The notes beneath the pieces are model-generated. The model was not told the origin of the DNA. It made no database searches and saw only the letters and a list, made by a program, of their open reading frames with translations. Positions 1-64,000 of a stretch of 64,000 bases of DNA are shown in pieces (within the stretch, counting starts at the first letter, position 1; every line of letters starts with the position of its first letter). A program made the position numbers and the translations under genes. This stretch comes from Bacteroidota bacterium. GTDB taxonomy: Bacteria > Bacteroidota > Bacteroidia > NS11-12g > UBA955. Where the stretch lies: contig SYIL01000021.1 in assembly GCA_005798825.1 (NCBI GenBank), positions 1 to 64,000 on the forward strand. Reading direction: 5' to 3'.

Positions 1-177
1 TGCTGCAATAAAAGTGATCAAACCAGAGACAAGAATAGAAGTTCTCCATTCTGGTTTTGTGTTGTTTAATTCAAAAAAGAAGAAAACTGATGCGGCCATC
101 ATGGCCATGGTCCCGATAAAAAACGTAAAGGCTACGTAATTTTCTGGAGCAATTTTAATGATTGATAAAAGTTCCAT
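1..177 (-). CDS. Proteorhodopsin-like light-driven ion pump, N-terminal fragment (cut by window edge)
   Basis: The gene begins at the ATG at 177 and runs off the left edge, leaving 59 residues. They read like the first helix and first loop of a proteorhodopsin or xanthorhodopsin-type protein: a short head, a hydrophobic helix with FTFFIGTMAMMAASVFFFFE, then KPEWRTSILVSGLITFIAA leading into helix B. The aromatic helix end followed by W(R/K)TS and SGL(V/I)T is the usual pattern of the proteorhodopsin group. The proton acceptor/donor residues and the retinal lysine lie outside the window, so pump type (H+ or Na+) cannot be read. A -7-like box, TATGTTTG, lies on the minus strand at 188-195, but only 10 bases from the ATG, so its use is uncertain. 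A Blh-type retinal-forming enzyme at 63149 supports the call. Confidence 0.82.
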   Translation of the reverse strand, partial: MELLSIIKIAPENYVAFTFFIGTMAMMAASVFFFFELNNTKPEWRTSILVSGLITFIAA

Positions 178-335
178 TTTTTTTCTACAAACATAGTCAT
201 TATTTCCCAATATTAATTTTATTTTTAATCAATGTATAAAATTTTTAGACAAAAAAATGCATTTGACAATCTTTTAATTAGTCTTGAATGAACGACTTCA
301 ATACGACGCCAATTTAAAGATTTTAGAGGAAGGGG

Positions 336-1571
336 TTAGCGTTTTACTGAACTCAGCAAACGCACTGTATAAGAGTTAATTTTCTTATCAGGTGTTAGAA
401 TTAATTCAACCCTCTGGTTGCTATAATAAGAAACCGTAGTTTTTTCTCCACGAAATTTCTTGCCCAAACGCTTTGTTTTGCCCTTGAGTGAATTGTCACC
501 GATATTCTTTGTTTTGTTTGCATCAATCGTAAAATGAATGGTGTAATTTCCATTAAGCTCCTTTGCAACTCTGAAGGTTGATGAATCCATGGAAATATTC
601 TCACTTGAATATCCGTTTTGATTTTTATTAAACAATACAAGTAAATCAGCCTTGGATATATCTGTTTTGTTCATAAAACGCTTTGTTACGGAATTAAAAT
701 ATCCCATGAGCGACTCATGATTGCCATTGGCATATAATTCATAAAATGTGTTGAAGTAAACCAACAATTCATTTCTTTCCTCAGGTGTAACCATTGTAAT
801 CAGCAAACGTTTTGCTGTTGGCAGATAATTCCCGTTGGGGTGAACGGCCATGTATTTTTTAATTGCTTCTTGGGAATTTTCTTTTAATGCCGCATCAAAA
901 TCCAAGGAATCTATCATGAGTTTGGCACTGGATACATGCGTTCCACCCAAGGATTCCATTTTGAATAGATACCGCTCCAAACTTATCTTACTGGGTGCAT
1001 TCACAGCAGAATTCCAAAGGGATTCATCTTGTTCATCAATAGATTTAATGTATTCCCTGGCCTTTTTTGAGAATTTACCTTTGGGGTACTGTTCTAGATA
1101 ATGCTGATACGCAGCGATACTCATTTGCGCTTCAGCGTCTTTAAAAGCGTCATTTTCATCGCTATAACTGCTCCATGATAGCATAGCCATTGATGCAACA
1201 ATAAGAAAAAACAATGCAGCTGCTATCCAAATATAGCGCCGATTAGATTTTGTCTTCTTAATACGCACCGTGATTTTGGCAATAATTTCTTCCGCTTCGA
1301 GCGATTCTTCGAGCAATTCCAGTGCTTTGGTGGCCTCATCTAAAGATTCATGATATTGTTCACGACTCAATAAAATTTGTGCTTTACGAAGGGATTTAAG
1401 TCCGATTTCTCGTTTTATATCTTTGGCAAGGGATATAAATTCTTCGTTGGCCTCAATTTCTAATGCCTTTCGAATAATTAAATTGGCTTCGTATACTTCC
1501 CCCAAAGCAAAGGCAGATTTAGCTTTGAAGAACAAGGCGCGCGCCGGATTATTCTGTTCTATTTCATCCAT
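336..1571 (-). CDS. Unknown TPR-like membrane protein
   Basis: This 411-residue protein is not recognised as a named family. Residues 1-105 are alpha-helical and look like two or three TPR-type units (ARALFFKAKSAFALGEVYEA, then ALELLEESLEAEE). A basic stretch KKTKSNRR precedes a single membrane helix at about 113-133, which places the helical part in the cytoplasm by the positive-inside rule. Beyond the helix come two short repeats with the pattern YxxxxPxGxxxxxA (YLEQYPKGKFSKKA near 158, YMAVHPNGNYLPTA near 243), then a C-terminal domain of mixed strands ending in LLSSVKR. The arrangement suggests a scaffold linking cytoplasm and periplasm, but no function can be given. It stands alone between the rhodopsin and the LysE-type gene. 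Confidence 0.75.
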   Translation of the reverse strand: MDEIEQNNPARALFFKAKSAFALGEVYEANLIIRKALEIEANEEFISLAKDIKREIGLKSLRKAQILLSREQYHESLDEATKALELLEESLEAEEIIAKITVRIKKTKSNRRYIWIAAALFFLIVASMAMLSWSSYSDENDAFKDAEAQMSIAAYQHYLEQYPKGKFSKKAREYIKSIDEQDESLWNSAVNAPSKISLERYLFKMESLGGTHVSSAKLMIDSLDFDAALKENSQEAIKKYMAVHPNGNYLPTAKRLLITMVTPEERNELLVYFNTFYELYANGNHESLMGYFNSVTKRFMNKTDISKADLLVLFNKNQNGYSSENISMDSSTFRVAKELNGNYTIHFTIDANKTKNIGDNSLKGKTKRLGKKFRGEKTTVSYYSNQRVELILTPDKKINSYTVRLLSSVKR

Positions 1572-1723
1572 GGGGTAAAATTACAACTAGAATCAATAGT
1601 TTTTTGATAAAACAACCATTTGATGATAACCCTAGGTAATGATTCATGAATTTGAATATCAATTTCGAAGGCAACAACAAACGTATATGTTTTAACAATC
1701 TAAAAACTTGTAAATTGTTGAAA

Positions 1724-2356
1724 TTATTGAAAGTAACATAAATAACTCCTGTATAGTAAATACAAGCCCATACAAGAAAACAACAAGCCAATGATAAGGT
1801 CTAATTGTTTTATTCTATCCTCGGTAAGGTATAATTTAAGCTTTCCTGCGCTCCAAGAAACACAAAGCTCTGTTACAAAAACACTCGCAATTACTGTGAT
1901 ACCAAATACCCATTTTGAATAATAATCAAACTCTGCACCTGGGGGAAGTGTGTAAAGGCCAAGCCACCAAACCACATTTACGGGATTTGCCATATTTATG
2001 GCAAACGACTTGAACCCCATTTGCAAATTTGACATATTCGCCAATCGCATTTCCAATCCGTCATTTTTGGATTTGTAATGATGAAAAAAATGGTGAAATG
2101 CCAGGGTAAAAAAAACCAATGTTCCCAGTATTGAAATCTCCAACTTATAATCCGTTAAAAAATTTGTAATAAAATCACTAAACTCTAATGCAAGTACCAT
2201 GCATATAAAATCGCCAAAAATTACCCCTAATGCCAGGGGAATTCCTTTTCTCAAACCACCCATTAATCCCGCCTGTACCAGAAGGAAAAAAACTGCCCCC
2301 AGTGAAATGCTCATTACAAAGCCAGTAAAAATTCCAAAAATAATGGGCGTTATCAA
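1724..2356 (-). CDS. LysE/RhtB-family translocator
   Basis: The 210-residue protein has about six hydrophobic helices and the marks of the LysE exporter superfamily: an N-terminal helix with a GFVMSISLGAVFFLLVQAG pattern, a following G..KGIPLALGVIFGDFICM segment, and a mid-protein NPVNVVWWLGLY motif. Family members export amino acids such as lysine, threonine or homoserine; the substrate here is unknown. The first helix requires a start near 2356, where the only available codon is TTG, since an in-frame stop lies four codons upstream. The next ATG (residue 15) would cut into helix one. The gene diverges from the TPR gene at 2562. Confidence 0.8.
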   Translation of the reverse strand: MITPIIFGIFTGFVMSISLGAVFFLLVQAGLMGGLRKGIPLALGVIFGDFICMVLALEFSDFITNFLTDYKLEISILGTLVFFTLAFHHFFHHYKSKNDGLEMRLANMSNLQMGFKSFAINMANPVNVVWWLGLYTLPPGAEFDYYSKWVFGITVIASVFVTELCVSWSAGKLKLYLTEDRIKQLDLIIGLLFSCMGLYLLYRSYLCYFQ

Positions 2357-2561
2357 TACAACAGGTTAAGTCTAAGACTATTTATACTTGATGAGTAATT
2401 GTCCGGAAAAACATCAAAGTACAAGTTTACAACCAACAACCCGAAAAACCCATATAAAATTTGGATTGTAATTGACATACCTGAAAGTATGTGTAAAAGT
2501 TGGGGAAGAACTCATGCCAAATAGTGGATGCAAAACGCCAATAAAGAGTAATTTTGATGCA

Positions 2562-4022
2562 ATGAGTTTTTTTTCATCAGATTGGGACGACGAGGAAGAA
2601 GAAGATGTTTTCCATGGCGATGTAGATGCGATGGTGCGTGAATTTGAAAGTAAACAGCGCGTCAAATTTTCGGCAAGAGAATGGTTGGAATTGTACCGGT
2701 TTTATGCGAGTCAGTTCCCCACCCAAACTGGGCAATACCGTGCAGATACGTATATCAAAATAATTCTTGAAACCGCTATACAACAATATCCTTACATGCC
2801 CATATTTTCTTTGCACATGGTTGAGTGGTTGGTGCGTGATCAAAAATATACCAAGGCCAGAAGTTGTATTAGCCACGCGCTTCAATACGCGCCATTTGAA
2901 CCCGCCTTGGGATTTATGCAAGCCCTTGTTTTTGGTTTGCAGGGTCACAAAAAGAAAGCAATGGATGAATTGCTGAAAGTATTGCAAAATGCGGGCGAAG
3001 AGGAAGCAATGCTTGAAGATTTTCTGGAAATTTCTTTGTACCATGGCCAATTTGACTTGGCGATGCCCATTCTCGAGAAAGCCTTGGATGCAGGGTCTGA
3101 GGTAAGCGTAATTCTTGAAAAATACATTGAAAAAGCAGAAGAAGGTGGGTTAATTGAATCTCTGTTACCGATGATTCAGCGCATTATTGACCAAGATCCA
3201 TATTCTGCAGAGGCTTGGTATGTTTTGGGGTCAGGGCATATGGCAAAAGGAGATCATGAACAAGCGCTTAAAGCCCTGGATTTTGCAATCACCATCAACG
3301 ACAATTTTGCAGATGCATGGATTACTTATCTCGAGTGTATTTATGAATTGGGCCAGTATGAGGAGTTTATTAAATTATATAACGAACTTCAACTTAAGTT
3401 TCCCAAAAAAACTTTTGCGGAAATAGAAGGTTTATTGGCCTGGAGTTATTATGAACAAGGGGATGTCAAAACCTGCCGAATGTTGTACAAAGAAATTATC
3501 AAACAACAACCCCAGGATGCTGAGTGTTGGTATAGCATGGGACTTACTTGGCATTACGAAGAAAATTACAGTGCCGCAATTCCCTATTTAGAGAGGGCAT
3601 ATAACTTAGATCACTTTGAATCTGATTACGGAATGGTTTTGGCCAGCGCCTATTTTGGTGCGCATATGCAAGAAAAATGGGAGGCCTTATACGAATCGCT
3701 AAGGGTTGAGCATACCTCAAATCCAGAAGTGTGGCTTAACTACAGTACTTCTCTTTACGAAGTGGGAGAAACTGGCCGTGCTTTGGAAATTGTTGAAACA
3801 GGCCTTCAAAATATCCCAAATCACTGTGGACTTCTTTACCGATTGGCTGCCTTGTGTTACCTCTCAGGACAAGCCTCTGCTGCGCTGTTTGTTTTAGAAA
3901 AAGCCTTGGAATTAAATGCAAATGAACACATACAATTGTTCACATTTGCCCCTGAGTTGCGACACGCAACGCAAATACTCTCTTGTATTTCAAAATTTAC
4001 CCAAGCCAGAACTGGATTATGA
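2562..4022 (+). CDS. Tetratricopeptide repeat protein
   Basis: This is a cytoplasmic-looking TPR protein of 486 residues with no signal peptide. It opens with a very acidic stretch (DWDDEEEEDVF) and then carries a long series of TPR units, for example AEAWYVLGSGHMAKGDHEQA and AECWYSMGLTWHYEENYSAA. Proteins of this build are common in Bacteroidota and are presumed to be protein-interaction scaffolds. I chose the ATG at 2562 because the residues upstream (from a TTG at 2472 or ATG at 2514) look non-coding, while the acidic MSFF start resembles relatives. Its stop codon overlaps the ATG of the next gene in an ATGA arrangement, which implies translational coupling with the phosphosulfolactate synthase. 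Confidence 0.85.
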   Translation: MSFFSSDWDDEEEEDVFHGDVDAMVREFESKQRVKFSAREWLELYRFYASQFPTQTGQYRADTYIKIILETAIQQYPYMPIFSLHMVEWLVRDQKYTKARSCISHALQYAPFEPALGFMQALVFGLQGHKKKAMDELLKVLQNAGEEEAMLEDFLEISLYHGQFDLAMPILEKALDAGSEVSVILEKYIEKAEEGGLIESLLPMIQRIIDQDPYSAEAWYVLGSGHMAKGDHEQALKALDFAITINDNFADAWITYLECIYELGQYEEFIKLYNELQLKFPKKTFAEIEGLLAWSYYEQGDVKTCRMLYKEIIKQQPQDAECWYSMGLTWHYEENYSAAIPYLERAYNLDHFESDYGMVLASAYFGAHMQEKWEALYESLRVEHTSNPEVWLNYSTSLYEVGETGRALEIVETGLQNIPNHCGLLYRLAALCYLSGQASAALFVLEKALELNANEHIQLFTFAPELRHATQILSCISKFTQARTGL

Positions 4023-4795
4023 ACGCAAACTTATTCAATTTAACCCAATTGCCCTTTCGGGAGAACAAACCCAGAACGGAGGGATTGTCAATGGTTATGG
4101 ATAAGGGTTTAAGCATACAGGAAGCAGAAAATTTTATAGAAAATGGTGCTGCATATACAGATCTGTTAAAACTGGGTTTTGGAACCAGTTTTACAACTGC
4201 GCGTTTGCTTGAGAAAGTTCAGTTATACCATTCTGCAAAGATTCCGGTTTTTCTGGGTGGTACCCTTTTTGAGGCCTACATCGCCCGCAATCAATTTGAT
4301 GATTACTTGCGTTTGATTGAGAAATTGCAACTTACACATGTCGAAGTGAGCGATGGTAGTTTGGATATGCCCCATGACATAAAATGTGAATACATTCAAA
4401 CCCTAGCCAAAAATTATATCGTTTTGAGCGAAGTTGGAAGCAAAGATGATGAAAAAATTATACCGCCTTACCAATGGATTGAACAAATGCAGACGGAGTT
4501 AACAGCGGGTGCATGGAAAGTAATTGCAGAGGCCAGAGAGTCTGGAAATGTTGGAATATTTAGGGGGTCAGGTGAGATTAGATCTGGATTGGTTGCGGAA
4601 ATTATTCGTAAGATACCCATTAATCAGATCGTTTGGGAGGCACCCAAAAAAGAACAGCAAGTTTGGTTTATTAAACTCTACGGGTGCAATGTAAATATTG
4701 GAAACATCTCACCAAATGAACTTGTTTCACTGGAAACACTTCGCCTTGGATTGCGCGGAGACAGTTTTAATTTCTTTTTGGATAAAAAAATTTGA
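4019..4795 (+). CDS. comA: Phosphosulfolactate synthase (ComA family)
   Basis: ComA adds sulfite to phosphoenolpyruvate to give (R)-2-phospho-3-sulfolactate, the first step of coenzyme M synthesis in methanogens and of sulfolactate formation in some bacteria. The 258-residue protein shows the family pattern from its start: LPFRENKPRTEGLSMVMDKG, then LLKLGFGTS, IPVFLGGTLFEAYIARN, THVEVSDGS, IVLSEVGSKD and, near the end, GNISPNELVSLETLRLGLRG. Length fits the family (about 250-270). The ATG at 4019 overlaps the TGA of the TPR gene. No ComB phosphatase or ComC dehydrogenase homologue lies nearby, so the end product is open; sulfolactate or a precursor for a sulfonated metabolite or lipid are possibilities (inference). 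Confidence 0.85.
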   Translation: MNANLFNLTQLPFRENKPRTEGLSMVMDKGLSIQEAENFIENGAAYTDLLKLGFGTSFTTARLLEKVQLYHSAKIPVFLGGTLFEAYIARNQFDDYLRLIEKLQLTHVEVSDGSLDMPHDIKCEYIQTLAKNYIVLSEVGSKDDEKIIPPYQWIEQMQTELTAGAWKVIAEARESGNVGIFRGSGEIRSGLVAEIIRKIPINQIVWEAPKKEQQVWFIKLYGCNVNIGNISPNELVSLETLRLGLRGDSFNFFLDKKI

Positions 4796-4950
4796 TTGTT
4801 TGTGCGATTAAATAAAACCTTTTAATTTTTTCTACTCCTTGGGTTGGCAGTGTAAATCGGAAAGTAGATAGTAAGGGACACACTGCGGTGGCTTTATTTA
4901 TAGCTTTTCGGCTGAGGTGCTGAAACTTTGAATCTATAAACCCCAGTTTT

Positions 4951-5352
4951 TTATTTAAAACGATCGACTAAACTTGACAGAGCGTCATAGTTTTGATAGC
5001 CCAAAGCACGGCCGATGACTTGCCCCCGTTTGAAGAAAATTAAGGTTGGATATCCTTCCAAACGGTATCGATCGGAGATGCCAAACTGAGATTCTGCGTC
5101 TACTTGAAGCACAATTACTTCTTTGTTCCGATTGGTCTTGATTTGCTGCACAAATGGCGCCATTTTTTTGCAAGGACCACACCATGTAGTATAAAAATCT
5201 ACCATCACAAGTTTATCACCGCCAATAATTTTGTCAAATTCTTTTTCAGAGACCACTGCATTATAGGTGTCTGTTTGTATAGATTGACAAGAGCTACAAG
5301 AAATGATGGCAAAGGCGATAAAAGCAAAAGCAAACTGAAGAGAAATTCGCAT
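4951..5352 (-). CDS. Exported thioredoxin-fold lipoprotein
   Basis: The protein is a 133-residue thioredoxin with an N-terminal export signal. The hydrophobic core FAFAFIAFAIISC ends in a Cys that may be a lipobox cysteine, followed by a second Cys. The active site WCGPC lies near residue 60 (VDFYTTWCGPCKKMAPFV), and the cis-proline loop GYPTLIFF is present, so the redox fold should be active. It probably works on the periplasmic side as a disulfide reductase or exchanger, anchored to a membrane. A -7-like box TACCTTTG lies on the minus strand at 5378-5385, 25 bases upstream of the start, but no matching -33 box was seen. It diverges from the glycosyltransferase gene. Confidence 0.85.
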   Translation of the reverse strand: MRISLQFAFAFIAFAIISCSSCQSIQTDTYNAVVSEKEFDKIIGGDKLVMVDFYTTWCGPCKKMAPFVQQIKTNRNKEVIVLQVDAESQFGISDRYRLEGYPTLIFFKRGQVIGRALGYQNYDALSSLVDRFK

Positions 5353-5412
5353 TTTTTTAGAGTTTTATAATCAAACACAAAGGTAGTTCATGGTTTTGCA
5401 TATTTTTGCTAT

Positions 5413-6363
5413 ATGTCTTCAACTTCAGTAGAAATTTCCCTGGTAGTACCCATTAATAATGAGGAAATTAATATCCTTGGATTGAGTGAAAGGATTTACA
5501 ATGTTTTTGTTGCACTGGGTATAACCTACGAACTAATTTATGTAAATGACGGTTCTACCGATGCAAGTTTGGCAATGATTCAAAGCCTTTCTGAAGCCAA
5601 TGATTCCATAAAATACATTGATTTATCCAGAAATTTTGGTCATCAAATTGCCATAACAGCTGGGTTAGAGCATGCCACTGGTAAACGCATAATAATTATG
5701 GATGGAGATGGACAGGATCCACCGGAACTTATTCCTGATTTGTATAAAAAATCATTGGAGGGGTATGAAGTTGTGTATGCAAAACGCTTGAGAAGAAAGG
5801 GTGAAAATTGGCTCAAAAAAATCACAGCATCCCTTTTTTACAGAATTATGGGCAATATCACCACGATTGATATCCCCATCGACACAGGAGATTTTAGACT
5901 CATCCACCAAAAAGTTCAACGGATATTGCTTAAAATGCCCGAACAACACAAGTACTTGCGTGGTCAAATTGCATGGATTGGATTCAAATCTAGCTTTATC
6001 GAATATGACAGGGAGGAACGCATGGGCGGAAACACTAAATTTACCTATTCAAAAATGATACGCTTCGCTACGGATGGCATCAGTAGTTTTAGCAACTGGC
6101 CTTTACGGATGGCTACACTCTTGGGATTTGTTGTTTCGGGTATAGCATTTCTGCTTATTTTATATAGTTTGTATCAAAAATTATTTGGTTATACCGAAGC
6201 AGGTTGGACATCATTGCATATTTCTGTCTTGTTCTTGGGTGGAGTCCAATTGCTGGGAATTGGAATTTTGGGGGAATATTTGGGTCGGGTGAGTGAAAAT
6301 GTTAAAAATCGGCCCACATATATTGTTAGAGATTCTAATATTGATGCACTGAAAGAAATGTAA
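5413..6363 (+). CDS. Family 2 glycosyltransferase, polyprenyl-phosphate sugar transferase type
   Basis: This is a GT-A fold enzyme of the GtrB/ArnC/dolichol-phosphate-mannose synthase type, which loads a sugar from a nucleotide sugar onto a polyprenyl phosphate carrier. Evidence is the N-terminal SLVVPINNEE, the LIYVNDGSTD motif near residue 41, the metal-binding DGDGQDPPELIP at 97-108, and the DTGDFRLI motif. Two C-terminal helices (about 236-257 and 275-297) would anchor it to the inner membrane. At 316 residues it is of normal length. It lies four bases before a multi-span membrane protein of the glycosyl-transfer type; the pair probably makes and uses a lipid-linked sugar for surface glycans. 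Confidence 0.9.
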   Translation: MSSTSVEISLVVPINNEEINILGLSERIYNVFVALGITYELIYVNDGSTDASLAMIQSLSEANDSIKYIDLSRNFGHQIAITAGLEHATGKRIIIMDGDGQDPPELIPDLYKKSLEGYEVVYAKRLRRKGENWLKKITASLFYRIMGNITTIDIPIDTGDFRLIHQKVQRILLKMPEQHKYLRGQIAWIGFKSSFIEYDREERMGGNTKFTYSKMIRFATDGISSFSNWPLRMATLLGFVVSGIAFLLILYSLYQKLFGYTEAGWTSLHISVLFLGGVQLLGIGILGEYLGRVSENVKNRPTYIVRDSNIDALKEM

Positions 6364-6367
6364 TAGC

Positions 6368-8116
6368 ATGGCATTCCAATTTCCACAAAGCCAAAATCAA
6401 TCATCAAAAGTACCCTACAATAACTTCCGAGAAGTATTTATGGGCAGCCGTTTTTTCGGAGGTACCCCTCCAAATATGGGTGAGAAAGACAATGAAAATT
6501 CTCGGCCAAGCACACAACACAATCCCGATCGGTGGTTTTGGATTTTTTGGATTGCGATTCAATTGGGTTTGGGCTGGCTAGACCATATAAATATGCCGCC
6601 CTTTGGTATGCACCAGCAGGCACAAGCAGATCGTGCCTGTGTTGCATGGAATTTTTGGCATGAATCTATGAACTTTTTTTTGCCACGTGTAATGGAAAAT
6701 CGCGCCGCCGAAGGCGTCGCAGGCATGGAATTTCCGATCATTCCTTATCTTGTTGCCCTGGCGTATTCGGTATTTGGATTTCACAATATTATTTACCGCA
6801 TTATTGTAGGGCTGATTGTGGGCTTTGGAATGTGGGCCGCTTGGAGGATTTTATCCATGCACATAAGGAGTACGCTGAGTAAATTGGCCCTATTGGCAAT
6901 TTTTTACCTATCCCCAACATTGGTTTTTTATACTTGGAATTTCCTTGCCGATCCTGTTGCTCTTTCACTGGGAATGATCGCATTATACCATTGGATTAAA
7001 TGGCATTACCACATTGATACCAAAAGGGCTTGGTGGTTTTATTTGTTGTTTATAACGTTGTGTGGTCTTATAAAAGTATCCTTTCTCATTATACATATTG
7101 CCATTATTCTGTTGCTTTTTACCCAAAAATTTAAAAAGCCTTTGCGTGTTAAACAAAACAAAGACAATAGCTATGAAATCATAGAGGAATCATCAATCCT
7201 CGCGTTACCAAAATATCCATGGTATTCATTAGTAATTCCAATCATTCCCGTGGCATGTTGGTATGCGTATGCAAAAAAAATTACCGAAACAACCTGGAAT
7301 ACGCATTTTCTGCAACAAATAAATCCCAGTAAAAGTCTCACAGAATTTATAGAAATAGCTCGTTATAGCCTCAATACCTGGATTGATTCGTTGTATCCTA
7401 CCCTGCCCATATTGGGCATTATATTGCTATGGGCCTATAGTGTGATTAGGTATCGGAAATCACTTACACTTATAGAAGAGCTCAGTATTTGGTTGCTTAT
7501 GGGTTTTGGCGGGATATTTATACTGTTTCAATTGCAGTTTCGATACCATGATTATTATTTTTTAAGTGCCTGGCCTTTTATTTTCTTTGCCATTCTTGCG
7601 TTGCAACAACGCTATCTGAATGGTAAAATATTTTTGAAAGGGTGGGCTGCATTTCTGAGTTTAGTGGGCTTGTGTGTTTTTCCTTTTATGCACTTTGGAC
7701 ACGCTAAAGAAATGCTTACAAATCGGTTTACGGCCAATCATTATTATTGCCAAGATGTTGTCACAGAGATTGATGATGTTAAAAGAATAGGGATGTGGCT
7801 AAAAAAAGTGAATGTAAACGATCGAGAAGTATTTGTGGCATTCGATCCCTCCCCCAATACAGTTTTATACCTATTAGAAACAAAAGGTGTTCGCTTGGAT
7901 TCTGGGTATGGGCCGCGTTTAGCTTCAGAAATTTACAATGCAAAATGCAAAAATCTCACCGAAAAAAAACGCTACTTAGGCTATGTTATCACCAATGATA
8001 CCAGTCGATGGTTTTCAGAATATGCCGATACTGCTGTTCCAACCCCCAATCACCAAGCCTTATACAATCAAGGGAAATGGTTTGTCTATTCCATTGGCCC
8101 ATCACTGAAAAAATAA
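6368..8116 (+). CDS. Multi-span membrane glycosyltransferase, ArnT/PMT-like (GT-C)
   Basis: The 582-residue protein has around ten predicted membrane helices and a soluble C-terminal tail of about 130 residues, the build of GT-C enzymes that use lipid-linked sugars on the outer face of the inner membrane. The first outside loop contains an acidic residue in DHINMPPFGMHQQAQADRA, as expected for the catalytic Asp region in the ArnT/PMT clan, and a nearby MEFPIIPYLVALAY resembles that family. It follows the polyprenyl-phosphate sugar transferase by four bases, so the two likely form a two-gene operon in which the first enzyme supplies the donor. The acceptor could be lipid A, another glycan or a protein. 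The start could also be the ATG 24 codons further in. Confidence 0.72.
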   Translation: MAFQFPQSQNQSSKVPYNNFREVFMGSRFFGGTPPNMGEKDNENSRPSTQHNPDRWFWIFWIAIQLGLGWLDHINMPPFGMHQQAQADRACVAWNFWHESMNFFLPRVMENRAAEGVAGMEFPIIPYLVALAYSVFGFHNIIYRIIVGLIVGFGMWAAWRILSMHIRSTLSKLALLAIFYLSPTLVFYTWNFLADPVALSLGMIALYHWIKWHYHIDTKRAWWFYLLFITLCGLIKVSFLIIHIAIILLLFTQKFKKPLRVKQNKDNSYEIIEESSILALPKYPWYSLVIPIIPVACWYAYAKKITETTWNTHFLQQINPSKSLTEFIEIARYSLNTWIDSLYPTLPILGIILLWAYSVIRYRKSLTLIEELSIWLLMGFGGIFILFQLQFRYHDYYFLSAWPFIFFAILALQQRYLNGKIFLKGWAAFLSLVGLCVFPFMHFGHAKEMLTNRFTANHYYCQDVVTEIDDVKRIGMWLKKVNVNDREVFVAFDPSPNTVLYLLETKGVRLDSGYGPRLASEIYNAKCKNLTEKKRYLGYVITNDTSRWFSEYADTAVPTPNHQALYNQGKWFVYSIGPSLKK

Positions 8117-8176
8117 GTTTTCTTTTGGGGATTGACCTGAAAACAGCCACTTCGGCTGAACATAAATCAAACTTTA

Positions 8177-9589
8177 TTATAAACCAACAATAATAGAGGT
8201 TGAAAATCCGGCGCCATGCTGTTTTGTGGGTGCGATGAACGATTCTATACCGATGACATCCAATGTAAAATACGCCTTTCCAAAACCTCTAATGGGAGAA
8301 GAAATAAGGAGTTTACAGCCAATATCCCAAGTATCAAAACCGCCAATCCCCACATAGGGGTTCAATTCAAAATAATCAAATTTCTGATTTATGGGGGGTG
8401 GGATACGTTTGGAAAAAGAAACAGTAGAACGGGGAATATATCCTGGAATATTAACATAATCGCAGCGAAACGATACACCAGTATACTGCTTTTTAAACAA
8501 TTGCGTTTCTACAAACAAAGTAAATGGAGATAACACATTCCCCGACCGTTCTTGATCTATACTATTTAATCTGTCAAGGGCAGTGTCGCGTTGACGATTA
8601 AACCAATTGCCCAATTGTAATTCCTTCGGTGTCAATGCTACTTGCTGTATTGATACCGGCAGCATTGTTTGTGAAGAAAATGGTTTTAAACCGCGTCCAT
8701 TTGCAGACCAAATCATACCCCTACTATTTACTTGTACTGCCGGTAAATGATAGATTCCAAAATCTTTAACGCCCACAAGCCATTGGTTTGGGAATTGCAA
8801 TCCCATCATATTTCTTTTGCCAAAATGCAGATTTTTTTTGACACTCGTTGTAATGCCTAAACCCTTTTTGGTAAACCTCACATGATTGGTTGATTGAGAG
8901 TAAAAATTTCCAATGAACGAGATCGAATCCGCATTTTCACTCGTGAATAAATGAATATTCTCGGTTGATAGTATATTGTAATTATTAACCTGAGACAAAG
9001 AAAACGACCATTCACCCCATTTTTTTTTGGGAAGAGATATGCCAAAATCGATGGTGTTTAGCCCAATAGAAAACAGTGTATTGCTCCCCAATTGTAATAA
9101 TTTCCCTTTGTAATATCCATTTCCGCGAAACATCAAACGATAGGCATCTTTGGAAAAAACAAAACCCGCCATTTGGGTATTTCTAATGGAAATTTTTTCG
9201 ATCCCTATAAATTTTTTTGCAGTAATGGCTACTGATTTTGGGTATCTCAGTTTCAAGGGAAATAGCGCTAGGCTGAATTCTTGTATGAAACCTGCACGGT
9301 TTACATCTTTTATTTGTAATTCAGTCGACGTAGTGTTTTTGGTTGAGATATAACCCCCAAATGCCAATTTTTTCATAAATGCAAAAGGCAAACCGTTTGA
9401 TCCCGAAACGATTTTATAGCGGAAACCATCTTCCAACGGAAATGGGTTGTCAGAGATTTGCGGATTCACAACAATTGAATTTACGAGACTGTCTTTGTGT
9501 AGGTACTTTTTTTGAGATTGTGCCTTGCCAAAAGAGAAACCACAGAAAAGCAAAAGAAGGACACTTTTCCAAATAGGAATCAATGACAT
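8177..9589 (-). CDS. Exported outer-membrane protein, DUF5723-like
   Basis: The 470-residue protein starts at the ATG at 9589 with a clear signal peptide (MSLIPIWKSVLLLLFCGFSF, cleavage near AQS). The rest is rich in alternating strands such as KLLQLGSNTLFSIGLNTIDF and ends in a hydrophobic aromatic-poor strand STSIIVGL. Overall pattern and neighbours resemble the DUF5723 family, a Bacteroidota-specific set of predicted outer-membrane barrels; that assignment is from memory and only moderately sure. It sits 16 bases downstream of the large lipoprotein gene, so the two are very likely one transcription unit. Reading further upstream would overlap the lipoprotein gene and lose the signal peptide, hence the chosen start. 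Confidence 0.7.
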   Translation of the reverse strand: MSLIPIWKSVLLLLFCGFSFGKAQSQKKYLHKDSLVNSIVVNPQISDNPFPLEDGFRYKIVSGSNGLPFAFMKKLAFGGYISTKNTTSTELQIKDVNRAGFIQEFSLALFPLKLRYPKSVAITAKKFIGIEKISIRNTQMAGFVFSKDAYRLMFRGNGYYKGKLLQLGSNTLFSIGLNTIDFGISLPKKKWGEWSFSLSQVNNYNILSTENIHLFTSENADSISFIGNFYSQSTNHVRFTKKGLGITTSVKKNLHFGKRNMMGLQFPNQWLVGVKDFGIYHLPAVQVNSRGMIWSANGRGLKPFSSQTMLPVSIQQVALTPKELQLGNWFNRQRDTALDRLNSIDQERSGNVLSPFTLFVETQLFKKQYTGVSFRCDYVNIPGYIPRSTVSFSKRIPPPINQKFDYFELNPYVGIGGFDTWDIGCKLLISSPIRGFGKAYFTLDVIGIESFIAPTKQHGAGFSTSIIVGL

Positions 9590-9605
9590 AGAGCGGTCCA
9601 AAAAA

Positions 9606-11654
9606 TTACTTTTTATACCGCGATTCATACTCAAAATCAATGGTTGTTGACACCATAATACTGGCGTTGTCGTATATTCTTTGCATTTTCCCATTGCCAA
9701 TTAATGTGGTTGTGATGGCAATAAATTTTGTCTTTTTTAACGCATCAACTTTGTCTCTCCCTATGGCAATTGAAAATGCCCCATCAAAAGGGCTCGTTGC
9801 GAATCCTTTCGAATCGACGATGGCTGGTAAAATAATACCCTCTGATGGATTTATTTCCAATGCAGTAATCCCTTGTTCATTGTTGTCGAGTAAAGTCAAT
9901 TGCAAGTTTGCGCCCAATGGAAACATGTTTTTTACCCTCACATTTAACTTGGCCGACTGAATACGGTCTAGTCCTCCAATGGCGTTCCAATCTACACTTT
10001 GAGTATCACGGAGGGTAAATTTTCCCAATGAAAACTCTGCTGGAACCACCACCTTTAGCAAAACATCTACCTTGCTATTGTCAAAAACAAAATCCTTGTA
10101 AAGGTTTACATTGCCATTGGGATTTGTTTCTACATCAATATTATACTGCAGACGCTGGGGTAAATTTTCAACAAACTGCTTGACATTTGAATTGTTAGGG
10201 TTCAATTCAATTTCAGTCTCTGTATATGCGTTGCGGACAAAAGGGGGAGATGTAATCAAAATATCATTGGCTAAGGGGGTCGCTAATAAGGGGATTTTCT
10301 TGTTTGAAAAGACATTTTCACCTGCCAGAGTATTTATTTTCAGGCGACCATCGTTACCAATGGAATTGCGCAACAATAAACTCATTTTGAAGTCCTTGAA
10401 TTTTATATCGCCGTCCAAACCTTTAAATAAATCAAATGGAGCCACCTGATTTCCAGTTTGTGTAAGTAGTTGACCCATATATCCAATAGCATAGTCTGGA
10501 ATCATGGATTCCAATCGATAATCGATTCGGATGCTATCTTTGAGTCCAACAGCTACCTTTCTTCCTGAACTATCGAGCGTTACAATCAGAATTTGGTGAA
10601 ATGTATTTACCGTATCCTTGGTATCTGGATTCTTTCCTCGGAAATCAATTAAATAATCGCTAAGATCAAATAGTTCATTGCGGGTACTTATTCCTCCGGG
10701 CGTAGCAGCGGGTAATTTAACAATTCTTGAGAGTTTTTTGCCTTGTTTGATGGCGGTGGGAATTTCAAAGAACATGGTCATGTCTTCTTGTATCGTACTT
10801 ACCAATTTCATGCGCAACAACCCACTTTTGGCTTTAAAATATTTTACTTCAGCCCCACCCATATATACGGTAAGTCCCTCATTTTGCTCTATTACATTTT
10901 GGGATGGGAAAGCCGCAATAGCATACCTGGGTCGTAAGCGAGATACGGTGAGTTCAATATCAACTCCTTTGCTCGCATCTATTAATACAGGTCCCGAGCT
11001 TGCCTCGGTGGTCAGGCGTTTGATACTGCCTTTTAAGCCTTTTGAAACAGTTTTATTTCTTAAGTCGATGCGTTTTGTAACTTTTCCACCCATGGGGATA
11101 TTGGTAAATGAATCATATGCAACCTGGCTGTTGTCATTTGCATTTGTAAGTTCAAAAACCACCAATTTTACTTTTACTGGCAATCCGTTAGAAATACCAA
11201 TATCTAAAAACCCGCTATCCAATGTAGCGGTTTCAAAAAATGCGCTGGCATCAATGTCAACGGGAGATAGATTTCCCTGATTTTGCTCGGGTATATTGGC
11301 AGTCTGGCCGTCTAATAATTTAAACAAGGGATTGATCTGACCCAGCGTTATCTTTTGAAGAATACTCCGGTCACTCAATTTTAATCGGTTAAGGGTAAAA
11401 GATGCGGAGATCCCAGTATCATAAACCCTAATGTTGGCCATGCGGTAGCTGTAAAGTAAATTTTCGTAATTGAGTAAATAACTGCTGTCAGAAACAGTGT
11501 TTTTAAGAAATTTGGCATCGATCTGACCCAAACCTAAATTGGATTTAAACAAGGGTACCGATACGGCGACATCCCAAGAAAGGGGCTCTCGTTTACAGGC
11601 TGTAAAAAAAAACAATACACCTAAAATGAAAGAAATAATAGTTGGCCTTCGCAT
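9606..11654 (-). CDS. Large lipoprotein of unknown function
   Basis: This is an unrecognised protein of 682 residues. Starting at the ATG at 11654 it has a typical lipoprotein signal (MRRPTIISFILGVLFFFTAC) with the lipid-bearing Cys after FTA; a GTG three codons upstream is the alternative. The mature part is nearly all beta-strand and loop, with many short hydrophobic alternations and no catalytic motif that I can see. Repeated phrases such as DIDVELTVSRL-like strands suggest several immunoglobulin-like or jelly-roll modules. It lies just upstream of the DUF5723-like gene, so a two-part outer-membrane assembly (barrel plus lipoprotein) is a fair inference. Confidence 0.75.
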   Translation of the reverse strand: MRRPTIISFILGVLFFFTACKREPLSWDVAVSVPLFKSNLGLGQIDAKFLKNTVSDSSYLLNYENLLYSYRMANIRVYDTGISASFTLNRLKLSDRSILQKITLGQINPLFKLLDGQTANIPEQNQGNLSPVDIDASAFFETATLDSGFLDIGISNGLPVKVKLVVFELTNANDNSQVAYDSFTNIPMGGKVTKRIDLRNKTVSKGLKGSIKRLTTEASSGPVLIDASKGVDIELTVSRLRPRYAIAAFPSQNVIEQNEGLTVYMGGAEVKYFKAKSGLLRMKLVSTIQEDMTMFFEIPTAIKQGKKLSRIVKLPAATPGGISTRNELFDLSDYLIDFRGKNPDTKDTVNTFHQILIVTLDSSGRKVAVGLKDSIRIDYRLESMIPDYAIGYMGQLLTQTGNQVAPFDLFKGLDGDIKFKDFKMSLLLRNSIGNDGRLKINTLAGENVFSNKKIPLLATPLANDILITSPPFVRNAYTETEIELNPNNSNVKQFVENLPQRLQYNIDVETNPNGNVNLYKDFVFDNSKVDVLLKVVVPAEFSLGKFTLRDTQSVDWNAIGGLDRIQSAKLNVRVKNMFPLGANLQLTLLDNNEQGITALEINPSEGIILPAIVDSKGFATSPFDGAFSIAIGRDKVDALKKTKFIAITTTLIGNGKMQRIYDNASIMVSTTIDFEYESRYKK

Positions 11655-11819
11655 TCGAGGCACAATTTAACGCCTTGTATTTGGTTTGCGAAACTTTCCA
11701 CCGGTAAAAATCAAAATATTGCCAATATATGGCGGGTAATAAAGTAATTAGTCTCAAACAATTAGACAAAGCAAGACCCAGAAGAATTTAGGTTAATGTG
11801 GAACATTGCAGTGAAGAAT

Positions 11820-12293
11820 TTATGAATTCAAAAGCCATTTTGATCCAAATGTAATGGCACCCCAAAACAAAATAGATAAAACCATATAGCCAAATACCCG
11901 CCATCGATTCGATTCCATAGCAATGCAAATGAAACAACCAATTGGCAAACTCAAAAGATAAGGCGATAAAAAAGCGAGAACGGGCACCCCCCCCCAACGT
12001 TTAATTTTTACTAAAATGCGATTTTTTTTACTGAATTTTTTTGGGTTTATTGACCCTGTAGGATTTCTTTTTTGCCTAAGAATCACACTGAACCGAATAA
12101 AGATTTTTTGGATTATCGAACCCAAAAAAATCCAGATAGATACCCCCAGAATGCCCCCGAAGGAGGTTGCACAGAAATCGATTAAGGGATTGGATTGTGG
12201 AGTGGATAACAGCGCCAAGACCCCAAGAATATACTTAAATGTACTTAGTATTATGACTAACAAGTACTTTAACAATAGATAAGTATCATTCAT
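11820..12293 (-). CDS. Small multi-span membrane protein of unknown function
   Basis: The 157-residue protein has about four hydrophobic helices: near residues 8-28, 42-65, 103-125 and 132-152. A basic, cytoplasmic-looking stretch (RQKRNPTGSINPKKFSKKNR) lies in the middle, followed by KRWGGVPVLAFLSPYLLSLP. I do not recognise the family with certainty; the Gly-Gly-x-Pro re-entrant-like segment recalls small DedA-like or Sm_multidrug_ex membrane proteins. The codons for Trp-Gly-Gly-Val contain an uninterrupted run of nine G (minus strand, 11987-11995), a possible slippage site. The gene stands alone, divergent from the porin gene. Confidence 0.6.
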   Translation of the reverse strand: MNDTYLLLKYLLVIILSTFKYILGVLALLSTPQSNPLIDFCATSFGGILGVSIWIFLGSIIQKIFIRFSVILRQKRNPTGSINPKKFSKKNRILVKIKRWGGVPVLAFLSPYLLSLPIGCFICIAMESNRWRVFGYMVLSILFWGAITFGSKWLLNS

Positions 12294-12375
12294 TGTTTCA
12301 AAATAATGCCCATTCTTCTATTCCAGACAAAGATGTGAGGCCTTAGAGCCAAAGCGTGGATAATTATATGCAAAT

Positions 12376-14574
12376 TTGCAGAACATTTATTTCATTTTGA
12401 CTAAACTGATTCTGAACATATCATTGCTACTGCATTTCTTAGCCATTGCTATTCCTTCATATGCACAAGGCATAGGCACCCTTCAAATGGATTTGCCGTT
12501 TCGTGATTCTTCCAAAGTTAGTACAGAAGTCAACAAGAAAAACACAAAATTTAAAATACACCCACAAACAGCTGATTTGATTCATTTTATGGGCAATGCT
12601 TGGAATACTCCTTTAAACATATTGTGCAATCCTTCGAATCCAAAAGATACCCTTGCCTATGAATCTTTTTCCTATGATACCAATGCGGTAAATACTTCTT
12701 TTTATCGAAATGAAACTCCTTACACAATGGCCGATTTGGGAGAAATAGGAAGTCCTATGCACACACTTACGGGGTATACGATGGGTGTAAAAAAGCGAAA
12801 TCCCTTGTCTTTGGATGGGTTGATTCGCATCGGATTTAATCCTTTCGCTTGTTCCGATAATAACCCAGAAGACATGCAATTTTATCAGGCTTTCGCCCCC
12901 TTTACGCAATTTAATTACATGCAAGGGCCGGGCAATACCATCGCATTGAAGGCATTGCATACCCAAAATTTTAGCCCAGGGTGGAATATCGCACTCGACT
13001 ATAATAGCAGTGTTAATCAGGAGCAATATTTTGGGTCTCTTCAAAACAATACACGTAAAAGAATTCGTTTCGGAAGTCTTTTCCAATCCCAAAATAAACG
13101 CTTTAAGCAAACTATTGTATTCAGTTGGAATCGATCGCGAAGGGTAGAAAACGGTGGCCTTGCAAATGATAGCCAGTTTTTTTTACCGGTCAATTCTTCT
13201 CAGTGGCAAATGCGACCACTTGGGTATTACACTCCCCAGTTAGACAAAGCAAAATCATCAATAGAAAATAATAAACACCTTGTGTGGAACCGCTATCAAT
13301 TGCAAGCTACTCCCAAATGGTTTCTCACAGAATCGATGGTATGGGAGAAAGTAAAATTCCAATATAAAGATGAAAATAGAGACACTACTTATTATGGTTC
13401 CAGAACCTTTAATGAAATAAAAAAGGTTGATGACAGTAGTGCCTGGAACCTCTTTACCCATAGGTTCGGACTGGAGCGCCATCTTGGTCCTGGATACAGA
13501 AATGCCATCGTTGGTCTAAATCATGTATTCCAAAGCGGTCAATATCAATTTATTCAACCCCATTTTTTGAACGAGCAATCGGTAAAAAAAGTATTTTCAC
13601 ATGGAGTTCAAGCCAAATGGAGTTGCGATAGAATTAATATAAATGGCGAGTTTATGTTTAGTGGGTATTCAACAGGAAGTCATGCTGTATCGTTGCGATC
13701 GAATACCCTTCGCATTCCCCTTCACTATAAATCCGATACAGTATTCTTGAGAAACAATGCATCAACGCGATGTATAGAAAACGAAAATGGATTCATTGAC
13801 TCGTTTCGTTCTGAAGGTCTTACAAAATACTTCTTTGTGCCCAAGCAAACCCTGGGAATAGAACTTAGAATCAATTCTCAGATGCAATATGCCTCGTTGT
13901 TTCAATACCAATTTGAGAGCAATCACCACCAATACGAAAGAAATTTAGAGCCAACAGGATCCAGATCACTGCAGATTGCGATAACGCATAAAAAAGGGGT
14001 TCACTCAAAATCTTTTTTGGGGATCTTTTCTGATTTTGGAATCTTGAATCGGCCATTGGTTTCTATCGATTCTTTACAAGTAACACAACTACCAAGTGTG
14101 CAATTTGCCAAAATTGAATTCCAAAAGTGCATTAATTTTAAACAAGTAACAATTTTTCAATCTATTTTATATCAATTATATGAAAAGAAAGTAATAAATA
14201 CTTTATTTAATATGGGAATGCCCAAATGGTTGAGTACCACGTCTATTTTCTACGAGGTCCCGATTTTTCACAAGGCAATGAATCTTCGCCTTGGAACAGA
14301 TCTTCGGTATGTGTCTCATTTCCAAAATACATTTTACCGTGCCGATGCGGCTAGCTTTATATACGCAAGTCAAGGCAAGCCGCTTGGGAATTACCTTGAG
14401 CTTGATGTATATGCCAATGCGCGGGTTCAATTGATGGATATTTTTGTGAGGATTGAACACCTCAACGAACTTGTGGTGATTCCCGGTTTCAATACTCGTT
14501 ACCAATACATACAAGGCTATCCAACGCAGCCCTACCGCATTCGATTTGGCTTACAATGGAAATTTTTTAATTAG
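12376..14574 (+). CDS. Putative outer-membrane porin (Porin_10-like)
   Basis: The 732-residue protein has a signal peptide ending in IPSYAQ and a long beta-barrel body that finishes with the strand RIRFGLQWKFF, a good outer-membrane insertion end. Internal phrases such as FAPFTQFNYMQGPGNTIALK followed by ALHTQNFSPGWNIALDYN match the pattern of Bacteroidota putative porins (Porin_10), where a YxQGxG motif precedes THTQN and WNxGxDY. No ATG fits: the frame opens after a stop at 12361-12363, so translation starts at TTG 12376 or at TTG 12397, and the latter gives a more typical signal peptide. Its stop codon overlaps that of polA, which converges on it. Confidence 0.78.
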   Translation: MQNIYFILTKLILNISLLLHFLAIAIPSYAQGIGTLQMDLPFRDSSKVSTEVNKKNTKFKIHPQTADLIHFMGNAWNTPLNILCNPSNPKDTLAYESFSYDTNAVNTSFYRNETPYTMADLGEIGSPMHTLTGYTMGVKKRNPLSLDGLIRIGFNPFACSDNNPEDMQFYQAFAPFTQFNYMQGPGNTIALKALHTQNFSPGWNIALDYNSSVNQEQYFGSLQNNTRKRIRFGSLFQSQNKRFKQTIVFSWNRSRRVENGGLANDSQFFLPVNSSQWQMRPLGYYTPQLDKAKSSIENNKHLVWNRYQLQATPKWFLTESMVWEKVKFQYKDENRDTTYYGSRTFNEIKKVDDSSAWNLFTHRFGLERHLGPGYRNAIVGLNHVFQSGQYQFIQPHFLNEQSVKKVFSHGVQAKWSCDRININGEFMFSGYSTGSHAVSLRSNTLRIPLHYKSDTVFLRNNASTRCIENENGFIDSFRSEGLTKYFFVPKQTLGIELRINSQMQYASLFQYQFESNHHQYERNLEPTGSRSLQIAITHKKGVHSKSFLGIFSDFGILNRPLVSIDSLQVTQLPSVQFAKIEFQKCINFKQVTIFQSILYQLYEKKVINTLFNMGMPKWLSTTSIFYEVPIFHKAMNLRLGTDLRYVSHFQNTFYRADAASFIYASQGKPLGNYLELDVYANARVQLMDIFVRIEHLNELVVIPGFNTRYQYIQGYPTQPYRIRFGLQWKFFN

Positions 14575-17507
14575 TGGGCCTCAAGCCAATTTGACCCTAT
14601 TCCTGATTCTACCAATACAGGAATATCCAAAGGCAATGCATTTTCCATCAGGGATTTTATTTTTGGTTCGACCCATAACAATTCTTCGCGGGGCACCTCA
14701 AAAAGCAATTCATCGTGCACTTGCAATATCATTCGGGTTTTACATTTCTGGGTTTTAAGCCAATCTTGAATATGAATCATAGCAAGCTTGATCATGTCGG
14801 CTGCACTGCCTTGGATGGGAGCATTTATGGCATTTCTTTCGGCAAATCCTCGCATAACCGCATTTGCCGAATTGATGTCTCGCATATATCTCCGGCGGCC
14901 AAGAATGGTTTCAACATACCCCATTTCTTTCGCCTTCAAGACAGTTTCATCCATATATTCTTTGATTCCCCCAAACTGAATAAAATACTGTTGTATAATT
15001 TCTTTTGCCTCGGTACGTGAAATTCCAACTCTTTGGCTTAGGCCAAACGCGGAAATTCCATAAATAATCCCAAAATTTACGGTTTTTGCTTTTCTGCGCA
15101 TTTCTTTATCTACTTGATCTACAGGAACCTCCCAAACTTTTGAGGCAGTAGCAATGTGAATGTCTATACCCTGACGGAATGCTTCTTGCATGGCCTTATC
15201 GCCACTAATATGGGCAATGATTCGCAATTCTATTTGAGAATAATCACAACTTAAGAGCTGATTTTCGGCGCCCTGTGGTACAAATGCTTTGCGGATTTCT
15301 CGACCCAACTCTGTGCGAATTGGGATATTCTGCAAATTGGGGTTTTGGCTACTCAGTCTTCCTGTTGCAGCAACGGCCTGGTTAAAATGGGTATGGATAC
15401 GACCGGTTTGTTCACTTACCAAAAGCGGCAAAGCATCTACATAGGTACTTTTTAATTTTTGAAGTGTCCTAAAATCTAAAATTTGTTGGACAATAGGATG
15501 TTTGTTAAGAATTGAATTCAGTGTCTCTTCATCTGTTTGGTACTGGCCAGTTTTGGTTTTTTTAGGTTTTTCAACCAATTTCAATTGCTCAAATAATATA
15601 TTTCCCACTTGCTGTGCAGAAGCAATATTGAAGGCGTTACCAGCAAGATCAAAGATGGTAGATTGAACCATTTGGACTTGATTGAGCAATTCTTTGCTGT
15701 ATTCGTGTAAAAATGCAACATCGATTTTTACGCCTATTCGTTCCATTTCTTCTAGAACAATTACAAGAGGCATTTCTACTTCATTGAGTAATTTGTCCAA
15801 GCCCCTTTCGGCAATGCCATCTCGAAGGATTTCATACAATTGGATGGTTATGTCGGCGTCCTCGCTGGCGTATTCAGCAATTTGCGCCAAAGGAACATCC
15901 TTCATATTGCCTTGATTTTTTCCTTTTTTCCCAATCAGTGTTTCAATAGAAATGGGGGTATATCCCAAAAATTTTTCACTCATCCATTGCATGTTATGCC
16001 TTTGGTCAGGCTCCAATAAATAGTGGGCCAACATGGTATCAAAAAATGGAGGTGCTATTGCCACCGAATAATTTTGCAATACCGAAATATCATATTTGAT
16101 ATTTTGGGCAATTTTGAGTTTTGGTGAAGCAAAAATATACCTAAATTCCTCAAGGATAAGTCCTGCACCTTCTCTAGTAATGGGAATGGGAACATACCAA
16201 CCTGTGGATGCTTTGGTCGAAAATGACAAGCCTACCAGTGAAGCTTGTGTAGAGTCTATACCGGTGGTTTCGGTATCGAAACAAAAGGCTTCAGCGGCTT
16301 CTAATTCTGCCAATAGTTCGGCTCTTTGGGATTTATTTTCGGCAATGCGGTATTGATGATTTACATCTGCCAGGGTTTTATACTTTATCGGTGGCAGGTT
16401 TTCATCTTGGTCTTCTGGGTATGTCTCTTCAAATGAAATTGAAGGCTTTGCTTGGTCTACAGGAGCTGATTTTGCATTTCTACTTTGCTTTTTCACAGCC
16501 GTATTGATGGGCTGCCCAAATAAATCAAATCCCATTGTGGCATGCGCATTCGTGTCTTCATTGTTTTCGACACGGCTTGATTCAAGGCCTGGAACTGGTT
16601 CCGAATAAGTAGGCAATGGCATAGAGTGAGCTGATTCTGACATGGCCCTGCGCAACATATTTCTAAATTCTAATTCGTCAAATACATTGCGCAAGAGGGT
16701 CTCATTAATGGGTTTTAAGGAAAAGGTTTCAATCTCCAATTCAAGCGGGACTGCCGTATCTATGGTTGCCAACCACTTGCTCATTTTTGCCTGCTCGGCA
16801 AAGGCTGTAAAATTTTCTTGTAATTTGCCTTTTAATTGATGGGTGTTTTCAAAAATTTTCTCCATACTTCCAAATTCCTGGATCAACTTTTTTGCCGTCT
16901 TTTCGCCTACTCCTGGAACCCCAGGAATATTGTCAGATGCGTCACCCCAGAGCCCTAAAATATCTATTACCTGCTTAGGGTCAGTTATTTCCCACTTGTT
17001 TAGCACCTCTTGTATACCCAAAATTTCATCCCCATTACCCATACGACCGGGCTTGAATATTTTTACATTTTCGCGGACCAGTTGACCGAAATCTTTATCG
17101 GGTGTCATCATAAAAACATCATATCCCAAATCTCCCGCCTTCCAGGCCAATGTTCCAATTATATCATCGGCCTCATAGCCATCCATGGCAATCACTGGAA
17201 TATTAAATCCCTCAACAATGCGAAAAATAAAGGGAATGCTTAAGCGCAAATCTTCCGGCATCGCTTCTCTTTGTGCCTTGTACGCTGTGTATTGAATATG
17301 TCTTTGTGTGGGAGCTGGAGTATCAAATACCACTGCGATATGCGTAGGTTTTTGTTTTCGGATAATTTCCAATAAAGTATTTGTAAATCCAAACATGGCA
17401 CTGGCATTAAACCCTTTGCTTGTCATGCGTGGATTTTGGCTAAATGCAAAAAAAGCCCTGTATATGAGGGCCATGCCATCCAATAAAAAAAGTTTTCCTT
17501 TCGTCAT
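14571..17507 (-). CDS. polA: DNA polymerase I
   Basis: The 978-residue enzyme fills gaps in repair and replaces RNA primers. All three domains are present. The 5' nuclease (about 1-290) has FLLDGMALIYRAFFAFS, DGYEADDIIGTLA, TPDKDFGQLV and the helix-hairpin-helix GVPGVGEKTAKKL. The 3'-5' exonuclease (about 385-570) keeps FDTETTG, so proofreading appears intact. The polymerase domain (about 580-978) shows DYSQIELRIIAHISGD, KTVNFGIIYGISAFG and QVHDELLFEVP. A Gln/Lys-rich, less ordered linker lies at about 300-380. ATG 17507 is preferred over the TTG two codons upstream. The gene ends tail to tail with the porin gene. Confidence 0.97.
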   Translation of the reverse strand: MTKGKLFLLDGMALIYRAFFAFSQNPRMTSKGFNASAMFGFTNTLLEIIRKQKPTHIAVVFDTPAPTQRHIQYTAYKAQREAMPEDLRLSIPFIFRIVEGFNIPVIAMDGYEADDIIGTLAWKAGDLGYDVFMMTPDKDFGQLVRENVKIFKPGRMGNGDEILGIQEVLNKWEITDPKQVIDILGLWGDASDNIPGVPGVGEKTAKKLIQEFGSMEKIFENTHQLKGKLQENFTAFAEQAKMSKWLATIDTAVPLELEIETFSLKPINETLLRNVFDELEFRNMLRRAMSESAHSMPLPTYSEPVPGLESSRVENNEDTNAHATMGFDLFGQPINTAVKKQSRNAKSAPVDQAKPSISFEETYPEDQDENLPPIKYKTLADVNHQYRIAENKSQRAELLAELEAAEAFCFDTETTGIDSTQASLVGLSFSTKASTGWYVPIPITREGAGLILEEFRYIFASPKLKIAQNIKYDISVLQNYSVAIAPPFFDTMLAHYLLEPDQRHNMQWMSEKFLGYTPISIETLIGKKGKNQGNMKDVPLAQIAEYASEDADITIQLYEILRDGIAERGLDKLLNEVEMPLVIVLEEMERIGVKIDVAFLHEYSKELLNQVQMVQSTIFDLAGNAFNIASAQQVGNILFEQLKLVEKPKKTKTGQYQTDEETLNSILNKHPIVQQILDFRTLQKLKSTYVDALPLLVSEQTGRIHTHFNQAVAATGRLSSQNPNLQNIPIRTELGREIRKAFVPQGAENQLLSCDYSQIELRIIAHISGDKAMQEAFRQGIDIHIATASKVWEVPVDQVDKEMRRKAKTVNFGIIYGISAFGLSQRVGISRTEAKEIIQQYFIQFGGIKEYMDETVLKAKEMGYVETILGRRRYMRDINSANAVMRGFAERNAINAPIQGSAADMIKLAMIHIQDWLKTQKCKTRMILQVHDELLFEVPREELLWVEPKIKSLMENALPLDIPVLVESGIGSNWLEAH

Positions 17508-17563
17508 AAGCAAAGAGCCAAGTTACAACAAAGCCCTAGGATTGCCTATCAAAGCCATAGAAA

Positions 17564-18094
17564 TTACTCCTTCTTTTTAAATCCTAAACTCACCCCATTG
17601 ATGCAATATCGCAAACCACCTGGTTGTCCAAACCCATCCGTAAAAACATGCCCTAGATGACCTCCACAGGCGTTGCAAACTACTTCTACTCGGCTCATAT
17701 TATGTGAAATATCCTCAATTTCTCTGACCTTGGATTTGTCTATGGATTGATAAAAACTTGGCCAACCACACCCTGCATCAAATTTGGTATTGCTGGAGAA
17801 CAACTCAGCATCACATCCTTTGCAAACATAAATCCCTGGCTCCCAAAAAGTTTCATATTCACTGGAAAATGAAGGCTCTGTACCTTTTTTTCTCAATACA
17901 TAAAATGCTTCTTCACCCAGTTGCTTCATCCACTGCTCATCTGTTTTTTCAACTGAAAATCCTATGATTTTTTTTTGCATTGGAGGTTTTTTAAAGAGCG
18001 TATCTTCAGGTGATATTTTTGCATAACAAGCATAAAATGATGGTGTTGTAGCCATGATAAATAAGTATAAAATAAGAATCCTTCCACAGCGCAT
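17564..18094 (-). CDS. msrB: Peptide-methionine (R)-S-oxide reductase, exported
   Basis: MsrB reduces the R form of methionine sulfoxide in damaged proteins. The 176-residue protein has the zinc cysteines in two CxxC pairs (VCKGCDAELF and VCNACGGHLGHVF), the motif FDAGCGWPSFY, and the catalytic Cys in LRYCINGVSLGF. An N-terminal hydrophobic segment (RILILYLFIMATTPSFYAC) ends in a Cys that may be lipidated, so the enzyme probably works outside the cytoplasm. ATG 18094 is preferred over an upstream TTG. Together with the exported thioredoxin at 4951 it suggests periplasmic redox repair, although the genes are not linked. Confidence 0.93.
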   Translation of the reverse strand: MRCGRILILYLFIMATTPSFYACYAKISPEDTLFKKPPMQKKIIGFSVEKTDEQWMKQLGEEAFYVLRKKGTEPSFSSEYETFWEPGIYVCKGCDAELFSSNTKFDAGCGWPSFYQSIDKSKVREIEDISHNMSRVEVVCNACGGHLGHVFTDGFGQPGGLRYCINGVSLGFKKKE

Positions 18095-18303
18095 TTGAAC
18101 ATCAAAAATCGACAAAAATTTTCAAAGTACAAACCAAAATTAATCTTGGCGTATTTAGTTAAGTGGAAAAGGATTTAGTTTAGGTGTGGAGGCAAATAGA
18201 TCAAAAATTTGTTCTGTTTTGGTTATTTCCGCCAAGTAGTTATACTATTACAATAGCGCGTATTGCAGTTCAATTGATTCGGATTGTGGGTCGATAAATG
18301 ACG

Positions 18304-19293
18304 TCACAATACCAAAAATGAACCGTATAGTGAGTATAAGACAGCCAAGACAATAGCCAAATTTAACAATTCCTTCCACCAGGGAATTCGATTGCCCGTA
18401 TAAAAACTAGACAAAAAAACAGCCGCGGGAAATGCTGAAAGTAAATGAAAACTTCTTAATTCTCTCCAATGCAAAAGCATTAACAATACGCTGTAAGTAA
18501 AAAATAGAATCACTACCAGCTTACTTCGACGCACTTCAACATTGTTTTGAAAATAATTGCCGATTTGCTTAAACAATCCCAGAAGAATACACAGCAATAA
18601 AAAAAGAAACAAAGCGTATTTTTCAATGACGATGCCAATACCATCTCTAAATACTTGAATATTTATGGGTGTGGTGAGTGCTTGGTCTATGGATGTTAAA
18701 CCCCAATTGAAAATAAATGCCAAGGACCTAACAATACAGAAGGGCATAACCAAACCAAATAATATACACAGCACGTCTAAGACCATAATATTTTTAAAAA
18801 CCAGTACACTCGCCAAAATAAATAACAGTATCATTAAATGATCGGGAACAATTAATACAACGACCCCAAAGGCAAGTGATCCGTAAAACAAAATAACCCT
18901 TGAATAGCCATCTTTTAACTGAAGAAAACAGGAAAGTCCAATAAAGACCAATAGATTTCCCAAATGATATTCGCTTAAAAGTAGGTTTTCTGGGTATAGG
19001 CTTTGTACGATAATAAAAAAATAAGCAGGCAAATAGCCCAAGGGATTTACCAATCCATGATTTCTGCATATTTCATTCAAAAAAAAAGCTTGGACAATTA
19101 CAATCAAAAGGGCCAATAAGAGGGAAATTACAGGCCATTGGTTCACCCATGCTACAGAATCATAAAGCATTCCTGTTTTCAATAGGCTTTCTATTTTTGG
19201 CAAATAAAATAAAGCAGGAACGCGGATAAGGAGTGCGATCAAAAGCACTAAAAAAAAGGGGAAAATTCCGCGTTCTGTGAGGCGTTTAATCAT
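18304..19293 (-). CDS. Polytopic membrane protein, DUF6427-like
   Basis: The 329-residue protein has about ten membrane helices and hardly any soluble parts. The segment FLNEICRNHGLVNPLGYLPAYFF resembles the conserved NxxxxxHxLxxxxNxLPA pattern of DUF6427, a Bacteroidota-only family found near other conserved genes; the match is from memory. Function is unknown. The ATG lies inside the end of the upstream gene (8-base overlap, ATGATTAA), so translation is probably coupled to the exported protein encoded at 19286-20758. Confidence 0.68.
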   Translation of the reverse strand: MIKRLTERGIFPFFLVLLIALLIRVPALFYLPKIESLLKTGMLYDSVAWVNQWPVISLLLALLIVIVQAFFLNEICRNHGLVNPLGYLPAYFFIIVQSLYPENLLLSEYHLGNLLVFIGLSCFLQLKDGYSRVILFYGSLAFGVVVLIVPDHLMILLFILASVLVFKNIMVLDVLCILFGLVMPFCIVRSLAFIFNWGLTSIDQALTTPINIQVFRDGIGIVIEKYALFLFLLLCILLGLFKQIGNYFQNNVEVRRSKLVVILFFTYSVLLMLLHWRELRSFHLLSAFPAAVFLSSFYTGNRIPWWKELLNLAIVLAVLYSLYGSFLVL

Positions 19294-20758
19294 TGGAAAT
19301 CACTTGCAACCAAAACCACTGTTTATCTTTCAAAATTGGAATTGTTATCATACCATATTCTGTTTGCCGACCTTCAAACGGCAAAATGGCAACGGAACTG
19401 GTTTCATCGTTAAAGAGCCACTCTCTTTCTATTTTATACGTATTGTCAATTTTTATGTGCGCAACCCTTTTTGCATAACCCTCGTCGTCATTATATACAA
19501 TATTCACATTGTTGCTACAAACATACAGACCAAAGCCAAAAAATTGGGCACTATTTATACCACCAACCTGTGTTTTACGCAGCATTACTAAACTATCTAT
19601 TTTACCATCTTTTCTGCAATACTGTAGTGCAATATCTCCGTAATGATACAAAATTCTAGATGCGGTTTGGGGAATTCCGTTCACATATTGGGTTTCCATT
19701 TGTCGGGTCTCATAAAACTGTTCAGCAATCAACAAAACGCCACCGTTTGTTAGGGGAACTGCATCGCGAAAAAAATAATTTTCCGGATTGTTTTGACGCC
19801 TAATGCTCGCCAATCCTGCCATTTGTTTTAACTGAAAAGCAGTAAATAGCACCTGTTTTTTGTCCAGCGACTCTGCATTGATGAATGATTGCGTAAAATA
19901 TCCCTCAATTCCATCGAAACGGCTGGTATTAAAATATCCTGCGACCAGTATTTTACCCGTTTGGGGATGAGAGAAAATGGCTGCATCCAATACATTTCCG
20001 TCAGCTTCAACCGCTCCGCTAGACATCGTATCTTTCACAAAGCGGAGCCAATAATAGTTTGTATTAAATTTTCTATCGGGAAATGGGGATTTTAAAAATC
20101 CATTTCTTTTTTGCGCATACAATCCCACCACTTCACCTCCATTTCCCACTACAAGAGAAGACCAATTCAATTCAAAAAGCTTAAATTTATCTGGTAATAA
20201 TTGGATACGATTTTCAAGGATATTTCCCGACTTGTCGGACAATATCATCCATGATTTGACGCCTTGTGTACTGCCATACATTGCAACAAGTGACCACAAC
20301 TTGCGGTTGGGTGAATAGTTGACCACAAAATCGTCTTCGTCTACATCGCCAAGCTCCAAAGAAGCACATTCCCTTGATTTGACAATTCCTTTTAACCCTA
20401 AATCGAGCGCATTCCAATAAATTTTGCTTATTTTATGTTTGAACGTCACGACGGAAATCCAACAAATTGCAGAATCGGTATAAAAGACCTTCAAGATCCA
20501 TGGTTTGCTTGGTATTTTTATCTCGCGACTGTTGATAAAGCTCATTTGATCGTCATACCGATCCAAGATAAATCCATTTTCGAGCCGATAATCGTTAAAG
20601 CTTACTGTAAAAATTGCGTCTCCAACTTGGCCTATGGCTTGGTGAAATTGCATTTTCTTCTTGGTGTTTTGGGGCTTGTTCGAGAGAAATGTAGACTGTG
20701 AAAAGAGCTTCGCAGACCATAGGGATATTAACAAGCATATCAAAAATTTTGATTTCAC
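19286..20758 (-). CDS. Exported protein of unknown function
   Basis: The protein has 490 residues and no family that I recognise. Starting at GTG 20758 it has a standard signal peptide (core FLICLLISLWSAKLFS, cleavage before QST); a TTG 12 codons upstream would add a polar head before the signal, so I prefer the GTG. The mature part is mostly beta-strand, with repeated blade-like phrases (for example LWSLVAMYGSTQGVKSWMILSDKSGNIL), which suggests a beta-propeller. Its 3' end overlaps the DUF6427-like membrane gene by 8 bases, forming an operon. It is divergent from hflX, with an 86-base shared promoter region. Confidence 0.72.
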   Translation of the reverse strand: MKSKFLICLLISLWSAKLFSQSTFLSNKPQNTKKKMQFHQAIGQVGDAIFTVSFNDYRLENGFILDRYDDQMSFINSREIKIPSKPWILKVFYTDSAICWISVVTFKHKISKIYWNALDLGLKGIVKSRECASLELGDVDEDDFVVNYSPNRKLWSLVAMYGSTQGVKSWMILSDKSGNILENRIQLLPDKFKLFELNWSSLVVGNGGEVVGLYAQKRNGFLKSPFPDRKFNTNYYWLRFVKDTMSSGAVEADGNVLDAAIFSHPQTGKILVAGYFNTSRFDGIEGYFTQSFINAESLDKKQVLFTAFQLKQMAGLASIRRQNNPENYFFRDAVPLTNGGVLLIAEQFYETRQMETQYVNGIPQTASRILYHYGDIALQYCRKDGKIDSLVMLRKTQVGGINSAQFFGFGLYVCSNNVNIVYNDDEGYAKRVAHIKIDNTYKIEREWLFNDETSSVAILPFEGRQTEYGMITIPILKDKQWFWLQVISND

Positions 20759-20803
20759 GCACTCAAAAATCGGAGTAGCATACTGAATTGCCAAGCGCAG
20801 CTG

Positions 20804-20811
20804 TAATTTTG
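20804..20811 (+). promoter_or_regulatory. Candidate -7 promoter box before hflX
   Basis: The sequence TAATTTTG fits the Bacteroidota -7 consensus TAnnTTTG and lies 33 bases before the TTG start of hflX. The nearest upstream TTG is only 13 bases away, closer than the usual 19-20, so the -33 element is not convincing. Confidence 0.3.
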
Positions 20812-20844
20812 AGTACTTTTAGATACACTTTTAATTAAAAATCA

Positions 20845-22017
20845 TTGCATTCTACACAAAATACACAAGAAACCGCCATATTGGTTGGACTTGGACTTCC
20901 CCGCCAAATCATTCCCATTGAGGAAAGTTTGGATGAGTTGGAACAATTGGTCTACACCTCTGGTGCCATTACCCAAAAACGCTTTACCCAAAACCTTGAT
21001 CATCCGCAACCCAAAACCTATGTTGGAAAAGGCAAACTCGATGAAATTAAGCAATATGTAACCTGCAATAGTGTTGATTTGATAATTTTTGACGACGAAC
21101 TAACACCGGCACAAGTTCGAAATATAGAAACTGAAATCCCCGATACCAAAATTCTCAGCAGAACCCACTTAATTTTGGATATTTTTGCCGGCAATGCAAA
21201 AACAGCCCAGGCAAGAACACAGGTAGAATTGGCACAAAGTATTTTTATGCTTCCCCGACTAACAGGAATGTGGACTCACCTATCAAAGCAAAAAGGGGGG
21301 ATTGGCATGAAGGGTCCTGGTGAAAAAGAAATTGAAACAGATCGCCGTGTTCTTCGTGATAAAATTGCGCTTTTGCACAAAAAATTGGATGCCATTGGTA
21401 AAATTGGAAGCACACAAAGAAAAGCACGAAGGGGTATTTTTAGATGTGCATTGGTTGGCTATACCAATGTTGGCAAAAGTACAGTGATGAATTTGCTGAG
21501 CAAGTCTGAGCTTCTGGTAGAAAATAAATTGTTTGCAACACTCGACGCAACCGTTCGAAAAGTAATTTTACCCCATCCTTTTGAACCTGGACAAATGGTT
21601 CCAATTTTGCTAAGTGATACTGTGGGTTTTATTCGCAAATTGCCCACCCTGCTCATTGAGAGTTTCAAGGGTACATTAGCTGAGGCCATAGAAACCGACT
21701 TGCTCATACATGTGGTTGATATCAGCAACCATGGGTTTGAAAAACAAATGGTAACGGTCAAAGAAATCTTACATGAAATTGGCGCAGGTGATAAACCCTC
21801 CCTTATTGTTTTCAATAAAGTAGATGCATTCAGGGGTGTAAACGATGATTTTTTTGTTGGTCAAACAGGACTAACAATTGAACAATTTGAAAAAGGATGG
21901 ATTGCCAAAGAAAATACACCTGCCGTATTTATCTCAGCCCAAAATAATTGGAATATTGAAAAACTTAGGCTCAACTTAGTTGAGTTGCTATTGCAAATGA
22001 AGTTGGGCAAAGAATAA
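20845..22017 (+). CDS. hflX: GTPase HflX
   Basis: HflX is a ribosome-binding GTPase that splits stalled or stressed 70S ribosomes. The 390-residue protein has the N-terminal HflX domain (AILVGLGLPRQ; LVYTSGAITQKRFTQ; PKTYVGKGKLDEI; LIIFDDELTPAQVRN), a helical linker with the GMKGPGEKEIETDRR motif, and the G domain with P-loop GYTNVGKSTVMN, DTVGFIRKLP and NKVD. The start must be TTG 20845, because a stop codon lies three codons upstream and the first family-conserved residues follow only nine residues later. Confidence 0.95.
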   Translation: MHSTQNTQETAILVGLGLPRQIIPIEESLDELEQLVYTSGAITQKRFTQNLDHPQPKTYVGKGKLDEIKQYVTCNSVDLIIFDDELTPAQVRNIETEIPDTKILSRTHLILDIFAGNAKTAQARTQVELAQSIFMLPRLTGMWTHLSKQKGGIGMKGPGEKEIETDRRVLRDKIALLHKKLDAIGKIGSTQRKARRGIFRCALVGYTNVGKSTVMNLLSKSELLVENKLFATLDATVRKVILPHPFEPGQMVPILLSDTVGFIRKLPTLLIESFKGTLAEAIETDLLIHVVDISNHGFEKQMVTVKEILHEIGAGDKPSLIVFNKVDAFRGVNDDFFVGQTGLTIEQFEKGWIAKENTPAVFISAQNNWNIEKLRLNLVELLLQMKLGKE

Positions 22018-22047
22018 TTACCCTAACAATAAAATTTTACCCAAAGA

Positions 22048-22269
22048 TTAAAATTCGTCTTGATTGAAGAAATAATCATCATCTGTAGGGTAATCACTCC
22101 AGATTTCTTCAATGCTTTCGTAGGGCTCACCATCATCTTCGAGTTCCTGAAGGTTCTCAATCACTTCCAATGGCGCTCCCGAGCGAATCGCATAATCAAT
22201 CAATTCGTCTTTGGTGGATGGCCATGGAGCATCGTCTAAATAGCCAACCAATTCAAGTGTCCAATACAT
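22048..22269 (-). CDS. DUF2795 small acidic protein
   Basis: This 73-residue acidic protein matches the DUF2795 family of Bacteroidota: MYWTLELVGYLDDAPWPSTK, then DELIDYAIRSGAPLEVIENL and an acidic tail with SIEEIWSDYPTDDDYFF. Function is unknown. It is very well conserved for its size, stands alone between hflX and an O-methyltransferase, and points toward hflX. Confidence 0.9.
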   Translation of the reverse strand: MYWTLELVGYLDDAPWPSTKDELIDYAIRSGAPLEVIENLQELEDDGEPYESIEEIWSDYPTDDDYFFNQDEF

Positions 22270-22334
22270 ATTCTTACTGTGACGCGAAAATAGATTTTTG
22301 ATTTAAAAAAACAATATGAAATTTGAATATAATT

Positions 22335-22991
22335 ATGGAAGAAAATTTCGAAGAGCAAATTAATCAATATTGCAGGTCGATGAGTTCGCCCGAAAGTGAG
22401 TTTTTACAAGCAATTCAAGATTTTACTTGGAAAAAAATGATTAATCCAAGAATGTTAACTGGGCATCTCCAAGGACAGTTTCTATCAATGATAATAGCAT
22501 TAAAACAACCTAAAACCGTATTGGAGATCGGAACTTTTACAGGATATGGTACAGCTTGTTTACTCGAAAACATGCCCAACGATGCAGTTTTGCATACCAT
22601 TGAAGCAAATGCAGAAACAGCTTCTAAAACCCAGGCATTTTGGAGACATCTCCATCAACATCATAAAGTCCAATGGCATGTAGGTGATGCACTGGACATA
22701 ATTCCTACACTTGCCATTCGACCCGATCTGGTTTATATCGATGCAGATAAAATCAATTACAAAAACTACCTAGATGTTTGTTTCGATATGATTCCATCAG
22801 GGGGCTTATTGATTTTTGACAATACATTGTGGAGCAAGCGGGTAATCAATGCACAGGATATCGAATCAGATAGGGATACAAAGAATATGCATGAGTTTAA
22901 TGCCTATGCCCTTGGTTTTGAAGGTCTACAAAGTATACTGCTTCCCATTCGCGATGGCCTAACAATGCTCAGAAAACACGAAGCATTGTAA
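22335..22991 (+). CDS. O-methyltransferase, class I SAM-dependent
   Basis: The 218-residue protein belongs to the caffeoyl-CoA/catechol O-methyltransferase type. Motif I is VLEIGTFTGYGTACL, followed by LHTIEANAE, the metal-site region DLVYIDADKINYKNYLD, and GGLLIFDNTLWSKRV with the second Asp-Asn. These match the divalent-metal-dependent group (Methyltransf_3). The substrate is unknown, probably a catechol-like small molecule. ATG 22335 is preferred over the TTG four codons earlier. It lies 18 bases before kynureninase, so the two may be co-transcribed; a link to aromatic or tryptophan metabolism is only inferred. Confidence 0.88.
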   Translation: MEENFEEQINQYCRSMSSPESEFLQAIQDFTWKKMINPRMLTGHLQGQFLSMIIALKQPKTVLEIGTFTGYGTACLLENMPNDAVLHTIEANAETASKTQAFWRHLHQHHKVQWHVGDALDIIPTLAIRPDLVYIDADKINYKNYLDVCFDMIPSGGLLIFDNTLWSKRVINAQDIESDRDTKNMHEFNAYALGFEGLQSILLPIRDGLTMLRKHEAL

Positions 22992-23009
22992 GGCTCACTG
23001 ATTATCTTT

Positions 23010-24338
23010 GTGGTTGTGAGTAAGATTTTTGAAAATACTTTGGCCTATGCAAAAGAGCAGGATCTAAATGATGCTTTATCGGCATTGCGCAAAGAATTTA
23101 TTTTTCCTACCACCTCTGACGGCGAACCCCATACCTACTTTTGTGGCAATTCATTGGGACTTCAGCCAAAGGCAGCGCAAGAAGCTGTTTGCAATGAACT
23201 AGAAGATTGGGGGAAATTTGGGGTTGAAGGACATTTTACGGCGAGAAAACCTTGGTTTCATTACCACAAATTTTTATCGGATTACACAGCTGAAATTGCT
23301 GGAGCTAAAATCCATGAAGTTGTGGTTATGAATCACCTGACAGTAAATCTTCACTTATTGTTGTTTAGTTTTTATCGACCTACGAAACAACCCCAGACCG
23401 CAACTGGTAAAAATGTTCCATTGCGTTATAAAATTATTATGGAGGCAGGTGCATTTCCCAGTGATATGTATGCAATTCAAACGCAGGTTGAATCTCATGG
23501 TTTTAATTATGATGATGCTGTCATAGAACTTGCGCCCCGAAGTGGTGAATACATCCTTCGCAATGAGGATATCCTGAGTGCCATTGAAAAAGCTGGTGAA
23601 CAATTGGCACTTACTTTTTTTAGCGGCGTACAATATTACACGGGTCAATTATTTAATATCAAAGAAATTACCGCAGCAACGCATGCTGTAGGTGCTTTGG
23701 CAGGGTTTGATTTGGCCCATACAACAGGCAATATTGAACTTGAGTTGCACGATTGGGGGGTAGACTTTGCCGCATGGTGTTCTTATAAATACTTGAATAG
23801 TGGACCAGGCAATGTGTCAGGGGTTTTTATCCATGAAAAACATGGGCTCAATCCAAGCACGCCTCGAATGGCTGGGTGGTGGGGTCACAATGAAGGTGAA
23901 CGCTTTGAAATGAAGCGGGGTTATATTCCCGAGCCGGGTGCAGCGGGATGGCAGATGAGCAATGCTCCGGTATTTGGAATGGCCATCCACTTGGTCAGCC
24001 TTGAGATATTCCACCGTGCTGGGATGAAAAATCTGCGGCTAAAAAGCAAGCGACTTACAGATTTCCTTGAATTTGTTCTATTGGATGCCCTTTCTAAAAA
24101 CACCCATTTACAATTTACCATTATTACCCCAGAATCTTCAGAAGAAAGGGGTTGTCAGTTGAGTATGCTGTGCGACAAAAATGGAAAGGCGCTTTTTGAT
24201 CATTTATTTGACAAAAATGTTATTGTCGACTGGAGAGAGCCAAATGTTATTCGAGTGGCTCCTGCGCCACTGTATAATTCATTTGAAGATATATATACAC
24301 TTGGACAAGCGTATTTGACGTTTACTCGCGGAAAATAA
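23010..24338 (+). CDS. kynU: Kynureninase
   Basis: Kynureninase is a PLP enzyme that cleaves kynurenine or 3-hydroxykynurenine to (3-hydroxy)anthranilate and alanine, in tryptophan breakdown and de novo NAD synthesis. The 442-residue protein shows YFCGNSLGLQPKA near the start, GVEGHFTARKPWFHYH, FDLAHTTGNIELELHDW, and the PLP lysine in CSYKYLNSGPGNVSGVF, then MAGWWGH. No ATG precedes the conserved region; GTG 23010 or GTG 23016 must be used. Neither kynurenine monooxygenase nor 3-hydroxyanthranilate dioxygenase lies in the window. PnuC at 51249 is another NAD-related gene. Confidence 0.95.
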   Translation: MVVSKIFENTLAYAKEQDLNDALSALRKEFIFPTTSDGEPHTYFCGNSLGLQPKAAQEAVCNELEDWGKFGVEGHFTARKPWFHYHKFLSDYTAEIAGAKIHEVVVMNHLTVNLHLLLFSFYRPTKQPQTATGKNVPLRYKIIMEAGAFPSDMYAIQTQVESHGFNYDDAVIELAPRSGEYILRNEDILSAIEKAGEQLALTFFSGVQYYTGQLFNIKEITAATHAVGALAGFDLAHTTGNIELELHDWGVDFAAWCSYKYLNSGPGNVSGVFIHEKHGLNPSTPRMAGWWGHNEGERFEMKRGYIPEPGAAGWQMSNAPVFGMAIHLVSLEIFHRAGMKNLRLKSKRLTDFLEFVLLDALSKNTHLQFTIITPESSEERGCQLSMLCDKNGKALFDHLFDKNVIVDWREPNVIRVAPAPLYNSFEDIYTLGQAYLTFTRGK

Positions 24339-24356
24339 AATATTAAGAATAAAACA

Positions 24357-26258
24357 CTAAGAATAAACATCTTTGAATGAATCCCATTTGATGGTGTTGT
24401 CAATTCCCAAAACGCGCCTAATTTTTGACCTAACATTATGAATATACTGAATACTAACACCCAATTCAGTTGCTATTTCTTTCGATTTGTGTCCATCAAT
24501 ACTGAGTAAAAAAATTTTCTTTTCGGTATTGTTCATTGTTTTTATTTGGGGAAATGCCTGAATGACATCAAATTTTTCTTTCATTCGAATATCCGAAAAC
24601 TGGGGCAATGTACTTGGTCCAATACTACCCAAAATTTCCAACTCTTTTCTGATTGCTTCAATATCGGGTGCCCCACGTTTATTAATTTTTCCAAGTTTTT
24701 TGCTCAATTCCAAGCTTTTTTCCTTCAAAATCCCGCTTACTTGTAATACCCGCGTATGTAACTCACTTTCATCGAGCAAATTCTGCAATTTTGGTGAATG
24801 ATATTGCTGTGCGACAGAAGATTGTTTTGGAACTCCAGGCAAAGAAGAACGCCTATACCACATTAAAAATACCACACAGAAAAATAAACATAGCAGTACA
24901 ATAGTGACATAAAAATGTTGGTTTTCTCTTTTTGTCTTGTTTATAAGTGTACTATCATCAGCCAAATGTTTGGAAAGTATCTCATCAAATTCTTTGCTTG
25001 CAAGGGCATCTTCTGAGCGTATAGAATCTTTAAGCATCTCATATTTAGCCAAATAGTAGCGGGATTTAGACAGGCATTCGTAGGCTTTTCTTGAATCATC
25101 ATTGCGGTCATACACAACGGAAATCAATTCGTAATGATTTGCATTCGCAAAGTCATTATTTGCAAATTGGGCCCTATTTTGCTCCTTCCAGCTGTTCAGG
25201 CTGTCGGCCGATAAACTTGATGGGTCGATTTTTATGGCATCCACAATTACCATTTTTAAAGGGTTGGTAATTTTGGAATAATTGTGTGAAAGCCATGGGG
25301 AAAAATGATGAATGGCTTCGGGCAAATCAGACGGTTCTACCTGTTTTAATTGCAAGAGTTTATTGGTAAGGTATTCAAGATGAAAATCCTCTAAAATAAT
25401 AGAATCTGGTAAACTACTAAACAGGGCTGCACTCTCATCCCAACGCTCTAAATTGATATTCAAAGCAATTTTATTGATGAGCAATCGCTGACGCGTATAT
25501 GCGTCTTTGGCATTGCGCAACAATTCTTCGTTGGCTTTCCAAAAGGCTTGGGCACCCAAAAAATCCCCCTCTTTTATTTTAATGGAAATGATTGTAGCCA
25601 ATAATGTGGATGGGGGTGATTCGCCATTGGTATAGGTATCATATGTCTTAACAAAATATTTTAATGCAATTCCGGCTAGCAAACGGTTCGAATAATATTC
25701 GCCCAATGCATTTGCAAAGAAACGAATGTGGGGAATATCACCTTCTTTTTCAGAGGATAATAATCCATTAGCCATGCATAGCTTTGCCTTTGCAACATCT
25801 CCATTTTCTTGATACAAAAGATACATCAATTGAAAAAAATTGCAATGGCTAGAATCAATAGGAATGAGTTTTTCTGCCATGTTTGCGAAAAACAAAACAG
25901 AATCAAGATCCTTCCGACGAAGGGATGCAAATCCCAAATTTATTGCATGAATCCCTCGCCCGTAATCATTGTTTTCCGATTCAATTCTATTGACCAAATA
26001 AGACATTAATTGTTGGGATTCAGTTTCTTTATCGAGGATTAACAATTCATCTTGTTTTGCAAAAGCCACGGATTCATACTCTCCTTTTGGCATTGCGTCC
26101 ACTATACTAATAATAGAATCTGCATGGGTCATGGTGTGCCATTTTTTATCATCGCGGATGGCGTTGATGGGCCAAAAAATAAAAATTGAAAGCAGTACAA
26201 TACCGCCTGTAATGAAGAGAAGTATTTTCTTTTTGTTAGATAAAAATTGACTAATCAT
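24357..26258 (-). CDS. Membrane-anchored TPR regulator with LuxR-type HTH
   Basis: The 633-residue protein has an N-terminal membrane helix (KILLFITGGIVLLSIFIFW), a long periplasmic TPR-like alpha-solenoid (about 50-430), a second membrane helix near residue 455 (HFYVTIVLLCLFFCVVFLMW), and a cytoplasmic tail of about 160 residues. The tail ends in a helix-turn-helix of the LuxR/GerE type: NTEKKIFLLSIDGHKSKEIA then ELGVSIQYIHNVRSKIRRVL. No receiver or kinase domain is visible, so signal transfer from the TPR part to the HTH must cross the membrane within a single chain. This build is frequent in Bacteroidota but its signals are mostly unknown. It is divergent from ftsH and converges on kynU. 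Confidence 0.82.
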   Translation of the reverse strand: MISQFLSNKKKILLFITGGIVLLSIFIFWPINAIRDDKKWHTMTHADSIISIVDAMPKGEYESVAFAKQDELLILDKETESQQLMSYLVNRIESENNDYGRGIHAINLGFASLRRKDLDSVLFFANMAEKLIPIDSSHCNFFQLMYLLYQENGDVAKAKLCMANGLLSSEKEGDIPHIRFFANALGEYYSNRLLAGIALKYFVKTYDTYTNGESPPSTLLATIISIKIKEGDFLGAQAFWKANEELLRNAKDAYTRQRLLINKIALNINLERWDESAALFSSLPDSIILEDFHLEYLTNKLLQLKQVEPSDLPEAIHHFSPWLSHNYSKITNPLKMVIVDAIKIDPSSLSADSLNSWKEQNRAQFANNDFANANHYELISVVYDRNDDSRKAYECLSKSRYYLAKYEMLKDSIRSEDALASKEFDEILSKHLADDSTLINKTKRENQHFYVTIVLLCLFFCVVFLMWYRRSSLPGVPKQSSVAQQYHSPKLQNLLDESELHTRVLQVSGILKEKSLELSKKLGKINKRGAPDIEAIRKELEILGSIGPSTLPQFSDIRMKEKFDVIQAFPQIKTMNNTEKKIFLLSIDGHKSKEIATELGVSIQYIHNVRSKIRRVLGIDNTIKWDSFKDVYS

Positions 26259-26568
26259 GTTATACCATTAACCTACTACAATATTAAGATAGTTTCTGGT
26301 ATTTTTATCCACTGTAAGAAAATGATACTTCCAATTGCGTTGATCACCCAAACTCAAATTATATACACTTTCGTTTGGGAAATGAATTCATAGATTAGAT
26401 ACTGTTGTACACTTTCAAATAATTATCAATATATACTGTGACATTTTAGCAGTTTTAAAAAAATTAATGCTGTCTAAACGACACATTAAATAGTAAATAC
26501 ATGCCTAATTTTGTACTTTTGAGAAGTAAAATACGCTATGGCTCAGCCTTTGTATTTAAAGACACAAC
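26259..26568. other. Divergent intergenic region between the HTH regulator and ftsH
   Basis: The 310-base spacer is AT-rich and has no plausible reading frame. It holds the upstream regions of both divergent genes. On the plus strand two abutting -7-like boxes are visible close to ftsH; no clear -33 partner, operator palindrome or terminator was found. Confidence 0.6.
26506..26521 (+). promoter_or_regulatory. Candidate ftsH promoter boxes
   Basis: Two abutting sequences, TAATTTTG (26506-26513) and TACTTTTG (26514-26521), both fit TAnnTTTG. They lie about 47-55 bases before the ftsH ATG, a reasonable distance. No TTTG was seen 19-20 bases upstream of either. Confidence 0.35.
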
Positions 26569-28557
26569 ATGGAAAATAAACAAGCAAAACCGGAGAGCAA
26601 AAAGCCGGGTGGATTTCGTTTCAACCCTTACTGGATTTATGGGATTCTTTTTTTGATTTTAATGGCGATGCTTTTCTTACCCAAAAAATCTGGTCAATCT
26701 ACAAACTGGAAAGAGGCAAGAGAAATGATTCTTCAAGGGGATGTTAAAAAACTTGTTTTGGTCAATGACCGCAATTTAGAAATTTATTTAAATCCTGCGG
26801 CAATTCAACAAAAGCGTTACAAAGGGGTTGCTAAAGGAGATAATATCATGGGCGCTGCAGAGCCTGATTTTAGTTTTGAAATTGAAAAAGATTATTTGAA
26901 TAACGAAATTCAAGACTTAAAGAAATCACTTATTGAAACAAAACGCGATCCAAATGACCTGATTCTTCAATACGAAACCCAGGGCGATTTGTTTGGAAAT
27001 ATATTTCAGTGGGTATTTTTCATTGGTATTTTTCTCATTTTCTATAATCTCATGTCTAGAAAAATGGGTGGTGGAAGTGGTGGTGGTGGTGCCAATATTT
27101 TCAATATTGGACGTTCAAAAGCCCAACTTTTTGACAAAGACACCAAGGTTAACAAAAGCTTTAAAGATGTAGCAGGTCTAGACGAAGCTAAGTTAGAGGT
27201 TATGGAAATTGTAGATTTCCTACAAAACTCAAAAAAATATACTGATTTGGGCGGAAAAATACCCAAGGGTGTTTTGTTGGTTGGCCCTCCAGGTACGGGA
27301 AAAACTTTGCTGGCCAAAGCGGTTGCTGGCGAAGCCAATGTGCCTTTCTTTTCATTGTCAGGATCTGATTTTGTTGAAATGTTTGTAGGGGTTGGTGCCA
27401 GTAGGGTTCGTGATTTATTCAAACAAGCCAAGGAAAAAGCGCCCTGTATTATATTTATTGATGAAATCGATGCCATTGGTCGGGCGCGGGGTAAAAATTC
27501 GATGCAGGGTTCCAATGATGAACGAGAAAATACCCTTAACCAGTTATTGTCCGAAATGGATGGATTTGGAACAGATAGTGGTGTAATTATTATGGCGGCC
27601 ACCAATCGACCTGATGTCTTGGATGCCGCCCTGCTACGTCCAGGTAGATTTGACCGACAAATCACCGTTGACCGACCTGATTTAAATGGTAGGGAAGAAA
27701 TATTCCGTGTGCATCTCAAACCATTAACCAAATTATCTGCTGATGTTGAACCATATAAATTGGCAGCCCAAACACCTGGATTTGCAGGTGCGGAAATCGC
27801 AAATATTTGTAATGAAGCTGCACTTATTGCAGCCCGGCACAATAAAAAAGCCGTTGATATGCAAGATTTTCAAGATGCTATCGATCGGGTTATTGGTGGA
27901 TTAGAGAAAAAAAACAAAATCATTTCACCTGAAGAAAAAGCCATTGTAGCTTACCACGAATCAGGTCATGCAATAGCTGGTTGGTTTTTGGAACATGCCG
28001 ACCCATTGCTCAAAGTATCTATTGTTCCCAGGGGTGTTGCAGCTTTAGGCTATGCACAGTACCTACCCAAAGAACAATACCTTTACCGCACTGAGCAACT
28101 CTTGGACAGCATGTGCATGACCTTGGGTGGACGTATTGCAGAAGATATTTTCTTTGGTAAGATATCTACAGGTGCCCAAAACGACCTAGAGCGAATTACC
28201 AAGCTGGCCTATAGTATGATAACAATATATGGTATGAACGAAAAAGTAGGTAATGTGAGTTTTTATGACCCACAAGGAGAATATGGTTTTCAACGACCCT
28301 ATTCAGAAAAAACTGCTGAATTAATTGACAGTGAAGTTCGAGCTTTAATTCAAACGGCATATGATAGAACCAAATTGCTTTTGATTAGTAAAAAGGCAGA
28401 AATAGAAATTATTGCAACCGCTTTACTAGAAAAAGAAATACTTTTTAAGGCAGATTTGGAAAATTTGATTGGCAAACGACCCTCAGATCCAATTGTTGCT
28501 GAAATTAAAAAGAAAAAGCGTGTGCCCGCAATCAAAAAAGCAAAACCCACAGAATAA
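26569..28557 (+). CDS. ftsH: ATP-dependent zinc metalloprotease FtsH
   Basis: FtsH is the membrane AAA+ protease that degrades misfolded membrane proteins and short-lived regulators. The 662-residue protein has two membrane helices (about 22-40 and 143-163) flanking the periplasmic part, a Gly-rich linker ([10 protein letters not shown]), the AAA module with Walker A GPPGTGKT near residue 239, Walker [12 protein letters not shown] and the second region of homology, and the zinc site HESGH near residue 462. The tail is basic ([13 protein letters not shown]). In many Bacteroidota ftsH lies beside rsfS, but here rsfS is some 31 kb away. Confidence 0.97.
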
Positions 28558-28571
28558 TTCAATGATATTAT

Positions 28572-30407
28572 TTATACATCAGCGATAAGTTGCTGGAGTT
28601 GAATCAGATTGTAGTACATACCTTTTTGTTTCAACAGCTGATTGTGGTTGCCTATTTCAATCGCTTTGCCTTTATCCATAACAACAATTAGGTCGGCGTG
28701 AATAATAGTAGACAGTCTGTGCGCAATAACAATACTGGTTCTACTTTTCATTAGGACATCCAATGCAGATTGTACCGCTTTTTCACTTTTGCTGTCAAGT
28801 GAGGATGTTGCTTCATCCAAAATGAGTATTTCAGGATCTTTTAAAAGTGCCCGGGCAATGGCCAGACGTTGTTTTTGTCCTCCGCTAAGTTTCCCCCCAC
28901 GTTCACCAATTTCTGTATCGTAACCATACTCCATTTCCATAATAAAATCATGTGCGTTGGCTGCTTTGGCTGCTTCAATTATCTGATTCAAAGGGATGTC
29001 TACCCTTCCCAAAGCAATGTTGTTGCGCACTGATTCATTAAATAGAATACTCTCTTGGTTTACAATTCCGATTAAACTTCGGAGATCATCTTGCGTAAAT
29101 TTTCTAATGTCAGTTCCATCCAAGGCAATCGATCCTTGGCTAACATCATAAAATCTTGCGATGAGGTCGGTAATGGTTGTTTTGCCTGCGCCCGAAGGCC
29201 CAACTAAGGCAATGGTTTTCCCCTTGTGTATACACAAATTAAATTCCTTAATCACCTCAGTTCCGTCGATATAAGAAAATCCAACATCCTTAAAAGACAA
29301 ATCGGAATTGAATAGGGGTTTTATAGGGTTAATAGGGTCTGCTACCGAAACGGGGGCAGTAACCAATTCTTGAATTCTCTCTAAACTTGCCATCCCTTTT
29401 TGGGCTGCGTACAAAGCATTGGAAAAGGATTTGAAAGGAGGAATTAATTGAGAAAATATTGCGAAGTAAGTAAGAAAAAATTCAGGTGCCATTTCTTTGC
29501 GAAAAACCATACTTCCACCCAGCCAAAGGAGAAGAGCTGAAACGGCAATTCCTATGGTTTCAGATAAGGGTGATGCCAAATCATACCTGCGTTGGACGCC
29601 GATATTATTGCGCGTATACGCATCATCTTGTTCCTTGTATTTTTTTGAAAAAAAGGGGACTGCATTAAACGCTTTGATAATCCGAATACCCCCCAATGTT
29701 TCGTCATAAGAGGTCATTACCTTGCCAAGTAATTGTTGATTGCGCGTACTTTTTCTTCTCAAAGACCGACCAATAATTCCAATTATAAGTGCCGTAATCG
29801 GTAAGAACAAAACAATATACAGTGTGAGTTTTGCACTCAGTATGAGCAATGCAAACATAAACAAGAGAATGTTTAAGGGTTGAAAATACAGTGCCTCTAG
29901 TGAAACCATGAGGGCAAATTCAATTTCTTTTACGTCATTGCTCATGCGCGAGAGTAAATCTCCTTTACGTTCATTGGTGAAATAGGAAATCGGAAGGGCA
30001 AGGCAACGTTCGTAAATATTCAAACGAATCTCTTGAATACTGCGATTTCGAATCAAAACCATAATATTCATTGCCAAATACCGGAATGTATTTTTTACAA
30101 CAGTTACCAGTACCAAAGAAATAGCCAAATAGATCAAGGCTGTAAAAGGTTTACCATTGGCCAGCGAACCAAACCATTCAATAAATTCATGGTATTGAAC
30201 ATTAAACCATTGACCAAGCCCATATTTTTTCGTTGCCAAATTGGGTTCCGTAAGCGAATCTCTCAAGAACAAAAAACGCAAAACTGGCATGATCATCATC
30301 AGTGATATCAGTTGAAATACCACGTATAATAGATTGAAAATAAAGTTGCCAAGGATCAATCTTTTGTGATTGCCAGCATACTGCAAGAATTTAATAACCG
30401 CTTTCAA
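28572..30407 (-). CDS. ABC transporter, fused permease and ATPase, MsbA-like
   Basis: The 611-residue half-transporter has six helices (about 15-330) and one ATPase domain with Walker A GPSGAGKTT, Q-loop region, signature LSGGQKQRLAIARA, Walker B ILILDEATSSLDS and H-loop IVIAHRLSTI. It would act as a homodimer. The build fits lipid flippases such as MsbA, and Bacteroidota homologues are usually annotated as lipid A or multidrug exporters. The start is TTG 30407, since an in-frame stop occurs six codons upstream and no ATG precedes the first helix. A strong terminator of the upstream gene separates it from the T9SS protein. Confidence 0.9.
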   Translation of the reverse strand: MKAVIKFLQYAGNHKRLILGNFIFNLLYVVFQLISLMMIMPVLRFLFLRDSLTEPNLATKKYGLGQWFNVQYHEFIEWFGSLANGKPFTALIYLAISLVLVTVVKNTFRYLAMNIMVLIRNRSIQEIRLNIYERCLALPISYFTNERKGDLLSRMSNDVKEIEFALMVSLEALYFQPLNILLFMFALLILSAKLTLYIVLFLPITALIIGIIGRSLRRKSTRNQQLLGKVMTSYDETLGGIRIIKAFNAVPFFSKKYKEQDDAYTRNNIGVQRRYDLASPLSETIGIAVSALLLWLGGSMVFRKEMAPEFFLTYFAIFSQLIPPFKSFSNALYAAQKGMASLERIQELVTAPVSVADPINPIKPLFNSDLSFKDVGFSYIDGTEVIKEFNLCIHKGKTIALVGPSGAGKTTITDLIARFYDVSQGSIALDGTDIRKFTQDDLRSLIGIVNQESILFNESVRNNIALGRVDIPLNQIIEAAKAANAHDFIMEMEYGYDTEIGERGGKLSGGQKQRLAIARALLKDPEILILDEATSSLDSKSEKAVQSALDVLMKSRTSIVIAHRLSTIIHADLIVVMDKGKAIEIGNHNQLLKQKGMYYNLIQLQQLIADV

Positions 30408-30440
30408 ATCGAGACGAAATTAAACAATCCCATGCAAGGC

Positions 30441-30476
30441 AAAAATAAAAGGGGGCAATTGCCCCCTTTTATTTTT
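30441..30476. terminator. Perfectly palindromic 36-base terminator
   Basis: Positions 30441-30476 form a perfect inverted repeat whose core is GGGGGCAATTGCCCCC, flanked by AAAAATAAAA on the left and TTTTATTTTT on the right. On either strand it gives a GC-rich stem followed by a T-rich tract, so it can stop transcription in both directions. It lies just past the stop codon of the 1069-residue gene. Confidence 0.92.
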
Positions 30477-30497
30477 CAAATAATTCCAAATAAATTC

Positions 30498-33400
30498 TTA
30501 TTGAACACCCAAGAAATCGCTGAACATTGCACCTGTTTCGGTGATTACTTGTACACGGTATAAGCCTGGAGCTTCATTAAATACAAAACTAATATTCCTG
30601 CCATTACCCAAATGATTCGGTCCATTCTGTAAAGCAATGGTGCGAATTAATTGTCCGCTCAAAGTATATACGTGGAGGGATTTCAATGCCACGACACTTT
30701 CAATTGTTACCAAGCCATTGGCAGGATTTGGATACATTTTAATTTGACCTGACTCAAATCGCTTTACCACACTGGCCTCGTTGTCTTTGATACTTAAAGT
30801 TAGCATAGAATCATTGCCGATAAAACATGGACCTTGCGCATTGCGAATTACAAAAATCAATAGTTTATCACCATCAGGGTCTCCGTCATCTGAGATGTTG
30901 GCACGAATAAAGAAGCTACTCACATTTTTGGCTATATTCAATTTGCGTGTGGCAAAATCATAGTCAGTTGGAGATACAGCAGTACCCCCCTTGATAGCTA
31001 CATCAAATGAAAAATTCTCATCTGTGGGGTTAATCGAAAAATCCATTCTAAAGGAATCGGCAGGTTCAAAAATCTGGTCGGTAGTTTTGGAAAAATTAAC
31101 AGTGGGTAAGGTTGATGCGTTAAAATCTTTGATAGAACGCGGTGTTAGTACATACCGAGAAGTAAAAGGTGAACTATTGTCAAATTGTGAACCAATTCCT
31201 TTCACATCAAAATATCCTTGTGGCGCGGCATTGCCGTCTATATCGGTTTCTGCATCAATATTGAGAGTATCAACCCGACCGGATGTATTCATTACCCGAA
31301 CATTTTTAAACGCATTTGGTGCCAAGGTACTTGAAGGCCATTCAGTTGCATCAACCAACTTCAAGCGGCGCATTGAAACCAAATTGGATTCGGTTGATTC
31401 ATTTAGTACAGTTACACCCAGCGGTTTCTTAATGGAAGCGCCAGAAGAAATTTTAATGATGGTATCCAGCTTGTCGATTTGAACCAATCCCTGAAACTGG
31501 TTTACGGTTCCTTGAATCATCAGACTATCTCCCTCAGTTACAGTATAACCGAATGTTTTTGGCGTATTGAATACTCCCATACCCCCGGTATTGTCCATTA
31601 TTGTAAAATTCATGCCAACAGTACGCATATTTATTCCATATACTGTTCCATAAACCCTACAGCGAACATTTAAGCTATCCGCATTTTTATTGCTATTGGT
31701 TTGTTTGTTTACAGTACCAATTTTATAAATTGGCAAATCGTCGTTTAACAATGTGATGATGAGGGTGTCTTTGCCCTTGGTAATTGTAGAATTTGAAAGA
31801 TTTCCCAAACCGAAATAAACTTTTTTGATAAGCTCAAAATTATTATCGTCGTAGAAAGGTATTTTAACTACAATTGTATCGGGAGTACTTGATGATACGG
31901 TGATAATTTTTGATGTTGGGTTAAAGGAGAAATCAGTACCCTCTATCGCAGAACTTAGTGCGGTATAACACCGTAGGGTAAAGTCTGCATCGGCATCGGA
32001 ACGAGAGGCCACTCTTATCCGAATCAATACAGTGCCTACTTTTTCAGTAACCGTAAGTTTGGTATCAATAAATTCTATGTTGGCAGGACCATCGTTGTCT
32101 GTCATGACAAGGGTAATCAATGAATCTTTCAAATAGGCAGAACCTGTTAATTGGCGAACGACCAAAATCACAGTATCATTAAAATCAATGTCAAAATCAT
32201 CAAATACTTTGGCATAGATCATCAACGAGTCTGCTTTTGTAGATTTCCCCAGCATAAAGGTAGAATCTTTGGCATTTTTCCCCAATTGAAACTCTGCAGG
32301 AATATATGTGCTATCCCCTTTTCGTTTCACAGCCAACATGATTTTTGATGCGGTTGAAACCGACTTGTCCATCTTTAAAGTAATACCAATTTTACCGGCA
32401 TTTTCTTTCACAACAATCGGAGAATTTGGGATAATAATATTGGCTATATCATTGTCAATCAGATCAATAGTATGTGCCTTCTCTACGCCAATGACACAAT
32501 TCATAGGTTGGTCAATACCCAATACAATAGATTCGGTTCCTTCCGCGGAATTATCATCATTAATCGTAATTACAGACGTATCATATCCAGCTGCTCCAGA
32601 TCCTTTAAATGTTAAGGTTCGCTCAGTAACGGTAAAATCATTCGTAGTTCCTTTGCTTGCTGTTCCTCCGGCCACAAAAAACCGAACTGTTTGGTCTTTG
32701 TCATTGCTGTATTTTCGAGAAACAAACACTTTATATTTACCAATATCCTCTTTGGTACTCGAATTACGAAGCCAAAACTCAATTTTAGGTTGTACCAAAG
32801 GAGCATCATCATTGCTCAAGTAAATTGGAGACGAACTCCCGCCTGAGGTGCTGAGTGTTGACTTTTTAGATGGGCCCCAAATACCGTCAGGGTCTGTATT
32901 GGCGAACAAGGAATTCCCAGTTTGAAGACTGAAATTTTCTACTCGTTTCAATCCCGATGATAAATCATTGGGAATAAAGGTTGCCCAATTGCCCGATACG
33001 CCCTGTACATTTTTTTTCACAGTAGAGGTTAAATAAGCTTTCCACAAAGAACTTATCTCTGTATTTTCAATCATGGCAATACTCAATGGACGAACACTCA
33101 ACGGATTAACTGCGTCGTAAAGCACTACAAAGCTTTTGTCTTTTGCCATGCTACTGCCCCAAATGAGTGTAGCCTGTGAGGAAGAACTGCCATAATCCAT
33201 CATTTTAATAGAGTCAGTGCAATAATTTTTAAATGTATCATTGCCAGAAATACTCACAGCAAGAATGATAGGATAAATATATTTTCCAGCAGCAAAGCGT
33301 GTATTTGATGTATTCAGTATACCAAACCATCCTTCGTAGTCACCCATTATATCGGTTTGGAAAGTATCGTTGCCAGAACCACTAGAGGTTAAACTCGGAC

Positions 33401-33707
33401 TTATTCCGTATTTGAAGGTTCCAAGTGAATCAATATATATTGCATTCCCCGCACCACCCACACTGAGTGTGTTTGTTCGAATATCTAACCAATTAGAAGC
33501 CTTTACAATATAACGATATTTGGTATTGGCTTTCATTTGGTTGAGACGAAGCCTAAATATAATCGGAGTTCGGGTTGTGTCTCCAGTACCCGACTTGGTT
33601 GTTGCTGCGAACTGTGGAACCAAAATGGGCACAATTTGTCTTGATGGAAGCTGGGCCATAAGCGGTACCGAAAAAATTATTCCCAATGCCAACGCTATTT
33701 TTTTCAT
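30498..33707 (-). CDS. Large secreted Calx-beta protein with T9SS sorting domain
   Basis: The 1069-residue protein has a signal peptide (MKKIALALGIIFSVPLMAQ). After an N-terminal beta-rich region (to about 300) come Calx-beta-like repeats, recognisable by endings such as ITINDDNSAEGTESIVLGI, VMTDNDGPANIEF and ITLLNDDLP. Residues about 650-860 look like an OB-fold/DUF5689-type segment (VYGINMRTVGMNFTIMDNTG), then another Calx-beta unit, and finally a type A T9SS sorting domain (about 985-1069) starting with KMYPNPANGLVTIES. It is therefore exported by Sec, then secreted or surface-anchored by T9SS. Calx-beta units bind calcium in known proteins. A possible -7 box (TATTTTTG, minus strand, 33732-33739) lies 24 bases upstream. 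Confidence 0.88.
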   Translation of the reverse strand: MKKIALALGIIFSVPLMAQLPSRQIVPILVPQFAATTKSGTGDTTRTPIIFRLRLNQMKANTKYRYIVKASNWLDIRTNTLSVGGAGNAIYIDSLGTFKYGISPSLTSSGSGNDTFQTDIMGDYEGWFGILNTSNTRFAAGKYIYPIILAVSISGNDTFKNYCTDSIKMMDYGSSSSQATLIWGSSMAKDKSFVVLYDAVNPLSVRPLSIAMIENTEISSLWKAYLTSTVKKNVQGVSGNWATFIPNDLSSGLKRVENFSLQTGNSLFANTDPDGIWGPSKKSTLSTSGGSSSPIYLSNDDAPLVQPKIEFWLRNSSTKEDIGKYKVFVSRKYSNDKDQTVRFFVAGGTASKGTTNDFTVTERTLTFKGSGAAGYDTSVITINDDNSAEGTESIVLGIDQPMNCVIGVEKAHTIDLIDNDIANIIIPNSPIVVKENAGKIGITLKMDKSVSTASKIMLAVKRKGDSTYIPAEFQLGKNAKDSTFMLGKSTKADSLMIYAKVFDDFDIDFNDTVILVVRQLTGSAYLKDSLITLVMTDNDGPANIEFIDTKLTVTEKVGTVLIRIRVASRSDADADFTLRCYTALSSAIEGTDFSFNPTSKIITVSSSTPDTIVVKIPFYDDNNFELIKKVYFGLGNLSNSTITKGKDTLIITLLNDDLPIYKIGTVNKQTNSNKNADSLNVRCRVYGTVYGINMRTVGMNFTIMDNTGGMGVFNTPKTFGYTVTEGDSLMIQGTVNQFQGLVQIDKLDTIIKISSGASIKKPLGVTVLNESTESNLVSMRRLKLVDATEWPSSTLAPNAFKNVRVMNTSGRVDTLNIDAETDIDGNAAPQGYFDVKGIGSQFDNSSPFTSRYVLTPRSIKDFNASTLPTVNFSKTTDQIFEPADSFRMDFSINPTDENFSFDVAIKGGTAVSPTDYDFATRKLNIAKNVSSFFIRANISDDGDPDGDKLLIFVIRNAQGPCFIGNDSMLTLSIKDNEASVVKRFESGQIKMYPNPANGLVTIESVVALKSLHVYTLSGQLIRTIALQNGPNHLGNGRNISFVFNEAPGLYRVQVITETGAMFSDFLGVQ

Positions 33708-33777
33708 AATAAATGATTAAGGTGTATTCAACAAAAATAATCAAACAACAACACAATATGAAATGTTTTAATTTGTT

Positions 33778-34464
33778 TTATACGGTAAGTGCCAAACTAA
33801 TCACAGAAGCCTTTGGCAGAGATACCAAATAAAGGGCTTCTAGACAGCGTTCAATAGTTGCACCGGTTGTAAATACGTCGTCTACCAAGACGGGATGTGT
33901 AAATTTTTCGCCATTGTAATTGCACTCAAAATTCCCTTCACTCTGATACCATCGATCTAGACGACCCCGAAGGGTTTGTGAGCTTGTTTCCTTGCCCTTG
34001 TTTAAAAATTTTTCGACCACGGGGATTCCCATACTTTTAGAGATACCTTGTGCCAAAATACAGGCCGGATTATACCCTCGGTTTTTTTCTTTTTTGGGGT
34101 GCATTGGAACAGGAATTAACTCGGAAAATGGGCTTTCAATTTTGGATTTTAGTAATTGCCTTCCGATTTCTTCACCCAAGCTAAAGGCCATGGTTTTTGC
34201 CCCTTCATATTTAATTGCTTTAAGCAGCTCAGACACCGAAGAACCACGTTCGTACTGTAGAAAATAATAGCCACCACGTAGGGCGATTCGACCATAAAGT
34301 GCCTTTGACAAAGGATTGTTTGGCCCATATTCATGAATTGAAAAGGGCAATTCGCTCCAACACGACCAACAAATCTCCATCTCTTTTTTTAGTAAGAGAT
34401 CGCCACAAACTACACAGGAACGCGGAAATAAAAAATCTAGGGTATTCGAGGCAAGTATTTGCAT
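33778..34464 (-). CDS. comF: ComF family phosphoribosyltransferase-like protein
   Basis: ComF proteins are cytoplasmic phosphoribosyltransferase-fold proteins needed for DNA uptake in naturally competent bacteria. The N-terminal zinc site is formed by SCVVCGD and ICWSCW. The later part has LIPVPMHPKKEKNRGYNPA and the PRPP-binding loop VLVDDVFTTGATIERC. ATG 34464 gives 228 residues and the usual short head before the zinc site; a GTG at 34521 would add 19 residues. The gene stands alone. Confidence 0.9.
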   Translation of the reverse strand: MQILASNTLDFLFPRSCVVCGDLLLKKEMEICWSCWSELPFSIHEYGPNNPLSKALYGRIALRGGYYFLQYERGSSVSELLKAIKYEGAKTMAFSLGEEIGRQLLKSKIESPFSELIPVPMHPKKEKNRGYNPACILAQGISKSMGIPVVEKFLNKGKETSSQTLRGRLDRWYQSEGNFECNYNGEKFTHPVLVDDVFTTGATIERCLEALYLVSLPKASVISLALTV

Positions 34465-34648
34465 TCCTTTGACGAATAGTGAGGCTTGTTTTGCCGTATT
34501 GTGTGAATGTTTACTTTTCACTGCTCTTTTCTTTGGAATGGTCGTTAACGATTTTCACCCGCAGCCATTGTGCCATTATCATATGCCTAAACCCATATTT
34601 GTATAAATACCCCTAACTCTGTCACCAAAAACGCAGAACTTTGCAACC

Positions 34649-36547
34649 ATGTCATCACGCCATCAATCCGATCGCGATATTCCAAAGGCGAAGCTGTCTA
34701 TGGATATGCTCAAAAAATCGATTCGCCTATTCAAGTATATGTCGGTCAAGAACCGATGGTGGTTCATGCTTGGCACCTTATTTCTGGCAATTTCAGCAGG
34801 GGCATCTTTGGCATTTCCCCAATTGCTCGGTAAATTAATGGATGGTGCTTTTATTTACGATGGGAAGGGCATTTCCAAAGCACCAGACACAAGTGCACTG
34901 CAAAAAATCGCTGGCTATTTTGTATATCTTTTTATCATTCAAGCAGTCTTCAGCTTTGCGCGGATTGCCATATATGTGAGGGTTACTGAAGATATGACTT
35001 TTGGCTTGCGAACCGATTTATTTGCTGCAGTAATTCGGCAGAATATGTCCTTTCACAACCAGAATAGGGTTGGAGAGCTTCTCAGCAGATTTTCGGCAGA
35101 CATTGCGCAGATTCAAGACGCATTCACGACGAATTTGGCGATGTTGATTCGGCAAATATTAATTCTTGTGGGAGGAATAGTAGTGTTGTTCATAGGTTCG
35201 AGCAAACTGGCAGTGATGATGTTGGCAACACTTCCAGCAATTATTGTGTTTGCACTTTTATTTGGACGATTTATTCGAAAAAAATCAAAAGCTGTTCAAG
35301 ACATAACTGCTGCAAACAGCGTCATTGTGGAAGAAGCCCTCAGTGGCATTGTGTCGGTAAAATCATTTACCAATGAAGATTTTGAGAATGATCGCTATCG
35401 AAAAAACGCTCAACATCTCAAGTACAATTCTATTTCTCGTGGCTATTGGCGTGGTATCTTTAGCTCCTTCATTATAATTTGTATGTTTGGCGCCATAGTG
35501 TGGCTAATTTATCAAGGATTGGGTTTGGTTCAGTCGGGAGAAATGGCTGTAGGAGAGTTGTTTAATTTTATGATTCTTACCGCTTTTGTGGGGACGAGTA
35601 TTGGTGGAATGGCCGAACAATTTGTGCAGCTTCAGAAAACATTGGGAAGTATTGAAAGTGTGCTCGATATCATCGATAAGCCGGGAGAAGTAGTGAATAT
35701 TTCCAAGAATCACAATCTGCGATCTGCACACAAGAATATCCAATCCACAAAGACGGCAGTGCCTATCGTATTCCCTCATCCCAATTGGCAAAGCCCTGTG
35801 TGTTTTCAAGAAATTTGCTTTGAATACCCTTCAAGACCAGAATTTACTGTACTCAAAGAAATTTCTCTATGCGTGAATCCAGGAGAGGTTCTCGCCCTGG
35901 TGGGTCCATCTGGATCAGGAAAGTCTACCATTGCCAATTTGCTTTACCAATTTTATCAACCCACTCGAGGCAAAATTCTTTTGGGTGATACAGATATAAC
36001 ACAATTTAATTTACAAGAATACCGAGAGGCCTTCGCATTGGTTCCGCAGGATGTTATGCTTTTTGGTGGTTCTATTTATGATAATATCCGTTACGGAAAA
36101 CCCGATGCTAGCCCTTCAGAAATAAAATCAGCAGCAGAACAAGCAAATGCTAAGGATTTCATTGAATCATTTCCAGAAAAATACGAAACCTTGGTTGGTG
36201 ACAGAGGGCTCAGGCTTTCTGGGGGTCAAAAGCAACGCATCGCGATTGCCAGGGCTATTTTGCGCAATCCCAAAGTGCTTATTTTGGACGAAGCAACGAG
36301 CGCCCTTGATTCAGAAAGCGAAATAGAAGTCCAAAAAGCCCTTCAAAATTTGAAGAAAAATCGAACCTCCATAGTTATAGCGCATCGACTCAGCACCATT
36401 CGCCATGCCGATAGCATCGCCGTAGTAAAAGAGGGTGTAATTATCGAAAAAGGCAATCATTCTATGTTAATGAAAATACAGGGCGGTCAATACCGCCGAA
36501 TGGTAGACCAACAAATTGATCCATTGGAATTCTTTGGAACGGTGTAA
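34649..36547 (+). CDS. ABC transporter, fused permease and ATPase (ABCB type)
   Basis: The 632-residue half-transporter has six helices in residues about 35-330 and an ATPase with Walker A GPSGSGKST, signature LSGGQKQRIAIARA, Walker B VLILDEATSALDS and H-loop IVIAHRLSTIRHA. It differs clearly from the protein at 28572. Residues about 350-375 form an unusual polar linker (NHNLRSAHKNIQSTKTAVPI) between the two domains. It is followed after 8 bases by an exported TPR protein and then an outer-membrane-type barrel, all on the plus strand, so it may export a lipid or peptide used with those proteins (inference). Confidence 0.9.
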   Translation: MSSRHQSDRDIPKAKLSMDMLKKSIRLFKYMSVKNRWWFMLGTLFLAISAGASLAFPQLLGKLMDGAFIYDGKGISKAPDTSALQKIAGYFVYLFIIQAVFSFARIAIYVRVTEDMTFGLRTDLFAAVIRQNMSFHNQNRVGELLSRFSADIAQIQDAFTTNLAMLIRQILILVGGIVVLFIGSSKLAVMMLATLPAIIVFALLFGRFIRKKSKAVQDITAANSVIVEEALSGIVSVKSFTNEDFENDRYRKNAQHLKYNSISRGYWRGIFSSFIIICMFGAIVWLIYQGLGLVQSGEMAVGELFNFMILTAFVGTSIGGMAEQFVQLQKTLGSIESVLDIIDKPGEVVNISKNHNLRSAHKNIQSTKTAVPIVFPHPNWQSPVCFQEICFEYPSRPEFTVLKEISLCVNPGEVLALVGPSGSGKSTIANLLYQFYQPTRGKILLGDTDITQFNLQEYREAFALVPQDVMLFGGSIYDNIRYGKPDASPSEIKSAAEQANAKDFIESFPEKYETLVGDRGLRLSGGQKQRIAIARAILRNPKVLILDEATSALDSESEIEVQKALQNLKKNRTSIVIAHRLSTIRHADSIAVVKEGVIIEKGNHSMLMKIQGGQYRRMVDQQIDPLEFFGTV

Positions 36548-36555
36548 ATTGCAAA

Positions 36556-38508
36556 ATGCTTCGTACATTCTGGCATCGGTATGTTATAGTGTGTTTGTTT
36601 GCGACTTTCTGCTTCAATGCGTGGGGTCAACAATCAGACAACACCCCGCAAAGCAATAAAATGCTTGCGAATCTTCTTTTTGACCAAAAAGAATTTGCAA
36701 AAGCCGTTTTATTTTTTGAAGACATTGTCGAAATAAACCCCGATGACGAAACCAGTTACCAAAGATATTTACGCTGTCTTGTAGCCTTAAATGAGCAGGA
36801 AAAAGCAATTAAATTCATTAAAAAAAGGATAAAAAAATCCACGAACCCTTTGCCTTATGTTGTCGACGAATGTTGGGTTAATACAACATTCCCGAGCGCT
36901 AACCTCGACAAAAAGTATGTAGAGCGAAGCCAAGAATTACTGAACTTAATACTCGAAAAAATTAAGTCTGATGCCAATGCACACCTTTTTGTTTCTAAGC
37001 GTTTTGAAGATTACCAACTCAAAGAATTTGCGATTAAAATATTGGAACAAGCCGATTTGGTTTTTGAAAATATTCCAGAGATATCCAATCAATTGGCATT
37101 GCTATACATGGAAATAGGGAACAGGGTGAGTGGATTAAGAAAATACAGCAATATGATGATTTACAATGGCTTGCCCTTTGAGATGATCAAGCCAATTTTG
37201 GAAATTCATATTACTGACAGTATAGAGTTCATTCTGTTTCAGCGCATATTGATAGAACAGATTCAGGAAAACCCAGAAATAACGGCTCTGTCCGAAGGAC
37301 TTAAATGGGCATTTATAAAGCAAGAGAACTGGAGTAGTGCATTCTTATACACCCGCTCTCTTGACAAAAGATTGAAAGAAAATGGCAGTCGCGTTTTTGA
37401 ACTGGGTGCTATTTGTATTTCAAATAGGGCATATCCAGTAGCTATTCAATGTTTTGAATATTGTGTTTCCTTGGGAGAAACAGGTTTTAATTGGCTGCAA
37501 TGCCAGGCGATGTTGATAGAAACCAAGTATGACTTCTATGCAAACAATATAGCCAGTAATGCAGAACTGGTCGACCTAAAAACCCAGATGACAAAATTTG
37601 AAAGAGAGAATGGCCCCCAAGAGGCTACCATTCCCATAGCGATTAAATTGGCAACCCTGTATGCGCAAAATGACAGTTTATTTACTGCTAAAACATCCTC
37701 TGGCATTACAACGGGATTCGATATGGCTGAGCAATTATTAAGAAGATATTTGGGAGGGGAAAGTAATCCAGCACTGGGAACAGCAACAATAGATCCGGGT
37801 GGTAATGAAGGGACCTCTTTTACATCGATACTTAAAAAAACATCCACTGCAAACATAAAAATTGCGCTGGGTGATATTTTGCTCGCCGCTGGCGATGTAT
37901 GGACATCTGAGCTGTTGTATGCGCAAGTGGAAAAAGAATTCAAGGAGGAAGAACTTGGACAATTTGCAAAATTTAAACGCGCCGAACTCAGTTTTTATCG
38001 GGGAGATTTTGATTGGGCTAGCATGCAATTGGATGTCCTTAAAAGTGCGACCACACAACTGATTTCAAACGATGCCATGGAATTGGCACTGGTTATTATT
38101 GATAATTTAGGAATTGACAGCAATTATCTTGCGCTTAATTGGTACGGTAAAGCGTTATTGGCCGAAAAACAACATCATTTCAAAACTGCTTTTTCATACT
38201 TAGATAGTATCCATGTTTCCTTTCCTGGGCATGCTTTGTCGGATGAAGTTCTTTTTATACGAGCCAGAATTAATGAGTCAACAAAAAATTATGCAGAAGC
38301 GGCTACCTTACTTGAAACCTTAAGCATTGCCTATAATTCTGACATTTTGGCCGATAATGCGCTTTACAAACTCGGACTTTTATATGCCTACAAACTCAAT
38401 AATTCTTCGAAGGCAATGGAGCAGTTCGAAAAACTTATTGAAACTTATGGAAGCAGCGTATACATTGTAGATGCGAGACGCGAATACAGAAAAATTCGTG
38501 GTTATTGA
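36556..38508 (+). CDS. Exported TPR protein
   Basis: The 650-residue protein has a signal peptide (core IVCLFATFCFNAWG, cleavage before QQS) and is otherwise an alpha-solenoid of TPR units along its whole length, for example FAKAVLFFEDIVEINPDDET near the start and NSSKAMEQFEKLIETYGSSV near the end. It probably lies in the periplasm as a binding scaffold. It follows the ABC transporter by 8 bases and precedes a barrel-like protein by 21 bases, which suggests one operon. I do not recognise a specific family name. Confidence 0.8.
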   Translation: MLRTFWHRYVIVCLFATFCFNAWGQQSDNTPQSNKMLANLLFDQKEFAKAVLFFEDIVEINPDDETSYQRYLRCLVALNEQEKAIKFIKKRIKKSTNPLPYVVDECWVNTTFPSANLDKKYVERSQELLNLILEKIKSDANAHLFVSKRFEDYQLKEFAIKILEQADLVFENIPEISNQLALLYMEIGNRVSGLRKYSNMMIYNGLPFEMIKPILEIHITDSIEFILFQRILIEQIQENPEITALSEGLKWAFIKQENWSSAFLYTRSLDKRLKENGSRVFELGAICISNRAYPVAIQCFEYCVSLGETGFNWLQCQAMLIETKYDFYANNIASNAELVDLKTQMTKFERENGPQEATIPIAIKLATLYAQNDSLFTAKTSSGITTGFDMAEQLLRRYLGGESNPALGTATIDPGGNEGTSFTSILKKTSTANIKIALGDILLAAGDVWTSELLYAQVEKEFKEEELGQFAKFKRAELSFYRGDFDWASMQLDVLKSATTQLISNDAMELALVIIDNLGIDSNYLALNWYGKALLAEKQHHFKTAFSYLDSIHVSFPGHALSDEVLFIRARINESTKNYAEAATLLETLSIAYNSDILADNALYKLGLLYAYKLNNSSKAMEQFEKLIETYGSSVYIVDARREYRKIRGY

Positions 38509-38529
38509 CGAACTTGCGACAAGCTTAGC

Positions 38530-39834
38530 ATGAAACCCCCCATACAGTCGTTCGGTTTTATTTTTTTCTTGACTTTTGCAGGATATAGCAGTGTGTGTAA
38601 AGCCCAATTAGACAACGCCATTTTTAGCGGCCGCCCATATTCAAACACAGCATCAAAATTATCCCCAGATAGGAATGAGTCAAAGCAGGGATTTGGTTTT
38701 TTACAGTATACCAAAGACAATGAATACCTCCAAAAAATCAATCCTGGACAAACTTTTTTTGGTTCACGTATTTGGTATCAGATATCCATTAAAATTGACG
38801 CAGACAATGCCAATAAGCCCAATATGTCGTCCTCAAATGATGCTAAATTTGGAAACCGTACAACCATCACCGACCCGCTAAACAGCATTGCTGAAGGCAC
38901 GGATACTAGTAATAGCTTGACATATACTCCTTCACTACAGCCAGTAAGGATGGGGATTAGAGTGGGTGGATTGGTACAATACGAGTTTGGTGGTTGGGAA
39001 TCCAAGCCCGTTTTTCGGCCTATTATCCATTTCTATTGGCATAAGGGAGAGCGAAGTTTTATCGCAGGGAATATTCGTTCACAAACCCAACATTTACTTC
39101 CCGATCTGTTAATTAACTATGATTTGGCATTCAAAAACCCCATTGAATATGGATTGCAACATACGATTGAAAACCGCCACATCTCTGCTGAAAATTGGCT
39201 AGATTGGCGTCAACGCATGGATATTTCCTCAGGCAGGCAAGAAATCATATCATTTGGAAACCGCATAGAATTTCGGGTATTAAAACCCAATGCAGCGCAG
39301 CGAAATATTCATTTCAAAGGATTTGCTTTGCTAATGCACAAAGGAGGTGAGGGGTTTGCCAAGCAACAGCGCATTGCCAACCGTTCTGTTTGGGGTGGTG
39401 GTTTCAGAATCACTGCTAATAAAAATGTTTTTTTTGAAGGCTTGTATTTTTCTCATCGGGATTTTTCAGCAATTGATATCCTTGCCGATTCTGGACAACA
39501 AGCTATATCTTTCAAAACAGGTTCTGCATTACTGTTAAATATTGGAATTCGTTTGTCCCAAAATCAGCAATTGGTATTCAGTAGTGTCACCGCGAATCGA
39601 TTTTCGACACCCTTGGGCGCCCCTATTTACCAATGCGTAAATTACGAAAACCCTTCCTTTTATGCCATTGATAGACAAATGTTTACGGCAAGGTATACCC
39701 TGGCAAAAAATTTGCTTTCTGAAAAAATGCGGATGGAATTTCGGATTGAACCAAGCTATGACTTGTATAAAAAATGGTTTCTTTTTTCGCTTGGATTATA
39801 TTTTCGTTATTTAGAGGGCAATGCCGAGTTGTAA
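38530..39834 (+). CDS. Exported outer-membrane barrel-like protein, unknown
   Basis: The 434-residue protein has a signal peptide (core FGFIFFLTFAGYSSVCKA) and a strand-rich body with alternating aromatic residues, for example PVFRPIIHFYWHKGERSF and KWFLFSLGLYFRYLEGN at the end. This fits a beta-barrel of roughly 12-16 strands, but I cannot name a family. It is the last gene of the ABC transporter-TPR-barrel run, so it could be the outer-membrane component of that set. Confidence 0.7.
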   Translation: MKPPIQSFGFIFFLTFAGYSSVCKAQLDNAIFSGRPYSNTASKLSPDRNESKQGFGFLQYTKDNEYLQKINPGQTFFGSRIWYQISIKIDADNANKPNMSSSNDAKFGNRTTITDPLNSIAEGTDTSNSLTYTPSLQPVRMGIRVGGLVQYEFGGWESKPVFRPIIHFYWHKGERSFIAGNIRSQTQHLLPDLLINYDLAFKNPIEYGLQHTIENRHISAENWLDWRQRMDISSGRQEIISFGNRIEFRVLKPNAAQRNIHFKGFALLMHKGGEGFAKQQRIANRSVWGGGFRITANKNVFFEGLYFSHRDFSAIDILADSGQQAISFKTGSALLLNIGIRLSQNQQLVFSSVTANRFSTPLGAPIYQCVNYENPSFYAIDRQMFTARYTLAKNLLSEKMRMEFRIEPSYDLYKKWFLFSLGLYFRYLEGNAEL

Positions 39835-40053
39835 GCCATTTTTATAAATTGTGGTTATGGCGGCAAAAATTTGTTGAATGATCTGATCGATAATTTCAGC
39901 TTGGATTAGCAAATAAGATGCTGGAGATAAAAATATGCAGGAATTGGCGGGCCTTAAATAGCTGTCGTTGATACACAAAGTAATGGAAGTTGGGCCTGAA
40001 GTTCCAGTTGTATCCAATACTGATTGGAAATGAACATTACCCTCTTGGGCCAA
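39811..40053 (-). CDS. Doubtful small open frame (80 codons)
   Basis: The 219-base gap between the barrel gene and the PagL-like gene is spanned by an 80-codon frame starting at TTG 40053, directly after the stop of the PagL-like gene. Its last third (SPASYLLIQAEIIDQIIQQI) could form an amphipathic helix. It has no ATG, no recognised homologue and overlaps the 3' end of the plus-strand gene by 24 bases. It may well be chance; nothing else is visible in the gap. Confidence 0.15.
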   Translation of the reverse strand: MAQEGNVHFQSVLDTTGTSGPTSITLCINDSYLRPANSCIFLSPASYLLIQAEIIDQIIQQIFAAITTIYKNGLQLGIAL

Positions 40054-41436
40054 TTATAATGTGTATCCTATGCCCCATTCCATATAATCAGCGGTAGTGA
40101 GATGGATTTTTAGTCTTCCTACAATTTGAATATGTGGCGATGCTTGGTAACTAATTCCTATAGCTTCAAAATAGCGTCTTTTGCTTGTATTGGGTTGGTA
40201 TAAATACAATCCAATATCTGTAATAATTCCCCAGTCTCCAAAAACCCATTTACGCCCACCCGCAATGGCAATTTCAAGATTATTAATGGGACGCTTGGGA
40301 TTTTGCAAAGGCTTTGTTTGGGCAAATTTGGTATAGGTATAGGAGGGATCTATGAACACCACTGATCCCATTCGCCAGAAGTGTGTGGAGAACGGATTCA
40401 CCCGGTCGGCCATATATTCTATTATCGTATTTGTGAACGTCTTTCTTTGGTCTAATTCAATTTGACGTCTTCCAAAACGCAATCCCAGCGTATGGATAAA
40501 AAAAGAATTTTTATGAGTAGGCAGACGTTTTTGGTATGTATTTGGGTGTTTCCAACCCAATACCTTAACCCGTTCCATGTCTTCCATTGTTGTGGTTTGA
40601 ACCCCAGATTTATTGAACTCATTGGGCAAGTGATAATAGCTATGAACCAATGCGCGTTTGATTCCAAATGACAAATATGGAAGATTAATACCAAAATTGG
40701 GCTGCCTCCAATTTGCATTAGAAAAATGAATCAGTCCAAGTTCTGCATTTAATTTCCACAAATGATGAATCGGGATGGAGTTTAATGAAGCATATTTTGT
40801 GGCCGATATTTTTTCTTGTATACACTGGGTTTTAACCTTGAACAGATGAGAAAATTCCCAATGGTAACCCAACTGCATTGTTCCATTGTAATGACTGCCA
40901 ATTGCAACATTGCGTGGATTGTCTAATGCATCAAACTTCTGCGATAAATACCCCAATCCCATGCCAACCAACCAATAGTTTTGACGCCCAGATTGAATCA
41001 TTAACATGCCCGAAACACCGATACCATAGCCTGCTACACTGCTACCTAAATTCAACAGATTCAAGGCATACCCATGGGATATTTTATCAAAATCGTTTCC
41101 TGAAAAATTGGGTTCTTTAATAGCTGCTCTATACCGTATGCCCAAGCCCCCAATATGCCTATACATGGCCATCATATCGGAATGGTGGGGCAAAACAAAG
41201 CCACCCAATACCTGCATCCCCCATTCTGATTCTTGGTTGATCCTAGGTGGATTAAAAGTATTGAATATGGGTATTGTAGAAATCTCTTTAAAGACAGTAT
41301 GAGAATCGTTCTTTAATGAATCGCCTGGACCAGGGCTATGGTTTGTGTCCATACCCCTTATTGAATCAGACTGAGCCATTGCAGTATCGGGTATTAACAG
41401 CCCAAGAGCCGATAACCCCAAAAGCAAGGCTTTCAT
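40054..41436 (-). CDS. PagL-like lipid A deacylase / acyloxyacyl hydrolase family protein
   Basis: The 460-residue protein has a signal peptide (MKALLLGLSALGLLIPDTAM, cleavage near AQS) and an outer-membrane barrel body. Residues 235-255 read LIHFSNANWRQPNFGINLP; the HxSN followed by PNxGxN is the pattern around the catalytic His and Ser of PagL, which removes the 3-O-acyl chain of lipid A. PagL itself is only about 170 residues; here a further C-terminal half of barrel-like strands follows, as in the larger Bacteroidota acyloxyacyl hydrolase family proteins. The ATG overlaps the ExbD gene stop by one base, hence co-translation is likely. Confidence 0.72.
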   Translation of the reverse strand: MKALLLGLSALGLLIPDTAMAQSDSIRGMDTNHSPGPGDSLKNDSHTVFKEISTIPIFNTFNPPRINQESEWGMQVLGGFVLPHHSDMMAMYRHIGGLGIRYRAAIKEPNFSGNDFDKISHGYALNLLNLGSSVAGYGIGVSGMLMIQSGRQNYWLVGMGLGYLSQKFDALDNPRNVAIGSHYNGTMQLGYHWEFSHLFKVKTQCIQEKISATKYASLNSIPIHHLWKLNAELGLIHFSNANWRQPNFGINLPYLSFGIKRALVHSYYHLPNEFNKSGVQTTTMEDMERVKVLGWKHPNTYQKRLPTHKNSFFIHTLGLRFGRRQIELDQRKTFTNTIIEYMADRVNPFSTHFWRMGSVVFIDPSYTYTKFAQTKPLQNPKRPINNLEIAIAGGRKWVFGDWGIITDIGLYLYQPNTSKRRYFEAIGISYQASPHIQIVGRLKIHLTTADYMEWGIGYTL

Positions 41437-41882
41437 TATCGTTTTGATTTATCGGTAGCCAATACCATCTTGATTCCCAAATTGGCGCCTACCTGCATCA
41501 CATCAACCATGTCTTGAACCCTGAGGTCTTTGTCTAATCTCAGCACGACGTTCAGCCCATTTTCCTGCCCCGGTGTAGTGGTATATTTTATTTTTTCAGC
41601 CTCCAATCGATCGTGCAATTGTTCAAAGGGGATTTTAATTTGCTCAATATAAATACCCAATTCTTCTTGCGGTGTTCCTTTATTCTCTAATGTAACAGTT
41701 AATGGCAATGTTTTGGTTTGGATTTGGTTTGTAGTTGAGGCCTTGGGCAGCATGATGCTAATCACATTGGGATTGGCTAGAGTACTGGCGATTAGAAAAA
41801 ACAACATTAAAAAAAACATAATATCATTCATAGACGAAGCTTCAACTTCGGCTCCCTCTCGCTTGCGTCTACCGATTTTCAT
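41436..41882 (-). CDS. exbD: ExbD/TolR-type biopolymer transport protein
   Basis: The 148-residue protein has a short basic cytoplasmic head (MKIGRRKREGAEVE), a single membrane helix with the conserved proton-path Asp at residue 20 (SSMNDIMFFLMLFFLIAS), and a periplasmic domain. This is the ExbD/TolR family, which with ExbB/TolQ turns the proton gradient into work on the outer membrane. It starts 3 bases after the ExbB-like gene and overlaps the PagL-like gene by one base. No TonB gene is adjacent, so whether it serves TonB, a Tol-like system or another process is open. Confidence 0.92.
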   Translation of the reverse strand: MKIGRRKREGAEVEASSMNDIMFFLMLFFLIASTLANPNVISIMLPKASTTNQIQTKTLPLTVTLENKGTPQEELGIYIEQIKIPFEQLHDRLEAEKIKYTTTPGQENGLNVVLRLDKDLRVQDMVDVMQVGANLGIKMVLATDKSKR

Positions 41883-41885
41883 GAA

Positions 41886-42596
41886 TTAGTGATTTGCTTT
41901 GTTTAGTATTTCCAATAAGCTCAGGCTTTGTTCTTGCAAACGCTCAGCGAAACGATCGACCTTACGCACAAACAATTGATAGCCTATGAATGAAATAATG
42001 CCGACCAATAAACCTGCAAAACTTGTAACCATTTTAATGTACAATCCTTCTGCAATACCACCAATTTCGAGACCATTGGTCTGGGATATTGTATAAAAAA
42101 TATTTATCACACCCCAAATGGTACCGACAAAACCCAACATTGGAGCGATTCGTGCGACAAGACTGAGGTATCCCAAATTTCCTTCCATGGCACTGAGTTC
42201 AACATTGGCTCGCGTTTCCATTGCGCTCTCAATTTCTCGCATATTGCTTCCCAAAAAGTTAAGGCCCGTTGCCATTACCTGAGCTTGGGCAGTGGGGATG
42301 CGTTGGCAGTATGCCAATGCTGCCTCTTCTCGATTTTCTTTCAAATTGTCTTTCACCACAGCCAATAAATTGTTATCCATTTTTGCGCGATTTCTGATGT
42401 AGATAAAGCGTTCTACAATAAAATAAATCGACAAAAGTAAACAACCGCCAAGAAGATACATTACAAACCCTCCTTTGCCCATCATTTCCAAGACCGGAAC
42501 AGAGACGTGCACGGCGGCATCGTTGGCGACTTTGACGGCGGCAGAATCTTGCGGTACTCCCGCAGTTTGAAGTAGTATTAACATAGTAGAAAGCAT
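41886..42596 (-). CDS. exbB: ExbB/TolQ-type proton channel protein
   Basis: The 236-residue protein has three membrane helices, the first near 40-62 (GGFVMYLLGGCLLLSIYFIV) and the other two near 145-170 and 185-210. The last two contain the family pattern APMLGFVGTIWGVINIF and VTSFAGLLVGIISFIGY. An extra N-terminal hydrophobic start (LSTMLILLQTAG) is common in Bacteroidota members. It forms the motor complex with the ExbD-like protein directly downstream. Confidence 0.92.
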   Translation of the reverse strand: MLSTMLILLQTAGVPQDSAAVKVANDAAVHVSVPVLEMMGKGGFVMYLLGGCLLLSIYFIVERFIYIRNRAKMDNNLLAVVKDNLKENREEAALAYCQRIPTAQAQVMATGLNFLGSNMREIESAMETRANVELSAMEGNLGYLSLVARIAPMLGFVGTIWGVINIFYTISQTNGLEIGGIAEGLYIKMVTSFAGLLVGIISFIGYQLFVRKVDRFAERLQEQSLSLLEILNKANH

Positions 42597-42668
42597 ATAC
42601 TGCGAATTAACGCCTTAAACCCTTTCTATAATGCGAATTTTACCTAAAAATTATCCCCAAAAAAAGAA

Positions 42669-43289
42669 CTATTTAATGTTTGTAGCGCCACCACTCAAAA
42701 CAAACTTGGTAACGGTGCCACTGTCTATGGAAATGCTGTGAACTTTCGATTTATTTACAATCACTATTTCTCCCGTGAACGTGTAACTATAGGGCAAATA
42801 AACAGTACAGCAATCGGGTAAATTGAGCATATCCATTTTCTCTTGCGTGAGAAATCCAATTTTGTAGACACCCGCTTCAGTTTCTACCACCACGGGTTTT
42901 GTAAATTTCTTTTTTTCACCCACAAACGCTTCGGTCATGTCTTTTGTGGTTCCAAAAATAAAATTAAGTCCTGGAGCTCTGTCAATAATGCCTTCAAAAA
43001 ATCCCAATAGCTGTTGCATGATGACACCTCTTGTAATAAAACCTATAAAAATAATGGATGTGACAACACCCAAGGCATATAAAATGACGGTGCCAAAGCT
43101 GAGTTTTTCAAGATCAAAATATCCTCCAACACTTTTGAGTATCCAACTTGAAATAGCGATTGTAATTGCAATTGGCAATACTACCAAAAGCCCCCTGAGA
43201 AAATATTCAACGAATAATTGACCGGGGGTTTTTAATCTGGATTTGATCAGTTGATCGTAAAGTGTATATTTTTTTTGGGGTGTGTTCAT
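42669..43289 (-). CDS. DUF502 membrane protein
   Basis: The 206-residue protein has two membrane helices (FLRGLLVVLPIAITIAISSW and TVILYALGVVTSIIFIGFIT) and a soluble C-terminal domain containing PGLNFIFGTTKDMTEAF and LPDCCTVYLPYSYTFTGEIV, the usual pattern of DUF502. The function is unknown; plant and bacterial relatives are membrane proteins. ATG 43289 avoids overlap with purD, which lies 13 bases upstream; a TTG at 43310 is possible but weaker. Confidence 0.9.
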   Translation of the reverse strand: MNTPQKKYTLYDQLIKSRLKTPGQLFVEYFLRGLLVVLPIAITIAISSWILKSVGGYFDLEKLSFGTVILYALGVVTSIIFIGFITRGVIMQQLLGFFEGIIDRAPGLNFIFGTTKDMTEAFVGEKKKFTKPVVVETEAGVYKIGFLTQEKMDMLNLPDCCTVYLPYSYTFTGEIVIVNKSKVHSISIDSGTVTKFVLSGGATNIK

Positions 43290-43302
43290 TGTTAAAATTG
43301 TT

Positions 43303-44598
43303 TTAGGCAAAAGGTAGGAGATCTAAACCAATGTCAGTGCGGTTAAATTTATTGTTAAAACTGATTTGATGTGCGAGGGAATTGGATCGTTCTAGTGCTT
43401 GCTTGATGTCTTTACCCAAAGAAGTAACTGCAATCACCCGTCCGCCGTTGGTTTTCAATATACCTTGATGTAGTATAGTGGATGCATGAAATATCCATTG
43501 GTCTTTTTCAGGCAGTGAACTGGGCAAGGTAATCACTTCTCCTTTGCAAATTTCACCAGGATAACCTCCTGAAACCAAAAAAATACTGGCTGCAGTTCGT
43601 GAATCTAAATCGATAGAGATTTTACTTAATCCTCCCGAAGCCATCGCATGCAAAATATCTATGAGGGGTGTTTTGAGGCGGGGGAAAATGGCTTCGGTTT
43701 CTGGGTCTCCCATGCGCACATTGTATTCAATAACAAATGGATCACCCCCGACATTCATCAACCCCACAAACAAAAAGCCTGTATAGGGGTGACCTTCTGC
43801 TTTCATACCTTCAAAAGAGGGTGTTAAAATACGGGATTTCACTTTTTCCATAAAGTTTTCGTCGGCAAAAGGTACAGGAGAAATCGCACCCATTCCGCCT
43901 GTATTTGATCCCTGGTCATTATTAAAGATTCTTTTATAGTCTTTCGCCGAAGCCAATACCTGCCATGAGTCACCATCACTGATGGCAAAGACACTCAATT
44001 CAATTCCCTGTAAAAATTCTTCAATTACCACTCGCTCACCCGCCTTTCCAAACAGCGAGAGATTCGTCATGCCTTCGAGCGTTTCGCAGGCCTCTTGGAA
44101 AGAATGGGTAATTATTACCCCTTTTCCTGCAGCCAATCCGTCGGCTTTTAACACATAAGGAGGGGTAAGCGTATGCAAAAAAAGTTTTGCTTCGTCCATT
44201 TGTCCCTGACAAAAAGAAGCATATCTGGCCGTTGGAATTGCATGGCGAAACATAAATTCTTTGGAAAATTCTTTGGATCCCTCAAGTTGGGCACACCAGG
44301 TGCTAGGTCCTGAAACACGCAATGCAAGCCCGTCTTTTTCTGCTTCCAGCATTAAATAATCTGTTATTCCAGCAACCAAAGGACTTTCATTGCCGGGAAC
44401 TACCAAAGAGATATTTTTTTTCTTGCAAAAAGCATATATGGCAGAAAAATCTGTAAGATCCAGTGTAACATTGGTTCCAAATTCGGCAGTCCCAGGATTT
44501 CCGGGTGCTATATACAAAGATCCAAGGCCAATACACCCATGTATTTTGAAGGCAAAAGCATGTTCGCGTCCACCCGATCCGAGCAAGAGAATATTCAC
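43303..44598 (-). CDS. purD: Phosphoribosylamine-glycine ligase
   Basis: PurD joins glycine to phosphoribosylamine using ATP in the second step of purine synthesis. The 431-residue ATP-grasp enzyme shows MNILLLGSGGREHAFAFKI, the DGLAAGKGVIIT loop, VIEEFLQGIELSVFAI, YKRIFNNDQGSNTGGMGAIS and EYNVRMGDPETEAI. Length matches the family. It leads into the DUF502 gene, and no other purine gene lies nearby. Confidence 0.97.
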   Translation of the reverse strand: MNILLLGSGGREHAFAFKIHGCIGLGSLYIAPGNPGTAEFGTNVTLDLTDFSAIYAFCKKKNISLVVPGNESPLVAGITDYLMLEAEKDGLALRVSGPSTWCAQLEGSKEFSKEFMFRHAIPTARYASFCQGQMDEAKLFLHTLTPPYVLKADGLAAGKGVIITHSFQEACETLEGMTNLSLFGKAGERVVIEEFLQGIELSVFAISDGDSWQVLASAKDYKRIFNNDQGSNTGGMGAISPVPFADENFMEKVKSRILTPSFEGMKAEGHPYTGFLFVGLMNVGGDPFVIEYNVRMGDPETEAIFPRLKTPLIDILHAMASGGLSKISIDLDSRTAASIFLVSGGYPGEICKGEVITLPSSLPEKDQWIFHASTILHQGILKTNGGRVIAVTSLGKDIKQALERSNSLAHQISFNNKFNRTDIGLDLLPFA

Positions 44599-44636
44599 AT
44601 TACAAAGATATCAAAATCTCTAGAAAGCCCATCAGC

Positions 44637-45338
44637 TCAGCGACCACTCAAACGCAGGGAAGCCACCACTGAAACAACAGCTGTTTCACTGCGCAAGATT
44701 TGATTTCCGCAGTGTAAAGGTGTCCAACCGTTTGCCTTGGAAATAGCTATCTCGCGCTGAGAAAAATCTCCTTCGGGGCCAATTAACAATGCCATTGGAT
44801 ACTGAATTTCTGGGGGAGATAGTTTCTTAGAATCGGAGCAAAAAGCAATGTATTTATGGAATAAAGGCGAAGATAAGCCGATACGACAAATCTCATCGAA
44901 ACCAAGAACTGCCAGGTTTGTAATCCATGCACCATGCGATTGTTTGAGGGAAGACATGGCAACTTTATTCATTCGGTCCAAATTAAGTTTCACCCTTTCT
45001 CCACGATCGGCCTGAAAAAAAGTAAAGGAATTGACGCCTAGTTCGCTGCATTTTTCTACGGCCCATTCCATTCGCTCACGGCTTTTCAAAATTGCCATAA
45101 AAACATGAATGTTGGGCAAAGCGTCGACGATCACAGTTTGCTTGGTCTCTACCTGAAATCCTGTCTTTGAAATTCCTGAAATTATCCCATAATAGCGTTT
45201 CCCAAACCCATCTGTAAACCAAATTCCATCGCCCAGTGAATACCGCAAAACCCCAATAGCATGCTTGTATTCGGACAAGTCAAAATCGGCAATATTGTTG
45301 TTAATTTTGTTGGAGTAAAACGTAAAGTGACCTGGCAT
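44637..45338 (-). CDS. rsmE: 16S rRNA m3U1498 methyltransferase
   Basis: RsmE methylates U1498 of 16S rRNA. The 233-residue protein has the PUA-like head (HAIGVLRYSLGDGIWFTDGFG) and a SPOUT domain with the knot motifs LLIGPEGDFSQREI and LRSETAVVSVVASLRL. Another typical element is RMEWAVEKCSELGVNSF. It is transcribed with cysS upstream (25-base gap) and purD downstream. Confidence 0.95.
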   Translation of the reverse strand: MPGHFTFYSNKINNNIADFDLSEYKHAIGVLRYSLGDGIWFTDGFGKRYYGIISGISKTGFQVETKQTVIVDALPNIHVFMAILKSRERMEWAVEKCSELGVNSFTFFQADRGERVKLNLDRMNKVAMSSLKQSHGAWITNLAVLGFDEICRIGLSSPLFHKYIAFCSDSKKLSPPEIQYPMALLIGPEGDFSQREIAISKANGWTPLHCGNQILRSETAVVSVVASLRLSGR

Positions 45339-45363
45339 AAACTATAAACTGTGCGATTTTACT

Positions 45364-46866
45364 TTATAATTTCCAAACGGTTCCTTCGGGAGTATCTTTG
45401 ATTTCAAAACCTTTTTCTTTCAAAGCATCTCGGATTTGATCGCCCAAAACCCAATTGTTTTCTTTTTTGGCATTTTTGCGTAGGTCAAGTAAAATTTGCA
45501 TGGCATCATTTAATCCATCTGAATTTGATTTGTCGTCTAGTGTCAGACCCAAAAATCCAAAGCAAACATCATCTCTCAACTGTTGGACAAGGGTTTTGAC
45601 GCCAAGCGAAATTTGGTCTTTTCCGTCATTAACCAAATTAATACGCCGGCACAATTCAAACAAATGGGCAATTACTTGCGGCGTATTTAAGTCATCATTC
45701 ATGCTCTCACGAATACCCAAAACAATATCATCAACCTCCATTGAACCCGAACCGTCAACAACCCTTAGGTTATCGATTAAATTGATTGCCGATTGCATGC
45801 GTTGCCAAGCTTTTTGCGCAGCCAATAATGCAGTATTGCTAAAATCTAAAGTTCCACGATAATGTGCCTGCAAGATGAAAAATCTCAGGGTCATCGGTGA
45901 ATAGGGCTGGTCTAATAAAGCATGGGTTCCATTGAATAATTGCTCTGCCAATATGCCATTTCCTAAACTTTTGGCCATCTTTTGGCCAGCAATGGTTATC
46001 ATATTGTGGTGAATCCAATATTTTGCTGGAGTGTGCTTGTGCGCAACAGTACCTTGCGCGATTTCAGCTTCATGGTGCGGAAATAATAAATCTAAGCCGC
46101 CACCGTGAATATCGAAATAAGCGCCCAAATATTTAGCACTCATTGCACTGCATTCGATATGCCATCCCGGAAATCCTTTGCCCCAAGAACTATTCCATTG
46201 CATAATATGATCGGGTGATGCTTTTTTCCAGAGTGCAAAATCGCTTGGATTTCGCTTTTCATCTTGTGATTCTAATGCACGTCCCTGAGAGGGTACCCAA
46301 TTTGGTCCAGAGGAAATTGCATCTTGACTATGCAGCAAATCTTCTAAAACCCTTCCACTCAGCACACCATAATTATTATTTGTATTGTAAGCGACGACAT
46401 CAAAATAAACAGAACCATTCACAGCATATGCCAAACCAGCATCCATAATGACTTGAATCATTTCAATTTGCTCAATTATATGACCGGTTGCCCGGGGTTC
46501 AATACTGGGCTTGATGATATTCATCTTATCCATAACAGCATTGTATTGATTGGTATAGGTCTGGGCAACCTCCATCGGTTCCAATTTTTCTACCTTGGCT
46601 TGCTTGTCCAACTTGTCTTCACCCTCATCGGAATCTCCTACAAGATGTCCAACATCTGTTATGTTTCTAACAAACCTAACATTATATCCATTGTGAATCA
46701 AATACCTTCGAAGCACATCAAAAACAATCGGGCCACGAAGATGGCCAAGATGGGGTGGTCCGTATACGGTTGGGCCACAAATATAAATGCCAACGTGTCC
46801 CTGAGTGATGGGCTGAAACAATTCCAATTTCCGGGATAAAGTATTGTATAGGTGCAAACTAGACAT
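45364..46866 (-). CDS. cysS: Cysteinyl-tRNA synthetase
   Basis: The 500-residue class I enzyme charges tRNA-Cys. It has the zinc Cys and HIGH motif in [16 protein letters not shown], the [15 protein letters not shown] motif, [18 protein letters not shown], and the KMSKS counterpart KMAKSLGNG. The C-terminal helical part ends in [13 protein letters not shown], typical of bacterial CysS. Length is normal. Confidence 0.97.
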
Positions 46867-46940
46867 TGTTGTAGGTGATGTTTTGTGAATGAGCGTTAAT
46901 TCCTCTTATGCCTAAAATCATTGATTGTCGTTACTTCCAA

Positions 46941-47993
46941 TTATCTTTTGCTGTACATGGATTCATAATATGCAGTATACAGACCACTGGTTACATGGTC
47001 GAGCCAATGTGTATTTTCTATATACCAGTCAATGGTTTTTTCAAACCCCTGGTCGAATACAACACTTGGCGTCCATCCCAATTCTTTTTCCAATTTGCTG
47101 GCATCGATTGCATACCTATAATCATGGCCTTTTCGGTCTGTCACAAAGGTGATTAGTTTGCTGGATTCTCCTAATTCCTGGTGTAATTTTCGATCCATTA
47201 TTTCACACAATTTGTAAACCAAGTCAATATTTTTCCATTCGTTATTTCCACCAATATTATAAGTTTCTCCATCTTTTCCTTCAAAATAAATTTTCTCTAT
47301 AGCACGCGCGTGGTCTTCTACCCATAGCCAATCTCGCACATTCTCACCCTTGCCATACACGGGAAGTGGCTTTTTATTTTTGATGTTGTGAATCATCAGT
47401 GGGAGTAATTTTTCTGGAAACTGGTGACTGCCATAATTGTTAGAACAATTACTGATAACAATTGGCAAATGGTAGGTTTCATGGTAAGCCCGAACAAAAT
47501 GATCACTTGACGCTTTGGATGCACTGTAGGGAGAATTGGGTTGGTATGGGGTCTGTTCTGTAAATTTTCCTTCATTACCCAGGGTTCCATATACTTCGTC
47601 GGTACTTACGTGATAAAATCTCCCATGTTCGGTATGACCAAATGTTTTGTAGGCATTGAGTAAAACAACGGTTCCCAACACATTGGTCATCACAAATTCG
47701 ATCGGATGTAATATACTTCGATCTACATGACTTTCTGCTGCAAGGTGAATAACACCATGGATGGGTCGGCTGCTAAAAAATGCATCGACAGCATGTGAGT
47801 CGTTGATATCCATGCGAACAAATTCATAATTGGGAGCCAATTCAATTTCTGTTAAATTCTCTAAATTACCAGCATAGGTGAGGGAATCCATATTGATAAT
47901 ATGCAAATTGGGATAGTTCTTTACAAATCTCTTCACTACATGGCTCCCAATAAAGCCCGCACCACCCGTAATGAGTATATTCTTATTGCCCAT
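46941..47993 (-). CDS. rfbB: dTDP-glucose 4,6-dehydratase
   Basis: RfbB converts dTDP-glucose to dTDP-4-keto-6-deoxyglucose, the step leading to dTDP-rhamnose and other deoxy sugars of surface glycans. The 350-residue SDR protein has the NAD loop GGAGFIGSHVV, HLAAESHVDRSI, STDEVYGTLG, the catalytic YSASKASSDHFVRAY, and GKGENVRDWLWVEDHARAI. RfbA, RfbC and RfbD homologues are not in the window. The position among housekeeping genes rather than in a glycan cluster is slightly unusual. Confidence 0.95.
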   Translation of the reverse strand: MGNKNILITGGAGFIGSHVVKRFVKNYPNLHIINMDSLTYAGNLENLTEIELAPNYEFVRMDINDSHAVDAFFSSRPIHGVIHLAAESHVDRSILHPIEFVMTNVLGTVVLLNAYKTFGHTEHGRFYHVSTDEVYGTLGNEGKFTEQTPYQPNSPYSASKASSDHFVRAYHETYHLPIVISNCSNNYGSHQFPEKLLPLMIHNIKNKKPLPVYGKGENVRDWLWVEDHARAIEKIYFEGKDGETYNIGGNNEWKNIDLVYKLCEIMDRKLHQELGESSKLITFVTDRKGHDYRYAIDASKLEKELGWTPSVVFDQGFEKTIDWYIENTHWLDHVTSGLYTAYYESMYSKR

Positions 47994-48041
47994 AGCGATT
48001 CAAAAGTAGGTTGTACATTTCATTTCTGAGAATTCTCTTGG

Positions 48042-48956
48042 TTAATCAACAGGTTTTACTTGTGTAATGAGTATTCTCAAGGGGGCGTAACTCGGAACAC
48101 CCATTCTGCCTTTTGCACCGTATCCCCAATCAGAGGTTATGAGAAACTCGCCGGTCTGACCTTCTTTTAGGTAAAAAGGCAATTCGTTTAATGCCCTAAT
48201 TTCAAAAGACATCTTATCCTTTTCGCTCCGATAAGAACGTCCTTCCATTTTGCTATTGGCAATTAAACGTCCATCGATATTCAGTATCTCACATTCAAAA
48301 GAAACGGCATTGACGTTCGCGTGCACAGGAGTGTTTTCCAATGCCCTGTTGTTAACATCCGACGTTCCATTCGGCTGGGTAATGCGGTATTTGATCATTT
48401 TTAAAGAATCTAAAACCCAACCGCCATCTGGCAAATTACCATTGGTGTGCTGCAATGCATACTGATCAATCAATTTATTCTCCTCCATGATGCGAAACAA
48501 CATTTTTTGATTTCGGTAGGCATCGTATTCCTCAGAGCTAAGAACTTTCTCGACCTTAATAATAAATCGTGCAATTTTATTGGGTTCCAATAAATTGACC
48601 TTGGGCGAACCACCGATTTTGCGTTTTAAACTATCGGTATTGATTTTAATTTCTATTTCACAGCCGGGACCCAGCATCTGAAGCGCTTCAAGGAGTTCAT
48701 TTCGGGCCTCCAAAGGGTAAGGAAACTCTTCTAATGTATCTGACAAAAATGCATTTTCGATGGTGTCGTTGTTGGGGCCTATGAGCATGTGGTGCAAAAG
48801 TATAAAGTGATAGGGCCCGTAGGGTTTTTCTAAAGGTGCACCCAGATTAAACCGGTAAACTAGTCCAGATTTGCTTGTTTTAAAGCCATCCCCACAGGAA
48901 GAAAATAATATCCCAAGCAACAATCCGAAAAATAAAAAATGGTTTTTTACAGTCAT
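48042..48956 (-). CDS. FKBP-type peptidyl-prolyl isomerase lipoprotein, GldI-like
   Basis: The 304-residue protein has a lipoprotein signal (VKNHFLFFGLLLGILFSSC) and, at the C-terminus, an FKBP-like ending: LNELPFYLKEGQTGEFLITS, then DWGYGAKGRMGVPSYAPLRI. It should assist folding of periplasmic or surface proteins. GldI of gliding Flavobacteriia is a related lipoprotein isomerase and is often found beside an nrnA gene, as here (10-base gap). This protein is much longer than GldI and seems to have two FKBP-like regions (the first around 30-160), so GldI-like rather than GldI is the safe call. Confidence 0.82.
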   Translation of the reverse strand: MTVKNHFLFFGLLLGILFSSCGDGFKTSKSGLVYRFNLGAPLEKPYGPYHFILLHHMLIGPNNDTIENAFLSDTLEEFPYPLEARNELLEALQMLGPGCEIEIKINTDSLKRKIGGSPKVNLLEPNKIARFIIKVEKVLSSEEYDAYRNQKMLFRIMEENKLIDQYALQHTNGNLPDGGWVLDSLKMIKYRITQPNGTSDVNNRALENTPVHANVNAVSFECEILNIDGRLIANSKMEGRSYRSEKDKMSFEIRALNELPFYLKEGQTGEFLITSDWGYGAKGRMGVPSYAPLRILITQVKPVD

Positions 48957-48966
48957 AACAATGGCC

Positions 48967-49989
48967 TTAAATCATCGACAATTCTTGCTTATAGAGTGAC
49001 AATCCCGACTTGAACTTGGCGACAGTTTCTTCCAGGCTGAGTGTACTTTGTCCTCCAGAAGCATTTTTATGGCCACCGCCTTCAAAAAATCTTGCAGAAA
49101 ATTCATTTGTTGCGAAATCGCCTTTGCTGCGAAAGCTCAATTTTACCCGTTCAGTTCGATCAATAATCAATACACTCAACACAATATTTTTTAAGCCCAA
49201 GCCAAAATTTACCAATCCCTCGGTGTCGCCGGTCTGTAAATTAAATCGTTTAACCTCATGGCGATCTAAATAAATTAATACCGTTCTATACTCTGAGAGA
49301 ACTTCCATTTTTTTGTACAAACAATAGCCAAACAATCGGGTACGATCCAATGAAAAAACATCATAAATATTGGCGTGAATTTGTAAATGATCTGCTCCAG
49401 ATTCCATCATATCTGCTGCTAGGCGAAGCGTAGACGGTTTGGTATTGTTGTGTTGAAAATTGCCTGTATCGGTCATTAATCCTGTATACAAACAAGTTGC
49501 CACGGTTGGCGAAATATATTGTTTGCCAAAATAATTTTCTATCCACTGGTAAATGAGCTCACATGTACTACTTGATTCGTGATTCCAATAGGTATAATTA
49601 GAAAATGTATCAGGTTCTAAGTGATGGTCTATCATTATTTTAATAGCGCTTGATTTACTCACTAGTATACCTAATTCATTGATTCTTGACAAACGGTTGA
49701 AATCAAGGCAGAAAATGGCATCTGCCGCACTAACCAAGCCTGAAACCACATCTGTTTTTTTTTCGAAATTAACAACAGTATCATTTGCAGGCAGCCAAAA
49801 CAGGTTTTCCGAATAATCGGTTGGAACACAAACCACCACATCGGAAATGAACGCACTCAAAAAATGATATAGACCCAATGTTGAGCCCATCGCATCCCCA
49901 TCGGGTTTGTGGTGGGTCGTTATAACCACTTTTGTGATTTTGCCCGCTTTTATATCGGCAACAAATGAAGATGTATTGTCAATTAGCAT
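48967..49989 (-). CDS. nrnA: NrnA-type DHH/DHHA1 phosphoesterase (oligoribonuclease / pAp phosphatase)
   Basis: The 340-residue protein is a DHH phosphoesterase that trims very short RNAs and may dephosphorylate pAp. Metal-site motifs are THHKPDGDAMGSTLG, AIFCLDFNRLSRI, IMIDHHLEPD and TGLMTDTGNFQHNNT. The DHHA1 tail shows KLSFRSKGDFATNEF and FFEGGGHKNASGG. It lies directly upstream of the FKBP gene and diverges from the M16 peptidase gene. Confidence 0.93.
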   Translation of the reverse strand: MLIDNTSSFVADIKAGKITKVVITTHHKPDGDAMGSTLGLYHFLSAFISDVVVCVPTDYSENLFWLPANDTVVNFEKKTDVVSGLVSAADAIFCLDFNRLSRINELGILVSKSSAIKIMIDHHLEPDTFSNYTYWNHESSSTCELIYQWIENYFGKQYISPTVATCLYTGLMTDTGNFQHNNTKPSTLRLAADMMESGADHLQIHANIYDVFSLDRTRLFGYCLYKKMEVLSEYRTVLIYLDRHEVKRFNLQTGDTEGLVNFGLGLKNIVLSVLIIDRTERVKLSFRSKGDFATNEFSARFFEGGGHKNASGGQSTLSLEETVAKFKSGLSLYKQELSMI

Positions 49990-50035
49990 TTTATGCTACA
50001 AAAATACGCGAAACAGAAGGTATTTTTGTGAAACA

Positions 50036-51283
50036 ATGGGTTCAGAACAATACCAATTAATCACTTTGGCAAATGGTTTACGGGTGGTGCATCAAAGAGT
50101 AAAAGGAACGCAGCTTGTCCATGCTGGATTTTCGATCATGGCAGGCAGTAAAAACGATGGTCAAAATCCGGGATTGGCGCATTGCATCGAACATATGCTA
50201 TTTAAAGGAACCGTCAACCGCAAAACAATTCATGTATTGAATCATTTGGAGGTTGTGGGTGGAGAACTCAATGCCTATACTACAAAAGAACTCACTACAG
50301 TATATGGTACTGTTCAATCGAAACACCTTTCTAGGCTTACAGATATATTGTGCGATGTTGTTTTTAGGTCTTCTTTTCCGGCACACGAACTTGAGAAAGA
50401 AAAAAAAGTTATCGCGGATGAAATAAATATGTATATCGACACCCCCGAGGAAAATATTTTTGATGAATTTCAAGAGCGATTTTTTGACAAACACCCATTG
50501 GCTCACAATATATTGGGTACTGAAGAATCGATTCAACAAATTCAACAAATGCACTTGCTGGATTTTGTAAATACGCACTATCAGTTTAGCAATATGGTTT
50601 TTTGTGTCGTAGGCAATGTTTCTATGGAACGAATGCTAAATTCATTAGAAAAATTTCTCCCCAAATCATTGTCAGTGCCAAAATCAAATATTCAATTATC
50701 TACGCATTTTAAAGTTGAAACCCATTTCAACGAATGTAAAAAGACGGAATTTCATCAGGCATACGCAATTGTTGGTTGTTTGGCATACCCGATAGACCAT
50801 GCCGATCGTTGGAAATTATTGCTTCTAAACAATCTTCTGGGTGGCCCGGTTCTCAATAGCCGATTAAATTTATCCATTAGAGAAAAATATGGGTATACCT
50901 ACAATGTTGAAAGTGGATATAGTGCATTTGAAGAGGCTGGATTATTTCATTGTTTTGTTGGCAGTGAGCCGAAATATATTCATAGGTCGGTCGATTTAAT
51001 TTTCAGGGAACTCAAGAAGTTGCGGCAACAATCTTTGGGTACTCTTCAATTGTCTCGGGCAAAAAATCAATATGTTGGGCAATTAATTCTATCAAATGAA
51101 AACCGCAGTGGCTTGATGATGCACCTGGGACAAAGTGTATTGCGAAAAGGGAAGGCTACTTCTATTGGTTCGGCAATTGATTCAATTCAAGCTGTAAGTG
51201 CAATCGATTTGCTGAATGTGGCCAATGAATTACTCAATGAAGCATCTTTCAATCGCTTGTATTACGTTCCTGAAGCCTCATAG
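50036..51283 (+). CDS. M16 family zinc metallopeptidase
   Basis: The 415-residue protein is a one-unit member of the pitrilysin/processing peptidase family. The inverted zinc site HCIEH is at 49-53 and the third ligand Glu is near 129 (KKVIADEINMYID). The second half has the inactive repeat with the substrate-binding RLNLSIREKYGYTYNVESGY motif. No signal peptide is visible. ATG 50036 is chosen because residues upstream lie antisense to nrnA and do not resemble the family. M16 enzymes often work in pairs; the partner is not in the window. Confidence 0.93.
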   Translation: MGSEQYQLITLANGLRVVHQRVKGTQLVHAGFSIMAGSKNDGQNPGLAHCIEHMLFKGTVNRKTIHVLNHLEVVGGELNAYTTKELTTVYGTVQSKHLSRLTDILCDVVFRSSFPAHELEKEKKVIADEINMYIDTPEENIFDEFQERFFDKHPLAHNILGTEESIQQIQQMHLLDFVNTHYQFSNMVFCVVGNVSMERMLNSLEKFLPKSLSVPKSNIQLSTHFKVETHFNECKKTEFHQAYAIVGCLAYPIDHADRWKLLLLNNLLGGPVLNSRLNLSIREKYGYTYNVESGYSAFEEAGLFHCFVGSEPKYIHRSVDLIFRELKKLRQQSLGTLQLSRAKNQYVGQLILSNENRSGLMMHLGQSVLRKGKATSIGSAIDSIQAVSAIDLLNVANELLNEASFNRLYYVPEAS

Positions 51284-51998
51284 TATATTCTTTTCGCCAT
51301 AAATAGTAGCCCATAAACGCAATCGGGATATACAGAAAATAAAGAATTGCTGTTGTGTAGTTAGCTGTATTTATATAAATCGGGACGTATACCAAATCAA
51401 TTAGAATCCACAAAAACCAATGTTGGATCCATTTTTGTGCTTGCATAAACAAAGCGGCAAGACTCAAAAAAAGCATAGCAGCATCCAAGTAAACAAATTG
51501 AGGAGTGCTGGCTTGCAAACCAAAGTATAAAATAATGTCTGTTAGCTTGAACTGAACCAGCAGCACCCAAGGAAAATAGGCAAGTATTGCCATTAATAAT
51601 ACAACGATTATTTGGGTTTTACTTGCCCATGAAATGCTGTAATCTTGTTTTTTTTGCAGATTGCTGTGAAGAAAATCGTCCTGCGCCGAGATTGGTTTTG
51701 ATCCATTGGGTGAACCCTCTTTTGTTGTATCCGATTGTTGTAATTTACCCAAACGCAGCCAAACCCAAAACCCATAGGTTTGAAACAGCAAAAAAATTGT
51801 GTTCAGAACTGCATCGGAATACAATCCAATATCAAAAAAAATCTTTGTGTAAAGCAATGAACCAATCATCGCAACAGGCCAGTTCCAAATATTATTTTTG
51901 GCAGCTAAAATTACACAGTATAAAGAAAGAATAGCAGCAGATAATTCAAGGCCTGAAGTGTACACGTATTGAAGAATTAGGTTTGCTGTATTGGCCAT
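51249..51998 (-). CDS. pnuC: PnuC-family transporter (nicotinamide riboside or related vitamin)
   Basis: The 249-residue protein has about seven helices and the PnuC pattern: WNWPVAMIGSLLYTKIFF, LYSDAVLNTIFLLFQTYGFW and, near the end, IQHWFLWILIDLVYVPIYI. PnuC proteins carry nicotinamide riboside; close relatives (PnuT, PnuX) carry thiamine or riboflavin. A long polar cytoplasmic loop (about 85-125) is unusual. The frame stays open for 51 codons upstream of ATG 51998, but that stretch is GC-rich and does not resemble PnuC, so I treat it as non-coding. Its last 35 bases overlap the 3' end of the M16 gene tail to tail. Confidence 0.9.
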   Translation of the reverse strand: MANTANLILQYVYTSGLELSAAILSLYCVILAAKNNIWNWPVAMIGSLLYTKIFFDIGLYSDAVLNTIFLLFQTYGFWVWLRLGKLQQSDTTKEGSPNGSKPISAQDDFLHSNLQKKQDYSISWASKTQIIVVLLMAILAYFPWVLLVQFKLTDIILYFGLQASTPQFVYLDAAMLFLSLAALFMQAQKWIQHWFLWILIDLVYVPIYINTANYTTAILYFLYIPIAFMGYYLWRKEYTMRLQERNTSD

Positions 51999-52315
51999 GG
52001 CTGCAGGCTCACAAAGGTAGTCATTCAAAGGAGCCACCCGCGTATTCACCAATTTTGCGACGGGATTTTTTTCTGGGTTACTACCATGAGGGTGAACGGA
52101 TGAATTTCGAGGCGCACTCCCAAATCCCGGTCTGCCGTCGCCCAACCGCAACGCGCGTTACGTTCGGTTTTGTCGATGAATCAACTTTGGCAGGCCGGAC
52201 GGATACCCCATGCAATCATAGGGAGTTTGGTTTGCGGAATACTTCCAACTGTTCCTGAAAATTTACCCATATTATGCAGGCGCTGGTGCTCTAAAAGTTG
52301 GGTTTTAGATTCGCC
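51999..52315. ncRNA. Candidate structured RNA in the GC-rich pnuC-sodB spacer (strand uncertain)
   Basis: This spacer is GC-rich against an AT-rich background. It can form nested stems: CGC 52113-52115 with 52234-52236, ACTCCC 52116-52121 with GGGAGT 52221-52226, CCGGTCTGCC 52127-52136 with GGCAGGCCGG 52189-52198, and a capped hairpin 52144-52169. A competing pairing joins GCGACG 52057-52062 with CGTCGC 52136-52141 and GGGATTT 52062-52068 with AAATCCC 52122-52128. The one imperfect pair is G-U on the plus strand but C-A on the minus strand, which weakly favours plus. A -7-like box TAGGTTTG lies at 51978-51985 (plus) without a -33 partner. A hairpin CTAAAA/TTTTAG follows at 52291-52308. I do not recognise RNase P, tmRNA, SRP RNA, TPP or cobalamin elements. 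Confidence 0.4.
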
Positions 52316-52347
52316 TTTGAAAAGAGAATTACTTTTACTTAACTTTG
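52316..52347 (+). promoter_or_regulatory. sodB promoter
   Basis: TTTG at 52316-52319 is followed after exactly 20 bases by TAACTTTG at 52340-52347, a full match to the Bacteroidota promoter pattern TTTG-N19/20-TAnnTTTG. The predicted transcription start would leave a leader of about 15 bases before the sodB ATG, so the structured spacer upstream is not part of the sodB leader. Confidence 0.65.
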
Positions 52348-52369
52348 TTTTAAATCAATCCCTAACAAT

Positions 52370-52975
52370 ATGTTTGAATTATCTTCACTTCCCTACGAAT
52401 ACAACGCTTTGGAGCCACATATCGATTCACGAACCATGGAAATTCATCACGGAAAACACCACCAGGCCTACGTGAACAATCTAAACAATGCTACCAAAGA
52501 CACGCCAGCCGCAAGTGTTGATTTGCTGGCCATTATTCAAAATATTTCTCGATATAGTGTTGCAATCAGAAATAATGGAGGAGGCCATTGGAACCACACG
52601 TTTTTCTGGAGCATTATGAAACCCAAGGGGGGTGGAACCCCAACAGGTGCATTAATGGAAGCCATTAATGCCAATTTTGGAAGTTTTGAAGCAATGAAGG
52701 AACAATTTAACAGCGCAGGAACCACACGTTTTGGAAGTGGTTGGGCCTGGCTGATTGTTCACGATCACAAATTGGTAATCAGCTCTACTGCTAATCAGGA
52801 CAACCCGTTAATGGATGTTGTAGACGTGAAAGGAACACCGATTTTGGGTTTGGATGTTTGGGAGCACGCATATTATCTGCATTACCAAAACCGCAGACCC
52901 GATTATATTGCTGCGTTCTGGAATGTGGTTAATTGGGACGCTGTATCGGCAAACTTTAAAGCCGCAACGCAGTAA
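52370..52975 (+). CDS. sodB: Superoxide dismutase, Fe/Mn family, Mn-type signature
   Basis: The 201-residue enzyme converts superoxide to peroxide and oxygen. Metal ligands are His27 ([11 protein letters not shown]), His76 ([11 protein letters not shown]), Asp162 and His166 ([12 protein letters not shown]). The Gly-Gly before His73 and the Gln in ANQDNPL (residue 143) are features of Mn-type enzymes, where the active-site Gln comes from the C-terminal domain; Fe-types normally show AAQ.WNH instead. Cambialistic use of Fe or Mn is known in Bacteroidota. It is a single gene with its own promoter and terminator. Confidence 0.95.
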
Positions 52976-53121
52976 AATTTCCCACAGGTTTTTATTGATG
53001 AAGTATGCACACAATTCATGGTTTAATGAGAATTAAAACTTTGTAACCATTGTATACAGTGTGGTCAATTTTAACCACTTCCAAGTATTGCGATTGGTTT
53101 TATAGAACCTATTACTGGTAA

Positions 53122-53161
53122 AAAACAAAGAACTCCCTTATAAAAGGAAGTTCTTTGTTTT
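53122..53161. terminator. Terminator between sodB and rplY (bidirectional)
   Basis: AAAACAAAGAACT followed by CCTT pairs across a short ATAA loop with AAGG and AGTTCTTTGTTTT, with a single mismatch. The A/T-rich flanks give a T tract on both strands, which suits its position between two converging genes. Confidence 0.85.
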
Positions 53162-53209
53162 GAAATGATTAAAAGAGAACACCATTTACGGTGTGTAAAT
53201 CATCTACTC

Positions 53210-53788
53210 TTAAGTTTGTGTTTCTGCTGTTGCTTGTATTAAGGCGCGGGTGGTTTTTACTGTTAAGATTGCATTGGCAGGAGAATTCAGCAATTCAAAA
53301 CCGTCCACCTGAATTTGTGAAACCTTCGCAGATTGACCAATTTCCAAGTCTTCAATACTTACATCAATAAAATCGGGTAAATTTTGGATTAATCCTTTTA
53401 CACGCAAACGATTGATTTTTTTCATCAATGTACCGCCTGCACGCACTCCTGGAGAATTGCCTATTACGCGAATAGGGATTTCCATTATTACTGGTCTTTG
53501 GATGTCAACTGACATAAAATCGCAGTGAATAATCGTATCAGAGACTGGATGAAACTGAATATCTTGTAAAATGGCATCATAATTTTTGCCCTCCAATTCG
53601 ATTTTTACTTTGTATACATTTGGGGTATATACTAAATTTTTGAAATCTGCTTGGTAAACGGCAAAGTTTAAATTGCCATCGGCCAAACCATACATAACAC
53701 AAGGTACTTTTCCTTCGGCACGACAAACTTTTGCGGTACGGGTACCCAATTCACTGCGCATTTCGCCTTTTAAAAAAATGGTTTTCAT
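53210..53788 (-). CDS. rplY: 50S ribosomal protein L25/Ctc type
   Basis: The 192-residue protein is the long, two-domain (Ctc/TL5) form of L25, which binds 5S rRNA. The first domain (1-92) has the head LGTRTAKVCRAEGKVPCVMY and FHPVSDTIIHCDFMSV; the second domain continues with PVIMEIPIRVIGNSPGVRAG and LPDFIDVSIEDLEIGQSAKV. It follows prs by 42 bases, the usual prs-rplY order in many bacteria. Confidence 0.95.
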   Translation of the reverse strand: MKTIFLKGEMRSELGTRTAKVCRAEGKVPCVMYGLADGNLNFAVYQADFKNLVYTPNVYKVKIELEGKNYDAILQDIQFHPVSDTIIHCDFMSVDIQRPVIMEIPIRVIGNSPGVRAGGTLMKKINRLRVKGLIQNLPDFIDVSIEDLEIGQSAKVSQIQVDGFELLNSPANAILTVKTTRALIQATAETQT

Positions 53789-53830
53789 ATTGTTTATTCT
53801 ATTCTTTTTTTATTTATGTTCAATTTTTCT

Positions 53831-54805
53831 TTATTTAAGTTCAATTTTTGTTTGGTGGGCAAATACCTGTTTAAACAAGGAGCTGATGCTTCCATGTTCA
53901 TGTACATTGCGAATGGCACGGGCAAATAATGGGGCAACGGACACGACCTTGATTTTATCAGAATGTCGTTTTAAGGGAATTGTATCGGTTACAACCAATT
54001 CTGTAAGAACGGAACTTTCTATGTTCTCATATGCCTTTCCACTGAGCACGGGATGACAACACAATGCACGGATTGATTTGGCTCCTTTGTCCATGAGCAT
54101 CAATGACGATTTACACAACGTTCCTCCCGTATCGATGATGTCATCAATCAGAACTACATCCTTGCCTTTAACATCGCCAATGACAGTCATATTGGCAATT
54201 TCATTGGCTTTTTTGCGCTCTTTATCGCAAATGACCATTCCCAAATTTAAAATTTTAGCGACTTCACGAATTCTATTTGAAGCGCCCACGTCAGGGGCTG
54301 CGATGACCATATTTTCATTGGCTAAAGTTTTAATATAGGGAGCAAATATGATTGAACTTTCGAGGTGATCCACGGGCACATTGAAAAACCCCTGAATTTG
54401 GGGAGCATGCAATTCCATAGTCATCACGCGATTGGCTCCAGCTGTTTGCAATAGATCCGCAATTAATTTACTGGCAATAGAAACCCTTGGTTTGTCTTTG
54501 CGATCTTGGCGTGCATAACCATAATAGGGAATAACGGCTGTAATGTAATTTGCGCTTGCGCGTTTTGCTGCATCAATAGACATGAGCAATTCCATTAAGT
54601 TGTCAGAATTGGCGTGGGTGCTTTGGATGATAAATACATCGCATCCCCTGACACTTTCATTGTAAATCGGTTGGAATTCGCCATCACTAAACCTAGAAAT
54701 GGTCATGTCTCCGGGAAGGGTACCATAAAACTCACAAATGTCATCTGTAAGTCTGGTAGAAGCGCTACCAGCAAAAATTTTAACTTGGTGTATTAATGAT
54801 GTCAT
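53831..54805 (-). CDS. prs: Ribose-phosphate pyrophosphokinase (PRPP synthase)
   Basis: Prs makes PRPP from ribose 5-phosphate and ATP, the donor for purines, pyrimidines, NAD, His and Trp. The 324-residue protein has ISRFSDGEFQPIYNESVRGC, IPYYGYARQDRKDKPRVSIA, MELHAPQIQGFFNVPVDHL (with Glu where Asp is more common), and the PRPP loop DVVLIDDIIDTGGTLC. It is the first gene of the prs-rplY operon, and a tRNA-Gln gene lies just upstream on the same strand. Confidence 0.97.
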   Translation of the reverse strand: MTSLIHQVKIFAGSASTRLTDDICEFYGTLPGDMTISRFSDGEFQPIYNESVRGCDVFIIQSTHANSDNLMELLMSIDAAKRASANYITAVIPYYGYARQDRKDKPRVSIASKLIADLLQTAGANRVMTMELHAPQIQGFFNVPVDHLESSIIFAPYIKTLANENMVIAAPDVGASNRIREVAKILNLGMVICDKERKKANEIANMTVIGDVKGKDVVLIDDIIDTGGTLCKSSLMLMDKGAKSIRALCCHPVLSGKAYENIESSVLTELVVTDTIPLKRHSDKIKVVSVAPLFARAIRNVHEHGSISSLFKQVFAHQTKIELK

Positions 54806-54869
54806 AATTCGATTTTACTTTCTCTGTGGTTGCACCCAAGCACAACGGATATCATAAACCTACTGTTTG

Positions 54870-54941
54870 TTGCCCTACTAGGACTCGAACCTAGACAAGC
54901 ACAACCAAAATGTGCTGTCCTGCCAATTAGACGATAGGGCA
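54870..54941 (-). tRNA. tRNA-Gln (anticodon TTG)
   Basis: On the minus strand the sequence folds into a cloverleaf: acceptor TGCCCTA/TAGGGCA with discriminator A, anticodon arm GCACA-TTTTGGT-TGTGC giving anticodon TTG, and T arm with loop TTCGAGT. The U1-A72 pair is typical of tRNA-Gln. CCA is not encoded. A -7-like box TATATTTG lies at 54955-54962 (minus), 13 bases upstream. Confidence 0.95.
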
Positions 54942-54998
54942 ATTTTTAAGGCTGCAAATATAAGACAAATTAGGTTTGGAAATTGTATTTCCAAAAAA

Positions 54999-56597
54999 TT
55001 ATTGAATCAAAAAGGACGCTGTAATGCGTTTTTCTCCTTGTGACATTTGAATGTAGTAGTTGCCTCTTGGGTACCCTTTTAGGTCGACATTGAGGGTGTA
55101 GATTCCATGTGAATGCCAGCCTTCCTTGGGCACAGTAATGAGATGTCCCAAGGCATCATATATTGAAATTCTTATGTTTCCGGCTTCGGTTGAGTATTCA
55201 ATATTGGTTTCATTCACTGCTGGATTGGGATAAATGCGATTCAATGATATCTGGCTCACCAAATCTACATAATCGTCGATGCTTGACTGATTCGCTTTGA
55301 ATATGGGCAATGTATTAAAGTCTTTTCCGCCCATAGCGATTTTTACATCTGCATTACTCAATTCAAACCAATCTTTGAGCACGGAAGCATATATCTGCCG
55401 AAAATCATATTGCATTGGCACATTGTCTTTTACATTTACAGTAGAGGCAATCGTTGGGTTTGCGCCGATTATACCACTTTGAACTGCGCTGCCAAAAACA
55501 AACATCGGCGCCGCCGCTCCATGGTCTGTTCCAACGCTTCCATTGCTCATCACCCTTCGGCCAAACTCACTGAAAGTCATTCCCACAATGCGGTCTTGTA
55601 AACCCAATAGTTTAATGTCATCTTGAAAAGCTGAAATTCCCTCGCTGAGTTGTTGCATTAACGATGCATGGCTACCTTCTGAGTGGTCATTGTTGTCTAC
55701 TTGAAGACTGTGAGTATCAAATCCGCCCATTGAAACCATATACACCGGGGTTTTTAATCCTCCGCTGATGAGTTTTGCAACAATTTTTAATGAGTCGGCC
55801 AGTTGAAATTTCCTACCTGTACCACCTGTAGGGTACTTGGTAGACATATTTTTCCCTTTTGCTGCTGCTGCTTTAACAACCGTTGCATATTGGTTGCTTT
55901 GCTGTGCCACCATTCTCAAAAATGCCAACTCATGTCCTGCGGGTGTATCAGGCGTTTTATCGATGGTATCGGTTATTAGATTATAAAAACTATTGGGATC
56001 AGTGATGGCCATTGCCATATTCAATTGGCTACCCATAAACGTTAAGTTGACCAAATTGCCAATTTGAATCGCCAAGGGGTCGGGCATCGCTGTTGAAGGA
56101 TAACCACTGGGAAATCCGGGAAATCGGGCATCGAGATATCGACCCATCCAACCGGTGGTCCATGATTCGCTTGTTTCTGACCCACTCATCCAATTGTCTG
56201 TGGCCTGAAAATGTGAAAAGCTGGGATTTGGATAACCCACAGATTGAATTACGTTTACCAACCCATTGTTATACAAATCTTTCAATCCTGTTAATTTGGT
56301 ATGCAATCCTGTTTTTGTGGTCCCATTCATTGCGAGAACCTTTTCTTCAGGCAACAAAATATTAGACCTTGCTTTGCTTAAATTGCTATACTGGTCAATG
56401 GGAATAAGGGTATTTAGTCCATCATTTCCTCCTGACAAATTTATAATGACAAGTACCTTGCCGTCCGACGAACCCCTTCGGGATAGTGCACGCAATAGGG
56501 GTGAATCTTCAAACGTTTTTAGCCCCATTCCATTTAGGGAAAGGGGCAATACTGCTCCAACTGCCGCTGCTTTTTTTACAAATGATCTGCGTTTCAT
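54999..56597 (-). CDS. DUF1501 protein with twin-arginine-like signal and T9SS sorting domain
   Basis: The 532-residue protein starts with MKRRSFVKKAAAVGAVLPLS, a twin-arginine-type signal (RRSFVKK plus a hydrophobic stretch). The body follows the DUF1501 pattern (sulfatase/phosphatase-like fold): VLVIINLSGGNDGLNTLIPI, SWTTGWMGRYLDARFPGFPS, MGGFDTHSLQ and MTFSEFGRRVMSNGSVGTDH. A T9SS sorting domain (about 455-532) begins with SLNRIYPNPAVNETNIEYS. It should be exported and then handed to T9SS. It lies 3 bases from the DUF1800 gene, its regular partner in many genomes. The enzyme activity is unknown. Confidence 0.9.
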   Translation of the reverse strand: MKRRSFVKKAAAVGAVLPLSLNGMGLKTFEDSPLLRALSRRGSSDGKVLVIINLSGGNDGLNTLIPIDQYSNLSKARSNILLPEEKVLAMNGTTKTGLHTKLTGLKDLYNNGLVNVIQSVGYPNPSFSHFQATDNWMSGSETSESWTTGWMGRYLDARFPGFPSGYPSTAMPDPLAIQIGNLVNLTFMGSQLNMAMAITDPNSFYNLITDTIDKTPDTPAGHELAFLRMVAQQSNQYATVVKAAAAKGKNMSTKYPTGGTGRKFQLADSLKIVAKLISGGLKTPVYMVSMGGFDTHSLQVDNNDHSEGSHASLMQQLSEGISAFQDDIKLLGLQDRIVGMTFSEFGRRVMSNGSVGTDHGAAAPMFVFGSAVQSGIIGANPTIASTVNVKDNVPMQYDFRQIYASVLKDWFELSNADVKIAMGGKDFNTLPIFKANQSSIDDYVDLVSQISLNRIYPNPAVNETNIEYSTEAGNIRISIYDALGHLITVPKEGWHSHGIYTLNVDLKGYPRGNYYIQMSQGEKRITASFLIQ

Positions 56598-56600
56598 GGC

Positions 56601-58331
56601 TTATGATAATTGGAATTCGGCTAGGTTCATGATGGATTTGTATAGAGACCGCAATTTTTTTGTAGCTGTATTTAAAGAATTCGTATGATTGGGATCTGAA
56701 ACATTTGTGGCAGACAGGTATTCATCGCTCCAGTTGTAGTCGGGAATCCCTCCAGGCAACAAGATTTCTTTTAATGATTCAATTTGCTTTTTTGACAAAG
56801 CCAATGGCAGCAAAAACTCAGTAGCGTCGGCAATGAGGGTATCAGCAGTTCCGGGGGCGCTGAATTTCTTGGTTACAATCCATGGATCTATATAGATTTT
56901 GGCAGTGCCCACCATTTGTCCGGTAACCAATAAATTGTCCGAAAATAAATTGCGTTTCGGAAGCGTATCATTGTTTATCCAACTTCTGTAAAACATGGGT
57001 TTTTGATACCACGCTGGCCAACCTGATACGTTTGGAGGATCTCCAATAACCATTTGGGTGAGGGCTCCATAATTGACACCCATTTGAAACATTCTATACA
57101 TTTGGGCATAGTCGGTGGTAACGGGAAATGCCAACTCCATTTGCCTACACAAGCCACCTTGTTGTGTGATGGGATCTTTGATAACACAAGCACGGTTCCA
57201 ATTGTCAAAGAAATGCTCACTCATCAACAATGTTTTTAGTACTGTTTTAATGTCGTATCCGCTGTCTCTGAAAACCTTGGCCAATGGTTGAATCACTTTT
57301 GCTTCAACGGTATCATCGATTTCGTAATACACAAAATAGGTATATAACTTACGGCATAAAAAAGCTGCTGATTCGTCTGTCTTAAAAATCATGGACAATA
57401 AATCATCTAACTCCGTATTGCCTGCATCAATTCCTGTTTGGCCCTTGATAATTGTATTGCCATAAAACGAAGAAAATTGTTTGTCGGTTGTATCGTGATT
57501 TGAGGCAATAAAACTGGTGCTGACGGGGTTGGTCAGTATATTGATAGACCATCCTGTAAGTACTTTTGCCATTGCTTTCACATCATCTTCGGTGTAGAGG
57601 CTATGGGTACCTTTTCCGATGGAAAATAATTCTTGTAATTCACGGGCATAATTTTCATCGGGTGCACGCTTGGTGTTCAGACGCCCGTTGAGGTAAAACA
57701 ACATGGCGGGATCGATGGTTATGGCGCGGGTGAGTGTTTTAACATTGCCCAAAGCATGGGTAAATAAGAGTTTGGAATACAAATAGGATGCGCTGGCCAT
57801 TGGAACATCTACAAATTGAATCGCAAAATGATTGTGCCAAAACAAAACCATTTTTGCCTGTAAATTGCTAGACTGATTGGCCATTAAATTCCAAAACCAA
57901 CTTTTTAAACTTTTTTCTCGGAGGATGTTAAGTAAAGGATCATAGGGTGCGTTGATCCATGTTTGGCCATATAGCACATTGGGATCACTTATCGTATTGC
58001 CATAATCATTTAAAGGTGGATTGGGCAATGTGCTAGAAACCGTTAGCAATGCATCTACAGTTTGTTCAAGCGTATTTCCTGTGAATGCAGAAATATCAGC
58101 CATTTTTACTCCAAACAAACTGCGCCGAAGAAGGTGGAGCAATTCTGGTTTGCCAAATGCACCAACATAGGGAGTAATACCAGTATTGGTTCGTCGGGTA
58201 ATATTTTTACTCTGGTTTACTTGATATGGGGTATTGGTTCCTGTGCTTGATGAAGGTTGGGGCAAAACAGATTTCCCCACCTTAGGGTTTTCACCAAGAA
58301 AAGATCGAAAAAACTTTTTGCGACTGCTCAT
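56601..58331 (-). CDS. DUF1800 protein
   Basis: The 576-residue protein matches DUF1800: ELLHLLRRSLFGVKMADISA, KMVLFWHNHFAIQ, LNGRLNTKRAPDENYARELQ, ELFSIGKGTHSLYTEDDVKA and the later LLMSEHFFDNWNRACVIKDP. The family is always found next to DUF1501 and its role is unknown. No signal peptide or T9SS sorting domain is visible: the N-terminus (MSSRKKFFRSFLGENPKVG) is basic and low in hydrophobic residues, in contrast to its DUF1501 neighbour. A frame shift or distant start was looked for and not seen. Confidence 0.9.
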   Translation of the reverse strand: MSSRKKFFRSFLGENPKVGKSVLPQPSSSTGTNTPYQVNQSKNITRRTNTGITPYVGAFGKPELLHLLRRSLFGVKMADISAFTGNTLEQTVDALLTVSSTLPNPPLNDYGNTISDPNVLYGQTWINAPYDPLLNILREKSLKSWFWNLMANQSSNLQAKMVLFWHNHFAIQFVDVPMASASYLYSKLLFTHALGNVKTLTRAITIDPAMLFYLNGRLNTKRAPDENYARELQELFSIGKGTHSLYTEDDVKAMAKVLTGWSINILTNPVSTSFIASNHDTTDKQFSSFYGNTIIKGQTGIDAGNTELDDLLSMIFKTDESAAFLCRKLYTYFVYYEIDDTVEAKVIQPLAKVFRDSGYDIKTVLKTLLMSEHFFDNWNRACVIKDPITQQGGLCRQMELAFPVTTDYAQMYRMFQMGVNYGALTQMVIGDPPNVSGWPAWYQKPMFYRSWINNDTLPKRNLFSDNLLVTGQMVGTAKIYIDPWIVTKKFSAPGTADTLIADATEFLLPLALSKKQIESLKEILLPGGIPDYNWSDEYLSATNVSDPNHTNSLNTATKKLRSLYKSIMNLAEFQLS

Positions 58332-58528
58332 TACACTGCTAAATTACTCTTTAAGACGTAGGAAGTAGTTATTCAGTTTCACAATGGAGAAAATTTTAAC
58401 ATTTATTTGACAAATCATTGATTCATAACACCAAAGGGAGGCAGAATAAAATCTTTATCATTGTCTTTCATCCACAATACGCCCAGCCGGGGATAATGGT
58501 CTAATTTTCATACATGTATTTCTATGGC

Positions 58529-59368
58529 TTAAAACACAATCCGAACTTCCCCATAATGAAAAATCCCAAAATCACCGCTTGGCAATTGAATAAAAATGCA
58601 ACCCTCATCGTTCACACCCAGTAATAGTGCTTCAAAACAATTTTTTTGAATCAATGCAGGTGCAATCAATTTTTTTTTCTGATACAATGTGTCTATTTGA
58701 AGCGTGATTTTTTTCTCTCGATGCCACAATACTTGGTCAAAATCTGCGGATAATTTGGCACCAATTTGATCTTTGGTAGAAAATTCAAGGCTGATGTTTG
58801 ACCACGCATTGACCACCCCAGTAATCAAGGGTTCCAGCAATGAATGTATGTCTATGGGTGCATGGTTTATGGTGCACAATGAAATTGCTTTTGGTTGGTT
58901 ATCCCAGGATTGCTGATTTACATTTACACCAATCCCTATGAGAAAATATTTTTTATTTGCAATTGAAATAACTTCCATGAGTAAGCCACAGAGTTTGTGC
59001 GTGTTGGTGACGATATCATTGGGCCATTTAATAAAAAGCAAATCGAATGAAAATAATTGCAAGGCATTTCTGACCGCCATTGACATTGCTTTGTTGATCA
59101 TAATCAAGGGATATTCCGAATTATCAAGCAGAGGAAATGCAATAGAAATCGCAAGATTTTGGCCTGCCAGACCCTCCCAGACTTTTCCCGGCTGACCCTT
59201 ACCTTGGCTTTGATTGAATGTATACAAAGCGATGGGTGAGTATTGAAATGGTCCGGAAATAGTATTATTTTCAATGCAAGATTGTATGCTGGTTTGGGTA
59301 GATTTACATCCAGTGGTATAAAAAAGATGGGTACCGGCAAAGGTTTGGGTAAACTGAATATCTATCAA
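58529..59368 (-). CDS. birA: Biotin-[acetyl-CoA-carboxylase] ligase
   Basis: The 279-residue protein attaches biotin to carrier proteins such as AccB. The catalytic loop QSQGKGQPGKVWEGLAGQNL corresponds to the GRGRRGRxW motif, followed by LLFIKWPNDIVTNTHKLCGL and LIGIGVNVNQQ. It lacks the N-terminal DNA-binding domain of E. coli BirA and so is not a repressor. The only possible start is TTG 59368, as a stop lies ten codons upstream. It diverges from rsfS, an order frequent in Bacteroidota. Confidence 0.93.
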   Translation of the reverse strand: MIDIQFTQTFAGTHLFYTTGCKSTQTSIQSCIENNTISGPFQYSPIALYTFNQSQGKGQPGKVWEGLAGQNLAISIAFPLLDNSEYPLIMINKAMSMAVRNALQLFSFDLLFIKWPNDIVTNTHKLCGLLMEVISIANKKYFLIGIGVNVNQQSWDNQPKAISLCTINHAPIDIHSLLEPLITGVVNAWSNISLEFSTKDQIGAKLSADFDQVLWHREKKITLQIDTLYQKKKLIAPALIQKNCFEALLLGVNDEGCIFIQLPSGDFGIFHYGEVRIVF

Positions 59369-59401
59369 AATGACGTTCTTTGCAGCAAATTAAACGAATA
59401 C

Positions 59402-59776
59402 ATGGCAAAAAAGATTCAAAGTTCATCTGTAGAAGCTTTGGTGGCTGTAATTGTTCACGGATTGCAAGAGAAGAAGGGGATAGACATTGTATCAATCGAT
59501 TTGCGGAAAATTCCCAATGCGTTTACCGATTTCTTTGTGATTTGTCATGGGGGTTCTGCCCGCCAAGTCGATGCTTTGGCAGACAGTGCTGAAGATGAAG
59601 TGAGAAAAGCGCTTCGCGAAAAGCCTGCATTCAGAGAGGGAAACGACGAGTCAGAGTGGGTTTTGCTGGATTATATCAATGTTGTGGTCCATATCTTCTC
59701 TGGAGATAAAAGAGATTTTTACCAATTGGAAGAGCTCTGGGGTGACGGAACCATAAGCAAGCATGATACGCAATAG
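59402..59776 (+). CDS. rsfS: Ribosomal silencing factor RsfS
   Basis: RsfS binds L14 of the large subunit and blocks subunit joining when nutrients are low. From ATG 59402 the protein has 124 residues: the body shows KKGIDIVSIDLRKIPNAFTD, FFVICHGGSARQVDALAD, and WVLLDYINVVVHIFSGDKRD followed by FYQLEELWGDG, all typical. The frame is open further upstream, but that part is antisense to birA and does not resemble RsfS. Confidence 0.95.
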   Translation: MAKKIQSSSVEALVAVIVHGLQEKKGIDIVSIDLRKIPNAFTDFFVICHGGSARQVDALADSAEDEVRKALREKPAFREGNDESEWVLLDYINVVVHIFSGDKRDFYQLEELWGDGTISKHDTQ

Positions 59777-59790
59777 TTTTTTGTTTTTCA

Positions 59791-59821
59791 TTTGATTGAG
59801 AGATTTTCTTTAGTATCTTCG
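59791..59821 (+). promoter_or_regulatory. Promoter of the tRNA-Glu / initiator-type tRNA unit
   Basis: TTTG at 59791-59794 is followed after 19 bases by TATCTTCG at 59814-59821, one mismatch from TAnnTTTG. The -7 box ends 13 bases before the tRNA-Glu gene, a fitting distance for a tRNA transcript. Confidence 0.6.
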
Positions 59822-59834
59822 CACCCCTTTAGAT

Positions 59835-59906
59835 GGCCCGTTCGTCTATCGGTTAGGACACGTCCCTTTCACGGATGAAAGAGGGGTTCGATTCCCCTAC
59901 GGGCTA
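59835..59906 (+). tRNA. tRNA-Glu (anticodon TTC)
   Basis: The sequence folds into a standard cloverleaf: acceptor GGCCCGT/ACGGGCT with discriminator A, anticodon arm CGTCC-CTTTCAC-GGATG giving TTC, and T arm GGGG-TTCGATT-CCCC. The first acceptor pair is G-U. CCA is not encoded. It lies 10 bases before the next tRNA gene. Confidence 0.95.
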
Positions 59907-59916
59907 CGAAATAAAT

Positions 59917-59988
59917 CGCGGGATGGAGCAGTGGTAGCTCGTCGGGCTCAGAACCCGAAGGTCACAGGTTCGAGTCCTGTTCCCGCTA
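59917..59988 (+). tRNA. Initiator-type tRNA (fMet-like) with anticodon CAG instead of CAT
   Basis: The 72-base gene has the marks of a bacterial initiator tRNA: an unpaired first position (C1 opposite T72), the three G-C pairs in the anticodon stem (TCGGG/CCCGA), an A37-A38 loop end, D stem GAGC/GCTC and discriminator A. The anticodon loop, however, reads CTCAGAA (59947-59953), where initiators have CTCATAA, so the anticodon is CAG and would pair with CUG. A true tRNA-Leu would have a long variable arm, which is missing here. It could be a functional variant, a decaying extra copy or a base-call error. CCA is not encoded. Confidence 0.85.
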
Positions 59989-59999
59989 CTAAAAGAGAA

Positions 60000-60032
60000 A
60001 AGTCGTCAGCAATGGCGACTTTTTTTGTTTTT
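60000..60032 (+). terminator. Terminator after the tRNA pair
   Basis: AAGTCGTC (60000-60007) pairs with GGCGACTT (60014-60021) around the loop AGCAAT, with one G-U pair, and is followed by a T-rich tract. It closes the tRNA-Glu/initiator-type tRNA transcript. Confidence 0.88.
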
Positions 60033-60223
60033 GGCTCACAAAATACGGTGCCTTCCAAAATAATGCGAATGGTACCCATTGTCTCGAGTAAAACTAAAAT
60101 CAGAGGGCGCTGCTGAATCGAATGTATGTGAGTTTGCAACAGTATGACAATCAGGATTTACCGCTATGAAAGTAAAGTAAGTATGAAAATAATCCGAAAA
60201 AAAAGGGTTTGAACGATTATCTA

Positions 60224-60988
60224 TCAATTGATTTCATACTCCAGGTTCACAGTAACACTCACTGTTTTTTCCTTAGCAGAGGTATTGAATGTACCACCCC
60301 ATTCATAACCATCACTCGAATTTTTACCGGTAATCTGAAAAACGCCCATACTTGATTTTGAGAGGTTTCCTTTGTTCGCACCGGCTTCTTGTAAAATAAG
60401 TTCACACCTTTTGCGCGAATCAAGTGCAGCTTTTTTTAACATTTCCAATTTCAAATCGGCCAATTTGGTATAATAATACGAGGGTGGATTAGAGCTTAAC
60501 TCAATACCTTGCTCAATTAATGTGGTTATAGACCGCGAAATATCTTCAACCTTATTAACCTCTCGCGATTCTACCGTTACCGATTGAGACAAGACAATAT
60601 TGCGAAAATTCTTTGAAATTATGTTGTCATTTTTATCATACACATTGTCATAAATACGCTCGATCCCGACCGATGAAAACTTAATATCTGCTTCTTTCAT
60701 GCCATTGCGAATCAAGTAATTTTTTATGGCATCCCTGTCTAATTGCAATTCGCGGTAGCCTTCCTTTAGGTCAAAATTGTTGCGCTGAAACCCTGCACTC
60801 CAAACAATTAAGTCACTCACAAAATCTTTCTCTGCTTTTCCAGTAACTTCAATCGTGGTTTTATTGGAATCACTGCGTTTACTTTTCACCCATGCATTGC
60901 CAAAAATACATGCTGCTACAACAATAGCCATTGAGATCGCTATGCTGCCAATACTTTTAAGAATAGATGATTTTGCGTCTTCTGACAT
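60224..60988 (-). CDS. SIMPL (DUF541) domain protein
   Basis: The 254-residue protein has one N-terminal membrane helix (SIGSIAISMAIVVAACIFGN) and a periplasmic SIMPL domain: TTIEVTGKAEKDFVSDLIVW, later LIEQGIELSSNPPSYYYTKL, KAALDSRKRCELILQEAGAN and the end TVSVTVNLEYEI. SIMPL proteins such as BP26 form periplasmic ring assemblies; their function is not clear. It is a single gene 30 bases upstream of the esterase-like gene's end, on the same strand. Confidence 0.9.
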   Translation of the reverse strand: MSEDAKSSILKSIGSIAISMAIVVAACIFGNAWVKSKRSDSNKTTIEVTGKAEKDFVSDLIVWSAGFQRNNFDLKEGYRELQLDRDAIKNYLIRNGMKEADIKFSSVGIERIYDNVYDKNDNIISKNFRNIVLSQSVTVESREVNKVEDISRSITTLIEQGIELSSNPPSYYYTKLADLKLEMLKKAALDSRKRCELILQEAGANKGNLSKSSMGVFQITGKNSSDGYEWGGTFNTSAKEKTVSVTVNLEYEIN

Positions 60989-61018
60989 GATCTTTATTTT
61001 ACCCGATGGATTACAATA

Positions 61019-62173
61019 TTACTTTTTTAATTCATCAAAAAAAAGCAATGCTTTCAGACCGGCTTCAGACCAAAAATTATAATCGTGTTTGCCTCGGTTA
61101 TAAAAAATCTGAAGCTCCCTGTAATATGTTTCTACGTGTTTGGTCTCGGCATTTATCGTATCTTTTTTATTTTGGCCAAGCGGTTCGTTTTTTTGTTTTT
61201 GAAAGGGTGATTTTTTTTTCAGTAAAGCGTTTGCAAATTGCTTTGTTTGCACAATGGGGACCACCAAATCGTTGCTTCCATGTGCTAAAAAACAAGGTAC
61301 TTTAAGTTCTTTAGCCCTTCGATAAATATTATTGCTTCCCCTCCAACGCGATTGAAATAGATTCATTGGACCCATACAATTGATCATCAAGTTGTCATTG
61401 GGCTGCAATTCAGGATTATAATCGCCACTCAATCCAGCACAACCCGAAAATGCCTCGGGATGTTCCAATGCCAATAGCAAGGAACCTCTCGCTCCTGTTG
61501 AGAGCCCCATAACAAATGTTGGCACAACAAAAAACCCTTGAAAGAATGGAGTGTTTATTGCGAAATTTTGGGGGTATAGTTGTTCTTTTTGTGATAATCC
61601 AGATGAAAAATACCCCCTTTTTTGAAGAGGCTTTAACACCGAATCCCAAAGCCAGTTTCGGGTTGGGTAGGCACGGTAGTCATTTCGCATTTGCGGGTAT
61701 AGGCTGTCCATATAGACACTTTTTCCCATCTCAACAAACAATAAGTCATATCCTTTATACAAGGCAACTGAGCAAACTTTGGTGGCAGAACACCATTGGG
61801 TATCAGGAAAATTCCAACCCGGCAAAAGCAAAAGCAATTTTTTATTTCCCCTATCAACAGTATTGTCTGAAACCCGGTAAGAAACCCGAATGGGCTTGTT
61901 GCGATAGTTTACCCAATACACGGTATCGTGCAGAAAAAAAGTTGATTCTCGCCCATGGTCTACAAGCAATTCTTTTGCTATTTGTTGGTTCTCGGCATCC
62001 AAGTCTGCAGAATCTTCCAAAGATTTGGCACTGGAATAGGGTATGTCTTTAGAGGCTCTTACTTCGCTTTCATCAGATGAATGGATGTTTGCCAAACAAG
62101 CATTACAGGCCACAAGTATGATTAAAATCATGCTTGAAATCCAATGCCTGAAAAACATACATAGGTTTTTCAT
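61019..62173 (-). CDS. Alpha/beta-hydrolase lipoprotein, esterase-like
   Basis: The 384-residue protein has a lipoprotein-type signal (core WISSMILIILVAC). The fold is alpha/beta-hydrolase: the oxyanion region LLLLLPGWNFPDTQWCSA, the nucleophile elbow MGLSTGARGSLLLALEHP with GxSxG, a likely acid residue in HGSNDLVVP, and a His in GKHDYNFW. It resembles esterase D or PHB depolymerase-like hydrolases; the substrate is unknown. It lies 21 bases downstream of era on the same strand. Confidence 0.82.
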   Translation of the reverse strand: MKNLCMFFRHWISSMILIILVACNACLANIHSSDESEVRASKDIPYSSAKSLEDSADLDAENQQIAKELLVDHGRESTFFLHDTVYWVNYRNKPIRVSYRVSDNTVDRGNKKLLLLLPGWNFPDTQWCSATKVCSVALYKGYDLLFVEMGKSVYMDSLYPQMRNDYRAYPTRNWLWDSVLKPLQKRGYFSSGLSQKEQLYPQNFAINTPFFQGFFVVPTFVMGLSTGARGSLLLALEHPEAFSGCAGLSGDYNPELQPNDNLMINCMGPMNLFQSRWRGSNNIYRRAKELKVPCFLAHGSNDLVVPIVQTKQFANALLKKKSPFQKQKNEPLGQNKKDTINAETKHVETYYRELQIFYNRGKHDYNFWSEAGLKALLFFDELKK

Positions 62174-62194
62174 AAAAGAGTGTATACTGTAAAT

Positions 62195-63088
62195 TTATTC
62201 GGCATCATACCCAAATTGATCTAACATTTTATTGTTATTACGCCAGTCTTCTCGAACCTTTACAAACAATTCTATAAATATTTTTTTCTGAAAAAAATGT
62301 TCTAACTCTTTGCGTGATTCAATGCCGAGTTTTTTGATTGCTTGTCCTCCCTTTCCAATAATAATGGGTTTTTGTGAATTTCGTTCGACAATGATTTCGC
62401 AACTCATTCTGATAATTTTGATGTCTTCTTTAAACAAAATAGTTACCACTTCAACAGCATATGGAACCTCTTCGTCGTATATCTTTAAGACATTGTTTCG
62501 CACAATTTCGTTGACAAAAAATCGCTCACTTTTGTCGGTTAATTGGTCTTCTGGGAAATACGCTGGATGGATGGGAAGTCCATCAACAATATACCGTTCC
62601 AATACGTCTAATTGAAACCCTTCCAGTGCCGAAATTGCAAGGTAAATATCACCGATAAAATTCTTCTTTAACCACACCAATTTTTCTTCCAGTTGCTGCT
62701 GATGACTTTTGTCTATCTTATTTAAGACCACAATTTTTTTCGCATTAGATTGTTCAAATTTCAATTTGATTTCTTCAGAAAAATCTTTGCCATTGATATC
62801 AATTAACACTATCAGCACGTCGCTATCGCTGACGCTTTCCTTCACGAATTTCATCATGCGCTCATGCATGCCATAACTGGTTTCCCTTAAAATGCCTGGG
62901 GTGTCAGAGAATACAATCTGAAAACCGACTCCATTTTTAATTCCGAACGAACGATGTCGGGTGGTTTGGGCTTTGGCGTTTACGATCGATAGATTCTCGC
63001 CCAAAAGAGCGTTGTAGAGTGTGCTTTTTCCGGCATTGGGCATGCCTATAATACTAACAAATCCAGATTTAAAGCCTAGTTCATTCAA
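62195..63088 (-). CDS. era: GTPase Era
   Basis: Era is an essential GTPase that helps 16S rRNA maturation and 30S assembly. The 297-residue protein has P-loop GMPNAGKSTLYN, the switch AQTTRHRSFG, DTPGI, NKID, and a C-terminal KH domain with IVERNSQKPIIIGKGGQAIK. Length is normal. It is followed by the esterase-like gene and preceded by the Blh-type gene, all on the minus strand. Confidence 0.96.
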   Translation of the reverse strand: MNELGFKSGFVSIIGMPNAGKSTLYNALLGENLSIVNAKAQTTRHRSFGIKNGVGFQIVFSDTPGILRETSYGMHERMMKFVKESVSDSDVLIVLIDINGKDFSEEIKLKFEQSNAKKIVVLNKIDKSHQQQLEEKLVWLKKNFIGDIYLAISALEGFQLDVLERYIVDGLPIHPAYFPEDQLTDKSERFFVNEIVRNNVLKIYDEEVPYAVEVVTILFKEDIKIIRMSCEIIVERNSQKPIIIGKGGQAIKKLGIESRKELEHFFQKKIFIELFVKVREDWRNNNKMLDQFGYDAE

Positions 63089-63148
63089 GCTTCAAAAATA
63101 CAATCATTTCTCATGAATTGACAAACAAATCGATGTTGGAGCAGAACA

Positions 63149-64000
63149 CTATTTGCGGTAAATTCCATCCATTACAACAACATGGGGCAATGAAACCAAT
63201 GACAACAATACAAACCCCAGACCCAAATGATTCATAACATCAAAAGAGGTGCATACCGCCATACCGAGCAATGCCAGCAGCCCTAGTGGTAAAAATCCCC
63301 GAATGATCGATCCAATCGAAGCCCTATCGCGCTGTTTGATATAAACAATTTGGTAGCGCATTGATTGTAATGCATGCCAATAACAAAATACCACTACAAA
63401 ACCCAATATCAGTGGGGTAAGCCAGTACCATACACTTACCATACCCCATTGAAACAAATATTGCCAACGGTAGGGGGTTTTTCTTAAAACCAATACCCAT
63501 GCGTAGATCAAGCCGAAGCAAATCGTAAAACCCAAGGTTTCAACGTCGGAATACGGCCCCTTGAAATCGATATTTGTAGCCGAGAAACCCAGCATTTCAG
63601 AGAAAATTGAAACCACCTCACTGGCATGCTTGACCATCGGAAACACAAGCAGCCACCCCCCCCACATCAATGATTCGGGTGCATTCCAACGCGAATTTTC
63701 GAAATTGGATTGTCCAAAATGATGCATTGATATCACCAAAAAAATCAACAAAGCCAACCAAGAAAACAACCACCAAATCGCCAAATAAAGAAGCATGCAA
63801 CCAGTGTAATATACCAAAAATCGAATGCTGCCCCCAAAAGATTTGTCGGGACGATAGTAAAAATCGTTGCCACCGTGAGGAATTCCCAATAATATTAGTC
63901 CGACAAGCGCCAGCACCAATAAAACTTTACTTTCTGCACCAAACAACACAACCAATACAATCATCGCTGCTTGAATAAAGCACTGCATCCAAAAAAACTG
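63149..64000 (-). CDS. blh: Brp/Blh-type beta-carotene 15,15'-dioxygenase, 5' end possibly beyond the window
   Basis: Blh cleaves beta-carotene to two retinals, the chromophore of rhodopsins. The protein has about seven or more helices and the family motifs LGIPHGGND (His near 38), ISMHHFGQSNF (His 89-90), FCYWHALQSMRYQ and the C-terminal LPHVVVMDGIYRK. The frame remains open from ATG 63988 to the window end, so the true start may lie outside; from that ATG it has 279 residues, near family length. Blh proteins usually show a second His four residues after the WH, where this one has Ser, so one iron ligand might differ (from memory). A run of eight G codes for the WGGW at 63656-63663. The rhodopsin at the left window edge fits this enzyme. 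Confidence 0.82.
   Translation of the reverse strand, partial: QFFWMQCFIQAAMIVLVVLFGAESKVLLVLALVGLILLGIPHGGNDFYYRPDKSFGGSIRFLVYYTGCMLLYLAIWWLFSWLALLIFLVISMHHFGQSNFENSRWNAPESLMWGGWLLVFPMVKHASEVVSIFSEMLGFSATNIDFKGPYSDVETLGFTICFGLIYAWVLVLRKTPYRWQYLFQWGMVSVWYWLTPLILGFVVVFCYWHALQSMRYQIVYIKQRDRASIGSIIRGFLPLGLLALLGMAVCTSFDVMNHLGLGFVLLSLVSLPHVVVMDGIYRK

Follow-up and report, generated by a model that had tools for sequence, protein, structure and literature searches.

The window analyzed here, that is, the whole stretch of 64,000 nucleotides, lies within contig 13, which is 77,152 bases long, of a 45-contig assembly totaling 1,926,889 bases and estimated to be 91.09% complete and 0.02% contaminated. 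The locus under study, which is internal to this contig and away from its ends, consists of a tRNA-Glu gene, an initiator-type tRNA gene with a CAG anticodon, and a terminator-like hairpin (Table 1). The studied genome is referred to as G000, and labels such as G003 denote genomes of relatives, of which G008 is the nearest, with 90.3% nucleotide identity over 43 ortholog pairs.

Table 1. Features of the tRNA locus in the window.
Feature	Positions	Strand	Basis
Initiator-type tRNA gene (ARAGORN: tRNA-Leu(CAG))	59917-59989	+	Sequence, ARAGORN, RF00005, 72/73 match to relatives
Anticodon C34 A35 G36, with G at 59951	59949-59951	+	T in 27/27 relative copies
tRNA-Glu(TTC), probably on the same transcript	59835-59907	+	ARAGORN, relatives' loci
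Intrinsic terminator-like hairpin, 14 pairs, T-rich 3' arm	59995-60026	+	Fold, consensus scan

ARAGORN finds a regular cloverleaf in the CAG tRNA gene and, from its anticodon, labels it as Leu; its RF00005 (Rfam) score is 66.3 bits, where the cut-off lies at 29. Free folding with ViennaRNA yields a minimum other than the cloverleaf, as is common among tRNAs; its z is -2.02, and 8 of 200 shuffled sequences fold equally well. With positions numbered by eye, the marks of an initiator can be read along its length: C1 stands opposite T72, so that 1-72 is not a Watson-Crick pair; G29-G31 of the anticodon stem pair with C39-C41; and the R11:Y24 feature is present, by eye, as A11:T24. The anticodon loop is C32 T33 C34 A35 G36 A37 A38, base 73 is A, and CCA is not encoded. 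The anticodon is CAG as assembled, where an initiator has CAU, and the variable loop has five bases, where a tRNA-Leu has the long variable arm of class II. The initiator core, with up to three mismatches allowed, matches once in the window, versus zero matches expected in shuffled windows. Direct sequence, ARAGORN and RF00005 therefore agree with the initial annotation, which had described an initiator-type tRNA with a CAG anticodon and had correctly placed its base 36 at position 59951.

The gap between the tRNA-Glu, which is intact as had been claimed, and the CAG tRNA is only nine bases, and cotranscription of the two genes is therefore likely. Among relatives, this spacing is 8-10 bases in nine of 29 loci, and 49, 73 and 218 bases in three others. 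The hairpin that follows (-16.7 kcal/mol, z -5.67) bears out the strong terminator that had been proposed. The good promoter proposed at the same time was not recovered, as a sigma-70 consensus scan of 59700-60100, which leaves other promoter types outside its reach, found no plus-strand promoter upstream of either tRNA. The anticodon arm of the tRNA-Glu, CGTCC CTTTCAC GGATG with one G-T pair, is shared with G008 and G017 and differs from the CCAGG TTTTCAT CCTGG of the congeners G003, G005 and G006.

We then compared the same locus among relatives, as the initial annotation had proposed. The tRNA-Glu-initiator stretch, or part of it, was found in 36 of the 39 genomes searched (G000 included), and loci were retrieved for 29 of the 35 matching relatives and read on both strands. 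Twenty-six of these loci, from as many different genomes, hold a whole initiator, and its anticodon is CAT in all 26; the loci from G005, G006 and G008 extend to the tRNA-Glu only. Base-by-base comparison of these 29 loci and two further stretches provided 27 readable copies from 26 genomes, all with T at base 36, the remaining four of the 31 having tRNA-Glu only or half of the initiator gene. One such half copy, in G009, starts with ATAACCC, which places T at base 36 there too. Twelve of the 27 copies, from 11 genomes, differ from the CAG gene at base 36 alone across the 73 bases, and the gene therefore shows no other damage; the initiator differences of other lineages are mostly paired stem changes. 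Within the genus, the initiator core is present in eight of 15 genomes, with T in all seven apart from G000, and each of these seven congeners has one initiator locus, since the two contigs of G003 cover the same place. As judged from these alignments, it is well supported that this pair, tRNA-Glu plus initiator, is the place where the genus ordinarily carries its initiator (tRNA-fMet).

Base 36 could not be read in the nearest relative, which lacks an initiator after its tRNA-Glu. Unrelated DNA stands there in G008 (L118, G008:C34:1-12000), with open reading frames that look in sequence like a SulP-type transporter and a carbonic anhydrase, and neither a match to the 59990-64000 stretch (40 of 57 candidates scored) nor a close match to era was found in this genome. 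A different arrangement is seen in G016 (L055, G016:C49), where partial initiator repeats flank a complete gene: ahead of it lie 39 bases from the 5' half, and part of the 3' end of the initiator is repeated together with the terminator after it.

Departures from T at base 36 are rare well beyond the genus. A non-T 15-base core occurs in one of the 108 genomes of the order, counted with or without a T core, and that genome is G000. In a phylum sample of 395 genomes, 141 of which hold the 24-base core with any base, G000 is the sole non-T case among the matches listed. An exact 24-base core scan of 84,980 species genomes, covering contigs of 3,000 bases or longer, returned four non-T stretches, two of them fragments and two of them tRNAs, one mismatched in its 3' half and the other in its acceptor stem. 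The fragments (L087, positions 75-98, and L088, positions 5375-5398) start at the anticodon arm, carry CAC, are not called as tRNAs by ARAGORN, and come from genomes with a CAT core elsewhere; they may be remnants of attachment sites or recombination. The other two are called by ARAGORN: L085 has CAG and, by eye, the mismatched 3' half, and L086 (3029-3105), from a Clostridia metagenome bin, is initiator-like with CAC and, by eye, one mismatch in the acceptor stem. Searched with the 15-base pattern, the L085 and L086 genomes yielded the variant only, although a canonical gene that departs slightly from the pattern could escape such a search. Sporadic consensus errors would be enough to account for a rarity of this order.

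Given the identity of the locus, the single-base difference, T in the relatives' copies and the ATG starts described below, the reading that we favor, and consider somewhat better than an even prospect, is that of an ordinary genus tRNA-fMet locus whose working anticodon is CAU, the G at 59951 being a wrong or minority consensus base. The working anticodon of the organism at this locus would most likely be CAU, and the G would most likely have entered through a consensus error in short-read metagenome data or through a minority base; we infer that it is absent from the working copy in the living genome. This is favored, first, because the change is a single one, at a near-invariant site of an otherwise untouched gene, with a rarity that fits sporadic errors. 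Second, it is favored because of four signs in the assemblies themselves. Exact overlaps at contig starts are a mark of short-read k-mer assembly, and two contigs of G000 start with an exact overlap of 141 bases. The contigs of three congeners (G005, G006 and G009) break inside the initiator tRNA. The tRNA-Leu(CAA) of G000 (L021, G000:C34:14279-14362) has G at position 8, which is near-universally U in tRNAs and is T in G008, the only genome compared at this gene. Finally, contig 1 ends in a tRNA-Ala(GGC)-like gene (L022, G000:C1:39171-39229) that goes uncalled by ARAGORN and that follows its G008 counterpart in the 5' half and departs from it in the 3' half, as would be seen if assembly had fused two tRNAs.

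As for the remaining tRNAs, 12 of G000 could be paired with G008 by isoacceptor and length, of which nine are identical, one has a single difference, the tRNA-Leu(CAA) has two and the elongator Met has 11; seven of the 19 distinct G000 tRNAs are without a G008 partner of the same isoacceptor and length. Against the error reading stand three observations: the locus is internal to its contig, the genomes of L085 and L086 yielded only a non-T core, and there is no excess of T>G changes on the G000 lineage. With G013 as the outgroup, 42 genes (17,182 codons) gave 56 G000-specific and 70 G008-specific T>G changes, and 77 and 86 A>C changes, respectively; G>A (287 versus 186) and C>T (299 versus 228) are higher on the G000 lineage, which has no bearing on T>G. 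A systematic T>G error is rejected on these counts, a test that a sporadic error rate of about 1e-4 would escape, and therefore an error, if that is what the G is, would be sporadic only.

The second explanation is that the G is real, a recent U36>G mutation tolerated by virtue of a CAU initiator that was left unassembled or unbinned, so that the CAG tRNA would be transcribed, poorly charged, and a dead or nearly dead allele. We regard this as a tentative alternative, clearly less probable than the favored reading and still to be taken seriously. It requires a second initiator, and the search of the rest of the genome for a canonical CAT gene, which had been suggested at the outset, found none in the 91%-complete assembly by RF00005, by the DNA of the locus or by the core pattern (up to two mismatches). 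RF00005 gave 24 matches in G000, 21 of them over the cut-off, one of these partial and Ala-like in appearance, and the two CAT tRNAs among them (C27 and C41) represent one elongator-Met-like gene doubled by the 141-base contig overlap.

Nevertheless, the lack of a second initiator is weak evidence for a sole copy, because ARAGORN, run at the RF00005 matches, called no Ala, Gly, Ile, Asp, Phe, Tyr, Trp, Thr or Pro tRNA, and because seven of the 15 genus assemblies are without the initiator core. Among these is G008, estimated to be 100% complete and with 28 tRNA matches (23 loci were run through ARAGORN, and the other five lie within those). Moreover, two initiator matches of nearly full length are seen in each of G025, G027 and G038, so second copies do occur in the order, at a greater distance than the genus. 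The anticodon of tRNA-fMet is also read by MetRS (PMC9976931), which would fit an allele that has stopped working. On the other side, the congeners with a core have the single locus mentioned above, and the gene has accumulated no further change. The initial annotation had named CAT at the same locus in relatives, together with the lack of a second initiator gene, as grounds against its reading, and this is in substance what was found (26 of 26 relatives whose initiator was read whole, no second initiator), with the reservation that the assembly is incomplete. Of the options it had listed, a sequence error and a relic copy are both favored by the evidence.

Far behind these two comes a non-canonical initiator that works in the cell. 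It would be either a dedicated CUG initiator or a relaxed one, still starting at AUG by way of a mismatch at the first codon position, where ordinary initiators also accept GUG and UUG. We consider this very improbable, although the tRNA keeps its hallmarks and has a terminator 3' of the gene, no CAT initiator was found in the assembly, and initiators with altered anticodons can begin translation at the codon they match in engineered E. coli (PMC8576571). The start codons argue otherwise. Of the 55 genes of the contig, 43 could be paired with a G008 ortholog and 12 had no G008 partner. Within 40 codons, the first start-type column that contains ATG has ATG in G000 and G008 alike in 33 of the 43 pairs; the other ten have no such column, and in none of the 43 does CTG in G000 stand against ATG in G008. 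For reference, of the 471 aligned ATG codons of G008, 404 are ATG and seven CTG in G000. This shows a genome built for AUG initiation, in which a sole CUG initiator would leave no matching starts. Since starts would have had no time to move after a very recent switch, the data show this much only. With CAT in all 26 relatives whose initiator was read whole and CTG in place of ATG in none of the 43 pairs, the dedicated CUG initiator that had been offered as an option is not sustained.

Charging is a second obstacle for a working CAG initiator. According to a review (PMC9976931), recognition of tRNA-fMet by MetRS needs specific anticodon contacts, in agreement with the earlier view that MetRS reads CAU and that charging here is doubtful. 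The same source states that leucylation in E. coli is independent of the anticodon and of the long variable arm and requires A73, and that a selection experiment identified A15-U48, G18G19 and A20a as essential. The CAG tRNA has A73 and G18G19, with G15-C48 in place of A15-U48 and no A20a. Because of its anticodon, its G15-C48 and its lack of A20a, neither Met nor Leu charging is predicted from these elements; the claim that LeuRS largely ignores the anticodon holds, whereas leucylation of this particular tRNA would not follow from it. In addition, G000 has an ordinary elongator tRNA-Leu(CAG) at another locus, and a new anticodon is not the sole route to CUG starts, since a tRNA-fMet mutant in which a stem pair is altered is reported to discriminate less against CUG in vitro (PMC11497404). 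That the G is real and the tRNA the cell's only initiator, charged and starting at AUG by first-position mismatch or partially shifted to CUG, is to our mind the least probable outcome considered here.

An assembly chimera, in which the G of another genome's initiator-like sequence was joined at the conserved tRNA, is likewise highly improbable: joins are possible in a tRNA that is 72/73 identical across 11 genomes, and both the congener contig breaks and the misjoined tRNA-Ala-like gene point to such events, but the flanks on both sides are syntenic with G012 and G013, and no relative that could have donated the G was found among the 108 genomes of the order or in viral contigs. Two further origins were rejected, namely, conversion of the 3' half by integration at an attachment site, given the downstream synteny with G012 and G013 and no second copy of the half-gene, and a phage origin, since viral contigs gave zero exact matches to the non-T core and zero to the spacer of the locus. 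The ranking is thus a consensus error or minority base first, and a real, non-working allele second.

A single base of a metagenome bin can therefore imitate a non-canonical initiator. Initiator anticodons could be used as a quality check on such bins, because base 36 was other than T in only four stretches of the 84,980-species scan with the 24-base core.

With respect to known systems, no natural CAG initiator is reported in the titles or abstract beginnings among the matches listed from the open-licence PMC literature. Engineered anticodon-changed initiators are designed, and are used in cells that keep their normal initiator. The tRNA of the window has in common with them, for instance with the CUA-anticodon initiator that starts at UAG in engineered E. 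coli (PMC8576571), an initiator body and a non-CAU anticodon, whereas nothing shows a function for it. With the elongator tRNA-Leu(CAG) it shares the letters of the anticodon and A73, and it differs from it in its short variable loop, its 1-72 mismatch, its G-C stack, its G15-C48 and its lack of A20a. Its closest counterpart is the bacterial tRNA-fMet (CAU) of the C1 x U72 type found in its relatives, with 72 of 73 bases the same in 11 of them and the same place after tRNA-Glu, base 36 being G and not T. The CAG reading is therefore most probably a single erroneous base or an inactive allele of this familiar gene, and not a new start-codon system.
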